A model generated the notes under the pieces. It was not told the origin of the DNA, did not search any database, and was given only the letters and a program-made list of their open reading frames with translations. Shown in pieces: positions 1 to 64,000 of a DNA stretch of 64,000 bases. A program made the position numbers and the translations under genes. Origin of the DNA: Meiothermus sp. (GTDB taxonomy: Bacteria; Deinococcota; Deinococci; Deinococcales; Thermaceae); contig BPIL01000014.1 of NCBI GenBank assembly GCA_026004095.1, positions 1 through 64,000 of the forward strand, written 5' to 3'. Positions within the stretch are counted from its first letter, which is position 1, and each line of letters opens with the position of its first letter.

Positions 1-470
1 GTGTTGTGCGGCGACTCCCAACCCGCGTACCCCAGACCCCCCTTCCCGACTCTGCGCAGTTAATCCCCGCAGGCTTGCCCCTGCTGGCCGAAACCCGCCT
101 CACCTCTACCTTTGGCTACCGTTCCAACCCTTTTGGAGGCGGCGCATACGAATTCCACAACGGCGTAGATTTTGCCGCACCCGAGGGCACGCCAGTCTAT
201 GCCACCGCTGCCGGAACCGTGAGCGAGATGGGCTGGAACCCCATCTTTGGCCTGATGATCCTGATTGACCACGGCAACGGCCTGCACACCCTGTACGGGC
301 ATCTATCATCCACGTATGTAGAGAAGGGTCAGCAAGTCGAGCAAGGCCGCTTGATTGGGGCGGTGGGTTCAACCGGGCGCTCCACCGGCCCGCACCTGCA
401 CTACACCGTATACCGGTATGGGGTGGCTGTGGATCCACTCCCCTATGTGGGTTATGCCGCGGCTCGCTAA
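1..470 (+). CDS. M23 family metallopeptidase, C-terminal part (5' end outside window)
   Basis: The reading frame is open to the left window edge, so the gene is truncated there; a GTG at 6 is only the first start-like codon visible. The product is a LytM/M23 peptidoglycan endopeptidase domain, expected to act in the envelope on cross-linking peptides. Counting from that GTG, the zinc-binding motif HxxxD is at H51-D55 and the HLH motif at H130-H132, with the usual Gly-rich strand and TLYGHL segment between them. The domain reaches nearly to the C-terminus. Upstream domains (for example LysM or coiled coil) cannot be seen. Confidence 0.85.
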   Translation, partial: VVRRLPTRVPQTPLPDSAQLIPAGLPLLAETRLTSTFGYRSNPFGGGAYEFHNGVDFAAPEGTPVYATAAGTVSEMGWNPIFGLMILIDHGNGLHTLYGHLSSTYVEKGQQVEQGRLIGAVGSTGRSTGPHLHYTVYRYGVAVDPLPYVGYAAAR

Positions 471-522
471 GTGCCCATCCATACCGATTCAACCATGACC
501 CAGCGGTTACAGCCCTAAACTT

Positions 523-551
523 GAACCCCGTCCAAACAAGGGGGGTTTCGC
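523..551 (+). terminator. possible weak intrinsic terminator after the M23 gene
   Basis: AACCCC (524-529) can pair with GGGGTT (542-547), followed by a short T-containing stretch. The stem is only 6 bp and the U-tract is poor, so this is tentative. It lies between the peptidase stop and the accD promoter. Confidence 0.3.
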
Positions 552-571
552 CTTATTCTGATTCTGCGGTA

Positions 572-577
572 TAAGAT
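572..577 (+). promoter_or_regulatory. accD -10 element (TAAGAT, 8 nt before ATG)
   Basis: TAAGAT fits the TANNNT -10 pattern and ends 8 nt before the accD ATG at 586. No Shine-Dalgarno sequence fits in that gap. A very short or absent 5' leader is inferred. Confidence 0.5.
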
Positions 578-585
578 AGGGCGTT

Positions 586-1440
586 ATGGCCTTAGAGCGG
601 CTTTTCCGTCGTCGCCGGGCGCAGGGCGAGGCAAGGGACATCCCCGAGCTGTGGGTCAAGTGCCCCAAGTGCGACGCGCAAATATACAAGAAGGATCTCG
701 AAAGCAACCTGCACGTCTGCCCCAAGTGCGAGCACCACCTGCGGCTCTCTGCCGACAGGCGCATCGAGATGCTGGCCGATGCGGGCAGCTTTGAGCAGAT
801 TACCGGCCTCAAACCCACCGACCCCCTGGGCTTCGTTGACACCGAACCCTACCCAAGGCGGCTCGAGCGCTACCAGAAAGAAGCCGGGCGCCCCGACGCC
901 ATCGTGGGGGGGCGCTGCACCATTGGGGGTGTGGAAAGCGTGCTGCTGGTGATGGACTACGCCTTTGCCGGAGGTTCGATGGGCAGCGTGGTGGGCGAGG
1001 AAATTACCCGTGGCATCGAACTGGCCGCCCGGGAGAACCGGGCGGTGGTGATCGTCTCGGTCTCGGGTGGGGCCCGGATGCAGGAAGCGGCTTTATCCCT
1101 GATGCAGATGGCCAAGACTACCCTGGCCCTCGACCGGCTGTGGGCCAAGAAACTGCCCTACGTCTCCATCCTCACCGACCCCACCACCGGCGGGGTAACC
1201 GCCAGCTTCGCGGCCATCGCCGACGTTATTCTGGCCGAGCCCGGGGCCCTGATTGGCTTTGCCGGGCCTCGAGTGATTAAGCAAACCATCCGTCAGGATC
1301 TGCCCGAGGGCTTCCAGCGCTCGGAGTTTCTGCTCAAGCACGGCATGGTAGACCAGGTTGTAGATCGGCGCCGGCTCAAGGAAACCGTAGCGCGCATCCT
1401 CAAGTTGCTGCACCCCAGGACGGTGAACCATGCAGGGTAG
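586..1440 (+). CDS. accD: acetyl-CoA carboxylase carboxyltransferase subunit beta
   Basis: AccD pairs with AccA to move the carboxyl group from carboxybiotin to acetyl-CoA, giving malonyl-CoA for fatty acid synthesis in the cytoplasm. The 284-residue protein has the N-terminal zinc ribbon typical of bacterial AccD (C26, C29, C45, C48) followed by the crotonase-fold carboxyltransferase domain with the conserved GGARMQE segment near residue 160. Length is normal. accA follows about 38 nt downstream in the same direction, so the two subunits are probably co-transcribed. Confidence 0.96.
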
Positions 1441-1478
1441 GGTTCGGATCCGGCTCGAGCGGGCCAAAGGGGGTGCTC

Positions 1479-2426
1479 ATGCCGCTTGAGTTCGAGAAGC
1501 CAATCGAGGAGCTCGAGGCCAAAATCGCCGAGCTCGAGGGCTTTGCCGCCAGCAGCGGGGTGGATCTGTCCGGCGAACTCCAGGTTCTGCGGGAGCGCCT
1601 GGCCCAGCTCAAAGCGGAGACCTTCGACAACCTGTCCCGCTGGGAGCGGGTGCAACTGGCCCGCGCCCCCGGACGCCCCACCACCCTCGATGTGATCGGG
1701 GGCATCATGACCGAGTTTGTCGAGCTGTACGGCGACCGAACCTACGGCGAAGACCCCGCGGTGGTGGGGGGCCTGGCCCGCTTTGAGGGCACCTCGGTGG
1801 TGGTGGTGGGCCACCAGAAAGGCCGGGACACCAAGGAAAACATCCGGCGCAACTTCGCCATGCCCCACCCCGAAGGCTACCGCAAGGCCATGCGCATGAT
1901 GGATCTGGCCGACCGCTTCGGACGGCCCTTCATCGCCTTCATCGACACCCCCGGCGCCTACCCCGGCGTCTCCGCCGAGGAACGCGGCCAGGCCTGGGTG
2001 ATCGCCCAGAGCATCCAGCGCATGGCCCGCCTGCGGGTACCGGCCATCGCCATCATCCTGGGCGAGGGCGGCTCGGGCGGAGCCCTGGCCATTGGGGTAG
2101 GCAACCGCGTGCTGATTCTGGAAAACGCCTGGTACTCGGTGATCTCGCCGGAGTCCTGCGCGGCCATTCTCTGGCGCGACGCTAAAGAAGCCGCTAAAGC
2201 CGCCGAGGCCCTTAGGCTCTCGGCCCCCGACCTTCTGAGCCTGGGCATCGTGGATCGGATCATCCCCGAACCCAGCGGCGGGGCCCACCGCGATCCCACC
2301 GCCACCCTGGCGAATATCAAACAGGCCTTGCAGGCTACGCTGGCCGAACTCGCTGACCTAAGCCCAGAACAGCTATTTGAAGACCGTTACCGTCGGTTTA
2401 GGGGGCTGGGGCGCTACCAGATCTAG
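1479..2426 (+). CDS. accA: acetyl-CoA carboxylase carboxyltransferase subunit alpha
   Basis: AccA is the partner of AccD in the carboxyltransferase reaction of fatty acid synthesis. The protein has the family's N-terminal helical region, the YGDRT motif and the Gly-rich GEGGSGGALA stretch of the acyl-CoA pocket. Start choice: a GTG at 1473 is in frame, but the ATG at 1479 follows AAAGGGGG at a suitable distance and gives the usual MPLEFEKPI beginning, so 1479 is preferred (315 aa). Confidence 0.95.
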   Translation: MPLEFEKPIEELEAKIAELEGFAASSGVDLSGELQVLRERLAQLKAETFDNLSRWERVQLARAPGRPTTLDVIGGIMTEFVELYGDRTYGEDPAVVGGLARFEGTSVVVVGHQKGRDTKENIRRNFAMPHPEGYRKAMRMMDLADRFGRPFIAFIDTPGAYPGVSAEERGQAWVIAQSIQRMARLRVPAIAIILGEGGSGGALAIGVGNRVLILENAWYSVISPESCAAILWRDAKEAAKAAEALRLSAPDLLSLGIVDRIIPEPSGGAHRDPTATLANIKQALQATLAELADLSPEQLFEDRYRRFRGLGRYQI

Positions 2427-2442
2427 CCGCAAAGCAAAACAA

Positions 2443-2477
2443 GCAAAATTGCAGGGGGCGGTGCATAGGCCGCCCCC
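2443..2477 (-). terminator. intrinsic terminator of the phn operon
   Basis: GGGGGCGG (2454-2461) pairs with CCGCCCCC (2470-2477) around an 8-nt loop. Read on the minus strand the stem is followed by a T-containing tail (TGCAATTTTGC), placing it just after the phnE stop. Confidence 0.6.
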
Positions 2478-2499
2478 CGCACCGAGGCTTCCCTGACGC

Positions 2500-4128
2500 T
2501 CACACCAACCGGCTGCGTAGCCACGAGGAAGCGAAGTCGATGATGTTCACCACCACCACAATCGCTATAACCCCCACCATCATCTGGTCGTACTGCCCCG
2601 AGGCCATCTTCTCGTTGATGAAGTAACCGATGCCACCCGCCCCCACCAGGCCCAGCACCAGCGAGGAGCGGAAATTGATCTCAAAGTTGTAGATGGTATA
2701 GGAGACAAAAAGGGGCAGCACCTGGGGCAATATAGCCCAGCGCACCACGTTCACCCCCGCCGCACCGGTAGATTCCAGGGCCTCAACCGGGCCCTTGTCG
2801 GCATTTTCAATGGCCTCGGAGTAGAGCTTACCCAGCTCGGTCAGGGAGTGAATGGCAATCGCCATCACCCCGGCGAAAGGGCCCAGCCCCACCGCCGCCA
2901 CCAGAATCAGCGCGATGATCAGGGTGGGCACCCCGCGCAGCACGTTCAAAAACAGGCGGGTCGCGTAGAACACCGAGCGCATCAGGGGCGTGCCCGAGGT
3001 CACGTTGCGGGCTGCCAGAAACGAGATAGGCATGGCAAAAACCGCAGCCAGAAAGGTGCCCACCAGGGCCATCTGCACTGTGACAGCGATCTGGCTCAGC
3101 ACCTCTTGCAACGGGTAGCGTTCCGTCGAGGCATCGGCCAGCAAAGGAGGCCAGGCCCTATCTGCGAACTGCTGCAAGAAGGGCCAGCCCACCACCAGTT
3201 TGTTAAGGTCGAATTCAGTAGCATCAAAAGCCGGAATTAGGCAGCCCGCCACCAGCGCAATCAGGATACCGGCGCGCCAATCGTCGGGCTCGTGCAGCGC
3301 GGGGTTTCGTAGCAGCACCAGCCCAGCTCCCAGCATGATACCAGCCAGAAAGAACAGACCAAAAGCACCGTACTGGGTTGTGGCCGGCTGCACCAGGCGG
3401 TACCCCTCGCTCGAGGCCTGCTGGGGAATGGCCCCTTGCAGATCGGCCAGGCTTTGAATGGGCTCGAGCTCCTCCTGGCCCAGTTCTCTACGTATGGCGT
3501 TGAGCTCGGGCAGGGCCTGGTTGTAAGCCTCGACCATGGCCGTCTGGCTCTCCGGGGCCGTGGGGGTGAACAGTTTGTAATAGCCCAGGCTTTTAGGCAG
3601 GTAGGCCCCACCGCCCTGGGGTGCATGAAACCAGTAAAACGCCAACACCCCGGCCAGGGCCGCCGCCAGCAGAATGGGCAGGCGCTGCTTGGGGCGGCTA
3701 AAAGCAAGCAGGGCCACCGAGGAGGCCACCCCGAGGGCCACCAGCAGCTCCATGAGGCCGTTGATGGGCTGCATACGAACCAACTGGGCTGGCTGCGCGT
3801 ACCAGCTTCCCGCGGCCAGCAGCACCACCGCCCCTCCCAGCACACCACCCCATCCAGCGGCCGCGCCTCGACGGGCAAGCATCAGGGCCGCGAGCACGCC
3901 CAGGGGAATCAGCAGAAGCAAGGGGTAGACGGGCGTAAGGCCCAGCAGGGTGGGGTCTATGGTATCGCGGCTTAAAAAGCCCCGGGCCCGGCTGAAGGGA
4001 AAGGCCACAAAAACCACCAGCAGGGCCAGCCCAGCGCCCACCACCCAGCGCCGCATGGAGCCCCGGGCCACCCCCATCAGCAGCGCCAAGAACACCCCGC
4101 CCGCGGTGTACAGCAGCAGCTCGGTCAT
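2500..4128 (-). CDS. phnE: phosphonate/phosphate-type ABC transporter permease with long N-terminal membrane extension
   Basis: This is the permease of a PhnCDE-type importer. The C-terminal ~240 residues are a standard PhnE domain (segments such as VTVQMALVGTFLAAVFAMP and an EAA-type loop around EALESTGAAGVNVVRWAILP). The 542-residue protein is about twice the usual PhnE length. Its first ~300 residues hold several extra hydrophobic helices and a soluble insert between roughly residues 180 and 250. The start overlaps the phnC stop by ATGA, so it is translationally coupled. The substrate (phosphonate, phosphite or phosphate) cannot be told from sequence, and no C-P lyase genes are nearby. The role of the extension is unknown. 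Confidence 0.85.
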   Translation of the reverse strand: MTELLLYTAGGVFLALLMGVARGSMRRWVVGAGLALLVVFVAFPFSRARGFLSRDTIDPTLLGLTPVYPLLLLIPLGVLAALMLARRGAAAGWGGVLGGAVVLLAAGSWYAQPAQLVRMQPINGLMELLVALGVASSVALLAFSRPKQRLPILLAAALAGVLAFYWFHAPQGGGAYLPKSLGYYKLFTPTAPESQTAMVEAYNQALPELNAIRRELGQEELEPIQSLADLQGAIPQQASSEGYRLVQPATTQYGAFGLFFLAGIMLGAGLVLLRNPALHEPDDWRAGILIALVAGCLIPAFDATEFDLNKLVVGWPFLQQFADRAWPPLLADASTERYPLQEVLSQIAVTVQMALVGTFLAAVFAMPISFLAARNVTSGTPLMRSVFYATRLFLNVLRGVPTLIIALILVAAVGLGPFAGVMAIAIHSLTELGKLYSEAIENADKGPVEALESTGAAGVNVVRWAILPQVLPLFVSYTIYNFEINFRSSLVLGLVGAGGIGYFINEKMASGQYDQMMVGVIAIVVVVNIIDFASSWLRSRLV

Positions 4129-4883
4129 GCCAGCAGCTCCTTGCGCTCGTACAGATCGTCGACGATCGAATCGGTAAGCTGTGTTGGCAATCCATCAAAG
4201 ACCAGCCGCCCGCGCTTGAAGGCGATGATGCGCTTGGCGTACTTCAGGGCCAGGTCGAGGGCGTGGATGTTGATCACCACCGTGACCCCGTCCTGCTCGT
4301 TGAAGCGCTTGAGGGTGCGCATCACCTCCTCCGAGAGCACCGGGTCGAGGTTGGCCGCCGGCTCGTCGGCCAGCATCAGGGTGGGCTGCTGGGCCATGGC
4401 CCGGGCAATGGCCACCCGTTGCTGCTGCCCACCCGAGAGCGAGTCCACTCGAGCGTTCTCTTTTGCGGCCAGGTCGACGCGCTCGAGCTGCTGGCGGGCA
4501 ATCTGGTAGTCGGCCTCGCTGTACAACCCCAGCAAGCCGCGCCAGGTGGGCAGGTAGCCCAGCCGGCCGTGCAGCACGTTGTCCAGGGCGCTCAGGCGGC
4601 TGACCAGGTTGAACTGCTGAAAGATAAAGCCCACCGTGCGGCGGTACTTCTGCAGCTCGCGCTTGGGCAGCTTGGTGATATCGGTGCCGTTGACGATCAC
4701 CGAGCCTGAGGTGGGAATCAGCAGGCCATTGAGGGTGCGCAAAAAGGTGCTCTTACCGGCCCCCGAGCGCCCGATTACGGCCACAAAATCCCCAGGGGCA
4801 ATCTCGAGGTTCACGTCCATCAGAACCTGCAGAGGCCCCTTGGCGGTTTGAAAGGTCTGGTTGAGGTTTCGGACTTCAATCAT
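4125..4883 (-). CDS. phnC: phosphonate/phosphate-type ABC transporter ATP-binding protein
   Basis: ATPase subunit of the PhnCDE-type importer. It has a Walker A GRSGAGKST, the ABC signature LSGGQQQRVAIARA and a Walker B ending in LADEPAANLDP, followed by the H-loop. The in-frame ATG at 4881-4883 (MIEVRNLNQ) is preferred over an upstream ATG because GGAGAA precedes it at normal spacing; this gives 252 aa. It lies between phnD and phnE and overlaps the latter. Confidence 0.93.
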   Translation of the reverse strand: MIEVRNLNQTFQTAKGPLQVLMDVNLEIAPGDFVAVIGRSGAGKSTFLRTLNGLLIPTSGSVIVNGTDITKLPKRELQKYRRTVGFIFQQFNLVSRLSALDNVLHGRLGYLPTWRGLLGLYSEADYQIARQQLERVDLAAKENARVDSLSGGQQQRVAIARAMAQQPTLMLADEPAANLDPVLSEEVMRTLKRFNEQDGVTVVINIHALDLALKYAKRIIAFKRGRLVFDGLPTQLTDSIVDDLYERKELLA

Positions 4884-4944
4884 GGGTTCTCCAGATTGGC
4901 TGTGCGAGCCCGGCTTTCTACAGGGCCATACCATCAAATCATAA

Positions 4945-4966
4945 GCCCCCAGCCAGCACCGGGGGC
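4945..4966 (-). other. intercistronic hairpin between phnD and phnC
   Basis: GCCCCC (4945-4950) pairs perfectly with GGGGGC (4961-4966) across a 10-nt loop. It has no T-run on the minus strand, so it is more likely an mRNA-stabilising or partial-attenuation element. Such a hairpin would fit higher expression of the binding protein than of the membrane components. Confidence 0.5.
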
Positions 4967-4991
4967 ATAAGCAACCGAAGGTGGTTTCGTC

Positions 4992-5867
4992 TTACTGGCC
5001 GGCCACTTTGCGGGCCTGGCGCACCACATCGTAGTCGGAGTCCTGAGCCGGGATCATGTAGTCGATGCGGTAGAGGTTGAACAGCAGCTTGTTTTCTGGG
5101 GTTTTGATGCCCTGCAGGGCCGCCGCGATACCGCGCGAAAGGGTGGGGTATTTGGCGTAGAACTGCTTGGAGACCGAAAAGGTATCACCGGGGATGGGCC
5201 TGGAGTAGAAAATGGCGGTGAGCTGGGCGGCTTCCTCGGGTTTGAGGAACTGCGTCCAGGCCCCGCTCTTGTTGCGGTTGTCGTTGGCAAAGGTCGCCGC
5301 CGCGTCCACCGACCTATTCAGCACCGCCAGCACCGCGGCGTCGTGCCGACCGGCAAAGGTTTGCTTGGCGAAAAGCTTGTCGGGGTCGAGCTTCTCGGCC
5401 ACCAGCGCGGCCCGCGGGAACACGTAGCCGGCCGCGGAGTTTTTGTCTACCCAGGCGATGGTCTTGCCCTCGAGGTCGCGCACGCTCTTGATGCCCGAGT
5501 CTTTGCGCACCACGATGGCCGACCAGTAGTAGGGGCTGTTGCCGCGCACGCTCTTGAGGAGCACCTGGGCGCCCACATCCTGGTTGGCAATCACATAGCC
5601 GTCGGGCGGGAAGAACGCAAAGTCGAGGTTGCCGCCGCGCATGGCCTCAATCAGGCCGCGGTACTCGGTGGGGATGAAGACTTCCACCTCGATGGCCCCC
5701 TGGAAGCGGCGCTCGAGGTAATCGGCAATGGCCTGGGCTGCCGGGCGAAGCTGATCGGAGTTCTGGGTGGGGTTAAAGCCGATGCGCACTTTAACCGGGT
5801 TCTGGGCCAAGCCCGCGGACAGGCCAAACATCAACAAAGCTAGCAGAAGAAACAGGCTGCGTTTCAT
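4992..5867 (-). CDS. phnD: phosphonate/phosphate/phosphite-binding periplasmic protein
   Basis: Solute-binding component of the PhnCDE importer. The 291-residue precursor begins with an obvious signal peptide (MKRSLFLLLALLMFGLSAGLAQ). The mature protein has the PhnD/TRAP-like fold, including the VEVFIPTEYRGLIEAMRGG region and a central DLEGKTIAWVDKNSAAGYVFPR segment typical of the family. It is the first gene of the operon. A TAGGCT -10-like box lies 9 nt upstream of the start. Ligand specificity cannot be deduced from sequence. Confidence 0.9.
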   Translation of the reverse strand: MKRSLFLLLALLMFGLSAGLAQNPVKVRIGFNPTQNSDQLRPAAQAIADYLERRFQGAIEVEVFIPTEYRGLIEAMRGGNLDFAFFPPDGYVIANQDVGAQVLLKSVRGNSPYYWSAIVVRKDSGIKSVRDLEGKTIAWVDKNSAAGYVFPRAALVAEKLDPDKLFAKQTFAGRHDAAVLAVLNRSVDAAATFANDNRNKSGAWTQFLKPEEAAQLTAIFYSRPIPGDTFSVSKQFYAKYPTLSRGIAAALQGIKTPENKLLFNLYRIDYMIPAQDSDYDVVRQARKVAGQ

Positions 5868-5985
5868 ACGCCGATTAGCCTACACCAGGTTGTGTCGGAA
5901 TTGAATCAGGTCAAAATTCTGCATGACACCGGTTGCGTTCGTTCACCTACCCTAAAATCCCTTCAACCCGTAGAATGCAGCGAGC

Positions 5986-6672
5986 ATGCAAGCCCTCATC
6001 TTCGACTTCGACGGCACCATCCTGGACACCGAAAAGAGCGAGTTTCAGGCCTGGCAGGAGGTGTACCAGGCCCATGGGGCCGAGCTAACGCTGGAGTACT
6101 GGCTTCCTTTCATCGGCAACAACTCCATCCCCTTCGACCCGGCCGGCAACCTGGAGCAGCTCGTGGGGCAGCCGCTGGACAAGGAAAGCATTGAGCGCTG
6201 GGTGGACGAGCGCAAGCGAAGCCTCAACCAGTCGCTTCAGCCCTTGCCGGGGGTGCTGGACTACCTCGAGGCCGCCCAGGCCATGGGTCTCAAGCTGGCA
6301 GTGGCCAGCAGCTCGAGGCGGGCCTGGGTGGAAGGCCACCTGGAGCGGCTGGGCTTGCTGGGGTATTTCCAGGTCATCCGCACCAAGGAAGATGTGACCC
6401 TGACCAAGCCCGACCCCGCGCTATTTCTGCGGGCCGCCGAGGGACTGGGGGTCGCCCCCCAGGAAACCATCGTGCTCGAGGACTCCCTGAACGGGGTACG
6501 GGCAGCCAAGGCGGCGGGGGCCTTTACGGTAGCCATCCCCAACACCCTCACCCAGCACCTCGACCTGAGCCAGGCCGACCTGGTGCTCACCCGGCTGGAC
6601 GACCTGGCGCTATGGGATCTGCTGCGCATTGCCCGGCAAAAGGGCGGCGCAGGGCTACTCTCCGTTGTTTAG
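5986..6672 (+). CDS. HAD-superfamily phosphatase/phosphoglucomutase-like hydrolase
   Basis: A 228-residue haloacid dehalogenase protein of the beta-phosphoglucomutase/phosphoglycolate phosphatase subgroup. The nucleophile motif FDFDGTILDTE is near the N-terminus (D7, D9), an alpha-helical cap follows, then the Ser motif (VASSSRR), KPDPALFL and the acidic motif EDSLNGVRAAKAAG. It probably dephosphorylates a small sugar phosphate. It converges on the amidase gene with an 18-bp 3' overlap. The exact substrate is unknown. Confidence 0.85.
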   Translation: MQALIFDFDGTILDTEKSEFQAWQEVYQAHGAELTLEYWLPFIGNNSIPFDPAGNLEQLVGQPLDKESIERWVDERKRSLNQSLQPLPGVLDYLEAAQAMGLKLAVASSSRRAWVEGHLERLGLLGYFQVIRTKEDVTLTKPDPALFLRAAEGLGVAPQETIVLEDSLNGVRAAKAAGAFTVAIPNTLTQHLDLSQADLVLTRLDDLALWDLLRIARQKGGAGLLSVV

Positions 6673-7731
6673 AAAGCGCAGGATGCCTCGAGCCAGGGCC
6701 AGGGCCAGGGTCTGGCGGTACTGGCTGGTCTGGAGGCGGCGGCCCTCAACGGGGTGATTGGCAAAACCCACCTCCACCAGAATGGCCGGGATGCGGGCAT
6801 TGCGGAGTACGTAGAACGGGGCCTGGCGCACCCCGCGGTCTACCGCACCGGTGGCCTCCAACAACGCCCCCTGCACATAGTGGGCCAGTTGCCGCGAAAA
6901 CTTGAGGTTGGACTGGGCGATCAGGTCGCGCACCAGGCGCTCCCCCACGCTCTGGGCCTCGCGGGTCAGGCGCTGGCCCAGCTCGCCCCCACCGTTCTCG
7001 CGGATCACCTGGGCCAGCAGGCTCTGATCCAGGGTGCTGCCAAAGTAGTAGGTCTCGATGCCCTGAACTGGGTTGGGCGCGCTGTTGACGTGGATGGAGA
7101 CAAACAGGTTGCGCTTGGAGTTGGCCATCTCGGCCCGCAGGCCCAGGTCGGTGGCTTTGTCGGGGGAAAGGTGGGTATCACCGCTGCGGGTCAGGATGAC
7201 CTCGATGCCTTCTTTTTGCAGCAGTTGGCGCAGGCGCAGGGCCAGGTCGAGGGTCACCTCCTTTTCCACCACAAACCCCACCGCACCGGGGTCGAGGCCG
7301 CCGTGGCCGGGGTCTATCACCACCACCCGGGGCTGGGGGCGGGGCCGGGGGGGCTGGGGTTGGGCCTGCACCGGGGGGCTGGGCCGGGGGGCCCTGGTGA
7401 GCACATCCACCACCAGGCGCCGCCGGTTCCCATCGTCCAGAAGCGCGGTCTTGACCTCGACGTTCGGCTTCAGGCGCACAAACACCGTGGCGGCGTTACC
7501 GGCCACCACCACCTGGTACGAGGCCACCTGGGGTGAACTCACATCCACATCGGCGGCCTCCACGCCGATGCCGCTAAAGCGGAGGGTGAGGGTGTCGGGG
7601 GACTGGGCAAGCTGGTACTGGGTTCGGGCCTCGAGGTCGAAGACCAGCCGGGTGTAGCCTTCGTGCAAACCCAGGCGTGGAAACGCCAGCACCGGGGCCA
7701 GCCATACGATGAAGAAGGCTAAAAACCGCAT
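6655..7731 (-). CDS. N-acetylmuramoyl-L-alanine amidase with AMIN domain
   Basis: Exported cell-wall amidase that cleaves the bond between N-acetylmuramic acid and the stem peptide. The 358-residue protein has a signal peptide, an AMIN-like peptidoglycan-targeting domain (about residues 20-120), a Pro-rich linker near 130-145, then an Amidase_3 catalytic domain. Zinc-ligand motifs are DPGHGG near 155, EKEVTLDL and SIHVNSA; the catalytic Glu is in ILVEVGFANHP near the C-terminus. It resembles AmiA/AmiC-type amidases of daughter-cell separation. Confidence 0.92.
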   Translation of the reverse strand: MRFLAFFIVWLAPVLAFPRLGLHEGYTRLVFDLEARTQYQLAQSPDTLTLRFSGIGVEAADVDVSSPQVASYQVVVAGNAATVFVRLKPNVEVKTALLDDGNRRRLVVDVLTRAPRPSPPVQAQPQPPRPRPQPRVVVIDPGHGGLDPGAVGFVVEKEVTLDLALRLRQLLQKEGIEVILTRSGDTHLSPDKATDLGLRAEMANSKRNLFVSIHVNSAPNPVQGIETYYFGSTLDQSLLAQVIRENGGGELGQRLTREAQSVGERLVRDLIAQSNLKFSRQLAHYVQGALLEATGAVDRGVRQAPFYVLRNARIPAILVEVGFANHPVEGRRLQTSQYRQTLALALARGILRFLNNGE

Positions 7732-7739
7732 CTTTCTGG

Positions 7740-7745
7740 AGTATA
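7740..7745 (-). promoter_or_regulatory. -10 element of the amidase gene (TATACT, 8 nt before ATG)
   Basis: On the minus strand TATACT ends 8 nt before the amidase ATG, matching the short-leader layout seen repeatedly in this window. Confidence 0.5.
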
Positions 7746-7824
7746 GCCGAAGCCGCCGGATTTTTATTAGACCGCTGAACCAGCCCAGTTGATGGTTTGC
7801 TCATTCGGTTCATGCCCCAGGCTC

Positions 7825-7830
7825 TACGAT
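7825..7830 (+). promoter_or_regulatory. -10 element of the LptC-like gene (TACGAT, 7 nt before ATG)
   Basis: TACGAT fits TANNNT and ends exactly 7 nt before the ATG at 7838, so transcription would begin at or next to the start codon. Confidence 0.45.
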
Positions 7831-7837
7831 TGAGAAC

Positions 7838-8461
7838 ATGAAACGTTGGTGGATTCTGCTCACTTTTCTTTCTTTGATTGCGCTGGCCTCGAGGTTTGCC
7901 GGTTTCGAGGTGCGGCCCCGGGGCAACTCGGAGCTGGACGTGGGCACCGGCGTCTACACCCTGCCCACCGGCGGCACCATCACCGACAACAAAAGCGGGC
8001 TGGTGCTGGAAGCCCGTTACATCCAGTACAAGGACGGCGAGTTCATCCGGGCCCAGGGGGCCACCCTCAAGGCCAAGGAGGGCGATTTTAGCGCGAGCAG
8101 CCTGGAGTACCTGCAAAAGCCCGACACCCTGCGGATGAGCGGGGTGCGCTTCAGCTCCAAGGAGTTCAAGGCCCTCAGCGCCCAGCAGGGGCTCTTGCTC
8201 GGCGACGACGTGCTGGTGCTCAAGGGCGAGGTGCGCTCGAGCGAGCCGGTGCTCGAGGCCAGCACGCTCATCGTGGACACCACCAAAGACCTGGCTTTGG
8301 TGCTGGGGGCTTTCACCTTCCGCGACGGGGCCACCACCCTCAGGGGCAACCGGCCCGACAGCACCTTGCTGCTGACCGTTGGCGGCGGCAAAGTGCGGGC
8401 CAGCACCCGCGTTCCGGCTGATGTGTATAACCGCCTGCGCCCCTACGCCGATAAACTGTAG
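7838..8461 (+). CDS. LptC/LptA-like envelope lipid transport protein
   Basis: A 207-residue protein with an N-terminal signal/anchor helix (WWILLTFLSLIALASRF) and a repetitive beta-strand body resembling the OstA/LptA-LptC beta-jellyroll. The next two genes encode an LptD-like protein and an LptF/G-type permease, so the cluster looks like an Lpt-type bridge between inner and outer membrane. The Thermus lineage is not known to make classical LPS, so the cargo is probably another envelope glycolipid or related molecule. Family assignment rests on fold-like pattern and context. Confidence 0.65.
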   Translation: MKRWWILLTFLSLIALASRFAGFEVRPRGNSELDVGTGVYTLPTGGTITDNKSGLVLEARYIQYKDGEFIRAQGATLKAKEGDFSASSLEYLQKPDTLRMSGVRFSSKEFKALSAQQGLLLGDDVLVLKGEVRSSEPVLEASTLIVDTTKDLALVLGAFTFRDGATTLRGNRPDSTLLLTVGGGKVRASTRVPADVYNRLRPYADKL

Positions 8462-8533
8462 GGCGTGTGCGTGGAGTATACGAAAAACAAACTGCAAGAT
8501 TCGCGAATACTGAGCCCCGGACTGGCTTTTTGT

Positions 8534-10159
8534 ATGGGCTTGAAAGCATCGAGCCCATCCACCCCCCTGTGCCGTAAGACCGGGCTGCTCCCCCTGCTTT
8601 GCGCCCTGGCCCTGGGCTGGAGCGGCCTGGCCTGGGCCAGCCCCGTCCCGTGCACCGAGCAGCCCTACACCCTCGAGACCCCCGAGGGGCTGGCCGGTGG
8701 GGGGAACCTCGAGTTCGACGGCGATCTGGCGATCTTTAGCGATGGCGCCTGTCTGCAAACCCAGGGGCTATCCCTGCGAGCGCCGGAACTGCGCTACGAC
8801 CAGCAGAGCGGCGAACTGACCGCCCAGCAAATCGAGGTGGAAACCCCCCGCTACCGCTTCTGGGCCGAGGCGGGCCAGGTCAAGGGCCGGGTGCTGCAGG
8901 CCCGCGGCATCCGGATCACCACCTGCCGGTGCGGCGACGACCTGCGGCTCATGTCGGAGCACCTCCGTTTCGATACCCAGAGCGGCGAGGTGATCCTGGA
9001 AGAAAGCCGGCTCGAGGTCTACCAACTGGGCCTGGCCCGGTTCGAGGCCATGCGCTTGAACGCCAACCGCACCCTGGAGGAAAACCTGGGGTTACAGGCC
9101 GATGCCCTGCTCTTTCCCCTGCGGCTGGACTTCGACCAGGGCCTCAACCTGGGCCTGAGCGGCTTCCCCTTGCTCGAGCCGGGGGTCTTTAGCGGCCAAT
9201 TCAGCAGCCGGCTGACCTTGCTGGCGCTGCGCCTGGGCAGCCCCGACCCCATCCTGCGCCTGGGGCTTTCGGGGCAGGCCGCAGGCAGGCGGGGCTGGCT
9301 CGAGCTCGACCTCAAACCCAGCGGCCCGGCCAGCCGGGGCGAGGTGGTGGATGGCCCGATGTTTTTCGTCCACAACAGCGAAGAAGGGCGCTTTGCTTTT
9401 GGCCTGAAGCGGGCTTTTCAGCTCGAGCGCTTCACCCTAACCCCCTTCGGCTGGATCGCGCAGGACTGGCCCGACGGCACCCCGGCCTCCCAGGTGCAGG
9501 GGCTGGCCGCCGGGGGCGAGCTGCGCTACAACCTCGAGGTGCAGGAAGGGCCCTGGCGTTTGCGCCTCGAGCCCTTTGGGGTGCTGGGCTTCTACGATCG
9601 GCCCCAGCAGTACCTGGCCTACGGGGGGTACGCCGAGGGCCGCTACGAGGGGGCGTTCGCCCTGAAGCTGGGCTACACCTGGATCATCGAGCCCACCCCC
9701 GGGCGCTTCTGGCTCGAGCGCCGGGGGGCCGCCCAGACGCTCTCGGGCAGCCTTTCCTATCAGAACATCCGGCTCGAGGCCACCCACAATTTTCTGCTGG
9801 ATCAGACCCAGGCCAGCCTGCGCCTCGGCTACCCCCAGAGCTACGGCGAGCTCTGGGCCCAACTCAATACCTGCTGGAACTGCGTGGGCAAAACCCTGAG
9901 CAACGGGCGCGACGACTGGGAGCGCCGCGAGCTGGTGCTGGGTTTTACCCCGGTGCCCCTGAGCTGCACCCACGACCTCAGCCTGGCGCCTTCCCTCGGG
10001 TATGATTTCCTGCGGCAGGGCGTGAGCCGCTGGGGTCTGGAGCTGCGCTATGCCGACTGTTGTTTTATCTGGCGGTTGGGGTATCAGGAGGTTCGCATTG
10101 CTCAACACCCCGATGAGATCCCCAACGGCAAACTAACCTTCGGACTGGAAATTCGATGA
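8534..10159 (+). CDS. LptD/OstA-like outer membrane assembly protein
   Basis: An outer-membrane export protein of LptD type is suggested by an N-terminal signal peptide (LLPLLCALALGWSGLAWA), an LptA-like strand-rich region (about residues 40-150) and a long C-terminal region of alternating amphipathic strands rich in Tyr, Trp and Arg, as in beta-barrels. The frame is open back to a GTG at 8465, but the ATG at 8534 puts the signal peptide in place and is preferred (541 aa), although no strong ribosome-binding site is visible. It is shorter than proteobacterial LptD. The stop overlaps the start of the LptF/G-like gene by ATGA. Confidence 0.7.
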   Translation: MGLKASSPSTPLCRKTGLLPLLCALALGWSGLAWASPVPCTEQPYTLETPEGLAGGGNLEFDGDLAIFSDGACLQTQGLSLRAPELRYDQQSGELTAQQIEVETPRYRFWAEAGQVKGRVLQARGIRITTCRCGDDLRLMSEHLRFDTQSGEVILEESRLEVYQLGLARFEAMRLNANRTLEENLGLQADALLFPLRLDFDQGLNLGLSGFPLLEPGVFSGQFSSRLTLLALRLGSPDPILRLGLSGQAAGRRGWLELDLKPSGPASRGEVVDGPMFFVHNSEEGRFAFGLKRAFQLERFTLTPFGWIAQDWPDGTPASQVQGLAAGGELRYNLEVQEGPWRLRLEPFGVLGFYDRPQQYLAYGGYAEGRYEGAFALKLGYTWIIEPTPGRFWLERRGAAQTLSGSLSYQNIRLEATHNFLLDQTQASLRLGYPQSYGELWAQLNTCWNCVGKTLSNGRDDWERRELVLGFTPVPLSCTHDLSLAPSLGYDFLRQGVSRWGLELRYADCCFIWRLGYQEVRIAQHPDEIPNGKLTFGLEIR

Positions 10160-11289
10160 CCCGTCTAGATCGCTACATCTTACGTGAAGCCTGGCCGGTT
10201 TTTCTGTTTGGCCTGGCGCTTTATGTGGGCTTTGGACTTATCAGCAACCTCCTGCCCAGGGCCCAGTGGATGGGCACCGCCGAGCTCAGCAGCGTCCTTA
10301 AGTGGCTGGCCTTGCAGGTGCCCTACGCCACCGTGCAGGCCATGCCCATCGCCGGGCTCCTGGCGGTGATGCTGGCTTTTGGCCGGCTGGCGCGGGAAAA
10401 CGAGCTACTGGTGATGCAGGCCGGGGGCATCTCGCTGCTGCGCACGGCCCGGCCCTTTTTGCTGGGAGGCCTGCTCCTGAGCGGCTTCTCGCTGGCCCTC
10501 TCGGAATGGGTGGTGCCCTGGGCCAACCGGGCCACGGCCCTGGTCTACTGGAACGAACTCATCCCCGAGCGCACCCCCCAGTTCAACCTGGTGGGGCGCG
10601 AGCTTACGGTGGGCGAGTACATCCTGCGCTACGAGGGCTTCGACCCGGCCAAGGACGAGTTTCAGCGGGTGCGCCTCGAGCGCTGGCAGGATCAGACCAT
10701 GACCGTGATCCTGGCCCAGACCGCCCGCCTGCAGGGCCGGCGCATCGTGCTCAGGGATTACCGGGTCTTCACCCTGGATTTCGCCCAGCTTCCCCTGCCC
10801 GAGTTCACCTCGCTGGAGCAGGCCGAGGCCGGCTTGCAACAGATCTTCCGGGCCCAGAACATCGGCCAGCCGGGGGCCGAGCTCACCGTGCGGCTCTCCC
10901 GCAGCCGCGAAGACCTGGAGGTTCAGTACGCCGGGGGCGGGTTCGAGGTGCCGGTGCCCCTCTCAGAGTGGTGGCGTAAGCTGCAAGACCCCCGCACCCC
11001 ACCCCGCGAGCTGCGCGAGGCCAAGGCCCAGTGGCACGCCGCCATTGCCCTGGCCCTGGCCAACCTGATGGTGCTGGTGCTGGCCCTGCCGGTGGCGGTG
11101 CGCCGGGCCACCAGCCCCGGTACGGCGCTGGGCCTGGCGCTGGTGCTCACCATCGCCTACTACGTGGCCTTCAGCGCCGGTAAGGTGATGGCCCTATCCG
11201 GCCCCCTACCGCCGGAGCTGGCCGCCTGGGGGGCCAACCTGCTGGGGGTGGTCGTGGGCTACGGGCTGGGCAAGGGCATCTACCGGTAA
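10156..11289 (+). CDS. LptF/LptG (YjgP/YjgQ) family permease
   Basis: Inner-membrane permease of the Lpt export system. The 377-residue protein has the family topology: transmembrane helices in the first ~120 residues (starting at RYILREAWPVFLFGLALY), a periplasmic beta-jellyroll in the middle (roughly 140-280) and C-terminal helices after 290 (ALALANLMVLVLALPVAV). Only one such permease is present here and no LptB ATPase gene is adjacent. It is translationally coupled to the LptD-like gene. Confidence 0.85.
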   Translation: MTRLDRYILREAWPVFLFGLALYVGFGLISNLLPRAQWMGTAELSSVLKWLALQVPYATVQAMPIAGLLAVMLAFGRLARENELLVMQAGGISLLRTARPFLLGGLLLSGFSLALSEWVVPWANRATALVYWNELIPERTPQFNLVGRELTVGEYILRYEGFDPAKDEFQRVRLERWQDQTMTVILAQTARLQGRRIVLRDYRVFTLDFAQLPLPEFTSLEQAEAGLQQIFRAQNIGQPGAELTVRLSRSREDLEVQYAGGGFEVPVPLSEWWRKLQDPRTPPRELREAKAQWHAAIALALANLMVLVLALPVAVRRATSPGTALGLALVLTIAYYVAFSAGKVMALSGPLPPELAAWGANLLGVVVGYGLGKGIYR

Positions 11290-11345
11290 CCCGCTGCCCA
11301 TCAAGGCAATAAACCATGTACTAAGCTATGGAGCAGGTGTGTTGA

Positions 11346-12452
11346 ATGGTACCTATACTTGATCTCAAGCGCGAGTATCTGGAATTGAAAAGCGAGATTG
11401 ACGCCGCCCTGGCCCGCGTGCTGGCCTCGGGAACCTTCGTGGGGGGGGGTGAGGTCGCCGCCCTGGAGGAGGAGCTGGCCGCCTACCTGCAAGTGCCCTA
11501 CGTGGTCTCCTGCGGCTCCGGCACCGACGCCCTCGTAATCGCCCTGCGGGCCATGGGCCTGGGGCCGGGGGATGAGGTGATCACCACGCCCTTTACCTTT
11601 ATCGCCACCCTCGAGGCCATCCAGCACGTGGGGGCCCGCCCCGTGCTGGTGGACATTGACCCCCGCAACTTTAACCTCAATCCGGCCCTGCTCGAGGCCG
11701 CCCTTACCCCGCGCACCCGGGCCATCCTGCCGGTTCATCTATACGGCCAGGTGGCCCCCATGCGCGAGATACTGGAGTTCGCGCAAAAACACGGCCTGCA
11801 GGTGCTGGAGGATGCAGCCCAGGCCATCGGGGCCCGCTACTGCGCCCCGGGCCAGCCGCCCGTCCAGGCCGGCACCCTGGGCGATGCGGGGGCGTTCAGC
11901 CTTTACCCCACCAAAAACCTGGGGGCCTATGGCGACGGCGGCTTTATCGCCACCCATCACCCGCACATCGCCGAGGAGGCCCGCCTGCTGGCGGTGCACG
12001 GCTCCAAGGAGCGCTACCACCATGTGCGCCCGGCGGGCTACACCTCGAGGCTCGACAGCCTACAGGCCGCCATTCTGCGGGTTAAGCTCCCTCATCTGGA
12101 AACCTGGAACGCCCGCCGCCGCCAGATCGCCCAGATCTACAACGAGCACCTCAAAAACCACCTCCAGACCCCCTGTGAGATGCCCTATGCGCTGCACGTC
12201 TACCACCAGTACACGGTGCGCCACCCCGAACGCGACCGGCTGGCCGCCCACCTGAAGCAGCAGGGCATCGGCAGCAGCGTGCACTACCCACTGCCGGCCC
12301 ATCTTCAGCCGGCCTACCGCGACCTGGCTCCAAAAGGCTCCCTTCCAGCCGCCGAGGCCGCCGCCCGCGAGGTGCTCTGCCTGCCCATGCACCCCTTTCT
12401 GGAAGAGGCCCAGCTCGAGGCGGTCATCCGAGCCGTACAAAGTTACGCCTAG
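11346..12452 (+). CDS. DegT/DnrJ/EryC1/StrS family PLP-dependent sugar aminotransferase
   Basis: A 368-residue aminotransferase that usually converts a nucleotide-linked keto sugar to an amino sugar for surface polysaccharide synthesis. It has the family's substrate region ([14 protein letters not shown]), the EDAAQAIGA motif and the Lys-containing motif [13 protein letters not shown] around residue 190, where PLP binds. It starts with ATG after a GGAG-containing leader. It follows the Lpt-like cluster but is separated from it by 56 nt, so a link to envelope glycan synthesis is only suggestive. Confidence 0.88.
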
Positions 12453-12483
12453 GCAGGGCACATTCTCCGCTCCTAGCCCCATT

Positions 12484-12489
12484 TATACT
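12484..12489 (+). promoter_or_regulatory. -10 element of the M3 peptidase gene (TATACT, 7 nt before ATG)
   Basis: TATACT ends 7 nt before the ATG at 12497 with no Shine-Dalgarno sequence between, a textbook leaderless arrangement. Confidence 0.6.
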
Positions 12490-12496
12490 GGGCGCT

Positions 12497-14524
12497 ATGT
12501 CGGAGAACCCTTTGCTGGAAGTGCGCTACGATATCCCTTTTAGCCAGATCCGCCCCGAGCACATCGAACCGGCCATCCAGACCCTCCTGGCCCAGGCCGA
12601 GGCCGAGCTCGAGGCCATCCTGCGGGTAGAGGGCCCCCGCACCTTCGAGAACACCCTGCTCCCCCTGGATCGGCTGGGCGAGGGGCTGGGCTACGCTTTT
12701 GCGCTGGTGGCGCACCTCGAGAGCGTGGTTTCTACGCCCGAGCTGCGCGCGGCCTACAAAGCCATCATTCCCCCCATCACCGCCTTCTACACCAAGCTCC
12801 AGATTTCCGCCGAGCTGTACCAGGCCCTCAAAGACTTCGCCGCCACCCCCGAGGCCAGCCAGCTCAGCCCCGACTGGGCCCGCTTCCTCAAGCTGCGCCT
12901 GGACGAGTTCCGCCGCCAGGGGGCCGACCTGCCCCCCGAGAAGAAAGCCCGCCTCGAGGCCCTCAATACCCGGCTTTCGGAGATCACCGCCCAGTTCGAG
13001 CAGAACCTCACCGACTCCACCGCCGCCTGGGAGCTGTACCTGGACGAAAGCCAGGTGGCAGGCCTGCCCCCCAGCGCCCTCGAGGCCGCCCGCCAGAGCG
13101 CCCGCGCCAAGGGCCGCGAGGGCTACCGCTTCACCCTGCAGCAGCCCAGCTACCTGGCCCTGCAAACCTACCTGGACGACCCCGAGATCCGCAAGCAGGT
13201 CTACCTGGCCTACCACCGCCGGGCGACCGAGCCAGGCCGCGACAACCGGCCCTTGATCGATGAAATTCTGGCCCTGCGCCGCGAAAAGGCCGAACTGCTG
13301 GGCTACGCCAACTTTGCCGACTACGTGCTGGAGAACCGCATGGCCGGCAAGGCCGAGACCGCCCTGCGCTTCGAACAAGACCTCAAGGCCGCCTACGAGC
13401 CCCACTTCAAAAAAGAGCTGGCCGCCCTCGAGGCCTTCCGCCGCGAGCTCGAGGGCCCCCAGGCCCCCCCGCTGGAGCCCTGGGACATCGCCTACTACGC
13501 CGAGAAGCAGCGCAAGGCCCTCTACGACTTCGACGAGGAAGAGCTGCGGCCCTACTTCCCCCTGCCGCAGGTGCTCGAGGGGCTCTTCGAGATCGCACGG
13601 CGGGTCTTCGGCCTCGAGGTGCGGGAAGTAACGGGCGTGGACACCTGGCACCCCGAGGTCAAAACCTACGAGATCTACCGGGAAGGCCGGCGCATCTGCC
13701 GCTTCTTCACCGACTGGCACCCCCGCGAGAACAAGCGCGGCGGGGCCTGGATGAACACCCTCATCCGCGGCGTGCGCAAAGGCAACACCACCGAGCCCCA
13801 CCTGGGCCTGATGTGCGGCAACCTTACCCCACCGGTAGGCGACCGGCCCGCTTTGCTCACCCACCGCGAGGTCGAGACCATCTTTCACGAGTTTGGGCAC
13901 CTGTTGCACCTGGCGCTCTCGAGCGTGGAAGCCCGCAGCCTGGTGGGCACCCAGGTGGCCCGCGACTTTGTCGAGCTGCCCAGCCAGATTATGGAAAACT
14001 GGTGCTGGGAACGCGAAGCCCTGAACCTGTTCGCCTGCCACTATCAGACCGGCGAGCCCATCCCCGACGAGCTTTTTGAGAAGATGCTGCGGGCCAAAAA
14101 CTACTGGGCTGCCAACCTGGGCATGCGCCAACTGGCCTTCGGCACGGTGGATCTGGCCCTGCATGTTCACTACACCCCCAGCGACGGCGATGTGGTCGCC
14201 TACGCCCGGCAGGTCATGCAGCCCTTCATGCCGGCCCCTCTACCCCAGGACTATGCCTTTGTGGCCGGGTTTGCCCACCTGTTCGGGCACCCGGTGGGCT
14301 ATGCGGCAGGCTACTACTCCTACAAATGGTCGGAGGTGCTCGACGCCGACGCTTTCTCGCGCTTCAAGGCCGAGGGCATCTTCAACCGCCAGACCGGTGA
14401 AGACTTCATCACCCACATCTTGAGCAAAGGCAACTCCGCTGACCCCGCCGAGCTCTTCCGGCGCTTCCTGGGGCGCGACCCCGACCCCAGGGCCTTGCTA
14501 GCGCGCTCAGGGCTTCTGGACTGA
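12497..14524 (+). CDS. M3 family oligopeptidase (oligopeptidase A-like)
   Basis: Cytoplasmic zinc metallopeptidase that degrades short peptides. The 675-residue length and domain layout match the PrlC/Dcp branch of family M3. The zinc motif HEFGH is near residue 464 (in [17 protein letters not shown]), with the downstream Glu-containing helix and a C-terminal [12 protein letters not shown] motif characteristic of M3. It stands alone. A repeat copy begins right at its stop codon. Confidence 0.92.
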
Positions 14525-14645
14525 TAGCGCTTCCGCTCGAATCCTCCACCGCCATGTGCGGCCAGAGGCGAAGGGTTCAGGCCGATCGAAAGGGGTAGAA
14601 AAGCATTCTGGTAGCATCGTTCAGACTTGTCGAAGTGAACGATAC
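14524..14645 (+). repeat. dispersed hairpin repeat, degenerate copy 1
   Basis: This segment shares blocks with the copies at 29.1 and 43.9 kb: an AATCCTYCACCG block, a GCCGAYCGAA-GGGTAGAAAAGCATT block and a GTCRAAGTGAACGATAC block. The stems are eroded (for example GGTAGCATCGTT against GGTAGTATCGTT). It has the same orientation as the 43.9 kb copy. Confidence 0.7.
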
Positions 14646-14648
14646 CGC

Positions 14649-14870
14649 CTAAGGTGCAACATCCCCCCACAAAACCCGCAGGGTGGTGCCATAGCGGCTG
14701 TTATCCTGCGGGTCGAGTTCTTCCACCGCTTTTACATAACCACCGCGCATCACCACCCGGATGCGCAGGTGGGGCCGTTTCCAGTCGTATACCTCGCGCC
14801 CCCAGTCCCAGTCGTCGTACTGGCTGAAAGGCCCGATGCGCTCCATGATGGCTTTCAGGGACAGATTCAT
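14649..14870 (-). CDS. small hypothetical protein (73 aa)
   Basis: I do not recognise this protein. It is strongly charged and aromatic (DDWDWGREVYDWKRPH region) with no membrane segment. The start is supported by AAAGGATT a few bases upstream of the ATG. It lies between a degenerate repeat copy, which its 3' end abuts, and the IS630 element, both likely later arrivals, so it could be the remnant of a longer gene. Confidence 0.5.
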   Translation of the reverse strand: MNLSLKAIMERIGPFSQYDDWDWGREVYDWKRPHLRIRVVMRGGYVKAVEELDPQDNSRYGTTLRVLWGDVAP

Positions 14871-14894
14871 ATGAAATCCTTTTGATTCATTCCC

Positions 14895-15455
14895 CTAACA
14901 TCCCCCCGGCCACCAGTGAAATAGGGTGTAGCTCTGGATAAGCGCGGGCTGGGTTTGTAGGTAAGCGCACCGGGCTTCCACCTTGGCCCACAGCTCCTCT
15001 TCATCCTGCACCTGCCCATTGGCCACGACCGCGTCAATGAGCCCCCAGACTCGTTCTACCGGCTGCAACTCGGGCGAGTAGGGTGGCAGATAACACAGCC
15101 CCAGGCCCTTGGCTGGCTCCACCCGCCCCGAGGTGTGCCAGCCAGCCTGATCCAGCACCACCAGTACCAGCTTGCCCGCCCCCGCCCCCCGTAGCCGGGC
15201 AAAGGCCTCCAACACCAACTGGAACCCCTCCACCGAGACCGAGGGCAGCAGCCAGTACTCGCTTTCCCCCGTACCCGGTCTTATGAAGGCGTACACATAC
15301 AGCCAGCGATAGCGGGGCCGCTCCTGCGCTAGCGGCGTCCTCCCTCGCAAGGCCCATACCCGTCGGCGGATGGGCTTCAGCCCTATTCGGTGCTCATCAA
15401 AGCCCCACACCTCCAACTCCAGTTCAGGAAAGAGCAACCTGAACAGGAAAACCAT
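14895..15455 (-). CDS. IS630 transposase, C-terminal DDE part
   Basis: DDE-superfamily catalytic part of the transposase. The Asp in VLDQAGWHTS and the PPYSPELQPVERVW motif with its catalytic Glu are the second and third carboxylates of IS630; the first is probably in the GFDEHR segment. The frame continues upstream of the ATG at 15455 through KKLFL and lies in the -1 frame relative to the N-terminal ORF, so it is probably made by frameshifting rather than independent initiation. Confidence 0.8.
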   Translation of the reverse strand: MVFLFRLLFPELELEVWGFDEHRIGLKPIRRRVWALRGRTPLAQERPRYRWLYVYAFIRPGTGESEYWLLPSVSVEGFQLVLEAFARLRGAGAGKLVLVVLDQAGWHTSGRVEPAKGLGLCYLPPYSPELQPVERVWGLIDAVVANGQVQDEEELWAKVEARCAYLQTQPALIQSYTLFHWWPGGC

Positions 15456-15967
15456 CAGAAAGAGCTTTTTTTGAAAGCCTCCTGCCGCTTCGCATCCGCC
15501 TCCCGGTGGCGCGGCCGGGGGCGCAGCGGGGCCAGGCCCAGGCGACGCATCCAGTACCAGGCCCGCCGCCCATCCACCGGACGTCCCAGCCTTTCAGCCA
15601 GCCACTCCGCAGCGTTGCGAATGCTCCAAAGCCCGTCCCTGGGATGGGGCTGGAGGAGGGCCTGGCGGAAGCCCTCCTGGAGTTCGGGCGGTACGAGGGG
15701 GGCCCGGCCTTTGTTCTCGTGCCGCAGATTCTTCATGGGCAGGCCCTGATTGTAGCGGTGGATTACCTGACGCACCCAGCGATCGGTATAGCCCAGATTC
15801 CTGGCTACCTCGGGGATGCTCTGACCCCTGGCCAGCAGCCAGAGAGCGTGCCAGCGGGCGCGTTCGGTGTGGTCTTGGGACTCCCGGTAGAGGGCGTGGA
15901 GGTTATCCGGATGGTGTCGCAGTTGGAGTTCCAACCGGGGGCGGCGCTGATGTTGGGCCAGTTGCAT
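15455..15967 (-). CDS. IS630 transposase, N-terminal helix-turn-helix part
   Basis: 170-residue N-terminal part with a helix-turn-helix (IPEVARNLGYTDRWVRQVIHRYN) and a second winged-helix-like segment (WSIRNAAEWLAERLGRP) for DNA end recognition. The frame stops just after an A7-G run (minus strand, near 15466-15472). A -1 shift, or one added A in the transcript, joins it to the DDE part. That is a common expression mode for IS630 elements. Confidence 0.8.
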   Translation of the reverse strand: MQLAQHQRRPRLELQLRHHPDNLHALYRESQDHTERARWHALWLLARGQSIPEVARNLGYTDRWVRQVIHRYNQGLPMKNLRHENKGRAPLVPPELQEGFRQALLQPHPRDGLWSIRNAAEWLAERLGRPVDGRRAWYWMRRLGLAPLRPRPRHREADAKRQEAFKKSSF

Positions 15968-16093
15968 GGCTCCATTTTAGTGGAAAGAGTCTTGAAGATT
16001 TCTTATCACATAGTTCTCAGGACGGGAGAAAAACACGCGCAGGGTTTCTTCGGGGCAGGCCATACACCCCCCAGGCTCCATGGTAATAGGTTC

Positions 16094-17200
16094 TTAGGGG
16101 CGGCGCACGCCGGCCGTCTGGGGCGCGGGCCCCCCCGCATTAGCCAGACGAGCGAACTCCTTGGGATCCACAGCGCGTGACTGGCCCATCTCGTAGGTAA
16201 TCAGCTTGCGCTTGTACAGGTCGGCCAGGTAGGCATCCATGGTGATCATGCCGTACTGGCCTCCAGTCTGAATCACGCTGACCAGTTGATGGCTCTTGCC
16301 CTCGCGAATTAATGCCCGCACCGCTGGGGTAGCCACCATAAGCTCGTAGGCCAGCACCCGCCCACCGCCAAAAGCCTTGGGCAGAAGCTGCTGGGTGAGC
16401 ACCGCGACCAGGTTGTTGGAGAGCTGCACCCGTACCTGCTCCTGCTGAGACTCCGGGAAGACGTCGATAATGCGGTCGATGGTCTCGGGGGCGCTGTTGG
16501 TGTGCAGCGTGCCCATAACCAGGTGCCCGGTCTCGGCGGCGGTGATGGCGGCGGAGATGGTCTCATAATCGCGCATCTCCCCCACCAGAATCACATCGGG
16601 GGCCTGCCGCAGCACCGAGCGCAGGGCCTTCTCAAAGCTGTGGGTGTCCGAACCAATCTCGCGCTGGTTGATGATGGAGGATTTGTGACGGTGGAAGAAC
16701 TCGATGGGGTCTTCAATGGTCACGATGTGGCAGCGCTTACGCTCGTTGATGTAGTCGATCATGGAGGCCAGGGTGGTGGACTTACCCGAGCCGGTAGGCC
16801 CGGTAACCAGCACCAGCCCACGCGGGCTCATAGCGATATCGGCCACGGTTTTGGGCAGCCCCAGCTCCTCGAAGCTCTTGACGTTGGAGGGCACCACCCG
16901 CAGCACCCCACCCACACTACCGCGCTGCAAGAAGATGTTGACGCGGAAGCGGCCTTTGCCCGGAAGACTGAAGGAGAAGTCGAGCTCCTTTTCTTCCTCA
17001 AAAACCCGCTGCTGTTTCTCGTCCATCAGGGCATAGGTCAGGCGCCGGGTTTCCTGGGGGGTAAGGGGCTCGAACTCGGTGGGATGAAACTCACCGTCCA
17101 CCTTGACCATAGGGGGAAGGCCCACCGTGATAACCAGGTCCGAGGCGCTGCGATCCACGGCCAGATTGAGCAGGTCTACGATATCGGGTGCTTTGCTCAT
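16094..17200 (-). CDS. pilT: type IV pilus retraction ATPase PilT
   Basis: Hexameric ATPase that depolymerises type IV pili for twitching motility and DNA uptake. It has the PilT N-terminal PAS-like domain, a Walker A GPTGSGKSTTLA, an Asp box, Walker B and the AIRNLIRE-like element (here PAVRALIREGKSHQL). The second ATG (MSKAPD, ending at 17200) is preferred because GGAG sits 6 nt before it but directly touches the first ATG. A second paralog is encoded at 22974-24074. The IS630 element sits just past its 3' end. Confidence 0.93.
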   Translation of the reverse strand: MSKAPDIVDLLNLAVDRSASDLVITVGLPPMVKVDGEFHPTEFEPLTPQETRRLTYALMDEKQQRVFEEEKELDFSFSLPGKGRFRVNIFLQRGSVGGVLRVVPSNVKSFEELGLPKTVADIAMSPRGLVLVTGPTGSGKSTTLASMIDYINERKRCHIVTIEDPIEFFHRHKSSIINQREIGSDTHSFEKALRSVLRQAPDVILVGEMRDYETISAAITAAETGHLVMGTLHTNSAPETIDRIIDVFPESQQEQVRVQLSNNLVAVLTQQLLPKAFGGGRVLAYELMVATPAVRALIREGKSHQLVSVIQTGGQYGMITMDAYLADLYKRKLITYEMGQSRAVDPKEFARLANAGGPAPQTAGVRRP

Positions 17201-17305
17201 GGGCATCTCCAGTTGTCAATTCAGAATACGCCAACTCGAGAGCCGGCTATGTTTATATAGCCAACCTAGACCCAGCCATCTGCCGGTACTGCCAAACCAC
17301 CCCGG

Positions 17306-17845
17306 CTACCTTGCCCCCAGGTATTTGAAGTAGCGTTCCCGCGTAATCATGCCGTGCACCGTATCGCCATCGGCCACGAACACGACCGGATGCTGACGAA
17401 ATAGCGACCCCAGCTCACTCGCGGCGGTTTCACCGGAGACCACCGGGGCTTCATCCCAGGGAACCAATGAGTCGGCCATACCAATAACGCCCACTGGATG
17501 ACCGTCCTCGAGCAGCACCGCGATACTCCCCTCGAAGGACTGTAGCGCGCTAATTACCGGCACCGGTCTAGCCAGCTTACGGGCCGAAGTGGGTACAAAT
17601 ATACCCGCGGAAAGCAGGGTGGTGGTGGTCACCTTAACTGCTCTTTTGGCAATAAGGAGGCTAACGGTAAAAACCAGCAAGAAAGCCAGCCCCTCGAGGA
17701 CACCAAAAAAGTTGAAGCCCTCCCAGCCAAACTGCCCCCGTCCACCCAGGGCCCAGTGTATAAGCCCCGAGACCATCAGCCCTGCAATCAGGGCTGCAAG
17801 GTAAGCAATCAGGCCCGCTAAACGTAAGTCACGAACAGTTCGCAT
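17306..17845 (-). CDS. membrane protein with CBS-like cytoplasmic region
   Basis: A 179-residue protein with two predicted transmembrane helices (about residues 10-33 and 48-67) followed by about 100 residues resembling a CBS pair (GSIAVLLEDGHPVGVIGMADSL and PVVFVADGDTVHGMITRERYF). CBS domains usually sense adenine nucleotides or ions. GGAGG lies upstream of the ATG and a TAGACT box lies just before that. The specific function is unknown. Confidence 0.55.
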   Translation of the reverse strand: MRTVRDLRLAGLIAYLAALIAGLMVSGLIHWALGGRGQFGWEGFNFFGVLEGLAFLLVFTVSLLIAKRAVKVTTTTLLSAGIFVPTSARKLARPVPVISALQSFEGSIAVLLEDGHPVGVIGMADSLVPWDEAPVVSGETAASELGSLFRQHPVVFVADGDTVHGMITRERYFKYLGAR

Positions 17846-17889
17846 CCAGCCTCCAGTCTACATCCCCACCAAGGTAGCCGGAATCTACC

Positions 17890-18597
17890 TCAGGTCAACC
17901 AACGAAGATCCTCCTCTTTATCGATATCTATCCCTACTTCAGGGTAGGGGGTAACGAGGGCTCTGGCAGGAACTCCAATAATTCGTGAGACCCTGGCCTC
18001 GAGCCCGGCGATATCGGCCTGGCCCAGCAGCACCTTTACCAGGGTGCCCAGCCCAATCATCCGGGCCAGGGCCAGGGGTTTTTTGCGCAGTTCCAGGGCT
18101 TGTTTAAGCAAGGGCAGGGCTGTAAAAAAGAGCTTTCTGTCGATGATGACCAGGTTGCCCCCAGTAAAGTAACCCTCGCGGACACGGGCGTAGGTGCGGC
18201 GCATCCCCGGGAAGCGCTGCTCAATGGTGGGCCGAGCAACAATAGTATAGACGAAGCCCGCCTGGGGTGCATTTTCCAGCACCCAGCGCACCGCTTCTCC
18301 CCGCAAAAAGGGCATGTCACCCGTAGCCACCAGCACCTTGCTGCCCTGGGCGGCATTAATTCCCGCCTCGAGGTTGGCCAGCAAGCTGCCCTGGTCGGGC
18401 AGGGCCCGTTGGGGTGGGGGGTTCAAGGGCCGGGACGGCCCCACCAGAATGACCTCCAGCCCGGCCTGTACCAGGGCCTCGAGGGTGTACTCCACCAGCG
18501 GGCGACCCCGGTAAGGCACCAGGGTTTTGCTGGCTACACCGAACTTCTGGGCCAGGGGGTCGCCGGCGTTACCCCCTGCCAACACAATCGCTTCCAC
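17890..18597 (-). CDS. MobA-like NTP transferase family protein
   Basis: A 235-residue nucleotidyltransferase with the N-terminal LAGG signature (MEAIVLAGGNAGDPLAQKFG), a lysine in SKTLVPYRGRPLVEY and the metal-binding ATGDMPFL motif. Related proteins make NDP-sugars or other nucleotide-activated compounds; the substrate cannot be assigned here. It starts with GTG 6 nt after a TAAACT -10 box, so it is probably leaderless. Confidence 0.8.
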   Translation of the reverse strand: MEAIVLAGGNAGDPLAQKFGVASKTLVPYRGRPLVEYTLEALVQAGLEVILVGPSRPLNPPPQRALPDQGSLLANLEAGINAAQGSKVLVATGDMPFLRGEAVRWVLENAPQAGFVYTIVARPTIEQRFPGMRRTYARVREGYFTGGNLVIIDRKLFFTALPLLKQALELRKKPLALARMIGLGTLVKVLLGQADIAGLEARVSRIIGVPARALVTPYPEVGIDIDKEEDLRWLT

Positions 18598-18603
18598 CGG
18601 ACT

Positions 18604-18609
18604 AGTTTA
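18604..18609 (-). promoter_or_regulatory. -10 element of the NTP transferase gene (TAAACT, 6 nt before GTG)
   Basis: Minus-strand TAAACT ends 6 nt before the GTG start; no ribosome-binding site fits between. Confidence 0.5.
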
Positions 18610-18653
18610 CCCTTGGTTGCCCGCCTCTCTTTACCCAAAGCCCTTGCAGGCGA

Positions 18654-18659
18654 TACCCT
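18654..18659 (+). promoter_or_regulatory. -10 element of the DUF3809 pair (TACCCT, 7 nt before ATG)
   Basis: TACCCT fits TANNNT and ends 7 nt before the ATG at 18667; this supports that ATG over the one at 18661. Confidence 0.4.
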
Positions 18660-18666
18660 AATGTCT

Positions 18667-18870
18667 ATGGACGACCTGCTCGAGCGGCTGGGAAATCATC
18701 TGGTCTGGCGCATCGGCAAGGCCGAGGCCGAGGAGGTGCTGGTGGTGCGGGTGGGCCTGGCCTCTGCCGCCCCCGAGTTCAGCCACCTGGCACGCCTCCG
18801 CAACGTAACCGACGAGGAGATCGAGCAACTCGTACAGTCCGGGCAGCTAAGGGTCGAGTGGGTCAATTAG
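18667..18870 (+). CDS. small conserved-type hypothetical protein (67 aa)
   Basis: I do not recognise a named domain with certainty. The 67-residue protein (MDDLLERLGNHLVWRIGKAE...) is acidic and mixed alpha/beta with no membrane helix. It is immediately followed by the DUF3809-type gene with no gap (TAG then ATG), so the two are co-transcribed and probably translationally coupled. An ATG at 18661 is also in frame, but the leaderless -10 spacing favours 18667. Confidence 0.6.
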   Translation: MDDLLERLGNHLVWRIGKAEAEEVLVVRVGLASAAPEFSHLARLRNVTDEEIEQLVQSGQLRVEWVN

Positions 18871-19302
18871 ATGGTACTGGAAAAAACCTTCCAGCTAAAG
18901 CTACCGGAGCCCCCCGAGCACCTGCTCCAGCCCGAGCGGGTCTTTGGTGGCAGGCCCCCCTTCGGTGAACTAACCCGTCAGGGCACCACCCTCCAGGGCT
19001 ACCTGGTGGCCGAGGCCCCGCTGTTTGGTGAAATCCAGTTTCCCTTCCAGAGCCGTATTCATCCACAGGGCCTGGCGGCGCGCCTCGAGGCCCTGCCCCT
19101 CCCCGAGCCCCCGGCCTTCTGGGCCGAGCTCGAGGGCCATGGCAAGGTGGTAGAGGGGGGCATCGCCTATCAGCTCACCCTCCGCATCCACGCCACCCTG
19201 CCCCAGGGCGAAAAATGGGGGGGACGGGCCCTGGGGCGCCTGGCCGAGGCCGCTTTCGAGCGGAACGTGGAACGGGTTCTGCAGCGGCTCACCCAGGCCT
19301 GA
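18871..19302 (+). CDS. DUF3809-like protein
   Basis: A 143-residue soluble protein that resembles DUF3809, a family I know mainly from Deinococcus-Thermus genomes. It has a beta-rich N-terminal half and an amphipathic C-terminal helix (GRLAEAAFERNVERVLQRL). The pattern suggests a small lipid- or ligand-binding fold, but that is speculation. It is coupled to the preceding small ORF. Confidence 0.6.
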   Translation: MVLEKTFQLKLPEPPEHLLQPERVFGGRPPFGELTRQGTTLQGYLVAEAPLFGEIQFPFQSRIHPQGLAARLEALPLPEPPAFWAELEGHGKVVEGGIAYQLTLRIHATLPQGEKWGGRALGRLAEAAFERNVERVLQRLTQA

Positions 19303-19331
19303 GCCGGCGCACCCAACCCCTGTTTCGGACA

Positions 19332-19337
19332 TATACT
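19332..19337 (+). promoter_or_regulatory. -10 element (TATACT) of the UPF0173 hydrolase gene
   Basis: TATACT lies 24 nt before the ATG, leaving room for the GGAGG Shine-Dalgarno at 19350-19354, so this gene has a conventional leader unlike many neighbours. Confidence 0.5.
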
Positions 19338-19361
19338 AGTTAACGCATCGGAGGTCGAACC

Positions 19362-20039
19362 ATGGTCGAGGTACGCTACCTAGGACACTCAGCCCTGCTC
19401 ATCAGCGACGGTACTACCCGCATACTGGTAGACCCTTTCCTCACCGGTAACCCCAAAGCGGCCCTCACGGCCGACCAGGTAGAAGCCGACCTGGTGGTGC
19501 TGACCCATGCCCACGGCGATCACTACGGCGACAGCGTGGCTATTAGCCAGCGCACCGGAGCCCCAATTATCTCCAACTACGAGATTGTGAGCTATGCCGA
19601 AAAACAGGGCGCCAAAGGGGTGGGCATGAACCTGGGCGGCACCTACCGGTTCAAAGGCGGGTGGCTCAAGTGGTTTCCTGCCTGGCACTCCTCTTCTTTT
19701 CCGGATGGAACCTACGGCGGCCTGGCCCAGGGCTTTGTGCTCGAGCTGGGCGGTAAGCGCCTGTACATCGCAGGGGACACCGCCCTATTCAGCGATATGA
19801 CCCTGGTAGCCCAGTACAGCCCCGATCTGGCTGTTCTGCCCATTGGCGACCACTTCACCATGGGGCCAGACGATGCCCTCAAGGCCCTCGAGCTGACTCG
19901 AGCCAAGCAGGTGCTGCCGGTGCACTACAACACCTTCCCCCCCATCGCCCAAGATGGCGCGGCCTTTGTGCAGCAGGCCGGCCGGCTCGGGGTGGGGGGC
20001 CAGGCCTTAGCGCCCGGCGAACATATGACCCTTTCGTAG
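19362..20039 (+). CDS. UPF0173 metal-dependent hydrolase (metallo-beta-lactamase fold)
   Basis: A 225-residue single-domain metallo-beta-lactamase-fold protein. It has the metal motif THAHGDHYGD around residues 48-57, a downstream His (PAWHSS), an Asp (AGDTALF) and a C-terminal PVHYNTFPP segment that supplies the last His. These match the UPF0173 (YtkL-like) group, whose substrate is not established. It is followed closely by a protein kinase gene. Confidence 0.85.
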   Translation: MVEVRYLGHSALLISDGTTRILVDPFLTGNPKAALTADQVEADLVVLTHAHGDHYGDSVAISQRTGAPIISNYEIVSYAEKQGAKGVGMNLGGTYRFKGGWLKWFPAWHSSSFPDGTYGGLAQGFVLELGGKRLYIAGDTALFSDMTLVAQYSPDLAVLPIGDHFTMGPDDALKALELTRAKQVLPVHYNTFPPIAQDGAAFVQQAGRLGVGGQALAPGEHMTLS

Positions 20040-20047
20040 CAGTTGCC

Positions 20048-20935
20048 ATGACCCCCAACCCCCAGCAACCCATGGACTATCGCCGACTGACCCGACAACA
20101 CTACAAGCTCGAGATGCTCTTGGGCCTGGGGCGATCGTCCCAGGTGTACCTAGCCCACGCCCCCGACGGCACCAAGGTGGCCCTTAAGGTGCCGCGCCGC
20201 GAGGTACGCACCGACCGGGCCCTCACCGAGCGCTTCGCGCAGGAGGTGGCCCTGTCGCTTACCCTTAACCACACCAACCTGGTGCGGGGGCTCTCGGGGC
20301 GCCCCGAGGGGGAGGGGGCTTTTCTGGCGCTGGAATACTTCGAGGAGGGCACCCTCGAGGACAGACTTAAAAAAGGCCCCCTTAGCCGGGAGGTGGCCCT
20401 CGACTGCCTGAGCCAGATCGCCCAGGCCCTCATCTACCTGCACGACCGGGGCGTCATCCACCAAGACGTCAAACCGTCCAACATTTTTATCGACGGTATG
20501 CTGTTCAAGCTCGGCGACTTTGGCGTGGCTAAAACCCGCGAAAACCCCAAACCCCTCGAGCGGGCCGGCAGCCCCTTCTACATGGCCCCGGAGCTATTCC
20601 TGGGAGAGCCGGCCACCCCTGCCTCGGACGCCTACTCGTTTGGGGTGATGGCCTTCGAGCTGTTGGTAGGTAAGCGGCCTTTTGTGGGGGAAACCCTGGA
20701 AGAGATCACCCACGCCCACCTGCACAAGCTGCCCCCACCCACCAACCTTCCACCCCACCTCGACCGGATTGTTCGCAACCTCCTGGCTAAAGACCCCGCC
20801 ATCCGCGCGACCCCCAAAGCCTTCTTGCAGATCGTACAAAACACCCCCCAGGCCGAGGCCAACCCTGGTAAAAGCAGTCCAGAAAACAAGCCCCCCAAAG
20901 CCAAGGGGCTGTTTGGCCTGTTTCGCAAAAAATAG
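20048..20935 (+). CDS. soluble Ser/Thr protein kinase
   Basis: A 295-residue Hanks-type kinase consisting almost only of the catalytic domain. Visible are the Gly loop (LGLGRSSQVYLA), the ATP-binding Lys in KVALKVPR, the catalytic loop IHQDVKPSN (HQD instead of HRD), the DFG motif (LGDFGVAK) and the APE-type motif (GSPFYMAPEL). No transmembrane or PASTA domain follows; the C-terminal tail is Lys/Pro-rich. The gene begins 8 nt after the UPF0173 stop. Its targets are unknown. Confidence 0.88.
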   Translation: MTPNPQQPMDYRRLTRQHYKLEMLLGLGRSSQVYLAHAPDGTKVALKVPRREVRTDRALTERFAQEVALSLTLNHTNLVRGLSGRPEGEGAFLALEYFEEGTLEDRLKKGPLSREVALDCLSQIAQALIYLHDRGVIHQDVKPSNIFIDGMLFKLGDFGVAKTRENPKPLERAGSPFYMAPELFLGEPATPASDAYSFGVMAFELLVGKRPFVGETLEEITHAHLHKLPPPTNLPPHLDRIVRNLLAKDPAIRATPKAFLQIVQNTPQAEANPGKSSPENKPPKAKGLFGLFRKK

Positions 20936-21028
20936 CAGCGCGGCGCTTCACCAAAAGCCAGGCCCCTCGCGCGCAACCCCTTACCGGCTTCTGCCGATAA
21001 ACTATGGGCAAGCAAAGCGAGGCCCGTT

Positions 21029-22954
21029 ATGAACGACCCCATCTGGTTCCCTTCCGACGCGTACACCCGCGGCAGCCATATCGAAGCCCTGCTACAACAC
21101 CTGCATCTGGACAGCTACGAAGCCCTTTATCGCTACAGTATCGAACAGCCCGAGGCTTTCTGGGAGGCCACCCTCCAGCTCCTGGGCCTCGAGTGGTTTA
21201 CCCCTTACCGGCAGGTGCTGGACACCTCCCAGGGGCCGCAGTGGCCCCGGTGGTTTGTGGGCGGGCAGCTCAATCTGGCCTACAACGCCCTGCATCACGC
21301 CAGAACCCGCAAAGATGCTCCGGCCCTGATCTGGGAAGGGGAAGAGGGGGCCGTGGCGCGCTTGAGTTACGGGGAGCTCGAGGCCGCCGTGGCCCAGGCC
21401 GCCCACGCGCTCGAGGCCCTGGGCATCCAGAAAGGCGACCGGGTAGGCCTGTTTATGCCCATGCTGCCCGAAACCGCCATCAGCGCCCTGGCCGTGGCAC
21501 AAATTGGGGCCATCTTTGTACCCATCTTCTCCGGTTACGCCCCCGAAGCAGCGGCCACCCGGCTGCAGGATGCCGGGGCCAGGCTGGTCATCACCGCGGA
21601 TGGCTTCTACCGGAGGGGCAGCCGGGTTGATCTTCTGAACAACGCCCGCCGCGCCGCAGCGCTTTCACCAAGCGTAGAGAAGCTGCTGGTGGTGCGCCGC
21701 TTTGGGGACGTGGCCCTGGCTGCAAACGAGGTGGCCTGGGACGAACAGGTTCTAAAACAGCCCTCGAGCGCCCCATACCAGCCTATGGACAGCATGGATC
21801 CGTTCATGCTGATCTACACCTCCGGCACCACCGGCAGACCCAAGGGCACCGTGCACTACCACGCCGGTTTTCCCATCAAAGCGGCCCAGGATATGGCCCA
21901 CCTCTTCGATCTGCGCCAGCACGAAACCCTGTTCTGGTTCACCGATATGGGCTGGATGATGGGGCCGTGGGCCATTCTGGGCGCTCTTACCATCGGCGGC
22001 ACGGTGCTGCTCTATGAAGGGGCCCCCGATTACCCCAATCCAGGCCGCCTGTGGGCCCTCTGCGAGCGGCACAGGGTAACCCATCTGGGCCTCTCCCCCA
22101 CCCTGGTGCGGGCCCTGATGCCCCTGGGGGATGACTGGGTGCGCTCGCACGACCTGTCCAGCCTGCGCATGCTGGGCTCCACCGGCGAACCCTGGAACCT
22201 CGAGCCCTACCTCTGGTTCTTCAAGACCGTGGGCCAGGGCCGGGTTCCCATCATCAACTACTCCGGGGGCACCGAGATCGGCGGGGGCATTCTGGGCTGC
22301 ACAGCCTGGCGACCCATCAAGCCCATGGGCTTCAACACCGCCGTGCCCGGCATGCACGCCGAGGTGCTCGACAGCACGGGCCGGCCTGTGCGGGACGAGG
22401 TAGGCGAGCTGGCCGTGCTGGCCCCCTGGCCGGGCCAAACCAAGGGCTTCTGGAAAGCGCCCGAACGTTATCTCGAAACCTACTGGCAGCGCTTTGAAAA
22501 CATCTGGGTGCACGGCGACTGGGCCAGGGTGGATCGAGACGGACACTGGGTGATTCAGGGCCGGAGCGACGACACCCTCAAAATCGCCGGCAAGCGGGTG
22601 GGGCCCGCCGAGTACGAGAGCGCCGCGGTGGAGCACCCCAGCGTAAAAGAAGCCGCTGCCATCGGCATACCACACCCGGTAAAGGGCGAAGCCGCGGTGC
22701 TATTCGTGGTGCTGCGCAGCGACCACACCCCCAGCCCCGACCTCGAGCAGGCCATTGCAGAAACCGTTACCCAACGCCTGGGCAAGGCCCTCAAACCCGA
22801 GCGCATTCTGTTTGTACCCGACCTGCCCAAAACCCGCAACGCCAAGGTGATGCGCCGGGTGATACGGGCTGCCTTTCTGGGCCAGCCCCCCGGCGATCTC
22901 TCGGCGCTGGAGAACCCCCAGGCGGTGGAGGCCATCCAGCAAGCAGCTAGATAG
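21029..22954 (+). CDS. acetyl-CoA synthetase-like AMP-binding enzyme
   Basis: A 641-residue adenylate-forming enzyme that activates a short carboxylic acid to its acyl-CoA through an acyl-AMP. The N-terminus resembles the ACAS_N domain (FWEATLQLLGLEWFTPY). The P-loop-like motif LIYTSGTTGRPKGT, the aromatic FWFTDMGWMMGPW region and the C-terminal GRSDDTLKIAGKRVGPAEYE hinge motif are all present, and the catalytic Lys is in KTRNAKVMRR. It is closer to acetyl-/propionyl-CoA synthetases than to long-chain ligases; the precise acid is uncertain. Confidence 0.87.
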   Translation: MNDPIWFPSDAYTRGSHIEALLQHLHLDSYEALYRYSIEQPEAFWEATLQLLGLEWFTPYRQVLDTSQGPQWPRWFVGGQLNLAYNALHHARTRKDAPALIWEGEEGAVARLSYGELEAAVAQAAHALEALGIQKGDRVGLFMPMLPETAISALAVAQIGAIFVPIFSGYAPEAAATRLQDAGARLVITADGFYRRGSRVDLLNNARRAAALSPSVEKLLVVRRFGDVALAANEVAWDEQVLKQPSSAPYQPMDSMDPFMLIYTSGTTGRPKGTVHYHAGFPIKAAQDMAHLFDLRQHETLFWFTDMGWMMGPWAILGALTIGGTVLLYEGAPDYPNPGRLWALCERHRVTHLGLSPTLVRALMPLGDDWVRSHDLSSLRMLGSTGEPWNLEPYLWFFKTVGQGRVPIINYSGGTEIGGGILGCTAWRPIKPMGFNTAVPGMHAEVLDSTGRPVRDEVGELAVLAPWPGQTKGFWKAPERYLETYWQRFENIWVHGDWARVDRDGHWVIQGRSDDTLKIAGKRVGPAEYESAAVEHPSVKEAAAIGIPHPVKGEAAVLFVVLRSDHTPSPDLEQAIAETVTQRLGKALKPERILFVPDLPKTRNAKVMRRVIRAAFLGQPPGDLSALENPQAVEAIQQAAR

Positions 22955-22973
22955 TCGGCCTGCAAAACCCAGG

Positions 22974-24074
22974 TTAGAAAGCCCGGCCGGTGGCTTTGGT
23001 AAGCATCAGCCTGAGTTCGTGGGGGCTGGTGGCCGATCCTTCGGCATCCTCAAGGCTGATGTGGCCCTGGCTGTAAAGCTCAACCAGGTGTTGATCAAAG
23101 GTTTGCATGCCACGCAGATTGTCCTGTAGCATGGCATCCTTGATCTGGGGCGTCTTATTTTCGTCCTTAATGAGGTCGCGCACAAAAGGCGTGGCGAGGA
23201 GTATTTCCAGGGCCAGCGCCCGACCGTGACCGTCGGCGCGGGGCAGCAGGCGCTGCGAGATGATGCCCAGGAGCGACTCGGCCAGCAGAATGCGAATTTG
23301 CAGGTGTTCGTGCAGGGGGAAAAAGTCGATGATGCGGTTGATGGTGCGCACCGCATCCAGGGTGTGGAGGGTGGATAGCACCAGGTGGCCGGTCTGGGCC
23401 GCCATAATCGCCGCCTCCACCGTTTCGCGGTCGCGCATCTCGCCGATCAGAATCACATCCGGATCCTGCCGCATGGCGTACTTGAGGCCGGAGCTGAACG
23501 AGTCGGTATCCACCCCCACCTCGCGCTGCACCACCAGGCTTTTCTTGTGCTTGTGTAAAAACTCGATGGGGTCTTCAATGGTGATGATGTTTTTAGGGTA
23601 GTGCAGGTTGATGTGGTCGATGAGCGCTGCCAGGGTGGTGGATTTACCCGAGCCAGTAGGGCCGGTCACCAGTATCAACCCGCGCTCTTTGGAGGCCAGG
23701 TCTTCCATCACCGGACGGGGTAGCCCCAGCGCCTCGAAGCTTGGAATGGTTTCGGCCACCACCCGCATCACCAACCCAAAGCTACCCCGCTGGTGCAGCA
23801 GGTTGCAGCGAAAGCGCGCCAGGCCCGGCACGGTGTAGGCAAAGTCCATCTCTTTTTTGTACTCGAGCTCCTCGAGCTGCATGGGGTTTAGCAGGCTGCG
23901 CACGATGGCTTCCACATCTTCCGGCGAGAGCACTTTACTCCCAAACGGCTTAAGCTTGCCATCGATGCGCACCGTAGGCGGCGCCCCGGCCTGCAAATGG
24001 ATATCCGAGGCTCGGGCCTGCACCATGCTGCGCAGCATATCAGCAATGGGCGTAGGGGTTTGCGTGGCACTCAT
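22974..24074 (-). CDS. type IV pilus ATPase PilT paralog
   Basis: 366-residue PilT-family ATPase with Walker A GPTGSGKSTTLA, an Asp-box DPDVILIGEMRD and the C-terminal FVRDLIKDENKTPQIKDAM element. It is clearly homologous to the PilT at 16.1-17.2 kb but not identical, so it is a second retraction ATPase (PilT2/PilU-like). GGGAG precedes the ATG. No other pilus genes are adjacent. Confidence 0.9.
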   Translation of the reverse strand: MSATQTPTPIADMLRSMVQARASDIHLQAGAPPTVRIDGKLKPFGSKVLSPEDVEAIVRSLLNPMQLEELEYKKEMDFAYTVPGLARFRCNLLHQRGSFGLVMRVVAETIPSFEALGLPRPVMEDLASKERGLILVTGPTGSGKSTTLAALIDHINLHYPKNIITIEDPIEFLHKHKKSLVVQREVGVDTDSFSSGLKYAMRQDPDVILIGEMRDRETVEAAIMAAQTGHLVLSTLHTLDAVRTINRIIDFFPLHEHLQIRILLAESLLGIISQRLLPRADGHGRALALEILLATPFVRDLIKDENKTPQIKDAMLQDNLRGMQTFDQHLVELYSQGHISLEDAEGSATSPHELRLMLTKATGRAF

Positions 24075-24349
24075 CTCAAAGCTCCCTCGTGGTAGCAGAT
24101 CAACGGGTTAATCTCGCTGGAGCCCACCGACAACCACCATAAGGCCACCATTGCAATAAGTGCTTATCAAACATCGGCCTTACCACGTTGCTGGCGCCCA
24201 GCTCAAACCCACGCTCATGAGTATATGACACCTCCCCAACCTGGTTCGCACCAAATAAACAAACCCCGCAATTCGGCCCAGCATCCGGCGGGGTCAACCT
24301 CCCAGACCTGCTTGCCGGGCCGCCCTTGGCCCCCATGGGGATCAGGGCT

Positions 24350-24355
24350 TAAACT
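24350..24355 (+). promoter_or_regulatory. -10 element (TAAACT, 7 nt before ATG)
   Basis: TAAACT ends 7 nt before the ATG at 24363. The 288-nt region between this gene and pilT otherwise shows only presumed divergent promoter sequence. Confidence 0.5.
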
Positions 24356-24362
24356 CGAGCAC

Positions 24363-24671
24363 ATGGGTAAGAAACGCCGGGCAGAAAAACTCAAACGTAA
24401 AGCACAGCAGCGGGTGCCGCTCTCCGGTCGGGACATGCTGCGCATCTTTCCCAGCCTGCTGTTGCGGGCTTTTATCGTGGTGATGCCCCTCTCCGTGCTT
24501 ATGACCATCCTGGGCAGCAACGGGGTCACGCTGTTCAATAACTTCTGGGTGCAGATGGGAACGTACCTTGCCGCCTATATCGTATTCAACAGGTTCATCT
24601 TTGGCCCCATTCGCAACTACCAACCAACCCAGGCCGGCTCGCGCAACCACCCACCCAAGGCCAAGCCCTAG
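24363..24671 (+). CDS. small membrane protein (102 aa)
   Basis: An uncharacterised protein with a very basic N-terminus (MGKKRRAEKLKRKAQQR) and two hydrophobic helices (about residues 28-50 and 60-80), probably a positive-inside inner membrane protein. The frame is open further upstream, but the ATG at 24363 is supported by the -10 spacing and the Lys/Arg-rich start. I do not recognise the family. Confidence 0.6.
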   Translation: MGKKRRAEKLKRKAQQRVPLSGRDMLRIFPSLLLRAFIVVMPLSVLMTILGSNGVTLFNNFWVQMGTYLAAYIVFNRFIFGPIRNYQPTQAGSRNHPPKAKP

Positions 24672-24682
24672 GCGCTATCCCG

Positions 24683-25027
24683 CTATATGCGCTTTGCATC
24701 GGCCCAGAAACCCTCTAGATCGTAGTACTCGCGGGCCTCCGCGCTCATCAGATGCACCAGCACCGGGCCATAGTCGAGGAGCACCCAGCGCGGACTGGGG
24801 CCTTCGACGTTATTTGCCCGGATACCGTGGTCTTCGAGTAACTTTTCCCGCACGGCCCGCTCGAGGGCCTGCAGGTGGGGCTGGGAAGTCCCGGTGGCAA
24901 TCACAAAGTAGTCGAGCGTATCGGAGACACCGGTCAGATCCAGCACCACCACATTCTCGGCTTTCTTGTCCTCCAGGGCTTCCTTGACCAGGTGGATGAG
25001 TCTTTGGGTATCAATGGCTTGAACCAT
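24683..25027 (-). CDS. rsfS: ribosome silencing factor RsfS
   Basis: A 114-residue RsfS/Iojap protein that binds L14 on the 50S subunit and blocks subunit joining during starvation. It contains the family pattern (VVLDLTGVSDTLDYFVIATG and GPSPRWVLLDYGPVLVHLM). It lies 27 nt downstream of obg on the same strand, a typical grouping with ribosome assembly functions. TACAAT lies 8 nt before the ATG with GAGG between them, so it may also have its own start point. Confidence 0.93.
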   Translation of the reverse strand: MVQAIDTQRLIHLVKEALEDKKAENVVVLDLTGVSDTLDYFVIATGTSQPHLQALERAVREKLLEDHGIRANNVEGPSPRWVLLDYGPVLVHLMSAEAREYYDLEGFWADAKRI

Positions 25028-25054
25028 TCGACCTCATTGTACACAAGTTAAGGA

Positions 25055-26305
<1,251 letters not shown>

Positions 26306-26310
26306 AAATC

Positions 26311-26348
26311 AAAAACCGGAGGCCAGAAGCGCAGGCTCCCGCCTCCGG
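26311..26348 (-). terminator. intrinsic terminator between rpmA and obg
   Basis: On the minus strand an 8-bp perfect stem CCGGAGGC/GCCTCCGG (26341-26348 with 26316-26323) is followed by TTTTT. It would end the rplU-rpmA transcript and limit or attenuate readthrough into obg. Confidence 0.75.
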
Positions 26349-26360
26349 CGCAGAGTAAGG

Positions 26361-26637
26361 TTAATCCCCAGCCTGGGCCGTTTCCAGGGGCCTTACCAGC
26401 ACAAAACGGCCCTTGCGGCCCTTATCGGCAAACTCCACCACACCGTCGATCAAGGCAAACAGGGTGTAGTCGCGGCCCTGGCCCACGCCCGCACCGGCGC
26501 GGAACTTGGTACCCCCGCTGGCGCACCAGCACGTTACCAGCCTTAACCACCTGACCTTCGAAGCGCTTAACGCCCAGGCGCTTGGCTTGGCTGTCGCGCC
26601 CGTTTTTGGTTGAACCCAGACCCTTTTTATGTGCCAT
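26361..26637 (-). pseudogene. rpmA: 50S ribosomal protein L27, frameshifted in this sequence
   Basis: The N-terminal 42 residues are canonical L27 ([19 protein letters not shown]...). The frame then breaks in a run of five G (plus-strand C at 26512-26516). Removing one base restores the normal continuation [19 protein letters not shown] to a TAA at 26361-26363, giving a 91-residue protein. The span of 277 nt is one base over a multiple of three. L27 is important for peptidyl transfer, so a single-base homopolymer error in the sequence is more likely than real loss. rplU lies just upstream. Confidence 0.9.
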
Positions 26638-26665
26638 CGTGTGCTCCTTCGGAAGAGCGCCTCAG

Positions 26666-26971
26666 CTAAGCGCGAATCTCCTTTACCAGAATCTCGGTGT
26701 AGGGCTGGCGGTGGCCCCGCTTACGGCGGTACTGAACCTTGGCCTTGAACTTAGCCACCACCACCTTTTTACCCTTACCATGCTCGACCACCTCGGCCAC
26801 CACCTTGGCGCCGGGTACGGTGGGGCTGCCGATCACGGTCTGCTCGCCCCCCAGCATCAGCGCCTCGAACTCCACGGTGTCGCCGGGGTTGGCCTCGAGC
26901 TTCTCCACGCGCAGCTTGCTGCCCGGTTCTGCGCGGTACTGCTTACCACCCGTTTTGATGATTGCGTACAT
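26666..26971 (-). CDS. rplU: 50S ribosomal protein L21
   Basis: A 101-residue L21, a 23S rRNA-binding protein. It has the typical beginning [17 protein letters not shown] and the C-terminal basic region [16 protein letters not shown]. The ATG ending at 26971 is preferred over an in-frame GTG 6 nt upstream because GGAGAG lies 7 nt before it. It heads the rplU-rpmA pair. Confidence 0.96.
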
Positions 26972-27221
26972 GGTCACACTCTCCAGTTAGCCGTCCGGGA
27001 TGCAGGTGCAATCCAACCAGACAGCTCGGGTCTTTTGACCCAGCCAACTGTCAACTATAGCGGCTATGGATAAATGTTTCAAGTGCTGGTTGGAGCAGCT
27101 CACTGAACCGCGACTTTAGAGGTTCCATCGCCTTGGAATTTTCTGCAAATGTGGTAGGCTCTCTGTTGCGGATGGGCAGGAGTCTCCAATACCTGCTCCC
27201 GCCCTCGGCGGAGGCATAACC

Positions 27222-27788
27222 TTGATACGCACAAGCGCTGTCGTTGATTACGCCGAGAAGGTGCGCCGGCTGGTCAAGCCCGAGCGCTATGAGCATATCC
27301 TGCGGGTCGCCGAACTGGCGGCTCAAATTGCCCGGGCCAACCGGCTTGATGAAGCAAAAACCTACCTGGCTGCAATCCTGCACGACGCTGCGCGCGACCT
27401 GAACGACGAGCGCTTGCTGGAGCTGGCTACCCCAGAAAACGACATTGAACGCAACCATCCCCTGGCCCTGCATGGGCGAGCGGGCCGTCGGCTGGCCGAG
27501 GCCTGGGGCGTAAAGGACGAGGAGGTGCTCGAGGCCATCGAGGGCCATGTCTATGGGGTTAGCCCCGATCACAAGATCGGCATGGCCCTCTACATCGCCG
27601 ATGTCTCGGAGCCGGGCCGGGGGGTCAATCATGACATCCGGGAGATGGCACTTAGCGGCAGGCTCGAGGAAGCCTACCAAAAGGCCGTGGTTTGTAAGGT
27701 TGATTACCTGCAAAAGAAGGGCATTACACCGCATCCCCGCACCTGGGCTGCCTATCAAGCCCTGCAGCGAAAGCCAGACGACCGCTAG
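27222..27788 (+). CDS. yqeK: YqeK-type HD-domain diadenosine tetraphosphatase
   Basis: A 188-residue HD-domain hydrolase of the YqeK group, which cleaves Ap4A symmetrically to ADP. HD motifs are visible: H in RYEHILRV, HD in AAILHDAARD, the LALHGRAG segment and DVSEPGR. It starts with TTG 7 nt after GGAGG. Its position before an LCP gene and close to obg/rsfS matches the common yqeK-lytR-rsfS neighbourhood. A TTGGAA/TAGGCT promoter-like pair lies upstream (27134-27168). Confidence 0.88.
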   Translation: MIRTSAVVDYAEKVRRLVKPERYEHILRVAELAAQIARANRLDEAKTYLAAILHDAARDLNDERLLELATPENDIERNHPLALHGRAGRRLAEAWGVKDEEVLEAIEGHVYGVSPDHKIGMALYIADVSEPGRGVNHDIREMALSGRLEEAYQKAVVCKVDYLQKKGITPHPRTWAAYQALQRKPDDR

Positions 27789-27843
27789 GCACACCGCGCC
27801 GCTACAACCCTGTTACCCACGCTCTGCTGCTCGATCAATTTTG

Positions 27844-27849
27844 TAATCT
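27844..27849 (+). promoter_or_regulatory. -10 element of the LCP gene (TAATCT, 7 nt before ATG)
   Basis: TAATCT ends 7 nt before the ATG at 27857, favouring that ATG over the one at 27851. Confidence 0.45.
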
Positions 27850-27856
27850 TATGGTC

Positions 27857-29125
27857 ATGGCACAACCGCCCAGCCCCCACCGCCCTGGAACCGCTCCGCC
27901 GGTTCGCCAGCGCCGCCCTGGGCCGCGGGGTTCGTTAATTTGGCTGGGACTGGCCTTGCTGGCCCTGGCCTGGGCCCTGGCCTATGGGCCACAACACAGG
28001 GATGTAAAGACCCAGTGGCAAGGCACTTACCAGGGTGGAGGCCTGTACGAGGAACTCAGCCTGGTGGTGGCAGCCCGTGACACCGAGTACTGCGGCTACC
28101 ATACCGCCTGCGGCCCGGGGCTCCGCACCGACACCATCTTTTATGTCCGTCTGCGCGGGGCGGAGGCCACCGTTGTAGCCATTCCCCGCGATTTGCATTA
28201 CAGCGGAGAAACCCCCGAGGGGTATTTTGATGGTCGGATTAACACCGTCTACGAGCGGGGGGGCAAAGGCAAAGGGCTACAGATGGCCGTGCAAAACCTG
28301 CTGGGTGTACCGGTGGAGCATCATGTGATCCTGACCTTTGAAGCGGTCATGAGGCTGGTCGACGCGGTGGACGGGGTGGATGTGGTGCTGCCCCAGCCCA
28401 TGAAGTACACCGACCGGGCGGCAGGGCTTTACATCGACTTCCCGGCAGGGCCGGTACACCTCAACGGCAAGGATGCTGTCAAGTACATGCGCTTCCGGCG
28501 CTGGGAGGGCACCGACCTGGGCCGGCTGGATCGCATCAGGGAGGTGATGGAGCTGGCCCTTCGCAAAGCCCAGAACCCCCGCTACTGGCCGCGCTTACCC
28601 GGGGTTGCCAGCGCCCTCTGGGGTTCCATCGAGACCAGCCTCCCCCTCTCCGAAGCTTTGCGCCTGCTCCCGAGCCTGCGCAACCTGACTTTGAAAAGCG
28701 CCACCTTGCCCACCCTGGAAGAGGGCCTTTACCTGATCCCCGATCAGGCTGCCATGCCTTCTTTTATCGCTGGGCTGCTAGGCCACAGCACCGATACCGA
28801 GGTCATGACCCGGCTGGTGCAGGCGGAGGCCCTGGGCCTGAAAACCCTGCTGCTTGACCGGAGCGGCAGCGGGCTGGGTGAGCGATACCGGCAGGGCTTT
28901 ATCGAGATGGGCCTGACCCCGCCCGAAGTGCAGCTTGGGGAGGTGGGGGGCTCGAGCGTGGTTCTGGTGCGCAGTGGGGTTTCGGTGGTGGGGCGCGAAT
29001 CCCCCGCCTTCGTACTGGCTCGAGACTACGCCGACCTGCTGCACCTGCCCCTGCAAACCCGCATACGCCTCGAGCCCGCAGGCTACGATGTGGTCATTGT
29101 GCTTGGATCAGACCGATCCGACTAA
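27857..29125 (+). CDS. LytR-CpsA-Psr (LCP) family protein
   Basis: Membrane-anchored LCP enzyme, a family that transfers polymers from lipid carriers to peptidoglycan. The 422-residue protein has a short Pro-rich cytoplasmic tail, one transmembrane helix (about residues 25-42), the LCP catalytic domain (DTIFYVRL, then VAIPRDLHYSG with the conserved Arg, YERGGKGKGLQ, YMRFRRWEGTDLGRLDR) and a C-terminal LytR_C-like domain after residue 300. A repeat copy begins right at its stop. Confidence 0.9.
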   Translation: MAQPPSPHRPGTAPPVRQRRPGPRGSLIWLGLALLALAWALAYGPQHRDVKTQWQGTYQGGGLYEELSLVVAARDTEYCGYHTACGPGLRTDTIFYVRLRGAEATVVAIPRDLHYSGETPEGYFDGRINTVYERGGKGKGLQMAVQNLLGVPVEHHVILTFEAVMRLVDAVDGVDVVLPQPMKYTDRAAGLYIDFPAGPVHLNGKDAVKYMRFRRWEGTDLGRLDRIREVMELALRKAQNPRYWPRLPGVASALWGSIETSLPLSEALRLLPSLRNLTLKSATLPTLEEGLYLIPDQAAMPSFIAGLLGHSTDTEVMTRLVQAEALGLKTLLLDRSGSGLGERYRQGFIEMGLTPPEVQLGEVGGSSVVLVRSGVSVVGRESPAFVLARDYADLLHLPLQTRIRLEPAGYDVVIVLGSDRSD

Positions 29126-29254
29126 TACGCATTTCGGTAGTATCGTTCACTTCGGCAAGCCTAAACGATACTACCGAAATGCTTTTCTACTCCCTTCGGT
29201 CGGCTTGAATCCTTCACCTCTGACTTCGTCCAACGGTGAAGAAACGGTATAAAA
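29123..29254 (-). repeat. dispersed hairpin repeat, copy 2
   Basis: Contains a perfect 19-bp inverted repeat (29129-29147 with 29164-29182, arm GCATTTCGGTAGTATCGTT) around a 16-nt loop, followed by the CGGCTTGAATCCTTCACC block. It is oriented opposite to the 43.9 kb copy. Ends resemble TAATACGCATTTC and TATACCGTTTC. It lies between the LCP gene and deoC. Confidence 0.85.
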
Positions 29255-29390
29255 GGATTCTTCCAGCATCGCAAACCTGGGAGGGCCATTGCAGCGGGGG
29301 CTCGCTCCCCAATGAGCGGTATCCAGGGCCTGGCCAAAGGTTGCTTGAGCGGTCGGGAGTGCTGGGTTCTTTCCGAAAACCGCCCTAGGC

Positions 29391-29396
29391 TATAAT
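29391..29396 (+). promoter_or_regulatory. -10 element of deoC (TATAAT)
   Basis: Consensus TATAAT 22 nt before the deoC ATG; implied leader of about 15 nt. Confidence 0.55.
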
Positions 29397-29418
29397 CGGC
29401 TGTACTCGAGGCCATCCT

Positions 29419-30402
29419 ATGGCAACCGCAACCCTACCCCACACCCATCCGCTGCCGGAGCGCAACCCCGGCACCCCCTTCGACCCCAGCGCCCTCGAGG
29501 GCGCGCTGGTCAATAAAAGCGCGGTCGAGCGGCGGGCCGCCACCCTGCCCACCCGCCGCACCGTCAAAAAGGAGTGGCAGGCCGCCTGGCTGCTGCACGC
29601 CATCCGCACCATCGACCTCACCACCCTCTCAGGCGACGACACCCCCGGCACGGTGCGGCGGCTGTGCGCCAAGGCCCGTCAGCCGGTGCGCCCGGAGCTG
29701 CTGCGCGACCTGGGCATACCCCACCTGCGGCTTACCACCGGGGCGGTGTGTGTCTACCACGAGATGGTGCCCACCGCGGTCGAGGCCCTGGAGGGCTCCG
29801 GCATCCCGGTGGCCGCGGTCTCGACCGGGTTTCCGGCGGGCCTCACCCCGCACCGCCTCAAGCTGCAGGAGATCGAGGCCTCGGTGGCCGCCGGGGCCCG
29901 TGAGATTGACATCGTGATCTCGCGCCGCCACGTCCTGACCGGCAACTGGAAAGCCCTCTACCAGGAGGTGCGCGACTTTCGCGAGGCCTGCGGCCCGGCC
30001 CACATGAAAAGCATCCTGGCCGTGGGCGAGCTGGGCACCCTCAAAAACGTCTACAAGGCCAGTATGGTGTGCATGCAGGCTGGCTCGGATTTCATCAAAA
30101 CCTCCACCGGCAAAGAGGCCGTCAACGCCACCCTGCAAAACAGCCTGGTGATGGTGCGGGCCATCCGGGCTTTTTACGAGCAGACCGGCTACAAGGTGGG
30201 CTTCAAGCCCGCCGGGGGCATCCGCACCGCCAAGCAGGCCCTGGACTGGCTCATTCTGATGAAGGAGGAGCTGGGCCACGAATGGATGCAGCCGCACCTC
30301 TTCCGGATTGGAGCCAGCGCCCTGTTGAACGACATCGAACGGCAGCTCGAGCACTTCGCCTACGGTCGCTATGCCTCCATGCAGTACCAGCCGCTGGGCT
30401 AG
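29419..30402 (+). CDS. deoC: deoxyribose-phosphate aldolase (long, eukaryote-like form)
   Basis: Splits 2-deoxyribose 5-phosphate into acetaldehyde and glyceraldehyde 3-phosphate. At 327 residues it is longer than the ~220-260-residue bacterial DERA and resembles the eukaryote-type form with an N-terminal extension. Schiff-base and phosphate-binding motifs are visible (SILAVGELGT, FIKTSTGKEAVNATL, GFKPAGGIRTAKQAL). The next gene is an aldehyde dehydrogenase that could oxidise the acetaldehyde, so the two form a deoxyribose catabolism operon. Confidence 0.92.
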   Translation: MATATLPHTHPLPERNPGTPFDPSALEGALVNKSAVERRAATLPTRRTVKKEWQAAWLLHAIRTIDLTTLSGDDTPGTVRRLCAKARQPVRPELLRDLGIPHLRLTTGAVCVYHEMVPTAVEALEGSGIPVAAVSTGFPAGLTPHRLKLQEIEASVAAGAREIDIVISRRHVLTGNWKALYQEVRDFREACGPAHMKSILAVGELGTLKNVYKASMVCMQAGSDFIKTSTGKEAVNATLQNSLVMVRAIRAFYEQTGYKVGFKPAGGIRTAKQALDWLILMKEELGHEWMQPHLFRIGASALLNDIERQLEHFAYGRYASMQYQPLG

Positions 30403-30433
30403 CAGCCTTGCCCCTCGAGCCCAGGAGTCCATC

Positions 30434-32785
30434 ATGACCCTCACTGAACTTATGGAAACCCTCCCCTACGGCCCCGCCCCCGAGGCGGCCCAACCCGCCC
30501 TGGACTGGATCCAAGCCCACAAGGGCCGGTTTCAGCTCTTCATTGCAGGCCGGTGGCGCAAGCCGGCCAGCCAGGAATGGTTCACCACCCTCAACCCGGC
30601 CAACAGCCAGCCCCTGGCCGAGGTGGCCCAGGCCAGCGCTGCCGACGTGGACGAGGCGGTCAAGGCCGCCCGCAAAGCCTTTGCAAGCTGGAGCCAGACC
30701 AAAGGCCACGTGCGGGCCCGCTACCTGTACGCCATGGCCCGCCAGATTCAGAAGCACGCCCGCCTGTTTGCCGTGCTGGAAACCCTGGACAACGGCAAGC
30801 CCATCCGCGAGACCCGCGATATTGATATCCCCCTGGTGGCCCGCCATTTCTACTACCACGCGGGCTGGGCCCAGCTCATGGAAAGTGAGCTGGCGGGCTA
30901 TGGGCCGGTGGGGGTGGTGGGGCAGATCATCCCCTGGAACTTTCCCCTGCTGATGCTGGCCTGGAAGATTGCCCCCGCGCTGGCCATGGGCAATACGGTG
31001 GTGCTCAAGCCCGCCGAGTTTACCCCCCTGACCGCGCTTCTGTTCGCCGAAATTTGCCAGCAGATTGGCCTGCCGCCGGGGGTAGTCAACATTATCACCG
31101 GCGACGGGAAGACCGGCGCGGCCCTGGTGGAGCACCCTGGGGTGGACAAAATCGCCTTTACCGGCTCGACCGAGGTGGGCCGCCTGATCCGAAAGGCCAC
31201 CGCCGGCAGCGGCAAAAAGCTCTCCCTCGAGCTCGGGGGCAAGTCGCCTTTTGTGGTCTTCGAGGATGCCGACCTCGACAGCGCGGTGGAGGGCGTGGTG
31301 GATGCCATCTGGTTCAACCAGGGCCAGGTCTGCTGCGCGGGCTCGAGGCTTTTGGTACAGGAGAGCATCGCCGAAAAGATGTACGCCAAGCTCCGCGCCC
31401 GCATGGAAAAACTGCGGGTCGGCGACCCGCTGGACAAGGCGGTGGACATCGGGGCCATCATCGCGCCGGTGCAGTTGCAAAAAATCCAGCGGTTGGTGCA
31501 AAAAGGCCTGGAGGAAGGAGCCCGGCTCTGGCAGCCGAGCTGGGCCGTCCCCGCTGAAGGCTGTTTCTACCCCCCCACCCTCTTCACAGACGTCGCCCCG
31601 GCCTCCACCATCGCCCAGGAGGAGATTTTCGGGCCGGTGCTGGCCGCCCTCACCTTCCGCACCCCCGAGGAGGCCGTCCGGCTGGCCAACAACACCCGCT
31701 ACGGCCTGGCCGCCTCCATCTGGAGCGAGGACATCAACCTGGCCCTGGATGTGGCCACCCAGATCAAGGCCGGCACCATCTGGATCAACAGCACCAACCT
31801 CTTCGACGCCGCCAGCGGCTTTGGCGGCTACCGCGAGAGCGGTTTTGGACGCGAGGGGGGCAAGGAAGGGCTGTGGGAGTACGTCAAGAAAACCGCCAGA
31901 GCGCCAAAGACAAAAGCGGTGGCCGGGAAAACCAGGGCCGCACAGCCGGCGCCCGCTGTGCCCCCCATTGACCGCACCGCCAAACTCTTTATCGGCGGGA
32001 AGCAGGTGCGCCCCGACAGCGGCTACAGCAAGGTGGTCTACGACCCCGATGGGCACCCCATTGGCGAGGTGGGGCTGGGCAACCGCAAGGATATCCGCAA
32101 CGCGGTGGAGGCCGCTCGAGGGGCCTTGGAGGGCTGGCGCAAAACCAGCGGCCACAACAAAGCCCAGATCCTGTACTTCCTGGCCGAGAACCTTTCCGAA
32201 CGGGCCGAGGAGTTCGCCCGTCGCATCGCACAGCAGACCGGGCAGGATGGCACCGCCGAGGTCGAGGCGGCCCTCGAGGCCCTCTTCACCGCCGCGGCCT
32301 GGGCCGATAAGTACGAGGGCGTGGTGCACAACACCCCCATCCGCAACGTGACCCTGGCCGTCCCGGAGCCCATCGGCGTGATGGGCATCCTCTGCCCCAA
32401 CGACCAGCCCCTCCTGGCCCTGGCCCGGCTAGCCGCAACCGCCCTGGCCATGGGCAACACCCTGGTGGTGGTGCCCTCCCCCCTGGCCCCCCTCACGGCC
32501 ACCGACTTCTACCAGGTGCTGGAAACCTCCGACATCCCCGCCGGAACCTTTAACCTTGTGACCGGCGAGCGCGACGAACTGGCCAAGACCCTGGCCGAGC
32601 ACGACGACGTGGACGCCCTCTGGTACGCCGGCCCCCAGGCCGGCTGGGCCCTGGTGGAAAAGGCCAGCGCCGGCAACATGAAGCGCACCTGGACGCTACC
32701 CGCCAGCGGCCCCCTGCCCGACTTAGACGAAATACTCAGGCAGGCCACCCAGGTCAAGAACATCTGGGTGCCCTACGGGGCCTAG
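30434..32785 (+). CDS. ALDH16-like double-domain aldehyde dehydrogenase
   Basis: A 783-residue fusion of two aldehyde dehydrogenase domains. The first (about residues 30-495) is catalytic, with Glu in LELGGKSPFVVFEDADLD near 264 and Cys in FNQGQVCCAGSRL near 299. The second (about 515-783) keeps the Rossmann-like parts (GNRKDIRNAVEAARGALEGW, PIGVMGILCPNDQPLLALA) but lacks the catalytic Glu and Cys motifs. This is the layout of ALDH16. AGGAG precedes the ATG at 30434. Acetaldehyde from DeoC is the likely substrate by context. Confidence 0.88.
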   Translation: MTLTELMETLPYGPAPEAAQPALDWIQAHKGRFQLFIAGRWRKPASQEWFTTLNPANSQPLAEVAQASAADVDEAVKAARKAFASWSQTKGHVRARYLYAMARQIQKHARLFAVLETLDNGKPIRETRDIDIPLVARHFYYHAGWAQLMESELAGYGPVGVVGQIIPWNFPLLMLAWKIAPALAMGNTVVLKPAEFTPLTALLFAEICQQIGLPPGVVNIITGDGKTGAALVEHPGVDKIAFTGSTEVGRLIRKATAGSGKKLSLELGGKSPFVVFEDADLDSAVEGVVDAIWFNQGQVCCAGSRLLVQESIAEKMYAKLRARMEKLRVGDPLDKAVDIGAIIAPVQLQKIQRLVQKGLEEGARLWQPSWAVPAEGCFYPPTLFTDVAPASTIAQEEIFGPVLAALTFRTPEEAVRLANNTRYGLAASIWSEDINLALDVATQIKAGTIWINSTNLFDAASGFGGYRESGFGREGGKEGLWEYVKKTARAPKTKAVAGKTRAAQPAPAVPPIDRTAKLFIGGKQVRPDSGYSKVVYDPDGHPIGEVGLGNRKDIRNAVEAARGALEGWRKTSGHNKAQILYFLAENLSERAEEFARRIAQQTGQDGTAEVEAALEALFTAAAWADKYEGVVHNTPIRNVTLAVPEPIGVMGILCPNDQPLLALARLAATALAMGNTLVVVPSPLAPLTATDFYQVLETSDIPAGTFNLVTGERDELAKTLAEHDDVDALWYAGPQAGWALVEKASAGNMKRTWTLPASGPLPDLDEILRQATQVKNIWVPYGA

Positions 32786-33882
32786 CGTTTGTCCGGCACC
32801 ACAATCCGCCCGGCCACAATGGCCTGGCGGATGGCGTTCACTTCGCGGCGCAGGCTTTCGGGCAGGAGCGCCTGGTTGTAGGCATCCAGCGCATAGCCCA
32901 GGCCGTTTTCCCTGAGCCCCAGGCTGATCAGGCCGCCCTGGAAGGTGTTGCGGGCCACCGACTCCACCGCGCGCTGGGCCGCCACATCCACCCGCTTGAG
33001 CATGCAGGTGAGGGCGTGGTTGAGGGTGGCGGGGTTGTTGTCGGTATCGCCCAAAAAGTTCAGGTTGCCGTCGCCCCCGATGAAGAACATCGGTCGGGTA
33101 TCCCCCGCGCACTCCCGGGTGTAGGCCTCGTATTTGGGCACGCTGGCAAAGGGGTTGCTGCGGAAGCGCAAGCCCCTGGGCAGCTCGCTGGCCTTGAGGC
33201 AGCGGGTCTGTTTGACGTAGTCGAACACCCCCAGCCCCGAGGCCCCGGCGGCGGCGTAGATGATATCGGCCCCCTGGGATTTTTGCGCGGCGGCAATCTC
33301 TTTGGCCTTGGCTGGATCCGAGAAGGCCGCCGGGGTGTTGCCCACATAGTTCACCAGCACCCGGCAGGTCGGGCAGGCCCGCCGAACCCCCTCGCGGTAG
33401 CCCACCTCGAACTTGTGAATCAGGGGGATGTCCATCCCGCCCACAAAACCCACCACCCCGGTCTGGCTGAGGCGACCGGCAATATAGCCCACCAGGTAGG
33501 TGCCCTCGTTCTCGCGGAAAACGTAGGAGGCCACGTTGGGCGCTTCGGTCGCGGCGTCAATCAGGGCGAAGCGCTGTTCGCGAAACTCCCGGGCCGCTGC
33601 CGCAACCCCCGGTTCGGTGGCAAACCCCAGGCCGATGATCAGACTGAAGCCCTCGCTGGCAAAGCGCCGTATGGCCGAGGGAATCTGGGAAGGGTCGGCG
33701 GGCTCGAAGTCGAACATGCGCCCGCCCAACTGCTGCACCGTGCGCAGGGCAGCCCCGTAGGCCACGCCGTTGAAGGTGGGGTCGGTTTTGGCCCCTTCAC
33801 TGAAGACCATCGCCACATTGCCCAGCGGCTGGGCCAGGGCCAGCCCCAGTGTCGCCAGCAAAAGGATGAGCAACTTTTTCAT
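32782..33882 (-). CDS. BMP-family (PnrA/TmpC-like) nucleoside-binding periplasmic protein
   Basis: Solute-binding protein of the basic-membrane-protein family, most of whose known members bind purine nucleosides for ABC import. It has a signal peptide (MKKLLILLLATLGLALAQP) without a lipobox Cys, then the family motifs (DPTFNGVAYGAAL, GVVGFVGGMDIPLIHKFEVGY, GADIIYAAAGASG). The start at MKKLL is preferred over an in-frame ATG upstream. Its stop overlaps that of the aldehyde dehydrogenase by 4 bp. No permease or ATPase is adjacent. Confidence 0.85.
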   Translation of the reverse strand: MKKLLILLLATLGLALAQPLGNVAMVFSEGAKTDPTFNGVAYGAALRTVQQLGGRMFDFEPADPSQIPSAIRRFASEGFSLIIGLGFATEPGVAAAAREFREQRFALIDAATEAPNVASYVFRENEGTYLVGYIAGRLSQTGVVGFVGGMDIPLIHKFEVGYREGVRRACPTCRVLVNYVGNTPAAFSDPAKAKEIAAAQKSQGADIIYAAAGASGLGVFDYVKQTRCLKASELPRGLRFRSNPFASVPKYEAYTRECAGDTRPMFFIGGDGNLNFLGDTDNNPATLNHALTCMLKRVDVAAQRAVESVARNTFQGGLISLGLRENGLGYALDAYNQALLPESLRREVNAIRQAIVAGRIVVPDKR

Positions 33883-33906
33883 GGGGGGACAATAGCACAA
33901 AGCCCC

Positions 33907-34371
33907 TCAGGGCGACAACTGAGCCCCCTCCCATCGCAAAAGCCACTCCTTCACGCCCTCCCGCCCGGCAAAACCCCCCAGCCGCCCATCGGCATGAATC
34001 ACGCGCTGGGCCGGAACCACCAGGAAGAACGGACAGGCCCGCATGGCGGCCCCCACCGCCCGGGGCGTGAGGCCGCACAGGCGCCCCATCTGGGCGTAGC
34101 TACGGGTCTGGCCGGGGGGAATGCGCCGCACCTCCTCGTAAAGGGCTATTCGCCGGGCCTCGAGGCCGCCGTAGTCGAGGGGCAGCTCCAGAAAGGTTTC
34201 GCCTTTACCGGCAAAGTAGGCCTCCACCCGCCGGGCCAGGTCGTTGAGCAGGGCGTTGGGACGTTCGGGAAAGCCCTCCCCCAAGACCAGGAGCTCCACC
34301 GATAGCAACCCCTGGGCGCTGGCTTTGGCGTAGAGCGGGCCCAGCGGGGTGGGTATGAGCAGGCTGTGCAT
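33907..34371 (-). CDS. alkyltransferase-like (ATL) protein lacking the active-site cysteine
   Basis: A 154-residue homolog of O6-alkylguanine-DNA alkyltransferase with an N-terminal domain and the HTH-containing C-terminal domain (IPPGQTRSYAQMGRLCGLTPRAVGAAMRA). The invariant PCHRV is replaced by PAQRV, so the acceptor Cys and its His partner are missing and alkyl transfer is not possible. ATL proteins bind O6-alkylguanine and direct it to nucleotide excision repair; an Ala-type ATL is known in Thermus. The gene is 4 nt from the tetR gene. Confidence 0.85.
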   Translation of the reverse strand: MHSLLIPTPLGPLYAKASAQGLLSVELLVLGEGFPERPNALLNDLARRVEAYFAGKGETFLELPLDYGGLEARRIALYEEVRRIPPGQTRSYAQMGRLCGLTPRAVGAAMRACPFFLVVPAQRVIHADGRLGGFAGREGVKEWLLRWEGAQLSP

Positions 34372-34374
34372 GGC

Positions 34375-35010
34375 CTAGCTCGAGGTGCGCGCAGCCTTAA
34401 CAGGCTTGCCGACCTCCCTGGCCAGGGCACCTTCCAGCATCAGGTCGAGAAACTTGTTCATCTCGTCCTTGAGCTGCCGCCCCGGGGTATAGGCCGCCCA
34501 GCGCAGGGCCGAGAGCAGGTACACGTCGGCAATCGAGCGGGAGATGCGCTCGAGCGACATGTCCTGCCGCAACCGGCCCTGCATTTTCAGCGGGTGCAGG
34601 ATCTCGGCGATCAGGTCGCCCAAGGGCAGGGCCTCAAAAGCGGCCTTGGCGCGCTGAGGGTCGGGGTTCAGCAGCTCATAGGCCAGGGGGGAAAGCAGCA
34701 CCCGTTCGCGTTCGCTGAGCTCGGCCAGCCGGTTCCACAGACGACGCAGCACCTCGAGGGGGGGGCTGCCCTGGCCCAGTTCCGCCAGGGCTTGCTCACG
34801 CAGCTCGCCCAGCAACTGGGCGCCAAAGTCGAGCAAAACCGCCTCTTTGTAGGCATAGTAATTGAAAAAAGTGCCCCTGGACACATGCGAGGCCTTGGCT
34901 ATATCGGTGGCCGTGGTCTGGTGAAAGCCCTTCTCGCGGAACAGGTTGATGGCGGTACGGAAAATGCGGTCTCGGCGACGCTGCTTTTGCCTTTCCCGAA
35001 GCGTGAGCAT
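34375..35010 (-). CDS. TetR family transcriptional regulator
   Basis: A 211-residue TetR-type repressor. The N-terminal HTH (RIFRTAINLFREKGFHQTT then IAKASHVSRGTFFNYYAYKE) is clear; the helical C-terminal ligand domain has no recognisable specificity. A perfect 7-4-7 palindrome sits directly upstream over the -10 box, pointing to autoregulation. It is followed 3 nt later by the ATL gene, so it may control DNA-damage or other local genes. It also faces the phospholipase D-like gene across a ~185-nt divergent region. Confidence 0.88.
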   Translation of the reverse strand: MLTLRERQKQRRRDRIFRTAINLFREKGFHQTTATDIAKASHVSRGTFFNYYAYKEAVLLDFGAQLLGELREQALAELGQGSPPLEVLRRLWNRLAELSERERVLLSPLAYELLNPDPQRAKAAFEALPLGDLIAEILHPLKMQGRLRQDMSLERISRSIADVYLLSALRWAAYTPGRQLKDEMNKFLDLMLEGALAREVGKPVKAARTSS

Positions 35011-35016
35011 GATGAG

Positions 35017-35034
35017 ATTGTACCCGAGTACAAT
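35017..35034 (-). promoter_or_regulatory. TetR operator palindrome overlapping the tetR -10 box
   Basis: ATTGTAC-CCGA-GTACAAT is a perfect 7-4-7 inverted repeat. On the minus strand its TACAAT (35017-35022) doubles as a -10 box 6 nt before the tetR ATG, so a bound repressor would block RNA polymerase. A half-like site TTGTAC recurs at 35175-35180 near the divergent gene. Confidence 0.7.
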
Positions 35035-35194
35035 AAATTGCGCTAGTCGGCACCTAGCCGGAAATATTGCTTGCTAAACACTTGCATGGAATGGTTTCGA
35101 AAAACTTCCCATTGCCTGAATTTCACCGTCGGGATGGCCCTCCCGGCCAGCCTGCCAACAAGGCCGGTCTAGCGTTGTACAGTAGACATCTGCT

Positions 35195-36310
35195 ATGCGC
35201 CGTGGTTCCACGTTCAATCGACTCTGGGCCGTGTGGGGCCTGTTCCGACCTCGAGGCCGCCGCAAAAGCGACCGGTTGTGGCTTTTTCTTTTGTTTGTGG
35301 GCGTGGTGGGCTACCTGGCCTGGGAGGCCTACCTTCGCCCAGTTCCGCCGGTGTACAGATCGACCGGTGGCCTCGAGCTGTACTTTGCGCCCGAGCAAGG
35401 CCCCGCTGCCAAGAGCCGCCTGGTAGGCCTGATCAACACGGCCCAGCAGCAGGTTGAGGTGGCCGCCCTCGAGCTCGAAGACCGCGAGATAGGGCAGGCC
35501 CTCATACGTGCAGCCGCCCGCGGTGTGCGGGTGCGGATGCTCAACGACTCGGACTACCGCCGCGAGACCCGCGAGAGCCTGGGTGTGCGCAACAGCAACC
35601 GGGCCCGCTGCGAAACCTTACAGCGCGTGCAGGTCTGCTACGACAGCCGCACCAGCGCCCTCATGCACCACAAGTTCGTGCTCATCGATAACCTGGGGGT
35701 CTGGACGGGCAGCACCAACCTGACCTGGAACGCCTTTGAACGCAACAACGAAAACAGCCTGTGGCTACCGGTGCCAGGCCTGGTGCAGGTCTACCGGGCC
35801 GAGTTTGAGGCCCTGTTCGCGGGTCAGCAAAATGGGCTGGGCCGTTCTGCACGCTTCCAGATCGGGAACACCCAGGGTACGGTTTACTTCAGCCCCGCAG
35901 GCGGACAGGAAGCCCGCAGGGCCATCCTCGAGCTGCTGGGGCGGGCCCAGCGGGAAATCTGGGTGGCCGCTTATGTGCTGACCGATACCCGCGTCGTGGA
36001 GGCCCTGATCAAAGCCCACCGGCGTGGGGTGCGGGTTCGGGTCGTCATCGATACGCGCAACCTGGAGAACTCGCGGGACGAAACCCTGAAGCAGGCCGGG
36101 GTGGATGTGCGCAAAGACGGCAACCCCTACACCATGCACCACAAGGTGATGGTGGTGGACGGTGAATGGGTGATTACGGGCAGCTACAATTTCACCAATT
36201 CCGGGTTCGGCCGCAACAACGAAAACCTGCTAATTTTGCGGGACAGCGCACTGGCCCAGCGCTATCAGCGCGAGGTGGAAAGCATCTGGCGTGCAGGCAG
36301 CCGTCTATGA
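35195..36310 (+). CDS. phospholipase D-like protein with two HKD motifs
   Basis: A 371-residue PLD-superfamily protein. One N-terminal membrane helix (about residues 28-46) would anchor it. Two HxKxxxxD motifs are present, MHHKFVLIDNLGVWTGSTN and MHHKVMVVDGEWVITGSYN, each followed by Asn-rich NNEN. This two-motif form may be a phosphodiesterase/nuclease or cardiolipin-synthase-like enzyme; the similarity of both halves to Nuc-type PLDs makes a membrane-anchored nuclease possible. It overlaps maf by ATGA. Confidence 0.85.
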   Translation: MRRGSTFNRLWAVWGLFRPRGRRKSDRLWLFLLFVGVVGYLAWEAYLRPVPPVYRSTGGLELYFAPEQGPAAKSRLVGLINTAQQQVEVAALELEDREIGQALIRAAARGVRVRMLNDSDYRRETRESLGVRNSNRARCETLQRVQVCYDSRTSALMHHKFVLIDNLGVWTGSTNLTWNAFERNNENSLWLPVPGLVQVYRAEFEALFAGQQNGLGRSARFQIGNTQGTVYFSPAGGQEARRAILELLGRAQREIWVAAYVLTDTRVVEALIKAHRRGVRVRVVIDTRNLENSRDETLKQAGVDVRKDGNPYTMHHKVMVVDGEWVITGSYNFTNSGFGRNNENLLILRDSALAQRYQREVESIWRAGSRL

Positions 36311-36912
36311 AGAACCTTCCTACCCTGATCCTGGCCTCACAAAGCCCGCGCAGGGCCGAGCTATTGCAGCGGCTGAACCTGCCTTTTGAGGCCCGTCCGG
36401 CTGATATAAACGAAGAAAGCCTCCGGCACCTCGAGCCCGCCCAGATGGCCCTGGAGCTGGCTACCCAGAAAGCCCAGGCCGTCTGGCAGCCAGGGCAGTG
36501 GGTGCTGGCGGCCGATACCGTGGTGGCGCTGGGGGATGAAACCCTGGGCAAGCCCCGCAACCCCCAGGAGAACCGGCGATTCTTGCAGCAGCTCTCGGGG
36601 CGGCAGCACACGGTGTACACCGGCTTTGCCATTCTCAAACCGAACAGAGGCCTGCACCGTGAGGTGGCCCTGGCACAGGTCGCCTTCCGCCCGCTACAGG
36701 CCTGGGAGATCGAGTGGTATATCCAAAGCGGCGAGGGGCTGGACAAAGCCGGGGGCTACGGCGCACAGGGGCTGGGCATGGTGCTGCTGGAGCGCATCGA
36801 GGGCGACTTTTACACCGTGATGGGCTTACCCGTGAGCCGGGTCTGGCAGCGGTTGTACGAGCTGGGCTATTTTGGCCTCGAGCCCCATCTGCCAGACCCA
36901 AAGGAACTGTAA
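36307..36912 (+). CDS. maf: Maf family nucleoside triphosphate pyrophosphatase
   Basis: A 201-residue Maf protein that hydrolyses dTTP/UTP or modified nucleotides to monophosphates. Signature elements are LILASQSPRRAELL at the N-terminus, AADTVVALG, LGKPRN, GRQHTVYTG and the C-terminal DFYTVMGLPVSRV. The start overlaps the stop of the phospholipase-like gene. It converges on valS with a gap of only 7 nt. Confidence 0.93.
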   Translation: MKNLPTLILASQSPRRAELLQRLNLPFEARPADINEESLRHLEPAQMALELATQKAQAVWQPGQWVLAADTVVALGDETLGKPRNPQENRRFLQQLSGRQHTVYTGFAILKPNRGLHREVALAQVAFRPLQAWEIEWYIQSGEGLDKAGGYGAQGLGMVLLERIEGDFYTVMGLPVSRVWQRLYELGYFGLEPHLPDPKEL

Positions 36913-36919
36913 GCCCCCC

Positions 36920-39526
36920 TTACCCCAGGCGGGCCAGGTTTTGCCGGATGCGCTCGAGCTGGGCCTGGTTCTCGGCTAGCCGTTCCCGCTCGGCCTGCAC
37001 GATGGCCGGGTCGGCCCGCTCCACAAAACCCGGGTTGGCGAGTTTTTTCTGCCCCTGCTCAACCTGTTTTTCCAGCTCGAGCAGCCGCTTGCGCTGGCGC
37101 TCCAGGAAGCTCGATAGGTCGCCTTCGGGCTTAAGGTAGACGGTGGTGTTAGCGGTCACCTGGGCAATGGCCTTTTCAGGGCTACCTATAGAGGCCTGGG
37201 CTTTGCTGAGGAAGCGGAACAGCGCCAGGTTCTCCATCACCAGCGCGGCCCCCGGCCCCTCCAGATGCACCGCGACTTCCTGCTGGGGCGGGATGCCCAG
37301 CTCGGCCCGCAGGTTGCGGGTGGCGGTGATGGTGGCCTGCAGGGTTTCGAAGGCTTTTTCGGCCTCGAGGTCGCGCGCACCGGCCTGGGGCCAGTCCTGC
37401 AGGGCTAGCTGGGTGGTATCGCCGGTGAGGGCCTCGTACAGCTCCGAGGTGATGAAGGGCATGATGGGGTGCAGTAGCTTGAGCAGGGCCGCCAGGGTAG
37501 ACTCCAGGGTGTGCAGGGTGGCCTGGTTGCCCTCGCGCAGCGCGGGCTTGGCGGCCTCCAGGTACCAGTCGCAAAACTCGCTCCACACCAGCTCGTAGAC
37601 CAGCCGGGCGGCCCGGCCCAGGTCGAAGGCCTCGTAGGCCTCGGTAATCTCGGCGATGCCCCGGTTCAGGCGCGAAACCATCCAGCGGTCGGCCAGGGTG
37701 GGGGCGGCCGGGGCGCTGGAGCGGCCCGCCTGCCTGTTCATCAGCACGAAGCGGGCGGCGTTGTAGAGCTTGTTGGCAAAGTTGCGGCCCTGCTCGTAGC
37801 GCCGCTCGTCGTGGCGGATGTCCTGCCCGCCCGTAGCCAGATAGTCCCAGGCGAAGCGGCAGGCGTCGGCCCCGTATTTATCAATCAGCTCGAGGGGGTC
37901 GATGCCGTTGCCCTTGCTTTTGGACATCTTCTGGCCCTTGGCGTCCAGGTACAGCCCGTGCAGCACGATGGTGTGGAAGGGGGCCCGACCGGTGAACTGG
38001 TAGCCCGACATCTGCATACGGGCCACCCAGAAGAAGATGATGTCGTAGCCCGTTACCAGCACGTCGGTGGGGTAGTGCTTCTTCAGGTCGGGGGTGGCCT
38101 CGGGCCAGCCCAGGGTAGAAAAAGGCCACAGCGCTGAGGAGAACCAGGTGTCGAAGACGTCCTCGTCGCGTCGCAGCTTGAGGTGGGCGTAGCGGGGATC
38201 CTGGTCGCAGTCGAGGTCGGGGTTGTCCGGGTCGGGCACGTAGACGTTGCCCTCCTCGTCGTACCAGGCCGGAATCTGATGGCCCCACCAGAGCTGCCGG
38301 GCGATGGCCCAGTCCTTGATGTTTTCCAGCCAGTCGCGGTTGACCTTCTCCCAGCGCTCGGGCACGAAGCGCATCTCGCCTCTATCCAGGCCTTCCAGCA
38401 CCTTTTGGGCCACCGGCTTCATGCGCACGAACCACTGCTCGAGCAGGAGGGGCTCCACCGGGGCCTTGGTGCGGTCGGAGTAGCCCAGGGCGATGGTGTA
38501 GTCGCGGACTTCCCGCAGGTGCCCGGCTTCCTCCAGCGCCTGCACCACCCGCTTGCGGGCCTCGAAGCGCTCCAAACCCCGGAACGGCTCGGGCACCAGC
38601 TCGCCCGCAAGGCAGCCCTTCAGGTCAATCACGCTGGGCATCTCCAGGTGGTGCCGGCTGCCGATCTCGAAGTCGGTGGGGTCGTGGGCCGGGGTAATCT
38701 TCAGGGCCCCGGTGCCGAAGTCCATCAGCACCGCTTCATCGGCGATGATGGGAATGTACCGCTCGGTGAGGGGGATGCGGGCTTTTTGTCCAATTAAGTG
38801 CCGGTAGCGCTCGTCGGCGGGGTTCACCGCAACGGCCACATCGGCAAAGATGGTCTCGGGGCGCACCGTGGCAATCTGAATCTCGCCGCCCCCTGCCAGG
38901 GGGTAGGCCAGGGTGTAGAGCTTGCCGGGGGTGGGCTCGACGTTGACCTCGAGGTCGCTCACCACCGTCTGGGCCACCGGATCCCAGTTCACAATGCGCT
39001 TGCCCCGGTAGGCCAGCCCCTGGTGGTAGTACTCGATGAAGGCGCGCCGCACCGCGCGGGAGAGCCCTTCGTCCATGGTGAAGCGCTCGCGGCTCCAGTC
39101 GCACGAAGCCCCGATGCGCCGGAGCTGGTGCAGGATGGCGCCGCCGTTTTTCTCCTTGAAAGCCCAGACCCGCTCCAGAAACTTCTCCCGGCCCAGGTCG
39201 TGGCGGGAGAGCCCCTCCTGGGCCAGTTCTTTTTCCACCAGCACCTGGGTGGTGATGCCGGCGTGGTCGGTGCCGGGCAGGTACAGGGCCTCGTAGCCCT
39301 GCATGCGCTTGAAGCGGATGATGGTGTCGATGATGGTGTTGTCCAGCGCGTGGCCCAGGTGCAGGTTGCCGGTCACGTTGGGCGGTGGGATCACGATGGT
39401 GAAAGGCCCCTTGCCCTTGTGGGCGTTGAGTTCGGGCTTGAGGGGGTTCTGGGCCCATTCCCGGGCCCAGCGGGGCTCCACTGCCTGGGGGTCGTAGGCT
39501 TTGGGTAGTTCCTTAGGTTCGGTCAT
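36920..39526 (-). CDS. valS: valyl-tRNA synthetase
   Basis: Class I aminoacyl-tRNA synthetase charging tRNA-Val. The HIGH motif is in PNVTGNLHLGHALDN and KMSKS in KGQKMSKSKGNGIDP. A CP1 editing domain lies between them, and a C-terminal coiled coil (ERQRKRLLELEKQVEQGQKKL) follows. The ATG ending at 39526 (MTEPKELPK) is preferred because AAGGAGA precedes it; this gives 868 aa. It overlaps the preceding unknown gene by 14 bp and lies in an operon controlled by a T-box leader with a valine specifier. Confidence 0.97.
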   Translation of the reverse strand: MTEPKELPKAYDPQAVEPRWAREWAQNPLKPELNAHKGKGPFTIVIPPPNVTGNLHLGHALDNTIIDTIIRFKRMQGYEALYLPGTDHAGITTQVLVEKELAQEGLSRHDLGREKFLERVWAFKEKNGGAILHQLRRIGASCDWSRERFTMDEGLSRAVRRAFIEYYHQGLAYRGKRIVNWDPVAQTVVSDLEVNVEPTPGKLYTLAYPLAGGGEIQIATVRPETIFADVAVAVNPADERYRHLIGQKARIPLTERYIPIIADEAVLMDFGTGALKITPAHDPTDFEIGSRHHLEMPSVIDLKGCLAGELVPEPFRGLERFEARKRVVQALEEAGHLREVRDYTIALGYSDRTKAPVEPLLLEQWFVRMKPVAQKVLEGLDRGEMRFVPERWEKVNRDWLENIKDWAIARQLWWGHQIPAWYDEEGNVYVPDPDNPDLDCDQDPRYAHLKLRRDEDVFDTWFSSALWPFSTLGWPEATPDLKKHYPTDVLVTGYDIIFFWVARMQMSGYQFTGRAPFHTIVLHGLYLDAKGQKMSKSKGNGIDPLELIDKYGADACRFAWDYLATGGQDIRHDERRYEQGRNFANKLYNAARFVLMNRQAGRSSAPAAPTLADRWMVSRLNRGIAEITEAYEAFDLGRAARLVYELVWSEFCDWYLEAAKPALREGNQATLHTLESTLAALLKLLHPIMPFITSELYEALTGDTTQLALQDWPQAGARDLEAEKAFETLQATITATRNLRAELGIPPQQEVAVHLEGPGAALVMENLALFRFLSKAQASIGSPEKAIAQVTANTTVYLKPEGDLSSFLERQRKRLLELEKQVEQGQKKLANPGFVERADPAIVQAERERLAENQAQLERIRQNLARLG

Positions 39527-40250
39527 TGCTTCTCCTTGGTGACAGGTAATAACGCTTTTCTCTGTCCTTAAAGTTGGCTTCCTCGTAGGCCACCCCAATC
39601 ACTTCGGTGTTTTCATCGAAGGTGTGGCTCCAGAAACCCACGGTCAGGCGGTTGCCCTCGAGGCTCACCGTGCCCACCGCTATTTCCTCCCAATCCTGCT
39701 CTTCGCCGTCCTCATCGAGCAGCTCGAGGTCTATTGCGTCAAGAGTGCAGACCTGGCCCACCAGGCTGCGGATGGGGTTGTTGGGCTGGCCAAAGTGGGC
39801 GCTGAACTCCGGGCGGAAAGGGGTGTAATCAATGCTGGCGACCAGCAGGTAGTCGCCCAGCTCCCATTTGCACGAAAGCAAGGGGGGTAGCGGTTTGTCC
39901 CGGTCGGGGTCGTAGTCGGGCGGGGGGGTAACGATGGGGGTATTGAGCAACTCGATGACCATCTGCTTGCGGACTTTATTGCTAACCTCAATGGGCGCAC
40001 GCCGGCCCAGCAAGTCTTCCATGTTCCAGTGCTTGAGGCGGGACTTCAGGGTGGTAAGGGCCTCCTCGAGGCTATTCACAATTCGCATGGGGTCGCCGCG
40101 ATGAAGAAAGTACCAGCCGGGGTATTCCTCCGACTCTGTGGCCGGTATTTCCTCCCCTAGCAGCTTGAGGGGCTGTGGCTCCCGGCTGAACCAGTAGAGG
40201 CCGGGTTCATAATGGGGCTCGAGCTGCCATTCCCTGGGAATATCGTTCAT
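39513..40250 (-). CDS. uncharacterised 245-aa protein in the T-box/valS operon
   Basis: I do not recognise a domain. The protein is acidic, soluble-looking, Trp/Tyr-rich (YEPGLYWFSREPQPLKLLG, YPGWYFLHRGDP) and has two halves joined near a Pro-rich PPPDYDPDRDKPLPP. A strong GGGAGG lies before the ATG. It sits between a valine-responsive T-box leader and valS and overlaps valS by 14 bp, so its synthesis should rise when charged tRNA-Val falls. A role linked to valine or tRNA charging is an inference from position only. Confidence 0.75.
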   Translation of the reverse strand: MNDIPREWQLEPHYEPGLYWFSREPQPLKLLGEEIPATESEEYPGWYFLHRGDPMRIVNSLEEALTTLKSRLKHWNMEDLLGRRAPIEVSNKVRKQMVIELLNTPIVTPPPDYDPDRDKPLPPLLSCKWELGDYLLVASIDYTPFRPEFSAHFGQPNNPIRSLVGQVCTLDAIDLELLDEDGEEQDWEEIAVGTVSLEGNRLTVGFWSHTFDENTEVIGVAYEEANFKDREKRYYLSPRRSNDRT

Positions 40251-40369
40251 AGCACCTCCCTAACGTCGCTGGAAAAGAAGCGCGTGCGATCGGTTCGTCA
40301 CGCACACCGCCCACCTTGATGCCGGACTCCAGCCTGTCCGCTGCTCCCTCATCCTCACCACGCCCTATA

Positions 40370-40405
40370 AACAAAAGCGCCCCTGCAGGCTTTGCTGCAC
40401 GGACG
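40370..40405 (-). terminator. T-box intrinsic terminator
   Basis: Minus-strand stem of 11 bp with one mismatch (40395-40405 with 40378-40388), 6-nt loop, followed by CTTTTGTTT. It lies immediately downstream of the T-box motif and is the expected alternative to the antiterminator. Confidence 0.8.
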
Positions 40406-40634
40406 AGGAAAACCCCGCGGTACCACCGCGCTTCCTGAAGCGCCAGCAGGGCTTCAGGCGCTCAAAATGTGCTGTAACGGGCACCCCCGGCAGGCTCTAC
40501 TGGGCCAGATGGCCGTTCTTCCTGCAGGCTCGCGGGCGACGTTCGGCTGGTGCGTTTCCAGGTGCCCTCTCAGCCGGTGGAGCACCCTTGCTGTGGGCGC
40601 GGCCAGCCTACTCTTCCCGGTCTACGCCACAACC
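40370..40634 (-). promoter_or_regulatory. T-box riboswitch, valine specifier GUC
   Basis: Reading the minus strand, the leader has the Stem I purine motif GGAAGAGTAGG near its 5' end, a distal AGAGGGCACCTGGAAA region and a specifier-loop context GAAC-GTC-GCC with GTC (Val) at plus 40538-40540. The highly conserved T-box core GGTGGTACCGCGG (plus 40415-40430 region) follows, then the terminator. The UGGU that pairs with the tRNA acceptor end matches a discriminator A. Uncharged tRNA-Val would stabilise the antiterminator and turn on the downstream unknown gene and valS. Confidence 0.9.
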
Positions 40635-40635
40635 C

Positions 40636-40641
40636 AGTATA
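40636..40641 (-). promoter_or_regulatory. -10 element (TATACT) of the T-box transcript
   Basis: Minus-strand TATACT lies just before the predicted leader start. The -35 region falls at the edge of the ISAs1 remnant and is poor. Confidence 0.5.
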
Positions 40642-40659
40642 CATCAGGCGGTCGTGCAA

Positions 40660-41177
40660 TTTCTCAAAAGGCCCCCCGGGAAGACGCCTTCCCGCCATCC
40701 CCTTGAACACCTCCAGGGCCCACTCCAAAAGTTCCCCCTGGTTCCCCTTCAGGACCAAGAGATAGTCCCCCCTTTTTTCCGCACCCGGGCCGCCACCTCA
40801 GGGTACAGGTACCCCGCGTCCCCCACCACCACCTTGCCCTCCAGCTCCCTCGCCTCCAAACGGTCCAGAAGCTCCAGGAAGGCCTTCTCCTCCCTCCCTT
40901 CCGCCCGGGCCTGGGCCAGGGTGGTATGGAGGTGCAGGGCCAGGACCTCCACCAGCTTGACCTGGGGGCTTTTCCCCTTGCCGCTTCCCCGCAGGTGCTT
41001 CCCGTCCACCACCAGGACCTCCCCAAGGTCGGCTTCGGGGAAGACCTGGCCAAGGGCCGCCTGGAGCTTCTCAGGATCCAGGCGGTGAAGGAGAAGGGTG
41101 ATGGCGGTGTGGCCTGGGGCCTTGCGCAGGCCCAGGTGGGGCAAGAGGTGGGGGTTGGCGCGGGCAAAGCGTTCCAT
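40660..41177 (-). pseudogene. ISAs1-family transposase remnant
   Basis: From 41177 the frame reads RFARANPHLLPHLGL, LLLHRLDPEKLQAAL and VLVVDGKHLRGSGKGK, typical of ISAs1/H-repeat transposases (first catalytic Asp in VVDGKHLRG). After an A6-G6 run near 40764-40775 the frame breaks, and the continuation (DYLLVLKGNQGELLEWALEVF) is in the -1 frame. N-terminal residues and the C-terminal third are missing, so the element is dead. It sits between a truncated membrane gene and the T-box promoter. Confidence 0.8.
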
Positions 41178-41179
41178 GG

Positions 41180-41301
41180 ATCAGCTCGAAAATAAGCCAG
41201 CCCAAAAAGAGAACCGCCGCCAAAACCGCTATGGCGTGACGCACCACAGGCTCAAAGCGACCGAGCATGCCCTTGAAAAGCTCCGGAGCACGGCCGAACA
41301 C
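41180..41301 (-). pseudogene. truncated small membrane protein gene
   Basis: A GTG start at 41301 with GAGGTGAGG upstream begins a protein with one hydrophobic helix (HAIAVLAAVLFLGWLIFEL). It runs into the ISAs1 remnant near 41180, where the sequence loses sense. It lies 16 nt after the GGDSF protein gene on the same strand, so it was probably its operon partner before IS insertion. Confidence 0.5.
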
Positions 41302-41317
41302 GCTTCCTCACCTCGCT

Positions 41318-41995
41318 TCAGTAGTACATGCCGGGGAAGGTCTGGTTGCGGCCCGAGCTTTTGGCCTCGGCCTGGAAGTGTTTGGCTCGAGCCAGCACGG
41401 CCTGGGCGGTTGGCTCGCCGTCGCGGCCGGCAAAACCCAGGCTGATGGTGACTTTAAGTTCAGGGTGAAGCTGGCTCCAGGGGTACTTCAACACCGCAAG
41501 CCGCAACCGCTCACAAACCCCCAGGGCCCGATCCCCGGTGATGCCGCGCAGAATCAGGGCGAAAGAGTCACCCCCCACACGTCCGGCAACGTCCGAGGCC
41601 CGCAGGGTCTTCTGCACCAGATGCCCCACGCGACGCAAGACCTCATCGGCCAGGGCCTGGCCGAAGCGCTGTGCAATGGTTTGGAATTCGTCCAGGTCGA
41701 AGGCAACTACGCTAAACGCCTCACCGCTGGCAAAAGCGCGCTCGAGGGCCTGTTCAAAAGCCAGCTTACCGGGCAAACCGGTCAGCGGATCATCCGTTTC
41801 ACAGCCGTAGCCCTCCAGCCAGGGGCTGCGGTGGTTTAGCAGGTTGCGGTTCCGCTCCTCAACCAGGCGCTGCACCGATTCCAGAGCCTGTCTAAGTGAG
41901 TCGAGGTTATCGCTGGCTTGCGCTATCTGGCCGCGCATCTGCTCGAGCAGATGCAGCAGTTTGAGATCCTCTTCGCGCAGCTTTTCAGCACTCAT
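41318..41995 (-). CDS. degenerate GGDEF-domain protein (GGDSF) with intact I-site
   Basis: A 225-residue protein with an N-terminal coiled coil (about residues 5-55) and a GGDEF domain. The active-site motif reads RVGGDSF, with the metal-binding Glu replaced by Ser, so diguanylate cyclase activity is unlikely. An RxxD I-site (RASD) lies exactly five residues before GGDSF, as in cyclases that bind cyclic-di-GMP. It may therefore be a cyclic-di-GMP receptor. Its former partner downstream is cut off by an IS remnant. Confidence 0.85.
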   Translation of the reverse strand: MSAEKLREEDLKLLHLLEQMRGQIAQASDNLDSLRQALESVQRLVEERNRNLLNHRSPWLEGYGCETDDPLTGLPGKLAFEQALERAFASGEAFSVVAFDLDEFQTIAQRFGQALADEVLRRVGHLVQKTLRASDVAGRVGGDSFALILRGITGDRALGVCERLRLAVLKYPWSQLHPELKVTISLGFAGRDGEPTAQAVLARAKHFQAEAKSSGRNQTFPGMYY

Positions 41996-42177
41996 CTTAC
42001 TCGAGGATTATATGCAGTTCAGCGTCCAAACCCTGTGCGATTTGACCATCGCCTATCGGCTGGATGCTCTACCCCAATTCACCATTGGGCGGATTGACAA
42101 AATTGTGTTGTCAATCCGCTGTAATGTGATTCCAGCCCCGTTCATCGAAGCGTTTCCAGGGATATTCTTAGTGTGAG

Positions 42178-43227
42178 ATGAGTGCGCTCAGCGAAGCCCA
42201 GGTACTGGAAACCCTCAAAACCGTCCACGACCCCGAGCTACACAAGGATCTGGTATCGCTGGGGATGGTTGAGCAAATTGCCGTACAGGGCACCAAGGCC
42301 GCGATCAAGATCAACCTCACCACTCCGGCCTGCCCCCTCAAAGAGAAAATCGAGGGGGATATACGCCAGGCCCTTAGCAAGATCGGTGCAACCGAGGTCG
42401 AGGTGCATTTCAGCGCCCAGGTGCGGGGGCCGCAAAACCTACCGCTACCCGGCATCAAACACATCGTAGCGGTCGGCTCGGGCAAAGGGGGCGTGGGCAA
42501 AAGCACGGTCGCGGCCAACCTGGCTGTGGCGCTGGCCCAGGAAGGCGCTCGAGTAGGCCTGCTGGACGCCGATATCTACGGCCCCAGCCAGGCCCAGATG
42601 TTCGGCACCCAGGGCGAGAAGCTGCGCGTAGACGTGCAAAAGCGGATGGTGCCCCTGGAGCGCTACGGCGTTAAGCTCATCAGCATCGCCAATATTGTGC
42701 CACCGGGCCAGGCCATGGTCTGGCGCGGCCCCATTTTGCACGGCACCCTCAAGCAGTTTCTGCAGGAGGTGGCCTGGGGCGACCTCGACTACCTGATTGT
42801 GGATTTGCCGCCCGGCACGGGGGATGTGCAGCTTTCGCTTGCGCAGCTCACCCGGCTCTCGGGCGGCCTCATTGTGACCACCCCGCAGGACGTGGCCCGG
42901 ATCGACGCTGAGCGGGCCCTGGACATGTTCAAGCGGGTGCAGGTCAGCATCCTGGGTGTTATCGAGAACATGTCGTTTTTTGAGCAAAACGGGCAAAAAA
43001 CCTATATCTTCGGGCAGGGCGGGGGCCGCAAGATGGCCGAGCAGCACGGCACCGCCTTCCTGGGGGAAATTCCCATTGCGCTCTCGGTGCGCGAGGGGGG
43101 CGACAGCGGGGTGCCGGTGGTGATCGGGGCGCCCGATTCGCCCGAGGCGGTGGCCTTCCGCCAGGTCGCGCGCAATTTAGCAGGTCAACTGTCGGTGCAG
43201 TCCTACATGCTGCTGCCGATGGCATAG
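42178..43227 (+). CDS. Mrp/NBP35 family iron-sulfur carrier ATPase
   Basis: A 349-residue protein with an N-terminal MIP18/DUF59 domain (about 1-85) and a P-loop ATPase domain with deviant Walker A GSGKGGVGKST near residue 100. ApbC/Mrp proteins carry Fe-S clusters to apo-enzymes. The C-terminal CxxC found in many homologs is not seen here, so cluster binding may differ. It is followed 7 nt later by a SufR-like regulator, fitting a role in Fe-S homeostasis. Confidence 0.9.
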   Translation: MSALSEAQVLETLKTVHDPELHKDLVSLGMVEQIAVQGTKAAIKINLTTPACPLKEKIEGDIRQALSKIGATEVEVHFSAQVRGPQNLPLPGIKHIVAVGSGKGGVGKSTVAANLAVALAQEGARVGLLDADIYGPSQAQMFGTQGEKLRVDVQKRMVPLERYGVKLISIANIVPPGQAMVWRGPILHGTLKQFLQEVAWGDLDYLIVDLPPGTGDVQLSLAQLTRLSGGLIVTTPQDVARIDAERALDMFKRVQVSILGVIENMSFFEQNGQKTYIFGQGGGRKMAEQHGTAFLGEIPIALSVREGGDSGVPVVIGAPDSPEAVAFRQVARNLAGQLSVQSYMLLPMA

Positions 43228-43234
43228 GAGCGTT

Positions 43235-43846
43235 ATGGCTTTGGGGATGGGCGAAACCAAGCTGCGGATTCTGGAAACCCTGCGCTCGAGGGCCTGTTGC
43301 GCGGGTTCGCTGGCCGAGTCGCTGGGCATCTCGAAGGTGGCCGTGCACCGCCACCTCGAGGATCTCGAGCGCGAAGGGCTGGTGCGGGCCCGCCTGGAAA
43401 AAAACGAGGGCCGGGGCCGTCCCAAGCAGGTTTACCAGGCCGTAGACGAGCAGGCCCCTTACGCCCGGATGTGCGCCGAGGTGCTCACCCATCTCAAGGA
43501 GCTTTTCGGGGAAGGTCTGGTGCTGGAGGTGCTGACCCGGCGCAACAACAAGCTGCTCGAGGAGCTGGCCCCGCATATGGAAGGTCTGAGCCTCGAGCAG
43601 AAGATTTACCGCCTGGCCGAGTTTCTGACCCAACAAGGCTACCAGGCCAGCTTTTACCGGGAAAACGGGGCCTGGTACCTGGAGCAGGCCCGCTGCCCCA
43701 AGCTGGCGCTTTCCCTCGAGCACGGCGAGCTTTGCCAGAGCGAGCTCGAGCTATACCAGCAGCTCCTGGGAGCCACTGTGATCCGCGAAGAGCGCATCTC
43801 AGCGGGGGGGCAGTGCTGCCGCTACCGCATCGAGACCCAGGGTTAG
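43235..43846 (+). CDS. SufR-like Fe-S-sensing transcriptional regulator
   Basis: A 203-residue regulator with an N-terminal winged HTH (SLAESLGISKVAVHRHLEDLEREGLV). Its C-terminal Cys arrangement is C-x12-C-x26-CC (RCPKLALSLEHGELC ... GGQCCRY), very close to the C-x12-C-x27-C cluster ligands of cyanobacterial SufR, a repressor that senses Fe-S supply. It shares an operon with the Mrp ATPase. The target genes are not visible here beyond this pair. Confidence 0.82.
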   Translation: MALGMGETKLRILETLRSRACCAGSLAESLGISKVAVHRHLEDLEREGLVRARLEKNEGRGRPKQVYQAVDEQAPYARMCAEVLTHLKELFGEGLVLEVLTRRNNKLLEELAPHMEGLSLEQKIYRLAEFLTQQGYQASFYRENGAWYLEQARCPKLALSLEHGELCQSELELYQQLLGATVIREERISAGGQCCRYRIETQG

Positions 43847-43918
43847 ACCGCCCTTTTGGCAGGCCAATATAACCAGATGCCCATCGGTTGAAATGCACCC
43901 ACCGGGGTTTTGATTCCC

Positions 43919-44064
43919 TATAATACCGTTTCTGCTTGAATCCTTCACCGCCCGCCGAAGTCAGAAGTGAAGGATTCAAGCCGACCGAAGGGAGTAGAAA
44001 AGCATTTCGGTAGTATCCGTTTAGGCTTGTCAAAGTGAACGATACTACCGAAATGCGTATAAAA
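43919..44064 (+). repeat. dispersed hairpin repeat, copy 3 (most complete)
   Basis: Contains two hairpins: a perfect 15-bp stem (43934-43948 with 43967-43981, arm GCTTGAATCCTTCAC) and a long stem with one bulged base (44002-44021 with 44038-44056, arm GCATTTCGGTAGTATC...). The ends TATAATACCGTTTC and GAAATGCGTATAAAA are imperfect inverted repeats with TA at the outside. The rest of the 376-nt gap before the PAS ORF (44065-44222) shows no gene; it holds a small GGTT-CAGAT-AACC hairpin. Confidence 0.85.
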
Positions 44065-44222
44065 TCGTTCAGAACGGTTTATTGATGGGAAATTGTTGGC
44101 TTTTCCCAAATAAATGCCCTGCAACGGTTCAGATAACCGAAGGGGCGCTGCCGGTTTTGCTATCGTTTGGTAATTAAAGGGGATGGGTTGGATAAAGGCG
44201 GCAGGGGTGGGAGGTATTCAGT

Positions 44223-44585
44223 ATGTCTGAATTAGACCTTGACATTAAGGTACGACCGGGCCTTGACCCGCTCGACCTGCCCCAGGGGGTTATGGTGGTG
44301 CGAACCGACCTCGAGGGGCGCTTCGTCTACGCCAACCGGGCCTACCTGCAGTATATGGGGCTGCAAATCCTACCGATTGGTGCCAGCGCGCTGGAGCATA
44401 CCGACCCCAGGGACGTACCGGCGGTTATGGAGGTGGTGCATCGGGCCCTGGAGAACCCCCACCAGACCTTCTGGGTAGAGTTCAGCAAGCCAACCCGCAA
44501 ACCCTGGAACCGCAGCCGCTGGGAGTTTATGGCGCTGCTGGATGCAGCACGGAAAGCCGGTGGGCGTGCAGTGCATCGGTTTTGA
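44223..44585 (+). CDS. PAS domain fragment, N-terminal part of a frameshifted EAL protein
   Basis: A 120-residue frame preceded by GGAGG. It encodes most of a PAS domain (VVRTDLEGRFVYANRAYLQYMG ... FWVEFSKP). The frame ends abruptly after WEFMALLDAA; removing one base near 44547-44550 would continue directly into GKPVGVQCIGFDISD of the next frame, the normal end of a PAS domain. It is therefore the N-terminus of the downstream GAF-EAL protein, broken by one extra base. Confidence 0.8.
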   Translation: MSELDLDIKVRPGLDPLDLPQGVMVVRTDLEGRFVYANRAYLQYMGLQILPIGASALEHTDPRDVPAVMEVVHRALENPHQTFWVEFSKPTRKPWNRSRWEFMALLDAARKAGGRAVHRF

Positions 44586-46413
44586 TATCAGCGATGCCTA
44601 CCGCCGGGCCCGTTTCCAGGAGGCCTCGCTGGAGCTGCTGGCCTCGGGGCTCAAGGAGACGCTTTCCCCCGAAGAGGTGCTGCAACGGGCCCTGGAGGCC
44701 GCTTTGACGGTCGTGCCGGTCGCCCAGGCCGGCAGCGCCACCCTGCTCCAGCCCGACGGATGCTTCCGCTTTGTGGCGGCCAAAGGCTACGACCTGGAAG
44801 CCCTGCAAAAGGTCTATCTGCACCCGCGGGAACCCCTTTCGCTGAGCCAGCACATCCAGGCCCGGGTCTTTACCCAGATCGACATCGCCCGCTTCAACCA
44901 ACAGCTCGACCCCGAGCGGCGGGCCATCATAGAAGGCCCTGGGCGCGCCGGTAGCATCCAGGCCATGCTGGCAACCCCGGTGGTGGTTAAAGGGGTGGCG
45001 CGCGCCTACCTGTACCTCGACCACTTTGAACGCCCCGACGCTTTCGACGAACTCGACCTGCGCCACCTGGAGGGGCTGGCCCACCACGTGGCCTGGCTGC
45101 TGTACGGGAACGAGCTGCGCAACGAAGTCCAGTACAGCCGCCAGCACGACCCCCAGACCGGTCTGCTCAATCTGTATGGTCTCAGAACCACGCTGGCCCT
45201 TTTATCGCCCGCCCCGCGAGCCCTGCTGGCGCTGCACTGCCGCTCCCTGGAACGCGTCCGGCGGCTCGAGGGCGAGGCCACCTGGCTGGCCGTGATTCGC
45301 AGCCTCGCCGAGGCGATGCAGGCCGAACTGCGGTCAACCGATCACCTGGCCTTCGACCGGGGCATCTTCTGGCTGGCGCTGGAGGGGGTTGATAACCCCA
45401 CCACCACCCAGGCCGTGCTAACGCGGCTACAGGTGCGCGTGCGCGAACAACTGGCGGCCCGCTGGCAGCAGCTCGACTTCAGCCCACGGGCGGGGGTGGC
45501 TTTCATGCCCAGCCGGGCAGCAGCGGCCCGTCTCGAGCTTCCCCAGGCCGCCGAGATCGCCCTGGAGCAAGCCCAGCCCGGGCAGGTTCGCTTTTACGAT
45601 CCCGCGCTGGTGCGGAGCACCCTCGAGGAAGACTGGTTGCACCAGGCCCTGGGGCAGGCCCTGCGGCCGCTTAAGTCGGGGGGAAGGCGCCCCTGGGCTT
45701 TTTTCTGCACTATCAGCCCATCCGCACCCTGGAGGATCGGCGCCTGCAGCAGCCTCGAGGCCCTGCTGCGCTGGCAGCACCCCGAGCGGGGCCCGGTCTC
45801 CCCGGCCCTGTTTCTGCCCATCGCCGAGGAGGAGGGCTGGATGGTGGAGCTGGGGGGGTGGGTTTTAACCGAAGCCATCGCGCGCGCGGCCCAGTGGGGC
45901 ATACCGATTGCGGTCAATCTGTCGGGCAGCCAGCTCGAGCCGAGTCTGCCCGAACGCATCGCCGGTCTGCTACAGCGCTATAACCTGCCCCCCCAGCACC
46001 TGATCCTCGAGGTCACCGAGCAGGTAGCGCTGAACGAAACCAACCTTGCGGTGCTGCGCCAACTGGCCCGGCAGGGACACCCCCTCTACCTCGACGATTT
46101 CGGCAGCGGGTTTTCCTCTCTGGAGCGCATCACCAGCCTACCCCTGGCGGCCATCAAGCTGGGCCAGGGATTCGTCAAAAACCTCGGCCCCAACCCCCGC
46201 GCCGATACCTCCGAGGCCCGCCTGATGCGCGCCGTGCAGGCCATAGGCCATGGCCTCAGGCTCAAGGTGATTGTGGAAGGCATCGAGACCGAGGCCCAGT
46301 ACCGCTTCCTTCTGGCCGAAGGTTTTTCCCTGGGGCAGGGCTATCTGCTGGGCCGGCCTGCAGCAATCGAGTCCAGCGAGCAGCTACAGGCCATGCGCAG
46401 AGGGGACGCATGA
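44542..46413 (+). CDS. GAF-degenerate GGDEF-EAL protein (probable c-di-GMP phosphodiesterase), frameshifted
   Basis: A 623-residue frame with the end of a PAS domain, a GAF domain (about 25-190), a GGDEF domain without its signature (about 200-370) and an EAL domain. EAL motifs include LEALLRW, NLSGSQLEP, LEVTEQ, DDFGSGFSSL and VEGIETEAQ; the usual KID reads KLG. Between 45683 and ~45749 the protein sequence is scrambled: the +2/-1 reading gives a proper LGFFLHYQPIRTLEDRRL, so a missing G in a G6 run and an extra base ~66 nt later compensate each other. It overlaps the next gene by ATGA. Confidence 0.82.
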   Translation: MQHGKPVGVQCIGFDISDAYRRARFQEASLELLASGLKETLSPEEVLQRALEAALTVVPVAQAGSATLLQPDGCFRFVAAKGYDLEALQKVYLHPREPLSLSQHIQARVFTQIDIARFNQQLDPERRAIIEGPGRAGSIQAMLATPVVVKGVARAYLYLDHFERPDAFDELDLRHLEGLAHHVAWLLYGNELRNEVQYSRQHDPQTGLLNLYGLRTTLALLSPAPRALLALHCRSLERVRRLEGEATWLAVIRSLAEAMQAELRSTDHLAFDRGIFWLALEGVDNPTTTQAVLTRLQVRVREQLAARWQQLDFSPRAGVAFMPSRAAAARLELPQAAEIALEQAQPGQVRFYDPALVRSTLEEDWLHQALGQALRPLKSGGRRPWAFFCTISPSAPWRIGACSSLEALLRWQHPERGPVSPALFLPIAEEEGWMVELGGWVLTEAIARAAQWGIPIAVNLSGSQLEPSLPERIAGLLQRYNLPPQHLILEVTEQVALNETNLAVLRQLARQGHPLYLDDFGSGFSSLERITSLPLAAIKLGQGFVKNLGPNPRADTSEARLMRAVQAIGHGLRLKVIVEGIETEAQYRFLLAEGFSLGQGYLLGRPAAIESSEQLQAMRRGDA

Positions 46414-48677
46414 ACCGGGCCTTCAGTTGGTCAGCGGTTAATCTGGTCTACGGGGCAATTGCCGCCTCTGCCCTGATTTTTACGTTTTTTTCGGATTTCC
46501 TGGGTGCGCAGCCCTCATACAAGCTCCCCTTCCTCATGATTTTTACAGCGACCACGGCCAGCATCTATGGCCTCAAATGGGGGTTCGCGGCCGGCATGCT
46601 ATCGGCCGTGCTGCTGGCCCGCCTCGCCGGGATTCAGGCGTGGGATGGTTTACTGCTGTTGCTATCGGTGCTCATCGCCAACGGCATCGGGGGGAGCCTG
46701 CGCAGGGCCCACCGCCACGCCAGAATGCTGGCCCGGAGCCATCAGCTTCTTGCAGAGGCCCTGGAGGTTTTGCCGGCGCTGGAAAACCGGCAGGCCCTTC
46801 TGGTCAGCCTCCCCGAGCACCTTACCAAGTTTGTATCAGGCGGCCACGCCAGCGTATGGCTGCCCCAAAAAAACACCCTGCACCTGCTCGCCAGCGCCCC
46901 GATGCTTGGTGCGCAGGAGATTTCGGCCGAAGGGGTGGTGGGCCGGGCCTTCCGCGAAGGCCGGCCCCAGTACGTGCCCGACGTACGCCAGGAACCCAGT
47001 TTCATCGCAGCCCCTGGCATCAACACCCTGGCCGAGCTGGCCCTCCCGCTGTTCGAACGGGGCGAGGTGGTGGCGGTGTTCAACCTGGAAACCGAGCGGC
47101 CTTTCTGGCCGGAGGAGGTCGATGGGCTGATCCGTTTTGCCGAGACGGTGAGCCTGCACCTCGACCGCCTGGCCGACCTCGAGGCCCGTCGCCTGCTCTC
47201 CGACCTCTCGGTGGAGCTGCACAAGGTGACCTCCCTCGAGGAGGCCTCGGAGATGGCCCTTTCCCTCCTGCTGCAGGGCCTGTCGCTCAGGGCGGGGGTG
47301 GTCTGGGAGGTGCGGGGGGCGCGGATGCAGGCGCTGGCCCATGCAGGTGTAGACGAGCCCACCCTGCTGGAGGTTTTGCGGGAGGGCCTGCCCTACGGTC
47401 AGGGCCGGGCCTGGGACGTGTACGCCTCGGGTAAACCGTTCTTCACCCAGCGCTACGCGGAAGAACCGGGGGGGGTGCAGGCTTTGCAGGCCCTGGGCTG
47501 GCGCACCTTTGCGGCGCACCCCATCCCGACCCCTGGCTCCCCGCGCAGCCGCTACATCCTGGTGGTGGGCACACCCCCGGAAAGAAACTGGCGCAAGGCC
47601 GAGCAGGAGCTGCTCTTGCTCTTCTGCCGCACGCTGGGCATCGGGTTTGAACGCCTGATAGAGAAGGGCCGCCATGAAAGCGTCAGCCGTCTGGTGCAGG
47701 CCCTTTTGCAGCAGCCCTCGGAAAACCTTTACCAGATGGTGCTCGAAGAAGCCATCCAGCAGGTGCCGGGCAGTGAGGCCGGGAGCCTGATGGTGCTCGA
47801 GAACGGGCTATACCGCTATAAAGCGGCCGTGGGTTTCGACCTCGAGGGGTTGCAGGCCGCCCCCAGCACGGCCGCCGATATGCTCAACTGGTACGGCCTG
47901 GGTGAGGAGCGCTTGCACCAGGGCGAGCCCCGCATCCTGAGCAGCGAAACCACCCCCATTTACGAGATCAGCTACCAGACTGCGCCGCCCACAATTATGA
48001 ACGGAGCCGGCAGGGTGCGCGAGATTCAGGCCAACCTGTGCCTGCCCATCGTCTTTCGGGGTGAGGTGCTGGCCTACCTCAACCTGGACAACCTACACGA
48101 CCCCCAGGCCTTCGGCGAGGACAGCCTGCGCGCCGCCCAGTTCTTTGCGGCTCCGCTAGCCACCCTTCTGCACGACAGCAAAACCCACCGCCTCCTGGAG
48201 GAGGCCGCCCTCACCGACCCCCTGACCAGACTGCCCAACCGCCGGGCCTTCGACAAAGCGCTGGCGGAAGAGCTCGAGCGGGCCGTCCGGTACGACTATC
48301 CGCTGTCTTTGATCGTGATGGATCTGAAGGGGTTCAAGGCGGTCAACGACCGGCTGGGCCACCCCACCGGGGATCTGGCCCTCATCCGGGTGGCCGAGCT
48401 GCTGGAAAAGGAGCGCCGCTCGGGCGACCATCTTTTCCGCTGGGGCGGCGACGAGTTCGCGGCCATCTTTCCACACACCGATAAGACCGAGGCGGTGGCG
48501 GTTACCACCCGCTACGCCCAGATCATCGAGTCCATCTGCTTCAACGGGCTGCGCCTGGGGGTCAACATCGGCCTGGCCGCCTACCCCGAAGACGGGGGGA
48601 GCCCGGAAAAGCTGCTCAGCACCGCGGACAACCGCATGTACGAGGCCAAAGCCATGGGCATCCCGTTGAAGTCCTGA
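46410..48677 (+). CDS. membrane GAF-GGDEF diguanylate cyclase
   Basis: A 755-residue protein with about four N-terminal membrane helices (residues 8-95), three GAF-like regions (roughly 105-260, 265-420, 425-585) and a C-terminal GGDEF domain. The catalytic motif is intact (FRWGGDEFAAIF) and an I-site RSGD lies five residues before it, so it should make cyclic-di-GMP with product inhibition. It is translationally coupled to the EAL protein, giving an opposing synthesis/degradation pair. Confidence 0.9.
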   Translation: MNRAFSWSAVNLVYGAIAASALIFTFFSDFLGAQPSYKLPFLMIFTATTASIYGLKWGFAAGMLSAVLLARLAGIQAWDGLLLLLSVLIANGIGGSLRRAHRHARMLARSHQLLAEALEVLPALENRQALLVSLPEHLTKFVSGGHASVWLPQKNTLHLLASAPMLGAQEISAEGVVGRAFREGRPQYVPDVRQEPSFIAAPGINTLAELALPLFERGEVVAVFNLETERPFWPEEVDGLIRFAETVSLHLDRLADLEARRLLSDLSVELHKVTSLEEASEMALSLLLQGLSLRAGVVWEVRGARMQALAHAGVDEPTLLEVLREGLPYGQGRAWDVYASGKPFFTQRYAEEPGGVQALQALGWRTFAAHPIPTPGSPRSRYILVVGTPPERNWRKAEQELLLLFCRTLGIGFERLIEKGRHESVSRLVQALLQQPSENLYQMVLEEAIQQVPGSEAGSLMVLENGLYRYKAAVGFDLEGLQAAPSTAADMLNWYGLGEERLHQGEPRILSSETTPIYEISYQTAPPTIMNGAGRVREIQANLCLPIVFRGEVLAYLNLDNLHDPQAFGEDSLRAAQFFAAPLATLLHDSKTHRLLEEAALTDPLTRLPNRRAFDKALAEELERAVRYDYPLSLIVMDLKGFKAVNDRLGHPTGDLALIRVAELLEKERRSGDHLFRWGGDEFAAIFPHTDKTEAVAVTTRYAQIIESICFNGLRLGVNIGLAAYPEDGGSPEKLLSTADNRMYEAKAMGIPLKS

Positions 48678-48686
48678 CGGGCCCCC

Positions 48687-48750
48687 ACTTACACGCATTG
48701 CGGTCGGCTTGAATCCTTCCTGACTGCGCCTGGCGGTGAAGGATTTATTG
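48687..48750 (-). repeat. dispersed hairpin repeat, internally deleted copy 4
   Basis: ACACGCATT is joined directly to GCGGTCGGCTTGAATCCTT and a GGTGAAGGATT block. Relative to copy 2 the whole GGTAGTATCGTT hairpin is missing. It lies between the diguanylate cyclase and HD genes. Confidence 0.65.
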
Positions 48751-48803
48751 CGGGGCCGCTCATCCGTGCTATGCTGCATTTTGTTGGCTCGTTGGAAGAC
48801 AGC

Positions 48804-49442
48804 ATGGGGCGTAAATTCCAGCTATCGAACGGGGGCCGCCAGCGGCTGATAGGTCGCTGGAATGCCCTGCTCATCTCCCTTGGGCTTGATCCCGACCAGC
48901 ATTTTTCCGTACTGGACGACCTGCTCATCCGGTATACCGAGCCCCAGCGGTACTACCACAACCTGGCCCATCTCGAGGCCCTGCTGGCGCTGCTGCCAGC
49001 CCAGCCGCACCTCGAGCTTGCAGCCTGGTTCCACGACGCCGTCTACGACCCCACCCGCACCGACAACGAGCTGCAAAGCGCCCGCCTGGCCGAACAAAGC
49101 CTCCAGCGCCTGGGGGTGGCCCCGGCGCTCATCCAGCGGGTGGTGGGCCTTATTCTTGCCACACAGCACCACCGCTCAGACGACCTCGAGACCGCGCTTT
49201 TTTTGGATGCGGATCTTGCCATCCTGGGGGCCGAGGCCCGAACCTATCGGGCCTATGCTCGAGCCATCCGGCTGGAGTACGCCTGGCTGCCAGAGGCCCT
49301 GTTCAAAGAGCGGCGGGCTATGGTGATTCGCCAGTTTCTCTCGCGTGAGCGCATCTATCAGACCGCGGGGTTTGCCGGGCTGGAGCAGCCCGCCCGCAAC
49401 AACCTGCAAGGTGAGCTGGCAACGCTGGTTCGGCCCTCATAA
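48804..49442 (+). CDS. HD-superfamily predicted phosphohydrolase
   Basis: A 212-residue protein of the uncharacterised HD-type group with motifs YYHNLAHLEALL, AAWFHDAVYDP and LFLDADLAILG, which supply the usual His/Asp metal ligands. An upstream in-frame ATG at 48771 overlaps a TATGCT -10-like box, so ATG 48804, preceded by GGAAG, is preferred. Its 3' end overlaps recJ by 6 bp in convergent orientation. The substrate is unknown. Confidence 0.75.
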   Translation: MGRKFQLSNGGRQRLIGRWNALLISLGLDPDQHFSVLDDLLIRYTEPQRYYHNLAHLEALLALLPAQPHLELAAWFHDAVYDPTRTDNELQSARLAEQSLQRLGVAPALIQRVVGLILATQHHRSDDLETALFLDADLAILGAEARTYRAYARAIRLEYAWLPEALFKERRAMVIRQFLSRERIYQTAGFAGLEQPARNNLQGELATLVRPS

Positions 49443-51371
49443 AGCCTGCCAGTAACGCTCGAGGCTCTCCGCCAACTGCGCCGCCAGCCCCAGGCGGTAG
49501 GCTGTAGCCACCCGGCGGCCCAGCGCCTGCACCAGCGGATCGGGCGCGGCCTCCAGAGCCCGCAGAGCCTTCTCCGAAAGGGCGATGTAGACCCGCCGGG
49601 GGTGGGCCGGCTGGGTCGGCAGGCTGAACCAGTACTCGGCCTCTTCGGGCTTCACCACCAAGGCCCCCCGCTCGATAAACCAGCCGGCCCCCTCGGGGTG
49701 CACATACACCCTGGCGGCCTGGGCGATGGCCTGGCGCACCGCCTCGGCCAATGGCAGTGGAATAGCCCACCCCGATGGCGGGGCAGCCGTTAGTGGCCGG
49801 TAGGCCTGGGCCCTCAGCTCAATGCTCTGTTCGCCGTTCCAGCGGTTCAGCGCCAGCCCCGCGGCCAGCTCGAGGGTCTCGGGCAGGCGCTCGCCGTTGT
49901 CGCGCCACTTGACAACCCGGATCCCGTTCAAGCGGAACGATAGGTGCTTGCCCTCGCCCATGGTGCGCACACATTCCGGCTTACCCTGTAGATAAAACAG
50001 GGGCTCGGGGTTGCCCTCCCCCACCGGCTCGAGCCGCTCTAAGGCCTGGTAGAGCTCGAGCAGGTCTTCCCCATCCAGCCATCCGTCCAGCACAATCTCG
50101 GGTTCTGGCACCGGGAACTGCGCGGCATAGCGGTGGATGGCCTCGGTAAAGGCCGGGATCTGGCTTTCTCGAATGGCAAACCCCGCCGCCTGGGCGTGGC
50201 CCCCAAAGCGCTCGAGGTAGGCCCTGGCGGACTGCAAGGCCCCCACCGCGCTGATGCCGGGTGTGGAGCGCACCGAACCCTTGCCCTCGGCGATGATAAA
50301 CACCGGCTTGTAGTAGCGCTCGAGCACCCGGCTCGCCACAATGCCCATCACCCCGGGGTGCCCTTCGGCATCGTGGATGACCAGCGCCGGATGGGTGGGG
50401 TCGAGGGTGGGCCCGATGCGCTCCAGCATGGCCTCCTCGATGCGCTGCCGCTGCGCATTGAGCTGGGTTAGACGCTCTGCCAGGGCGCGGGCCTGCAAAA
50501 CATCCTGGGTGGTGAGGAGTTCCAGGGCAATCCCGGCCTGCCCCAGCCTCGAGGCCGCATTGAGGCGGGGTGCGATGCGAAAGGCGATCTCGCTGGCGCT
50601 GAATTCCTGGCAGTGCTGCGCCGCCAGCACCCTGAGGCCCAGGTTGGCGGAATCGCGCAGACGGCGCAAGCCCTCCTGAACCAGGGCCCGATTAAAGCCC
50701 TGCAAAGGGGCCACGTCGGCCACCGTACCAATTGCGGCCAGGTCGGCGTACTCCAGGGGCGGATCCCGGCCCAGCAGCTCGTACACCTGCCACAGCAGCA
50801 AGAAGGCCACCCCCGCGCCGGTGGGGTGCGCCTGGCCTTGCAGCCCGGGTGAAAGGGCCGGATGCACAATCAGGCCCGGCGGCGGCACCGCACCCGGCGA
50901 ATGGTGGTCGGTAACCAGCACCGAGACCCCATTCTCGACCAGCGCGCGCAGCTCGGCATGGTTGGTGATACCGCAGTCTACCGTGATGAACAGGTCGCAG
51001 GCCTCGAGGTGCTCCGGCACCCGATCCATCAGCACCCCGTAGCCCTCCTCCAGGCGGTGGGGGATAAAGGCATGGATCTCGGCGCCCAGCCTCTCCAAAC
51101 CGTTCAGCAGCAGCGCCGTGCCGGTCAAGCCGTCGGCGTCGTAATCGCCGTGAACCCGGATGCGCTCGCGTTTTTCCAAAGCTTCAATGATGCGCAAAGC
51201 CGCCTGCTTGAGGCCATCGATGGGAAGGCATACCAGGGGGGGCTCGAGGTCTTCTTTTCGCCGAAACCCCCGGTTCCAGAAGACCGCCGCCGCCAGCGGG
51301 GGTATACCCAGTTGCTCAATTAATGGTCGAAGTTCGGCCACATGGGGCCATTCACGGAGTCTCCACTTCAT
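49437..51371 (-). CDS. recJ: single-stranded-DNA-specific exonuclease RecJ
   Basis: 5'-3' ssDNA exonuclease of recombination and mismatch repair. DHH-family motifs are visible: RVHGDYDADGLTGTALL near residue 80, TVDCGITN, TDHHSPG, and later DHHA1-type sequence around FGGHAQAAGFAI, which supplies the conserved GGH-type motif. The C-terminal ~150 residues form the extra domain known from Thermus RecJ. Start ATG at 51371 (MKWRLREWP) follows GGTGGAG. Length about 644 aa, normal. Confidence 0.93.
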   Translation of the reverse strand: MKWRLREWPHVAELRPLIEQLGIPPLAAAVFWNRGFRRKEDLEPPLVCLPIDGLKQAALRIIEALEKRERIRVHGDYDADGLTGTALLLNGLERLGAEIHAFIPHRLEEGYGVLMDRVPEHLEACDLFITVDCGITNHAELRALVENGVSVLVTDHHSPGAVPPPGLIVHPALSPGLQGQAHPTGAGVAFLLLWQVYELLGRDPPLEYADLAAIGTVADVAPLQGFNRALVQEGLRRLRDSANLGLRVLAAQHCQEFSASEIAFRIAPRLNAASRLGQAGIALELLTTQDVLQARALAERLTQLNAQRQRIEEAMLERIGPTLDPTHPALVIHDAEGHPGVMGIVASRVLERYYKPVFIIAEGKGSVRSTPGISAVGALQSARAYLERFGGHAQAAGFAIRESQIPAFTEAIHRYAAQFPVPEPEIVLDGWLDGEDLLELYQALERLEPVGEGNPEPLFYLQGKPECVRTMGEGKHLSFRLNGIRVVKWRDNGERLPETLELAAGLALNRWNGEQSIELRAQAYRPLTAAPPSGWAIPLPLAEAVRQAIAQAARVYVHPEGAGWFIERGALVVKPEEAEYWFSLPTQPAHPRRVYIALSEKALRALEAAPDPLVQALGRRVATAYRLGLAAQLAESLERYWQAL

Positions 51372-51470
51372 CCAGATCTCCACCACACCCGATCCACCCG
51401 GCGCCCCCAGGTTACAGGCAGGATGGGCCTCTGTCTCTTCCCATCGGGGGGGCTTGCTGGCTGCTTCTAC

Positions 51471-51782
51471 TCAAGCTGTCCGATCCGGGATGACCGGGGT
51501 TTCTTCGGGGTGTTGTTTTTTGAGGGCCTCGAGCTCACCCCTGGCCTGGCGCAATTCCAGGTTGCGCTGGCGCAAGACGGCCTGGGCCCTTATCCAGCCG
51601 GTCAAGACGTATAGGCCCATCACCACCAGACCCAGCCCAAAAGCCCCCACCCACAACAGGCTCAGGTGAACCAGGCCCCAGGGCGTGCCGATCATCAACC
51701 CAGGCTGCAGCGCATACAGAACCCAGGCCACCGCGGCTACCCCCAGCACCACCGCGAAGGCCAGCGCACTCAGAACTTTCAT
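51471..51782 (-). CDS. LapA-domain-like small membrane protein
   Basis: A 103-residue protein with two transmembrane helices (about residues 3-25 and 38-62) followed by a basic coiled coil (RQRNLELRQARGELEALKKQ). This matches the LapA/DUF1049 pattern. In Escherichia coli LapA helps control LPS synthesis; here the role is unknown. The ATG ending at 51782 lies 7 nt after a TAGACT box, so the longer upstream frame is rejected. Confidence 0.65.
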   Translation of the reverse strand: MKVLSALAFAVVLGVAAVAWVLYALQPGLMIGTPWGLVHLSLLWVGAFGLGLVVMGLYVLTGWIRAQAVLRQRNLELRQARGELEALKKQHPEETPVIPDRTA

Positions 51783-51789
51783 ACTTAGA

Positions 51790-51795
51790 AGTCTA
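51790..51795 (-). promoter_or_regulatory. -10 element of the LapA-like gene (TAGACT, 7 nt before ATG)
   Basis: Minus-strand TAGACT ends exactly 7 nt before the ATG with no Shine-Dalgarno sequence. Confidence 0.5.
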
Positions 51796-51850
51796 CCGCA
51801 GTTCTGAGTGAGAAAAGCGCCCAGGCTTGCGCAGACCATCGCTCGGTTAG

Positions 51851-51879
51851 TTTACAAAAGTTGTAACTTATGCTAGCCT
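51851..51879 (+). promoter_or_regulatory. promoter of the sulfate assimilation operon
   Basis: -35 TTTACA (51851-51856) and -10 TAGCCT (51874-51879) with a 17-bp spacer. Transcription would start near 51886, upstream of the SAM-I riboswitch. Confidence 0.6.
51852..51866 (+). promoter_or_regulatory. palindromic operator TTACAA-AAG-TTGTAA over the -35
   Basis: Perfect 6-3-6 inverted repeat overlapping the -35 box and spacer of the sulfur operon promoter, where a bound repressor would block transcription. The same palindrome with a different centre recurs at 53371-53385 inside the operon. The cognate regulator is unknown. Confidence 0.65.
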
Positions 51880-51920
51880 ACCCTTCACCAGGCGGCCGTG
51901 CCTGGTATCAAGGCTCTAGG

Positions 51921-52039
51921 CCTTATCCAGAGCAGCGGACAGGGCAACTGCCCGACGGGAACGGCCCGATGAAGCTGCGGCAACCTGCCAAAGGCAAGGT
52001 GCCAATTCCGGCCCGGCCTCTGCGCCGGGAAAGATAAGG
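51921..52039 (+). promoter_or_regulatory. SAM-I (S-box) riboswitch
   Basis: All core features of the S-box are visible in order: P1 5' strand CCTTATC (51921-51927) followed by AGAG, a P2 kink-turn region ending GGCCCGATGAAGC, the GCGGCAACC segment, AAGGTGCCAATTCC and the P1 3' strand GATAAGG (52033-52039). No terminator hairpin follows. Instead the P1 3' strand runs into AAGGGGG before the cysC start, so SAM-stabilised P1 should hide the ribosome-binding site. Confidence 0.93.
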
Positions 52040-52043
52040 GGGT

Positions 52044-52685
52044 TTGAATATCTTGGAAAAGTCGAGCACCATCTCCTCAATCCACACAGGTTATTCCGCT
52101 CCAGCCAGCAGCAAGATATCCAAAGGGCAGCGCCGCCAACCATCCCTTTCGCCAGGGGTTGTAATCTGGTTCACCGGTCTTTCCGGCGCCGGTAAAACCA
52201 CCCTGGCCCGGGCCCTCGAGGTGCTCCTGTACGAAGCCGGATACCCGGTGGAGCATCTCGATGGCGATGCGGTGCGGGAGCACTTATCGAAAGGCCTGGG
52301 TTTTAGCCGGGAAGACCGCGACACCAACATCCGCCGCATCGGCTATGTGGCCAACCTGCTGGCTAAACATGGGGTTCTGGTGCTGGTAAGCGCCATCAGC
52401 CCCTACCGTTCCACCCGTGATGCCGTGCTGGCCGAAGCCCCCAGAAAGCTCGAGGTCTACGTGGACGCCCCCCTGAAGGTGCTGATTCAAAGGGACGTGA
52501 AGGGCCTGTACGCCCGGGCCCTGCGCGGCGAAATACCCCACTTTACCGGAATTTCAGACCCTTATGAGCCCCCTTTGAACCCCGACCTGCACCTGCGCAC
52601 CGATCAGATGAGCCTGCAGGAGTGCCTCAGCCGCCTGCTGACGGCCCTGGCCCCTTTTGGCGTTAGGGAGGTGGGCCCACGGTGA
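52044..52685 (+). CDS. cysC: adenylylsulfate (APS) kinase
   Basis: Phosphorylates APS to PAPS. The 213-residue protein has a P-loop [16 protein letters not shown] near residue 45, the [22 protein letters not shown] motif and RIGYVANLL, all diagnostic of CysC. The start is a TTG: 52044 is the first, but a second TTG at 52053 lies at a better distance from AAGGGGG. First gene of the sulfur operon, under the SAM-I riboswitch. Its stop overlaps the cysH start. Confidence 0.92.
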
Positions 52686-53347
52686 CCCCCAAGCACTGGA
52701 ACCCCCAAACCCCGCCCCTCGAGGTCATCCAGTGGGCCCTGGAGCATTACCCCGATCTGATCATCACCAGCGCCTTCAACCTCAATGGGGTGGTGCTGCT
52801 CGAACTGGCCGCGCAGGCCGGCTATACCGGTGAGGTGGTGTTTGTGGATACCGGCTATCACTTCCCGGAAACCCTCGAGACCCGCGACCGCCTGTCGGCC
52901 CGCTACCCACAGATGCGTTTCGTAACCCTCAGCGCCGGGCTGCCGCCCGACCCCTGGGGACAGGAGCGCTTCCGCAGCGACCCCGACGGCTGCTGCAACG
53001 CGCGCAAAGTGGCCCCCCTGCGCACCTATCTCTCACAAAAAAATCCCTCGGCGCTGCTAAACGCCCGCAGCCGGGATCAGGCCCCCACCCGTCAAGGGCT
53101 GGATTTTCTGGAGCCCGGCCAGCGGCTGCGCATTAACCCCCTGGCCTACTGGCAGCGCGCCCAGCTCGAGGCCTTCGCGCAAACACACCAGCTTTTTGTC
53201 AACCCTCTGTACTGGTCGGGGTTTCTCAGCATCGGCTGCTGGCCCTGCACCCGCGCCGTGCGCCCCGGTGAGGAGGCCCGGGCCGGCCGCTGGTCGGGCC
53301 GGGGCAAAACCGAGTGCGGCCTGTGGCAGGGAGATCAATCGTTGTAG
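52682..53347 (+). CDS. cysH: assimilatory APS/PAPS reductase with Fe-S cysteines
   Basis: Reduces activated sulfate to sulfite. The 221-residue protein starts with GTG overlapping cysC. It has [10 protein letters not shown] and the redox Cys in KTECGLW near the C-terminus. The CC pair (DGCCNARK) and CxxC (IGCWPCTR) of the [4Fe-4S] cluster are present, which in this family marks APS reductases or APS/PAPS dual enzymes rather than E. coli-type PAPS reductase. Confidence 0.92.
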
Positions 53348-53357
53348 GAGTTTTTTT

Positions 53358-54527
53358 ATGGCTGAAAAACTTACAAATGTTGTAAACTTACCATCGCCGC
53401 ATGGGGGCAGCCTGGTTGAGCGCATACTGCAGGCCGATCCTCGAGAATACGAGCACCTTCCAGCCCTCGAGCTGGACGCACAGGGCTACGCCGATCTCGA
53501 GCTGATCGCCACCGGGGTCTACTCGCCCCTGCAAGGGTTCATGGGGAAGGCCGATTACCAGCGCGTGCTGGAGGAAATGCGGCTGTCCAGCGGCCTGCCC
53601 TGGAGCATTCCCATCACCCTGGCAGTCTCGCGCCCGCAAGCCGCCCTGTACCGCCAGCGTGCGCGCCTGGTCTGGAATGGAAAGACGGTAGGCCTGCTCG
53701 AGGTAGAGGAGCAGTATCAACCCGACAAAAGACAGGAGGCCCTGGCGGTCTACCGCACCGCCGACCCCGCCCACCCCGGGGTGGCCGCCCTGCTGGCTCG
53801 AGGCGAGGTGTACCTGGCCGGGGGCGTGTACTTGTTGCGCCTGGATCGGGGGCCGTTTCCCGAACACCACCACACCCCCCGGGAAACCCGGCAAATTTTT
53901 GCGCAACGGGGCTGGAAAACGGTGGTCGCTTTTCAAACCCGCAACCCCATCCACCGGGCCCACGAATACCTGCACAAAGTAGCCCTGGAGCAGCTCGACG
54001 GGCTGTTCCTCAACCCCCTGGTCGGCGCCACCAAGTCCGACGACATCCCGGCTTCTGTGCGCATGCAGGCTTATAAGGTGCTCCTGGAACATTACTACCC
54101 CAAAGAGCGGGTTCTGCTGGGGGTCTATCCTGCCGCCATGCGTTACGCGGGGCCCCGTGAAGCCGTTTTACACGCCATCAGCCGGAAAAACTACGGCTGT
54201 ACCCATTTCATTGTGGGCCGCGACCATGCGGGCGTCGGCCAGTACTACGGCCCGTATGAAGCCCAGGAAATTTTCTCGGCCTTCGAACCCGAGGAAATCG
54301 GCATTCAAATAGTCAAGTTTGAGCATTCTTTCTACTGCCAGGCCTGCCACGCCATCGTCACGCCCCGCACCTGCCCCCACGACAGCAAACACCACCTGGT
54401 GCTCTCCGGCACCCGCGTGCGCGAGCTGCTACGCGCAGGGGCACCTTTGCCCGCCGAGTTCACCCGGCCTGAGGTGGCCGCGGTGTTGCGTTCCGCCTAT
54501 CAGGCCGAGGCCATAGAACGCCGCTAG
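53358..54527 (+). CDS. sat: sulfate adenylyltransferase
   Basis: ATP sulfurylase of the single-subunit type, making APS from sulfate and ATP. The 389-residue protein has the [12 protein letters not shown] motif (QxRN and HxxH for ATP and sulfate), [13 protein letters not shown] and C-terminal [15 protein letters not shown] 53358 follows TAGGAG at normal spacing. Within the first codons lies a TTACAA-N3-TTGTAA palindrome identical in arms to that at the operon promoter. Confidence 0.95.
53371..53385 (+). promoter_or_regulatory. internal palindrome TTACAA-ATG-TTGTAA in 5' end of sat
   Basis: Perfect 6-3-6 inverted repeat at codons 5-10 of sat, with the same arms and a similar 3' flank (AACTTA) as the site at 51852-51866. 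It may be a second operator or an mRNA hairpin close to the sat start. Confidence 0.55.
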
Positions 54528-54590
54528 GGCTCTGAGGAGACACCCGGCTTCTCAGGTATCCAGGCAGCTACCAGGCTGGAGGTAAGTTGG

Positions 54591-55340
54591 ATGCTCGAGG
54601 TTGTCATTGGCTTCATCATCGCCCTGTGCATCGGCCTGACTGGGGTCGGCGGGGGCACCCTCACCACCCCGCTGCTGATCCTGGCGCTGGGGGTTCCACC
54701 CGAAGTCGCCGTTGGCACAGCCCTGCTTTTCTCTATGCTGGCAAAGATTCCCGCTGGGTGGGTTTACTGGCAAAAGCAAGGGGTTAATTGGCAAGCCCTG
54801 CGCCTGTTGTTAGCTGGCGGTATTCCGGCCGCTGTAGCCGGCAGCCTGCTGCTACACTCCTTCAAGGTGCATAAAGAGGCGGTGCTGGCCGGCATAGGTC
54901 TGATTATTTTGTCGGTAGCGGTCATCAACCTGGCGATCACCCTTAGAAAGCTATCTCCCCGACCCCTAGCCCCCCAGTGGATTGTGGTCGTCGCTGCCTT
55001 CATTGGTCTGGAGGTGGGTTTTTCCTCGGCAGGGGCCGGGGCTCTGGGCACTTTACTGCTGATGAGCGGAACCCGCCTGGCCCCCAGGGAAATAGTGGGC
55101 ACAGATCTCTGGTTTGGCCTTGGGCTATCCGCTTTGGCCGGTGGGCTGCACGCAGCGCTGGGTCAGACCGACTGGCTGCTGCTAACCAAGCTGGCCTGCG
55201 GCGGTTGGATCGGCTCCTTGCTGGGGGCCTGGCTGGGCCAGCGGGTCAACCAGCGGCCTTTCCGCATAGGGCTTTTGCTCTGGCTGATGCTGATCGGGTC
55301 GCACCTGATTTTACGAGGCATACCCGCCCTGGCGAGGTGA
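54591..55340 (+). CDS. TauE/SafE (TSUP) family membrane transporter
   Basis: A 249-residue protein with about eight hydrophobic helices and the two TSUP-type repeats (GLTGVGGGTLTTPLLILALGV and the Gly-rich SSAGAGALGTLLLMSG). TSUP proteins move sulfite, sulfate or related anions. Its place in the sulfate assimilation operon suggests sulfate uptake or sulfite efflux. GGAGG precedes the ATG. Confidence 0.85.
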   Translation: MLEVVIGFIIALCIGLTGVGGGTLTTPLLILALGVPPEVAVGTALLFSMLAKIPAGWVYWQKQGVNWQALRLLLAGGIPAAVAGSLLLHSFKVHKEAVLAGIGLIILSVAVINLAITLRKLSPRPLAPQWIVVVAAFIGLEVGFSSAGAGALGTLLLMSGTRLAPREIVGTDLWFGLGLSALAGGLHAALGQTDWLLLTKLACGGWIGSLLGAWLGQRVNQRPFRIGLLLWLMLIGSHLILRGIPALAR

Positions 55341-55343
55341 GAT

Positions 55344-56021
55344 GTGTATCCAGTAATGCTCAATCTGCAAGGCAAAAAAGTGCTCTTCATCGGGGGTGGT
55401 TTTGAGACTTCCAGCAAGGTGCAAAAACTCCTGGAACAGGGGGCCTGGGTTCGGCTGGTCTCCCCCCTGTACCACCCCGAGCTGGCCCAGGCCCTCCATC
55501 AAGGGCTGCTCGAGTGGCAGCAGCGCAGCTACACCTACGGGGATCTGGCCGGCTTCATGCTGTGCTTTTCCCATCCGGTAGACCCCAGCCTCAATTCAAT
55601 CATCGCCCAGGAGGCAAGGGAGCGCGGCGTCTGGCTCAACGCGGTCGACGACCCCGCCCACTGCGACTTCATCCTGCCCTCGGTACACCGCCAGGGCGAT
55701 CTGGTGCTGGCCGTCTCTACCAGCGGCGTTGCACCCGCACTGGCTGTGCGCATCAGGGAGCGCCTGGCCGCCGAGTATGGCCCCGAGTATGCCGAGTACC
55801 TAGAGCTGCTGCGCTCTTTCCGCCCCCTGGTCAAAGAGGCCTACCCCCATAGTTTTGAGGCCCGTAAAGCCGCCTGGTATCGCATGATTGACAGTGAGGC
55901 ACTGGATTTGGTTTTCCTGGGCGAACGGGAGCGGGCTCGAGCGGTTCTCTTACAATCGCTGTACAGTCCAACCTCCCCCTCCCCAGATGGGCCCGCCGCC
56001 CCCTGGCAGGAGGTGGTATGA
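55344..56021 (+). CDS. precorrin-2 dehydrogenase/sirohydrochlorin ferrochelatase (CysG N-terminal type)
   Basis: Makes siroheme from precorrin-2, the cofactor of the sulfite reductase encoded downstream. The 225-residue protein has the N-terminal NAD-binding segment VLFIGGGFETSSKVQKLLEQGA, the NAVDDPAHCDFILPSV motif and the STSGVAPALAVRIRERL segment of the Met8/SirC group. It begins with GTG. It overlaps cobA by ATGA. Confidence 0.9.
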   Translation: MYPVMLNLQGKKVLFIGGGFETSSKVQKLLEQGAWVRLVSPLYHPELAQALHQGLLEWQQRSYTYGDLAGFMLCFSHPVDPSLNSIIAQEARERGVWLNAVDDPAHCDFILPSVHRQGDLVLAVSTSGVAPALAVRIRERLAAEYGPEYAEYLELLRSFRPLVKEAYPHSFEARKAAWYRMIDSEALDLVFLGERERARAVLLQSLYSPTSPSPDGPAAPWQEVV

Positions 56022-56758
56022 GCCCGGTTTATCTGGTGGGGGCAGGGCCCGGTAGCGCCGATCTCCTGACCCTGCGCGCCGCACGGGTGCTGCAGGAAGC
56101 CGAGGTGGTTCTCTACGACCGCCTGGTAAGCCCAGAGGTGCTGGCTTTGGTCAACCCCCGGGCCCAGCGCATCTATGTGGGCAAAACCAAGGGTGAGCAG
56201 GATAAGCAGCAACAGATCTTGCAACTGCTCCTGTCCCACGCACGGGCCGGACGCAGGGTCGTGCGGCTCAAGGGGGGAGATCCCATGGTTTTTGGGCGCG
56301 GGGCCGAAGAATGGCTCCACCTGGCCCAAGCAGGCCTTCCGGTCGAACTGGTGCCCGGCCTCAGCTCTGCGGTGGCTTTGCCAGGGCTATGGGGCATCCC
56401 CCTTACCATGCGGGGCCTGGCCAGCGGCTTTGCGGTCATCTCCGGACAGATGCAAGAAGGGGCCGTGCCCAGCCTGGCCGCTTATGCGCAGGTAGATACC
56501 CTGGTCATTCTCATGGGTGTCGAGCGGCGCGCAGAGCTGGCTCGAGCCCTCCTCCAGGCTGGACGACCACCTCGAGAACCGGCTGCGTTCATCGAAAACG
56601 GAACCACCCCCAGCGAACGCCTTTTGCTCACAGATCTGCAGGCCATCGCCCAGGGACGCGTGGAAGTGCAGGCCCCTGCGGTCTGGATACAGGGATCCGT
56701 GGTAGGGGTTCAGCAAAAGCTGCGCAAAACAAAGGAGGAGTATGTCGTCGCAGTCTAA
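56018..56758 (+). CDS. cobA: uroporphyrinogen-III C-methyltransferase
   Basis: SAM-dependent methylation of uroporphyrinogen III to precorrin-2, the branch point to siroheme. The 246-residue protein has YLVGAGPGSADLLTLRA at the N-terminus, LYDRLVSPE, VVRLKGGDPMVFGRG and the VPGLSSAVALPGLWGIPLT motifs of the family. It is coupled to the previous gene and overlaps sir by 17 bp. Confidence 0.95.
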   Translation: MSPVYLVGAGPGSADLLTLRAARVLQEAEVVLYDRLVSPEVLALVNPRAQRIYVGKTKGEQDKQQQILQLLLSHARAGRRVVRLKGGDPMVFGRGAEEWLHLAQAGLPVELVPGLSSAVALPGLWGIPLTMRGLASGFAVISGQMQEGAVPSLAAYAQVDTLVILMGVERRAELARALLQAGRPPREPAAFIENGTTPSERLLLTDLQAIAQGRVEVQAPAVWIQGSVVGVQQKLRKTKEEYVVAV

Positions 56759-58442
56759 AGTCTCCAAGGTAGAAAGCATCAAGCTCGCCAGTCGCAACCT
56801 GCGCGGGCCGGTGGATCTCGAGCTCAACAGCCCCAGCGACCATTTCAGCGAAGAAGGCTACCAGATTCTCAAGTTTCACGGCATCTATCAGCAAGACGAC
56901 CGCGATGTGCGCAAGGCCCGCAAAGCCCAGGGCCTGGGGCCCGATTATTCTTTTATGATCCGGGTAGCCATTCCCGGTGGTGTGCTGCAACCCGAGCAGT
57001 ATCTAGCCCTCGACCGTCTGGCAGACCAGCTCGGAAACGCCACTTTACGCATCACCACCCGCCAGGCCATTCAGTTTCACGGGGTGCGCAAGGGGGGGCT
57101 GAAACCCCTGATTCAAGTGCTTAATCAGCATCTCCTGACCAGCCTATCCGCCTGTGGGGATGTGGTGCGCAATGTGGTGGCCTGCCCCGCTCCCTTTTCC
57201 GATCGCCAAAGAGCCGAGATATCACAGTATGCCAAAGCCCTATCCGACCGGCTCAAACCCAAAAGCCGCGCTTACTACGAAATCTGGCTGGATGGCGAAA
57301 AAGCCGCCAGCCTGGAAGAAGTCGAACCCCTGTACGGCCAGGCCTATCTCCCGCGCAAGTTTAAGATCGCTTTTGCTTTCCCTGGCGACAATTGCGTGGA
57401 TGTCTATACCCAGGATATCGGCATAGTGCCCTGGCTGGAAAAGGATGCGCTAAAGGGGTTTACCCTCCTGGTGGGTGGCGGGCTGGGGCAGAGCCACGGG
57501 GCTAAGGATACCCATCCGGTACTGGCAAAACCCCTCACCACCATCAAACCCGAGCAGCTATTTGAGGTGGTGGAGGCCATCGTCCGGGTTCAGCGCGATC
57601 ATGGCCGGCGCGACGAGCGCAAACTGGCCCGGATGAAATACCTGATCGAGGCCTGGGGCCTGGAACGCTTTAAGGCCGAGGTTGAGCACTACCTGGGCTA
57701 CAGCCTACCCGAGGCCCAACCCCTCACCTGGCAGTGCGCCGACGACCACCTGGGCTGGCATGAGCAGGGCAATGGGCAGCTCTTCTTCGGGCTTTTTGTG
57801 GAAAACGGGCGGGTCAAAGACCACCTTCGCGTAGCCATCCGCGAGGTGGTCAAGCGCCTCAACCCAGAAGTACGCCTTACCCCCCAGCAAAACATCCTGT
57901 TCACCAACATCCAGCCAGGTGATCAAGCGACCCTCGAGGCCATCCTGCGTGAGCACGGTGTGGAACTGCCCGGGAGCATCCCCCTGGTGGTGCAGCAAGC
58001 CATGGCCTGCCCGGCCTTACCCACCTGCGGCCTGGCTATCACCGAAAGCGAGCGGGTTATGCCCCAGGTGATCCGCGAAATTGACGCCCTGCTCTCCAAA
58101 CTGGATCTGCAAACCGGCCCCGTTCCGCATGTGCGCATGACCGGCTGCCCCAACGGTTGCGCCCGCCCCTATACCGCTGAAATTGGCCTGGTGGGCCGAA
58201 GCCTCAACTCATACACCATATACCTGGGCGGCAGCCCCCTGGGGGATCGGCTTGGCGAGGTATTCCTGGACAATGTCAAACGCGAAGACATCGCTGCCCG
58301 GCTCGAGCCCGCCCTGATGGCCTACCGGCAACAGCGACGGGAGAATGAGAGCTTCGGTGAGTTTTGCCATCGGGTAGGGATCGAGTTTATACGAGAGCAG
58401 ATCGGCGCATCGGTGGAGGATCAACCGTCCGCCGCGGGGTGA
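56742..58442 (+). CDS. sir: ferredoxin-type nitrite/sulfite reductase
   Basis: Siroheme [4Fe-4S] enzyme for the six-electron reduction of sulfite (or nitrite). The 566-residue protein has the two-fold ferredoxin-reductase-like repeats (LRITTRQAIQFHGV and its second-half equivalent VRLTPQQNILFTNI) and the cluster/siroheme Cys motifs C-x5-C (ACPALPTCGLA) and C-x3-C (TGCPNGCARP). Context with cysC, cysH, sat and siroheme genes makes sulfite reductase by far the more likely role. No cysJ flavoprotein is present, so ferredoxin is the probable donor. AGGAG precedes the ATG. Confidence 0.93.
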   Translation: MSSQSKVSKVESIKLASRNLRGPVDLELNSPSDHFSEEGYQILKFHGIYQQDDRDVRKARKAQGLGPDYSFMIRVAIPGGVLQPEQYLALDRLADQLGNATLRITTRQAIQFHGVRKGGLKPLIQVLNQHLLTSLSACGDVVRNVVACPAPFSDRQRAEISQYAKALSDRLKPKSRAYYEIWLDGEKAASLEEVEPLYGQAYLPRKFKIAFAFPGDNCVDVYTQDIGIVPWLEKDALKGFTLLVGGGLGQSHGAKDTHPVLAKPLTTIKPEQLFEVVEAIVRVQRDHGRRDERKLARMKYLIEAWGLERFKAEVEHYLGYSLPEAQPLTWQCADDHLGWHEQGNGQLFFGLFVENGRVKDHLRVAIREVVKRLNPEVRLTPQQNILFTNIQPGDQATLEAILREHGVELPGSIPLVVQQAMACPALPTCGLAITESERVMPQVIREIDALLSKLDLQTGPVPHVRMTGCPNGCARPYTAEIGLVGRSLNSYTIYLGGSPLGDRLGEVFLDNVKREDIAARLEPALMAYRQQRRENESFGEFCHRVGIEFIREQIGASVEDQPSAAG

Positions 58443-58453
58443 GGTCTGTTGAG

Positions 58454-58515
58454 TTGCGCCGGGGCGGGTTCGTGGAACGGCCGAGACAACACCCGCGCGC
58501 CCGGCGCAATCTTTT
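58454..58515 (+). terminator. intrinsic terminator of the sulfur operon
   Basis: A perfect 10-bp outer stem TTGCGCCGGG/CCCGGCGCAA (58454-58463 with 58500-58509), with an inner GCGGGT/ACCCGC stem, is followed by TCTTTT. It sits between the sir stop and the hisA stop. Confidence 0.75.
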
Positions 58516-59218
58516 ACTTCGTCCAGGACGACAGGTTAATCCGCCCTTCGTAAAGGGCCTTGCCGGTAATGGCCCCCTCCACCCCCAGGGCTTGCAGCCC
58601 ATGTAAATCGGCGTCCGAAGCAATCCCACCCCCGGCAATCAGGAAGCCGGGCCAGGCGCCGCGCACCACCCGCACCACCTCGAGGTCCAGCCCGGCCAGG
58701 GTGCCATCCCGTCGCACATCGGTGTAGATCAGGGTACGGACGCCCATCTTCCATACCCGCGGGCCCAGTTCCTGCACCATCAGGCGGGTGCCCTCGGCCC
58801 AGCCCGAGACCACCACCTCCAGCCCCCTGGCATCCAGGCTCACCACCACCCGTTCGGGGCCGAACTCGCGGAGCATCTGGCCCAGCACCTCTGGGGCCTT
58901 TACCGCTATGGTACCCACCACCACCCGGCTGGCCCCCAGGGCCAGAATTTCCCGGGCCGCCCCCAGGCTGCGGATGCCACCGCCCACCTCGAACGGGATA
59001 TCGACAGCCGCTGCCACCTCCCGCAGCACCGCGCGGTTGTTCCCCCGACCCGTCGCTGCGTCCAGGTCAACCAGGTGCAGCATCCGGGCCCCTTGCTTCT
59101 GCCAGTGCAGGGCGGCCTCCACCGGACTGTCGTAGTAGACGGTTTCTCGGCTGGGGTCGCCCTCGTAGAGCCGAACAGCCCGCCCAGACTGGATATCCAC
59201 CGCAGGAATAACCAACAC
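58514..59218 (-). CDS. hisA: ProFAR isomerase (histidine biosynthesis)
   Basis: A (beta/alpha)8 isomerase of histidine biosynthesis. The 234-residue protein has IPAVDIQSGRAVRLYEGD with the first catalytic Asp, the phosphate motif GGGIRS and IYTDVRRDGTLAGLD with the second catalytic Asp, then IAGGGIAS. It starts with GTG 6 nt after a TACAAT -10 box. It stands apart from other his genes. Confidence 0.95.
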   Translation of the reverse strand: MLVIPAVDIQSGRAVRLYEGDPSRETVYYDSPVEAALHWQKQGARMLHLVDLDAATGRGNNRAVLREVAAAVDIPFEVGGGIRSLGAAREILALGASRVVVGTIAVKAPEVLGQMLREFGPERVVVSLDARGLEVVVSGWAEGTRLMVQELGPRVWKMGVRTLIYTDVRRDGTLAGLDLEVVRVVRGAWPGFLIAGGGIASDADLHGLQALGVEGAITGKALYEGRINLSSWTK

Positions 59219-59224
59219 CCGAGG

Positions 59225-59230
59225 ATTGTA
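59225..59230 (-). promoter_or_regulatory. -10 element of hisA (TACAAT, 6 nt before GTG)
   Basis: Minus-strand TACAAT followed by 6 nt and the GTG start; leaderless pattern. Confidence 0.5.
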
Positions 59231-59253
59231 TCAGGCCAGCCGGCAGCGGGTCA

Positions 59254-60150
59254 TCAGTAGATTTTCTTCCCTAACAGGCTGCTAGCCAGTTCCACCATTA
59301 TCTTGGCGGTGCGGTTGGCGATATCCAGAATAGGGTTCACCTCGACCATGTCGAGGCTGGTGACAATTCTGGCATCGGCCAGCAGTTCCATTAGAAGGTG
59401 TGCTTCGCGGTAGGTCAGCCCGCCGGGCACCGGGGTTCCAACCCCCGGGGCTATCTCCGGATCGAGCACATCGGCATCCAGCGAGACGTGCACCCTGGAA
59501 AAACCCTTAAACTTGGCGGCGACCTGCTGGGCGATGGCTGGAATTCCCTGTATATCCACCTCCTTCATGGTATAGACCATAACCCCACGCTCGCGTAACA
59601 GTCGAACCTCGCCCGGATCCAGACTGCGCACGCCGATCAGCACCACGTCTTCGGGCCGTACTTTGGCCCCAGGACGGCCCAGGTGCACCAGACGCGGGTC
59701 GCCCAGGCCGCACAGGTGGGCCAGGGGCATCCCATGAATGTTACCGCTGGGGCTGGTCTCGGGGGTGTTGAAATCGGCGTGGGCATCCACCCAGATCACC
59801 CCTATCCGTTCGCCCCGGCTGGCCCCCGTAACCGAGCCCATCGCGATGGAGTGGTCGCCTCCCAGCACAATTGGAAACACCTCGGCCGGCATCTGATCGA
59901 TGGCGGCTATGGTATCCAGGCAGACCGTGCGAATGGCCTCGAGGTAGCCCATCCCCCCCGGCTCTTGCTGGGTGTGGCGCAGACTCTCGACCACCGGCAC
60001 CCGCACATCGCCGTAGTCGTGAACCCGGTGGCCCAGGCCCTCGAGCACCTCCTGCAAACGCCCATAACGCATGGCGCTGGGCCCCATATCCACCCCGCGC
60101 CGCCCTTGACCCAGATCCATCGGAACGCCCAGAATGGCAACATCCTTCAT
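59254..60150 (-). CDS. rocF: arginase
   Basis: Manganese enzyme hydrolysing arginine to ornithine and urea. Ureohydrolase metal motifs are GGDHSIAMGS near residue 95, WVDAHADFNTP and SLDADVLDP. The ATG ending at 60150 (MKDVAILGVPMDLG) gives the normal 298 residues; the upstream frame has no support. A TAGACT box lies 8 nt before the ATG. Agmatinase or formimidoglutamase are less likely because the SGNIHGMPLAHL segment is arginase-like. Confidence 0.92.
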   Translation of the reverse strand: MKDVAILGVPMDLGQGRRGVDMGPSAMRYGRLQEVLEGLGHRVHDYGDVRVPVVESLRHTQQEPGGMGYLEAIRTVCLDTIAAIDQMPAEVFPIVLGGDHSIAMGSVTGASRGERIGVIWVDAHADFNTPETSPSGNIHGMPLAHLCGLGDPRLVHLGRPGAKVRPEDVVLIGVRSLDPGEVRLLRERGVMVYTMKEVDIQGIPAIAQQVAAKFKGFSRVHVSLDADVLDPEIAPGVGTPVPGGLTYREAHLLMELLADARIVTSLDMVEVNPILDIANRTAKIMVELASSLLGKKIY

Positions 60151-60158
60151 ACCCACAC

Positions 60159-60164
60159 AGTCTA
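60159..60164 (-). promoter_or_regulatory. -10 element of the arginase gene (TAGACT, 8 nt before ATG)
   Basis: Minus-strand TAGACT upstream of the ATG in the short-leader arrangement. Confidence 0.45.
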
Positions 60165-60240
60165 CCGTTGGCGCAGGCCCATTGACCCCAAGCTTCCTCG
60201 AGGCTAACATAAAGAGCTACGCCTGAGGCGCAAGCACTGG

Positions 60241-60801
60241 GTGAAGATGAAGCAGCGTCCCATACCAAGCATCAATCTCTCACGGCTGATCCGCGAGGGC
60301 GGCAGCGCCACTGCTAAAGATGAAATCTGGGATTACATCGCCCTGCCCAACGAGCGCATCCCCCTGGTAGGCCCGGCGGTCTGGAGGGTCAGCGTCGCCA
60401 AGATGGAGGGGGAGGGAGGGCTGGATTTCTGGCTTTCAGGTGAAATTGCCGGCAACGCCCTGATGGAGTGCCGGCGCTGCCTTGCGCCAACCCCCGCAGC
60501 GGTGCGGGCCCATTTTCAGTATCTGCTTCGCTATCAATCGGGCCTGGCGCACCTCGAGGCCATCGAAGAAAACGAGGAGGAAATCCTTCTTTTTGGTCAC
60601 CCCGACCTGGACTTAGAGCCCCTGTTGAGCGAGGCTTTTGCCCTCGAGCTACCCTACACCGTGCTGTGCAAAGAAGACTGCAAAGGCCTGTGCCCGGTCT
60701 GTGGGGCCAACCTCAACGAAGTAGACTGCGGCCACCAGGCCAAGACCCACAGCAGGCTGGAAGCCGAACTATCAAAGCTACTGGACGGTCTGAAGGACTG
60801 A
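60241..60801 (+). CDS. yceD: DUF177/YceD family protein
   Basis: A 186-residue DUF177 protein, a family linked to 23S rRNA accumulation. It has the internal CRRC motif (LMECRRCLAPT) and the C-terminal metal-binding-type region with CKEDCKGLCPVCG. In many bacteria it precedes rpmF, but no rpmF is seen here. The start could be the GTG at 60241 or an ATG at 60247; GAGG at about 60224 is closer to the GTG. Confidence 0.85.
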   Translation: MKMKQRPIPSINLSRLIREGGSATAKDEIWDYIALPNERIPLVGPAVWRVSVAKMEGEGGLDFWLSGEIAGNALMECRRCLAPTPAAVRAHFQYLLRYQSGLAHLEAIEENEEEILLFGHPDLDLEPLLSEAFALELPYTVLCKEDCKGLCPVCGANLNEVDCGHQAKTHSRLEAELSKLLDGLKD

Positions 60802-60817
60802 GTAAACCCCCAGGTGC

Positions 60818-60823
60818 TAGGCT
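60818..60823 (+). promoter_or_regulatory. -10 element of the CHAD gene (TAGGCT, 6 nt before ATG)
   Basis: TAGGCT ends 6 nt before the ATG at 60830, in the 28-nt gap after yceD. Confidence 0.45.
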
Positions 60824-60829
60824 GGTGGC

Positions 60830-61537
60830 ATGTCGACCATCGGCCTGGATCGCTGGCTCCAACACCTGCAAGAGCACCTGCCCATCGCCCAAGAGGGCCG
60901 CGACCCCGAGGGCGTGCACCAGGTGCGGGTGGCGGTACGGCGGCTGCGGGTGTGGCTGCGGCTGGCCGGGCTGCGGGTGCTGGAGGACGACCTGGCCTGG
61001 CTGGTGCGGTCAGCTGGGGAGGTGCGCGACCTCGAGGTGTTGCTTCTGAATAACCACCTACCCGAAGCTTTCCGCAGATGGGCCGCGTCCAGGCTCAAAG
61101 AGGCGCGCGCCGCCTTCGTACCGCTTCTGGACAGCCCCCGGCTGGCCGGCCTGTTGCAGGCCCTTTCCAACCTGCCCCCGCTGGATGAAGCATCGGCCCA
61201 GACCCGGCTCAAACGCTTCGTCCGCCAGGTTGAACGAAAAGCCGAGGAGTGGCAGAGCCAGGAAAGCCTCGAGCACCTGCACGCCCTGCGCCGGGCCCTG
61301 CGGCGGCTGCGCTACGCCAGGGAGTGGCTCGGGCAGGACAGCCAGCCCATCAAACTACTGCAGGAGGCCTTCGGTCGGGTGGGCGACCTGAGCTTCACCC
61401 TGCGGTACCTGGCCGCCTACGAGTCCGAAGGGGGCCGGGGGGTCGCGGTCTATAAAAGGCAGCTCGAGGCCCAGCTACAGGGGGCCCTCGAGGCGGCCCG
61501 GGAAGCCTGGCGGGCCCATCAGGCCCGCCTGGGGTAG
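60830..61537 (+). CDS. CHAD domain protein
   Basis: A 235-residue all-helical CHAD protein, a family that binds inorganic polyphosphate. It shows the conserved His/Arg pattern (VHQVRVAVRRLRVWLRL and LHALRRALRRLRYAREWL), one in each half of the domain. No CYTH triphosphatase is adjacent. It converges on rpsT-thx, with a terminator between them. Confidence 0.85.
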   Translation: MSTIGLDRWLQHLQEHLPIAQEGRDPEGVHQVRVAVRRLRVWLRLAGLRVLEDDLAWLVRSAGEVRDLEVLLLNNHLPEAFRRWAASRLKEARAAFVPLLDSPRLAGLLQALSNLPPLDEASAQTRLKRFVRQVERKAEEWQSQESLEHLHALRRALRRLRYAREWLGQDSQPIKLLQEAFGRVGDLSFTLRYLAAYESEGGRGVAVYKRQLEAQLQGALEAAREAWRAHQARLG

Positions 61538-61538
61538 T

Positions 61539-61563
61539 AAAAAACCGGAGGAAACCCCTCCGG
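61539..61563 (-). terminator. intrinsic terminator of rpsT-thx
   Basis: CCGGAGG (61545-61551) pairs with CCTCCGG (61557-61563). On the minus strand the stem is followed by TTTTTT, so it ends the rpsT-thx transcript. Confidence 0.8.
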
Positions 61564-61582
61564 CAAAGCACCACGACAGATG

Positions 61583-61663
61583 CTACTTCTTGCGGGGACG
61601 GTATTTGCCGTAAGTTCCACGGAAAATCTTGCCGCGACGGGTACGACGGTCACCTTTGCCCAT
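61583..61663 (-). CDS. 30S ribosomal protein Thx (S31)
   Basis: A 26-residue, extremely basic protein (MGKGDRRTRRGKIFRGTYGK then YRPRKK) that matches Thermus Thx, which sits in a cavity at the top of the 30S head. TAGGAG lies 8 nt before the ATG. It directly follows rpsT by 9 nt and precedes the terminator. It is too short for routine ORF calling. Confidence 0.93.
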   Translation of the reverse strand: MGKGDRRTRRGKIFRGTYGKYRPRKK

Positions 61664-61672
61664 GCTGCACTC

Positions 61673-61966
61673 CTAGGCTTTAGCTCCGCTCAGAAGCTGG
61701 TGCACTTTGCTCATCAGGCGGGACTTGCGCCGGCTGGCCGCGTTCTTGTGCAGGGTCGAACCCTTGGCGGCCTTGTCAATCAGGCTTTCGGCATAGCGCA
61801 TGACCCGCACTGCCTCGCTGGCGTTGCCTTCTTTAGCCAAAGCCACCGCTTTCTTGCTAACGGTCTTGATGGCCGACATCTTGGACTTGTTGCGGGCCCG
61901 ACGCTTGAGCGACTGGCGGTGGCGCTTCATGGCCGAGGGGTTGCGTGCAGTTTTTTTCTGTGCCAT
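61673..61966 (-). CDS. rpsT: 30S ribosomal protein S20
   Basis: A 97-residue S20, a helical 16S rRNA-binding protein. It has the Lys/Arg-rich N-terminus with [19 protein letters not shown] and a C-terminal [20 protein letters not shown], both typical. The thx gene follows in the same transcript, an arrangement found in Thermus. Confidence 0.95.
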
Positions 61967-62078
61967 AGTTCTCCAATATTGCCCAATTGGGGGGCTACCG
62001 CGTTCGCACCAATGGCGAAAGAGGAGCCTCGAGGCAAACCGCTCACAAGTCTAGCATAAGGCCCGCTTCCGTGCCTAG

Positions 62079-64000
<1,922 letters not shown>

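What the first reader, a model, noticed from the sequence alone, without database searches (positions are those of the whole stretch)
36920..40641. Valine T-box leader controls an uncharacterised gene together with valS
The minus strand carries a complete T-box: Stem I GGAAGAGTAGG motif, specifier GTC at plus 40538-40540, core GGTGGTACCGCGG and a terminator with U-run. The first gene it controls is not valS but an unknown 245-aa protein (39513-40250) that overlaps valS by 14 bp. A gene induced by uncharged tRNA-Val and coupled to ValRS could assist charging, editing, valine supply or stress response. T-boxes outside Firmicutes are relatively uncommon.
Basis: partly seen in the sequence, partly recalled or inferred. 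Interest (0 to 1): 0.72.

Follow-up and report, generated by a model that had tools for sequence, protein, structure and literature searches.

The report
Valine T-box with accessory gene, valS
In a Meiothermus bacterium, an RNA switch that should sense uncharged valine tRNA stands before the valine-tRNA synthetase gene and a small uncharacterised gene in front of it; the switch is ordinary for this group of bacteria, while the extra gene belongs to a protein family not found in the libraries searched, whose function remains open.

Summary
The minus strand carries a full-length valine T-box (Rfam RF00230, 76.5 bits, E 6.7e-17; gathering score 93 not reached) with specifier GUC, a UGGU bulge matching the ACCA end of the genome's tRNA-Val(GAC), and a terminator that excludes the antiterminator. 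It precedes a 245-aa gene ("VAP") overlapping valS by 14 bp. A GTC T-box lies upstream of valS in 23 of 23 non-Thermus Thermaceae genomes, and 103 of 111 genomes of the phylum have a T-box: the regulator is ordinary here. VAP has no significant match in Pfam, NCBIfam, PHROGs, PADLOC or PDB sequences. It is under purifying selection and sits upstream of valS in 36 of the 39 genomes that have it. It is not bound to T-box or valS: 12 of those 23 genomes lack it, 27 of 27 Thermus have it without a valS T-box, and in 3 valS is elsewhere. In relatives the slot holds NUDIX or methyltransferase genes, or nothing. Best reading: an accessory passenger of a valine-starvation operon, perhaps a binding protein; a direct role in charging is unsupported.

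The parts
40636..40641 (-). putative -10 element TATACT
   Evidence: read; exact TATACT in 18 of 23 leaders in the 35 nt scanned before Stem I. No consensus promoter found.
40396..40633 (-). valine T-box leader RNA (Stem I to antiterminator)
   Evidence: RF00230, 76.5 bits, E 6.7e-17, full model; 26 of 57 consensus pairs with compensatory changes over 21 leaders
40538..40540 (-). specifier codon GUC (Val)
   Evidence: GTC in 23 of 23 leaders; tRNA-Val(GAC) in the same genome
40415..40427 (-). T-box/antiterminator core GGTGGTACCGCGG; UGGU can pair with ACCA of tRNA-Val
   Evidence: tRNA-Val(GAC) ends CCCACCA
40368..40405 (-). intrinsic terminator hairpin (40378-40405) and T-rich tail; shares CGTCC with the antiterminator
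   Evidence: sequence; -16.5 kcal/mol; not listed by the simple scan
40260..40352 (-). 30-codon ORF (MREQ...) between terminator and the 245-aa gene; possible remnant of the NUDIX gene start found here in relatives
   Evidence: alignment: ATGAGGGAGCAG resembles the start of the NUDIX genes of G013 and G020; similarity beyond that is weak, so suggestive only
39513..40250 (-). VAP (my name), uncharacterised 245-aa protein, first full-length gene of the operon (Shine-Dalgarno GGGAGG 40255-40260)
   Evidence: family in 39 of 111 genomes; no Pfam/NCBIfam/PHROGs/PADLOC hit
36920..39526 (-). valS, valyl-tRNA synthetase, 868 aa, overlaps VAP by 14 bp
   Evidence: TIGR00422 and NF004349 above cut-off

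Best explanation
A class I (transcription-terminating) T-box riboswitch senses uncharged tRNA-Val(GAC). The specifier GUC pairs with the anticodon, the UGGU bulge pairs with the free ACCA end, the antiterminator forms, and RNA polymerase reads on into VAP and valS; when tRNA-Val is charged the terminator forms. VAP and valS are translated from one mRNA, probably coupled through the 14-bp overlap. VAP is a real, conserved but dispensable accessory protein carried in this valine-starvation-induced slot. Most likely it is a small acidic protein that binds another macromolecule rather than an enzyme, and it is not an obligate partner of ValRS. Shown computationally: RNA anatomy, specifier, operon layout, conservation, purifying selection, distribution. 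Inferred: the tRNA response, readthrough, coupling and VAP's binding role.
For: RF00230 full-length match; GTC specifier in 23 of 23 leaders; covariation; terminator and antiterminator share CGTCC; tRNA-Val(GAC) with encoded ACCA in the same genome. The same genome has T-boxes that I read as preceding glyS (GGC) and ileS (ATC), so the mechanism is in use there. VAP dN/dS 0.18-0.45 against 8 relatives, valS 0.06-0.14 against the same 8. VAP upstream of valS in 36 of 39 genomes and downstream of a T-box in 12 of 12 non-Thermus genomes that have it. In G049 the T-box appears to act directly on VAP: a -18 kcal/mol hairpin covers the Shine-Dalgarno of its VAP gene. The loss and retention pattern argues for an accessory. 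12 of the 15 invariant VAP residues are W, G, P, A or L.
Against: The T-box score is under Rfam's gathering score. No expression data. No consensus promoter, and the simple terminator scan missed the hairpin. Folded alone, the antiterminator stretch forms another hairpin and is no more stable than shuffles (z -0.27). VAP's dN/dS against its two closest relatives is high (0.39 and 0.45), compatible with weak constraint. The 36 of 39 adjacency could mean a stronger tie to ValRS than I allow. That VAP is a binder rests only on its composition, its conserved residues and an insignificant fold match.
Confidence: 0.72

Rival explanations
1. VAP is a dedicated ValRS helper: it binds ValRS or tRNA-Val and assists charging, editing or stability, which is why it is co-induced and translationally coupled.
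For: 36 of 39 VAP genes sit upstream of valS on the same strand; in the 11 T-box-led Thermaceae cases the two matches abut within 6 bp; the T-box covers VAP's own ribosome-binding site in G049.
Against: Of 23 non-Thermus Thermaceae, 7 have T-box and valS with nothing found between and 5 have NUDIX without VAP. Three Thermus genomes keep VAP beside an mrp-like gene while valS is elsewhere. Thermus VAP genes start right after a -10-like hexamer (7 of 7 named loci, by eye), so they seem to have their own promoter. VAP is acidic (pI 4.2-5.0 in 9 Meiothermus genomes, 5.7 in the one Thermus form computed), which does not favour RNA binding.
Confidence: 0.2
2. The T-box-valS interval is a capture slot: unrelated genes (NUDIX hydrolases, VAP, a methyltransferase) have entered it, or been left in it, so that they are induced by uncharged tRNA-Val. 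The NUDIX could clear Ap4A that synthetases make; VAP may serve the same starvation state by another route.
For: Between T-box and valS: NUDIX in 7 of 23 non-Thermus Thermaceae, plus G050, G055 and G056 in two other families; VAP in 11 of 23 plus G052; a methyltransferase (Pfam) in G108 and G109. [quoted passage not shown]
Against: NUDIX substrate cannot be read from sequence; NUDIX copies in G013 and G020 look decayed; in most other genomes of the phylum the T-box motif stands directly before valS (38 of 47 in G059-G110). The T-box of G108 rests on a motif only.
Confidence: 0.3
3. VAP's place is a historical accident: it is an independent gene between mrp and valS since before the Meiothermus-Thermus split, and the T-box simply reads through it.
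For: Thermus keeps VAP with its own start and no valS T-box; VAP stays beside the mrp-like gene when valS is elsewhere.
Against: In 12 of 12 non-Thermus cases the T-box is upstream of VAP, not between VAP and valS, and in G049 it masks VAP's ribosome-binding site.
Confidence: 0.25
4. The leader is a decayed, non-functional T-box.
For: Score below gathering threshold; a transposase fragment lies just upstream of the promoter.
Against: Diagnostic elements intact; invariant specifier and covarying stems in relatives; relatives score alike.
Confidence: 0.04

Closest known systems
T-box leader family (Rfam RF00230), transcriptional class I, valS type
   Same: Stem I with GGGAAGAGTAG motif, specifier loop GAACGUCG, antiterminator with T-box, terminator, upstream of a cognate synthetase
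   Different: High G+C, divergent copy under the gathering score; the first gene is not the synthetase
T-box-controlled hypothetical proteins listed by Wels et al. 2008 (PMC2494555, passages seen), e.g. spr0489 and str0474, 'Val-tRNA ligase related hypothetical'
   Same: An unknown gene assigned to valine by a T-box specifier, the same logic as here
   Different: Streptococcal genes; no sequence comparison with VAP was made here. The passages report two T-boxes (ile and gly ligases) in Deinococcus radiodurans and T-boxes in 1 of 3 Deinococcus/Thermus genomes; the supplement was not seen
NUDIX hydrolases (PF00293) in the same operon slot of relatives
   Same: Occupy the same position between valine T-box and valS
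   Different: Not matched to VAP by any search here; absent from the window apart from a possible start remnant

Membership tests
T-box leader (RF00230) | covariance-model match over the whole element | tested here: met
   positions 1-219 of 219, E 6.7e-17; the curated gathering score of 93 is not reached (76.5)
T-box leader (RF00230) | specifier codon matching the amino acid of the downstream synthetase | tested here: met
   GTC at 40538-40540; 23 of 23 leaders
T-box leader (RF00230) | cognate tRNA with complementary anticodon and NCCA matching the T-box bulge | tested here: met
   tRNA-Val(GAC), ends ACCA; bulge UGGU
T-box leader (RF00230) | mutually exclusive terminator and antiterminator | tested here: met
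   CGTCC shared; terminator -16.5 kcal/mol; 12 antiterminator pairs unbroken in 21 leaders. Against: simple scan missed the terminator, antiterminator stretch alone z -0.27
T-box leader (RF00230) | readthrough induced by uncharged tRNA | not testable with these tools
   needs in vitro transcription or expression data
valyl-tRNA synthetase (TIGR00422) | full-length match above curated cut-off | tested here: met
   990.6 bits, cut-off 612.1
any described protein family, for VAP | sequence match to Pfam, NCBIfam, PHROGs, PADLOC or PDB chains | tested here: not met
   no hit to the window protein in four libraries; best PDB E 0.37
PH/EVH1-like domain, for the VAP C-terminal half | significant fold match | tested here: inconclusive

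The most novel reading that the evidence does not exclude
The stretch between the valine T-box and valS in Deinococcota is a regulatory slot into which unrelated genes (VAP, single to triple NUDIX, a methyltransferase) have been recruited so that they respond to uncharged tRNA-Val; VAP is a new protein family acting in the valine-starvation response, possibly on ValRS side products, beside the NUDIX.
Probability: 0.25. Interest if true: 0.6.

Novelty: new member of a known kind. Interest (0 to 1): 0.36.

Why it matters
It gives a clear test case for using a T-box specifier to assign a physiological context (valine starvation) to a protein family without annotation, present in 27 of 27 Thermus and 9 of 18 Meiothermus genomes held here. 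It also qualifies the impression that T-boxes are rare outside Firmicutes: in this phylum 103 of 111 genomes have one. If the slot reading is right, it shows how a synthetase riboswitch acquires extra outputs.

Tried and rejected

Considered and rejected: VAP as a chance ORF; decayed T-box. That VAP is RNA-binding is disfavoured by its acidity but not excluded. The G055 ORF beside NUDIX has an HELAH motif but no Pfam match.
Full report
WHAT WAS CHECKED. The window is part of a Thermaceae genome (G000, contig C14). Contigs of same-genus genomes G021 and G007 have the same lengths as matching contigs of Meiothermus taiwanensis and M. hypogaeus in a named collection, so I take the genus to be Meiothermus; g4 is Thermus by the same reasoning. 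On the minus strand, Rfam T-box RF00230 matches 40396-40633 over its whole length with 76.5 bits and E 6.7e-17. The score is under the gathering score of 93, which is why the default scan did not list it. In the phylum 103 of 111 genomes have a T-box match at E 0.001 or better, and 14 of 111 one over the cut-off.

ANATOMY. From 5' to 3': TATACT at 40641-40636; Stem I with GGGAAGAGTAGG; specifier loop GAACGTCG with GTC at 40540-40538; core GGTGGTACCGCGG at 40427-40415; hairpin 40405-40378 with T-rich tail to 40368; a 30-codon ORF 40352-40260; VAP 40250-39513; valS from 39526. The specifier is GTC in 23 of 23 aligned valS leaders: 18 of the window's genus, two each of g2 and g3, and G049. TATACT stands at the corresponding place in 18 of 23. 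A consensus fold of 21 of those 23 leaders (the long G003 and G012 ones left out) has 57 pairs, 26 of them with at least one compensatory change; this structure is predicted on the same alignment, so the count leans towards it. The genome has tRNA-Val(GAC) ending ACCA, which fits the specifier and the UGGU bulge; the tRNA finder was given 30 loci out of 42 tRNA matches. The other two T-box matches of this genome precede ORFs that I read as glyS (specifier GGC) and ileS (ATC) from their sequences.

HOW COMMON THE ARRANGEMENT IS. valS was located in 105 of 111 genomes: 50 of 50 in the family, 8 of 9 and 47 of 53, with G051 (none found) in both of the last two. Each of the 23 non-Thermus Thermaceae genomes has a covariance-model T-box upstream of valS. 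Each of the 27 Thermus genomes has exactly one T-box match, on another contig than valS or at least 59 kb from it (stricter filters, which can lose weak matches). Only one of these 27, G023, was read: it precedes ileS. Of the 47 genomes G059-G110 with valS (families f4 and f5), 40 have the T-box core motif upstream of valS, 38 of them within 205 nt; the reverse-strand control in the same 205 nt gave 0 of 47. The covariance model at E 0.01 confirms 18 of the 46 of these loci that I gave it, five only in part (L238, 200 bp, left out); the rest rest on the motif alone.

WHAT STANDS BETWEEN T-BOX AND valS. In the 23 non-Thermus Thermaceae: neither family in 7 (G006, G008, G010, G011, G014, G015, G019; T-box core 78-213 nt from valS); NUDIX only in 5 (G001, G002, G003 double, G012, G016); VAP only in 9 (G000, G004, G005, G007, G009, G017, G018, G021, G049); NUDIX then VAP in 2 (G013, G020). 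So VAP is present in 11 and absent in 12 of 23. In other families: VAP in G052, double NUDIX in G050 and, with another ORF, G055, triple NUDIX with further ORFs in G056, nothing in G053 and G058. G057 has a triple NUDIX upstream of valS but no T-box match there; on the short G054 contig neither was found. G108 and G109 have a methyltransferase gene (Pfam Methyltransf_25). The NUDIX assignment rests on Pfam for two proteins (PF00293) and on my own profile for the rest. The NUDIX of G013 has lost the last glycine of the Nudix box and ends early, and that of G020 departs in its second half, so NUDIX seems to be decaying in these two genomes that carry both. The 30-codon ORF of the window begins ATGAGGGAGCAG like those NUDIX genes; this is suggestive only.

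MECHANISM. The tRNA-sensing steps follow from the established T-box mechanism (general knowledge) and the intact elements; they are inferred for this copy. In G049 the T-box is followed not by a long terminator but by a hairpin (CCTCGTCCGC/GCGGAGGAGG, -18 kcal/mol, z -4.51) that covers the ribosome-binding site of its VAP gene. There the T-box would control VAP translation directly. This is the best evidence that VAP itself, not only valS, belongs to the regulon. Against a tight functional bond to ValRS stand the 12 of 23 genomes without VAP, the 27 Thermus genomes with VAP but no valS T-box, and the three in which valS is elsewhere. A passenger of the starvation operon explains both sides best; what VAP binds is open.

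KNOWN OR NEW. T-boxes before synthetases are classical. Wels et al. 2008 (PMC2494555, passages seen) list hypothetical genes assigned by T-box specifiers, report ile and gly T-boxes in Deinococcus radiodurans, and T-boxes in 1 of 3 Deinococcus/Thermus genomes. In the held library the searches found no paper with both 'T-box' and 'Meiothermus', and the listings of two searches on T-box, NUDIX and synthetase or valS showed none evidently on this operon; most subscription papers are not in it. The regulator is a new member of a known kind; VAP is an undescribed family by the libraries searched.

Noticed in passing
window 51920-52040, + strand: SAM riboswitch (RF00162, 73.7 bits, above gathering score).
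   Followed up: no
window 40749-41177, - strand: Fragment of an ISAs1-like DDE transposase, just upstream of the T-box promoter; the matching stretch of the close relative G009 reads differently (by eye).
   Followed up: partly
L094:781-1046 (G049): T-box whose last hairpin covers the ribosome-binding site of its VAP gene instead of forming a long terminator: apparently translational control, unlike Meiothermus.
   Followed up: partly
L199, L200, L201, L203 (G050, G055, G056, G057): Double or triple NUDIX genes upstream of valS, in three of the four behind a T-box match; G055 adds a 354-aa ORF with an HELAH motif and no Pfam match.
   Followed up: partly
L230:2369-3004 and L249:324-1106 (G109, G108): A methyltransferase gene (Methyltransf_25) between T-box core and valS.
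   Followed up: partly
G043:C3:37518-40100 and G043:C15:27370-29961: A Thermus genome with two nearly full-length valS matches; only the C15 copy has VAP upstream.
   Followed up: no
L062, L063, L064, L065 (VAP coding regions): Long aspartate/glutamate-rich insertion in VAP of close relatives, missing in the window's copy.
   Followed up: no
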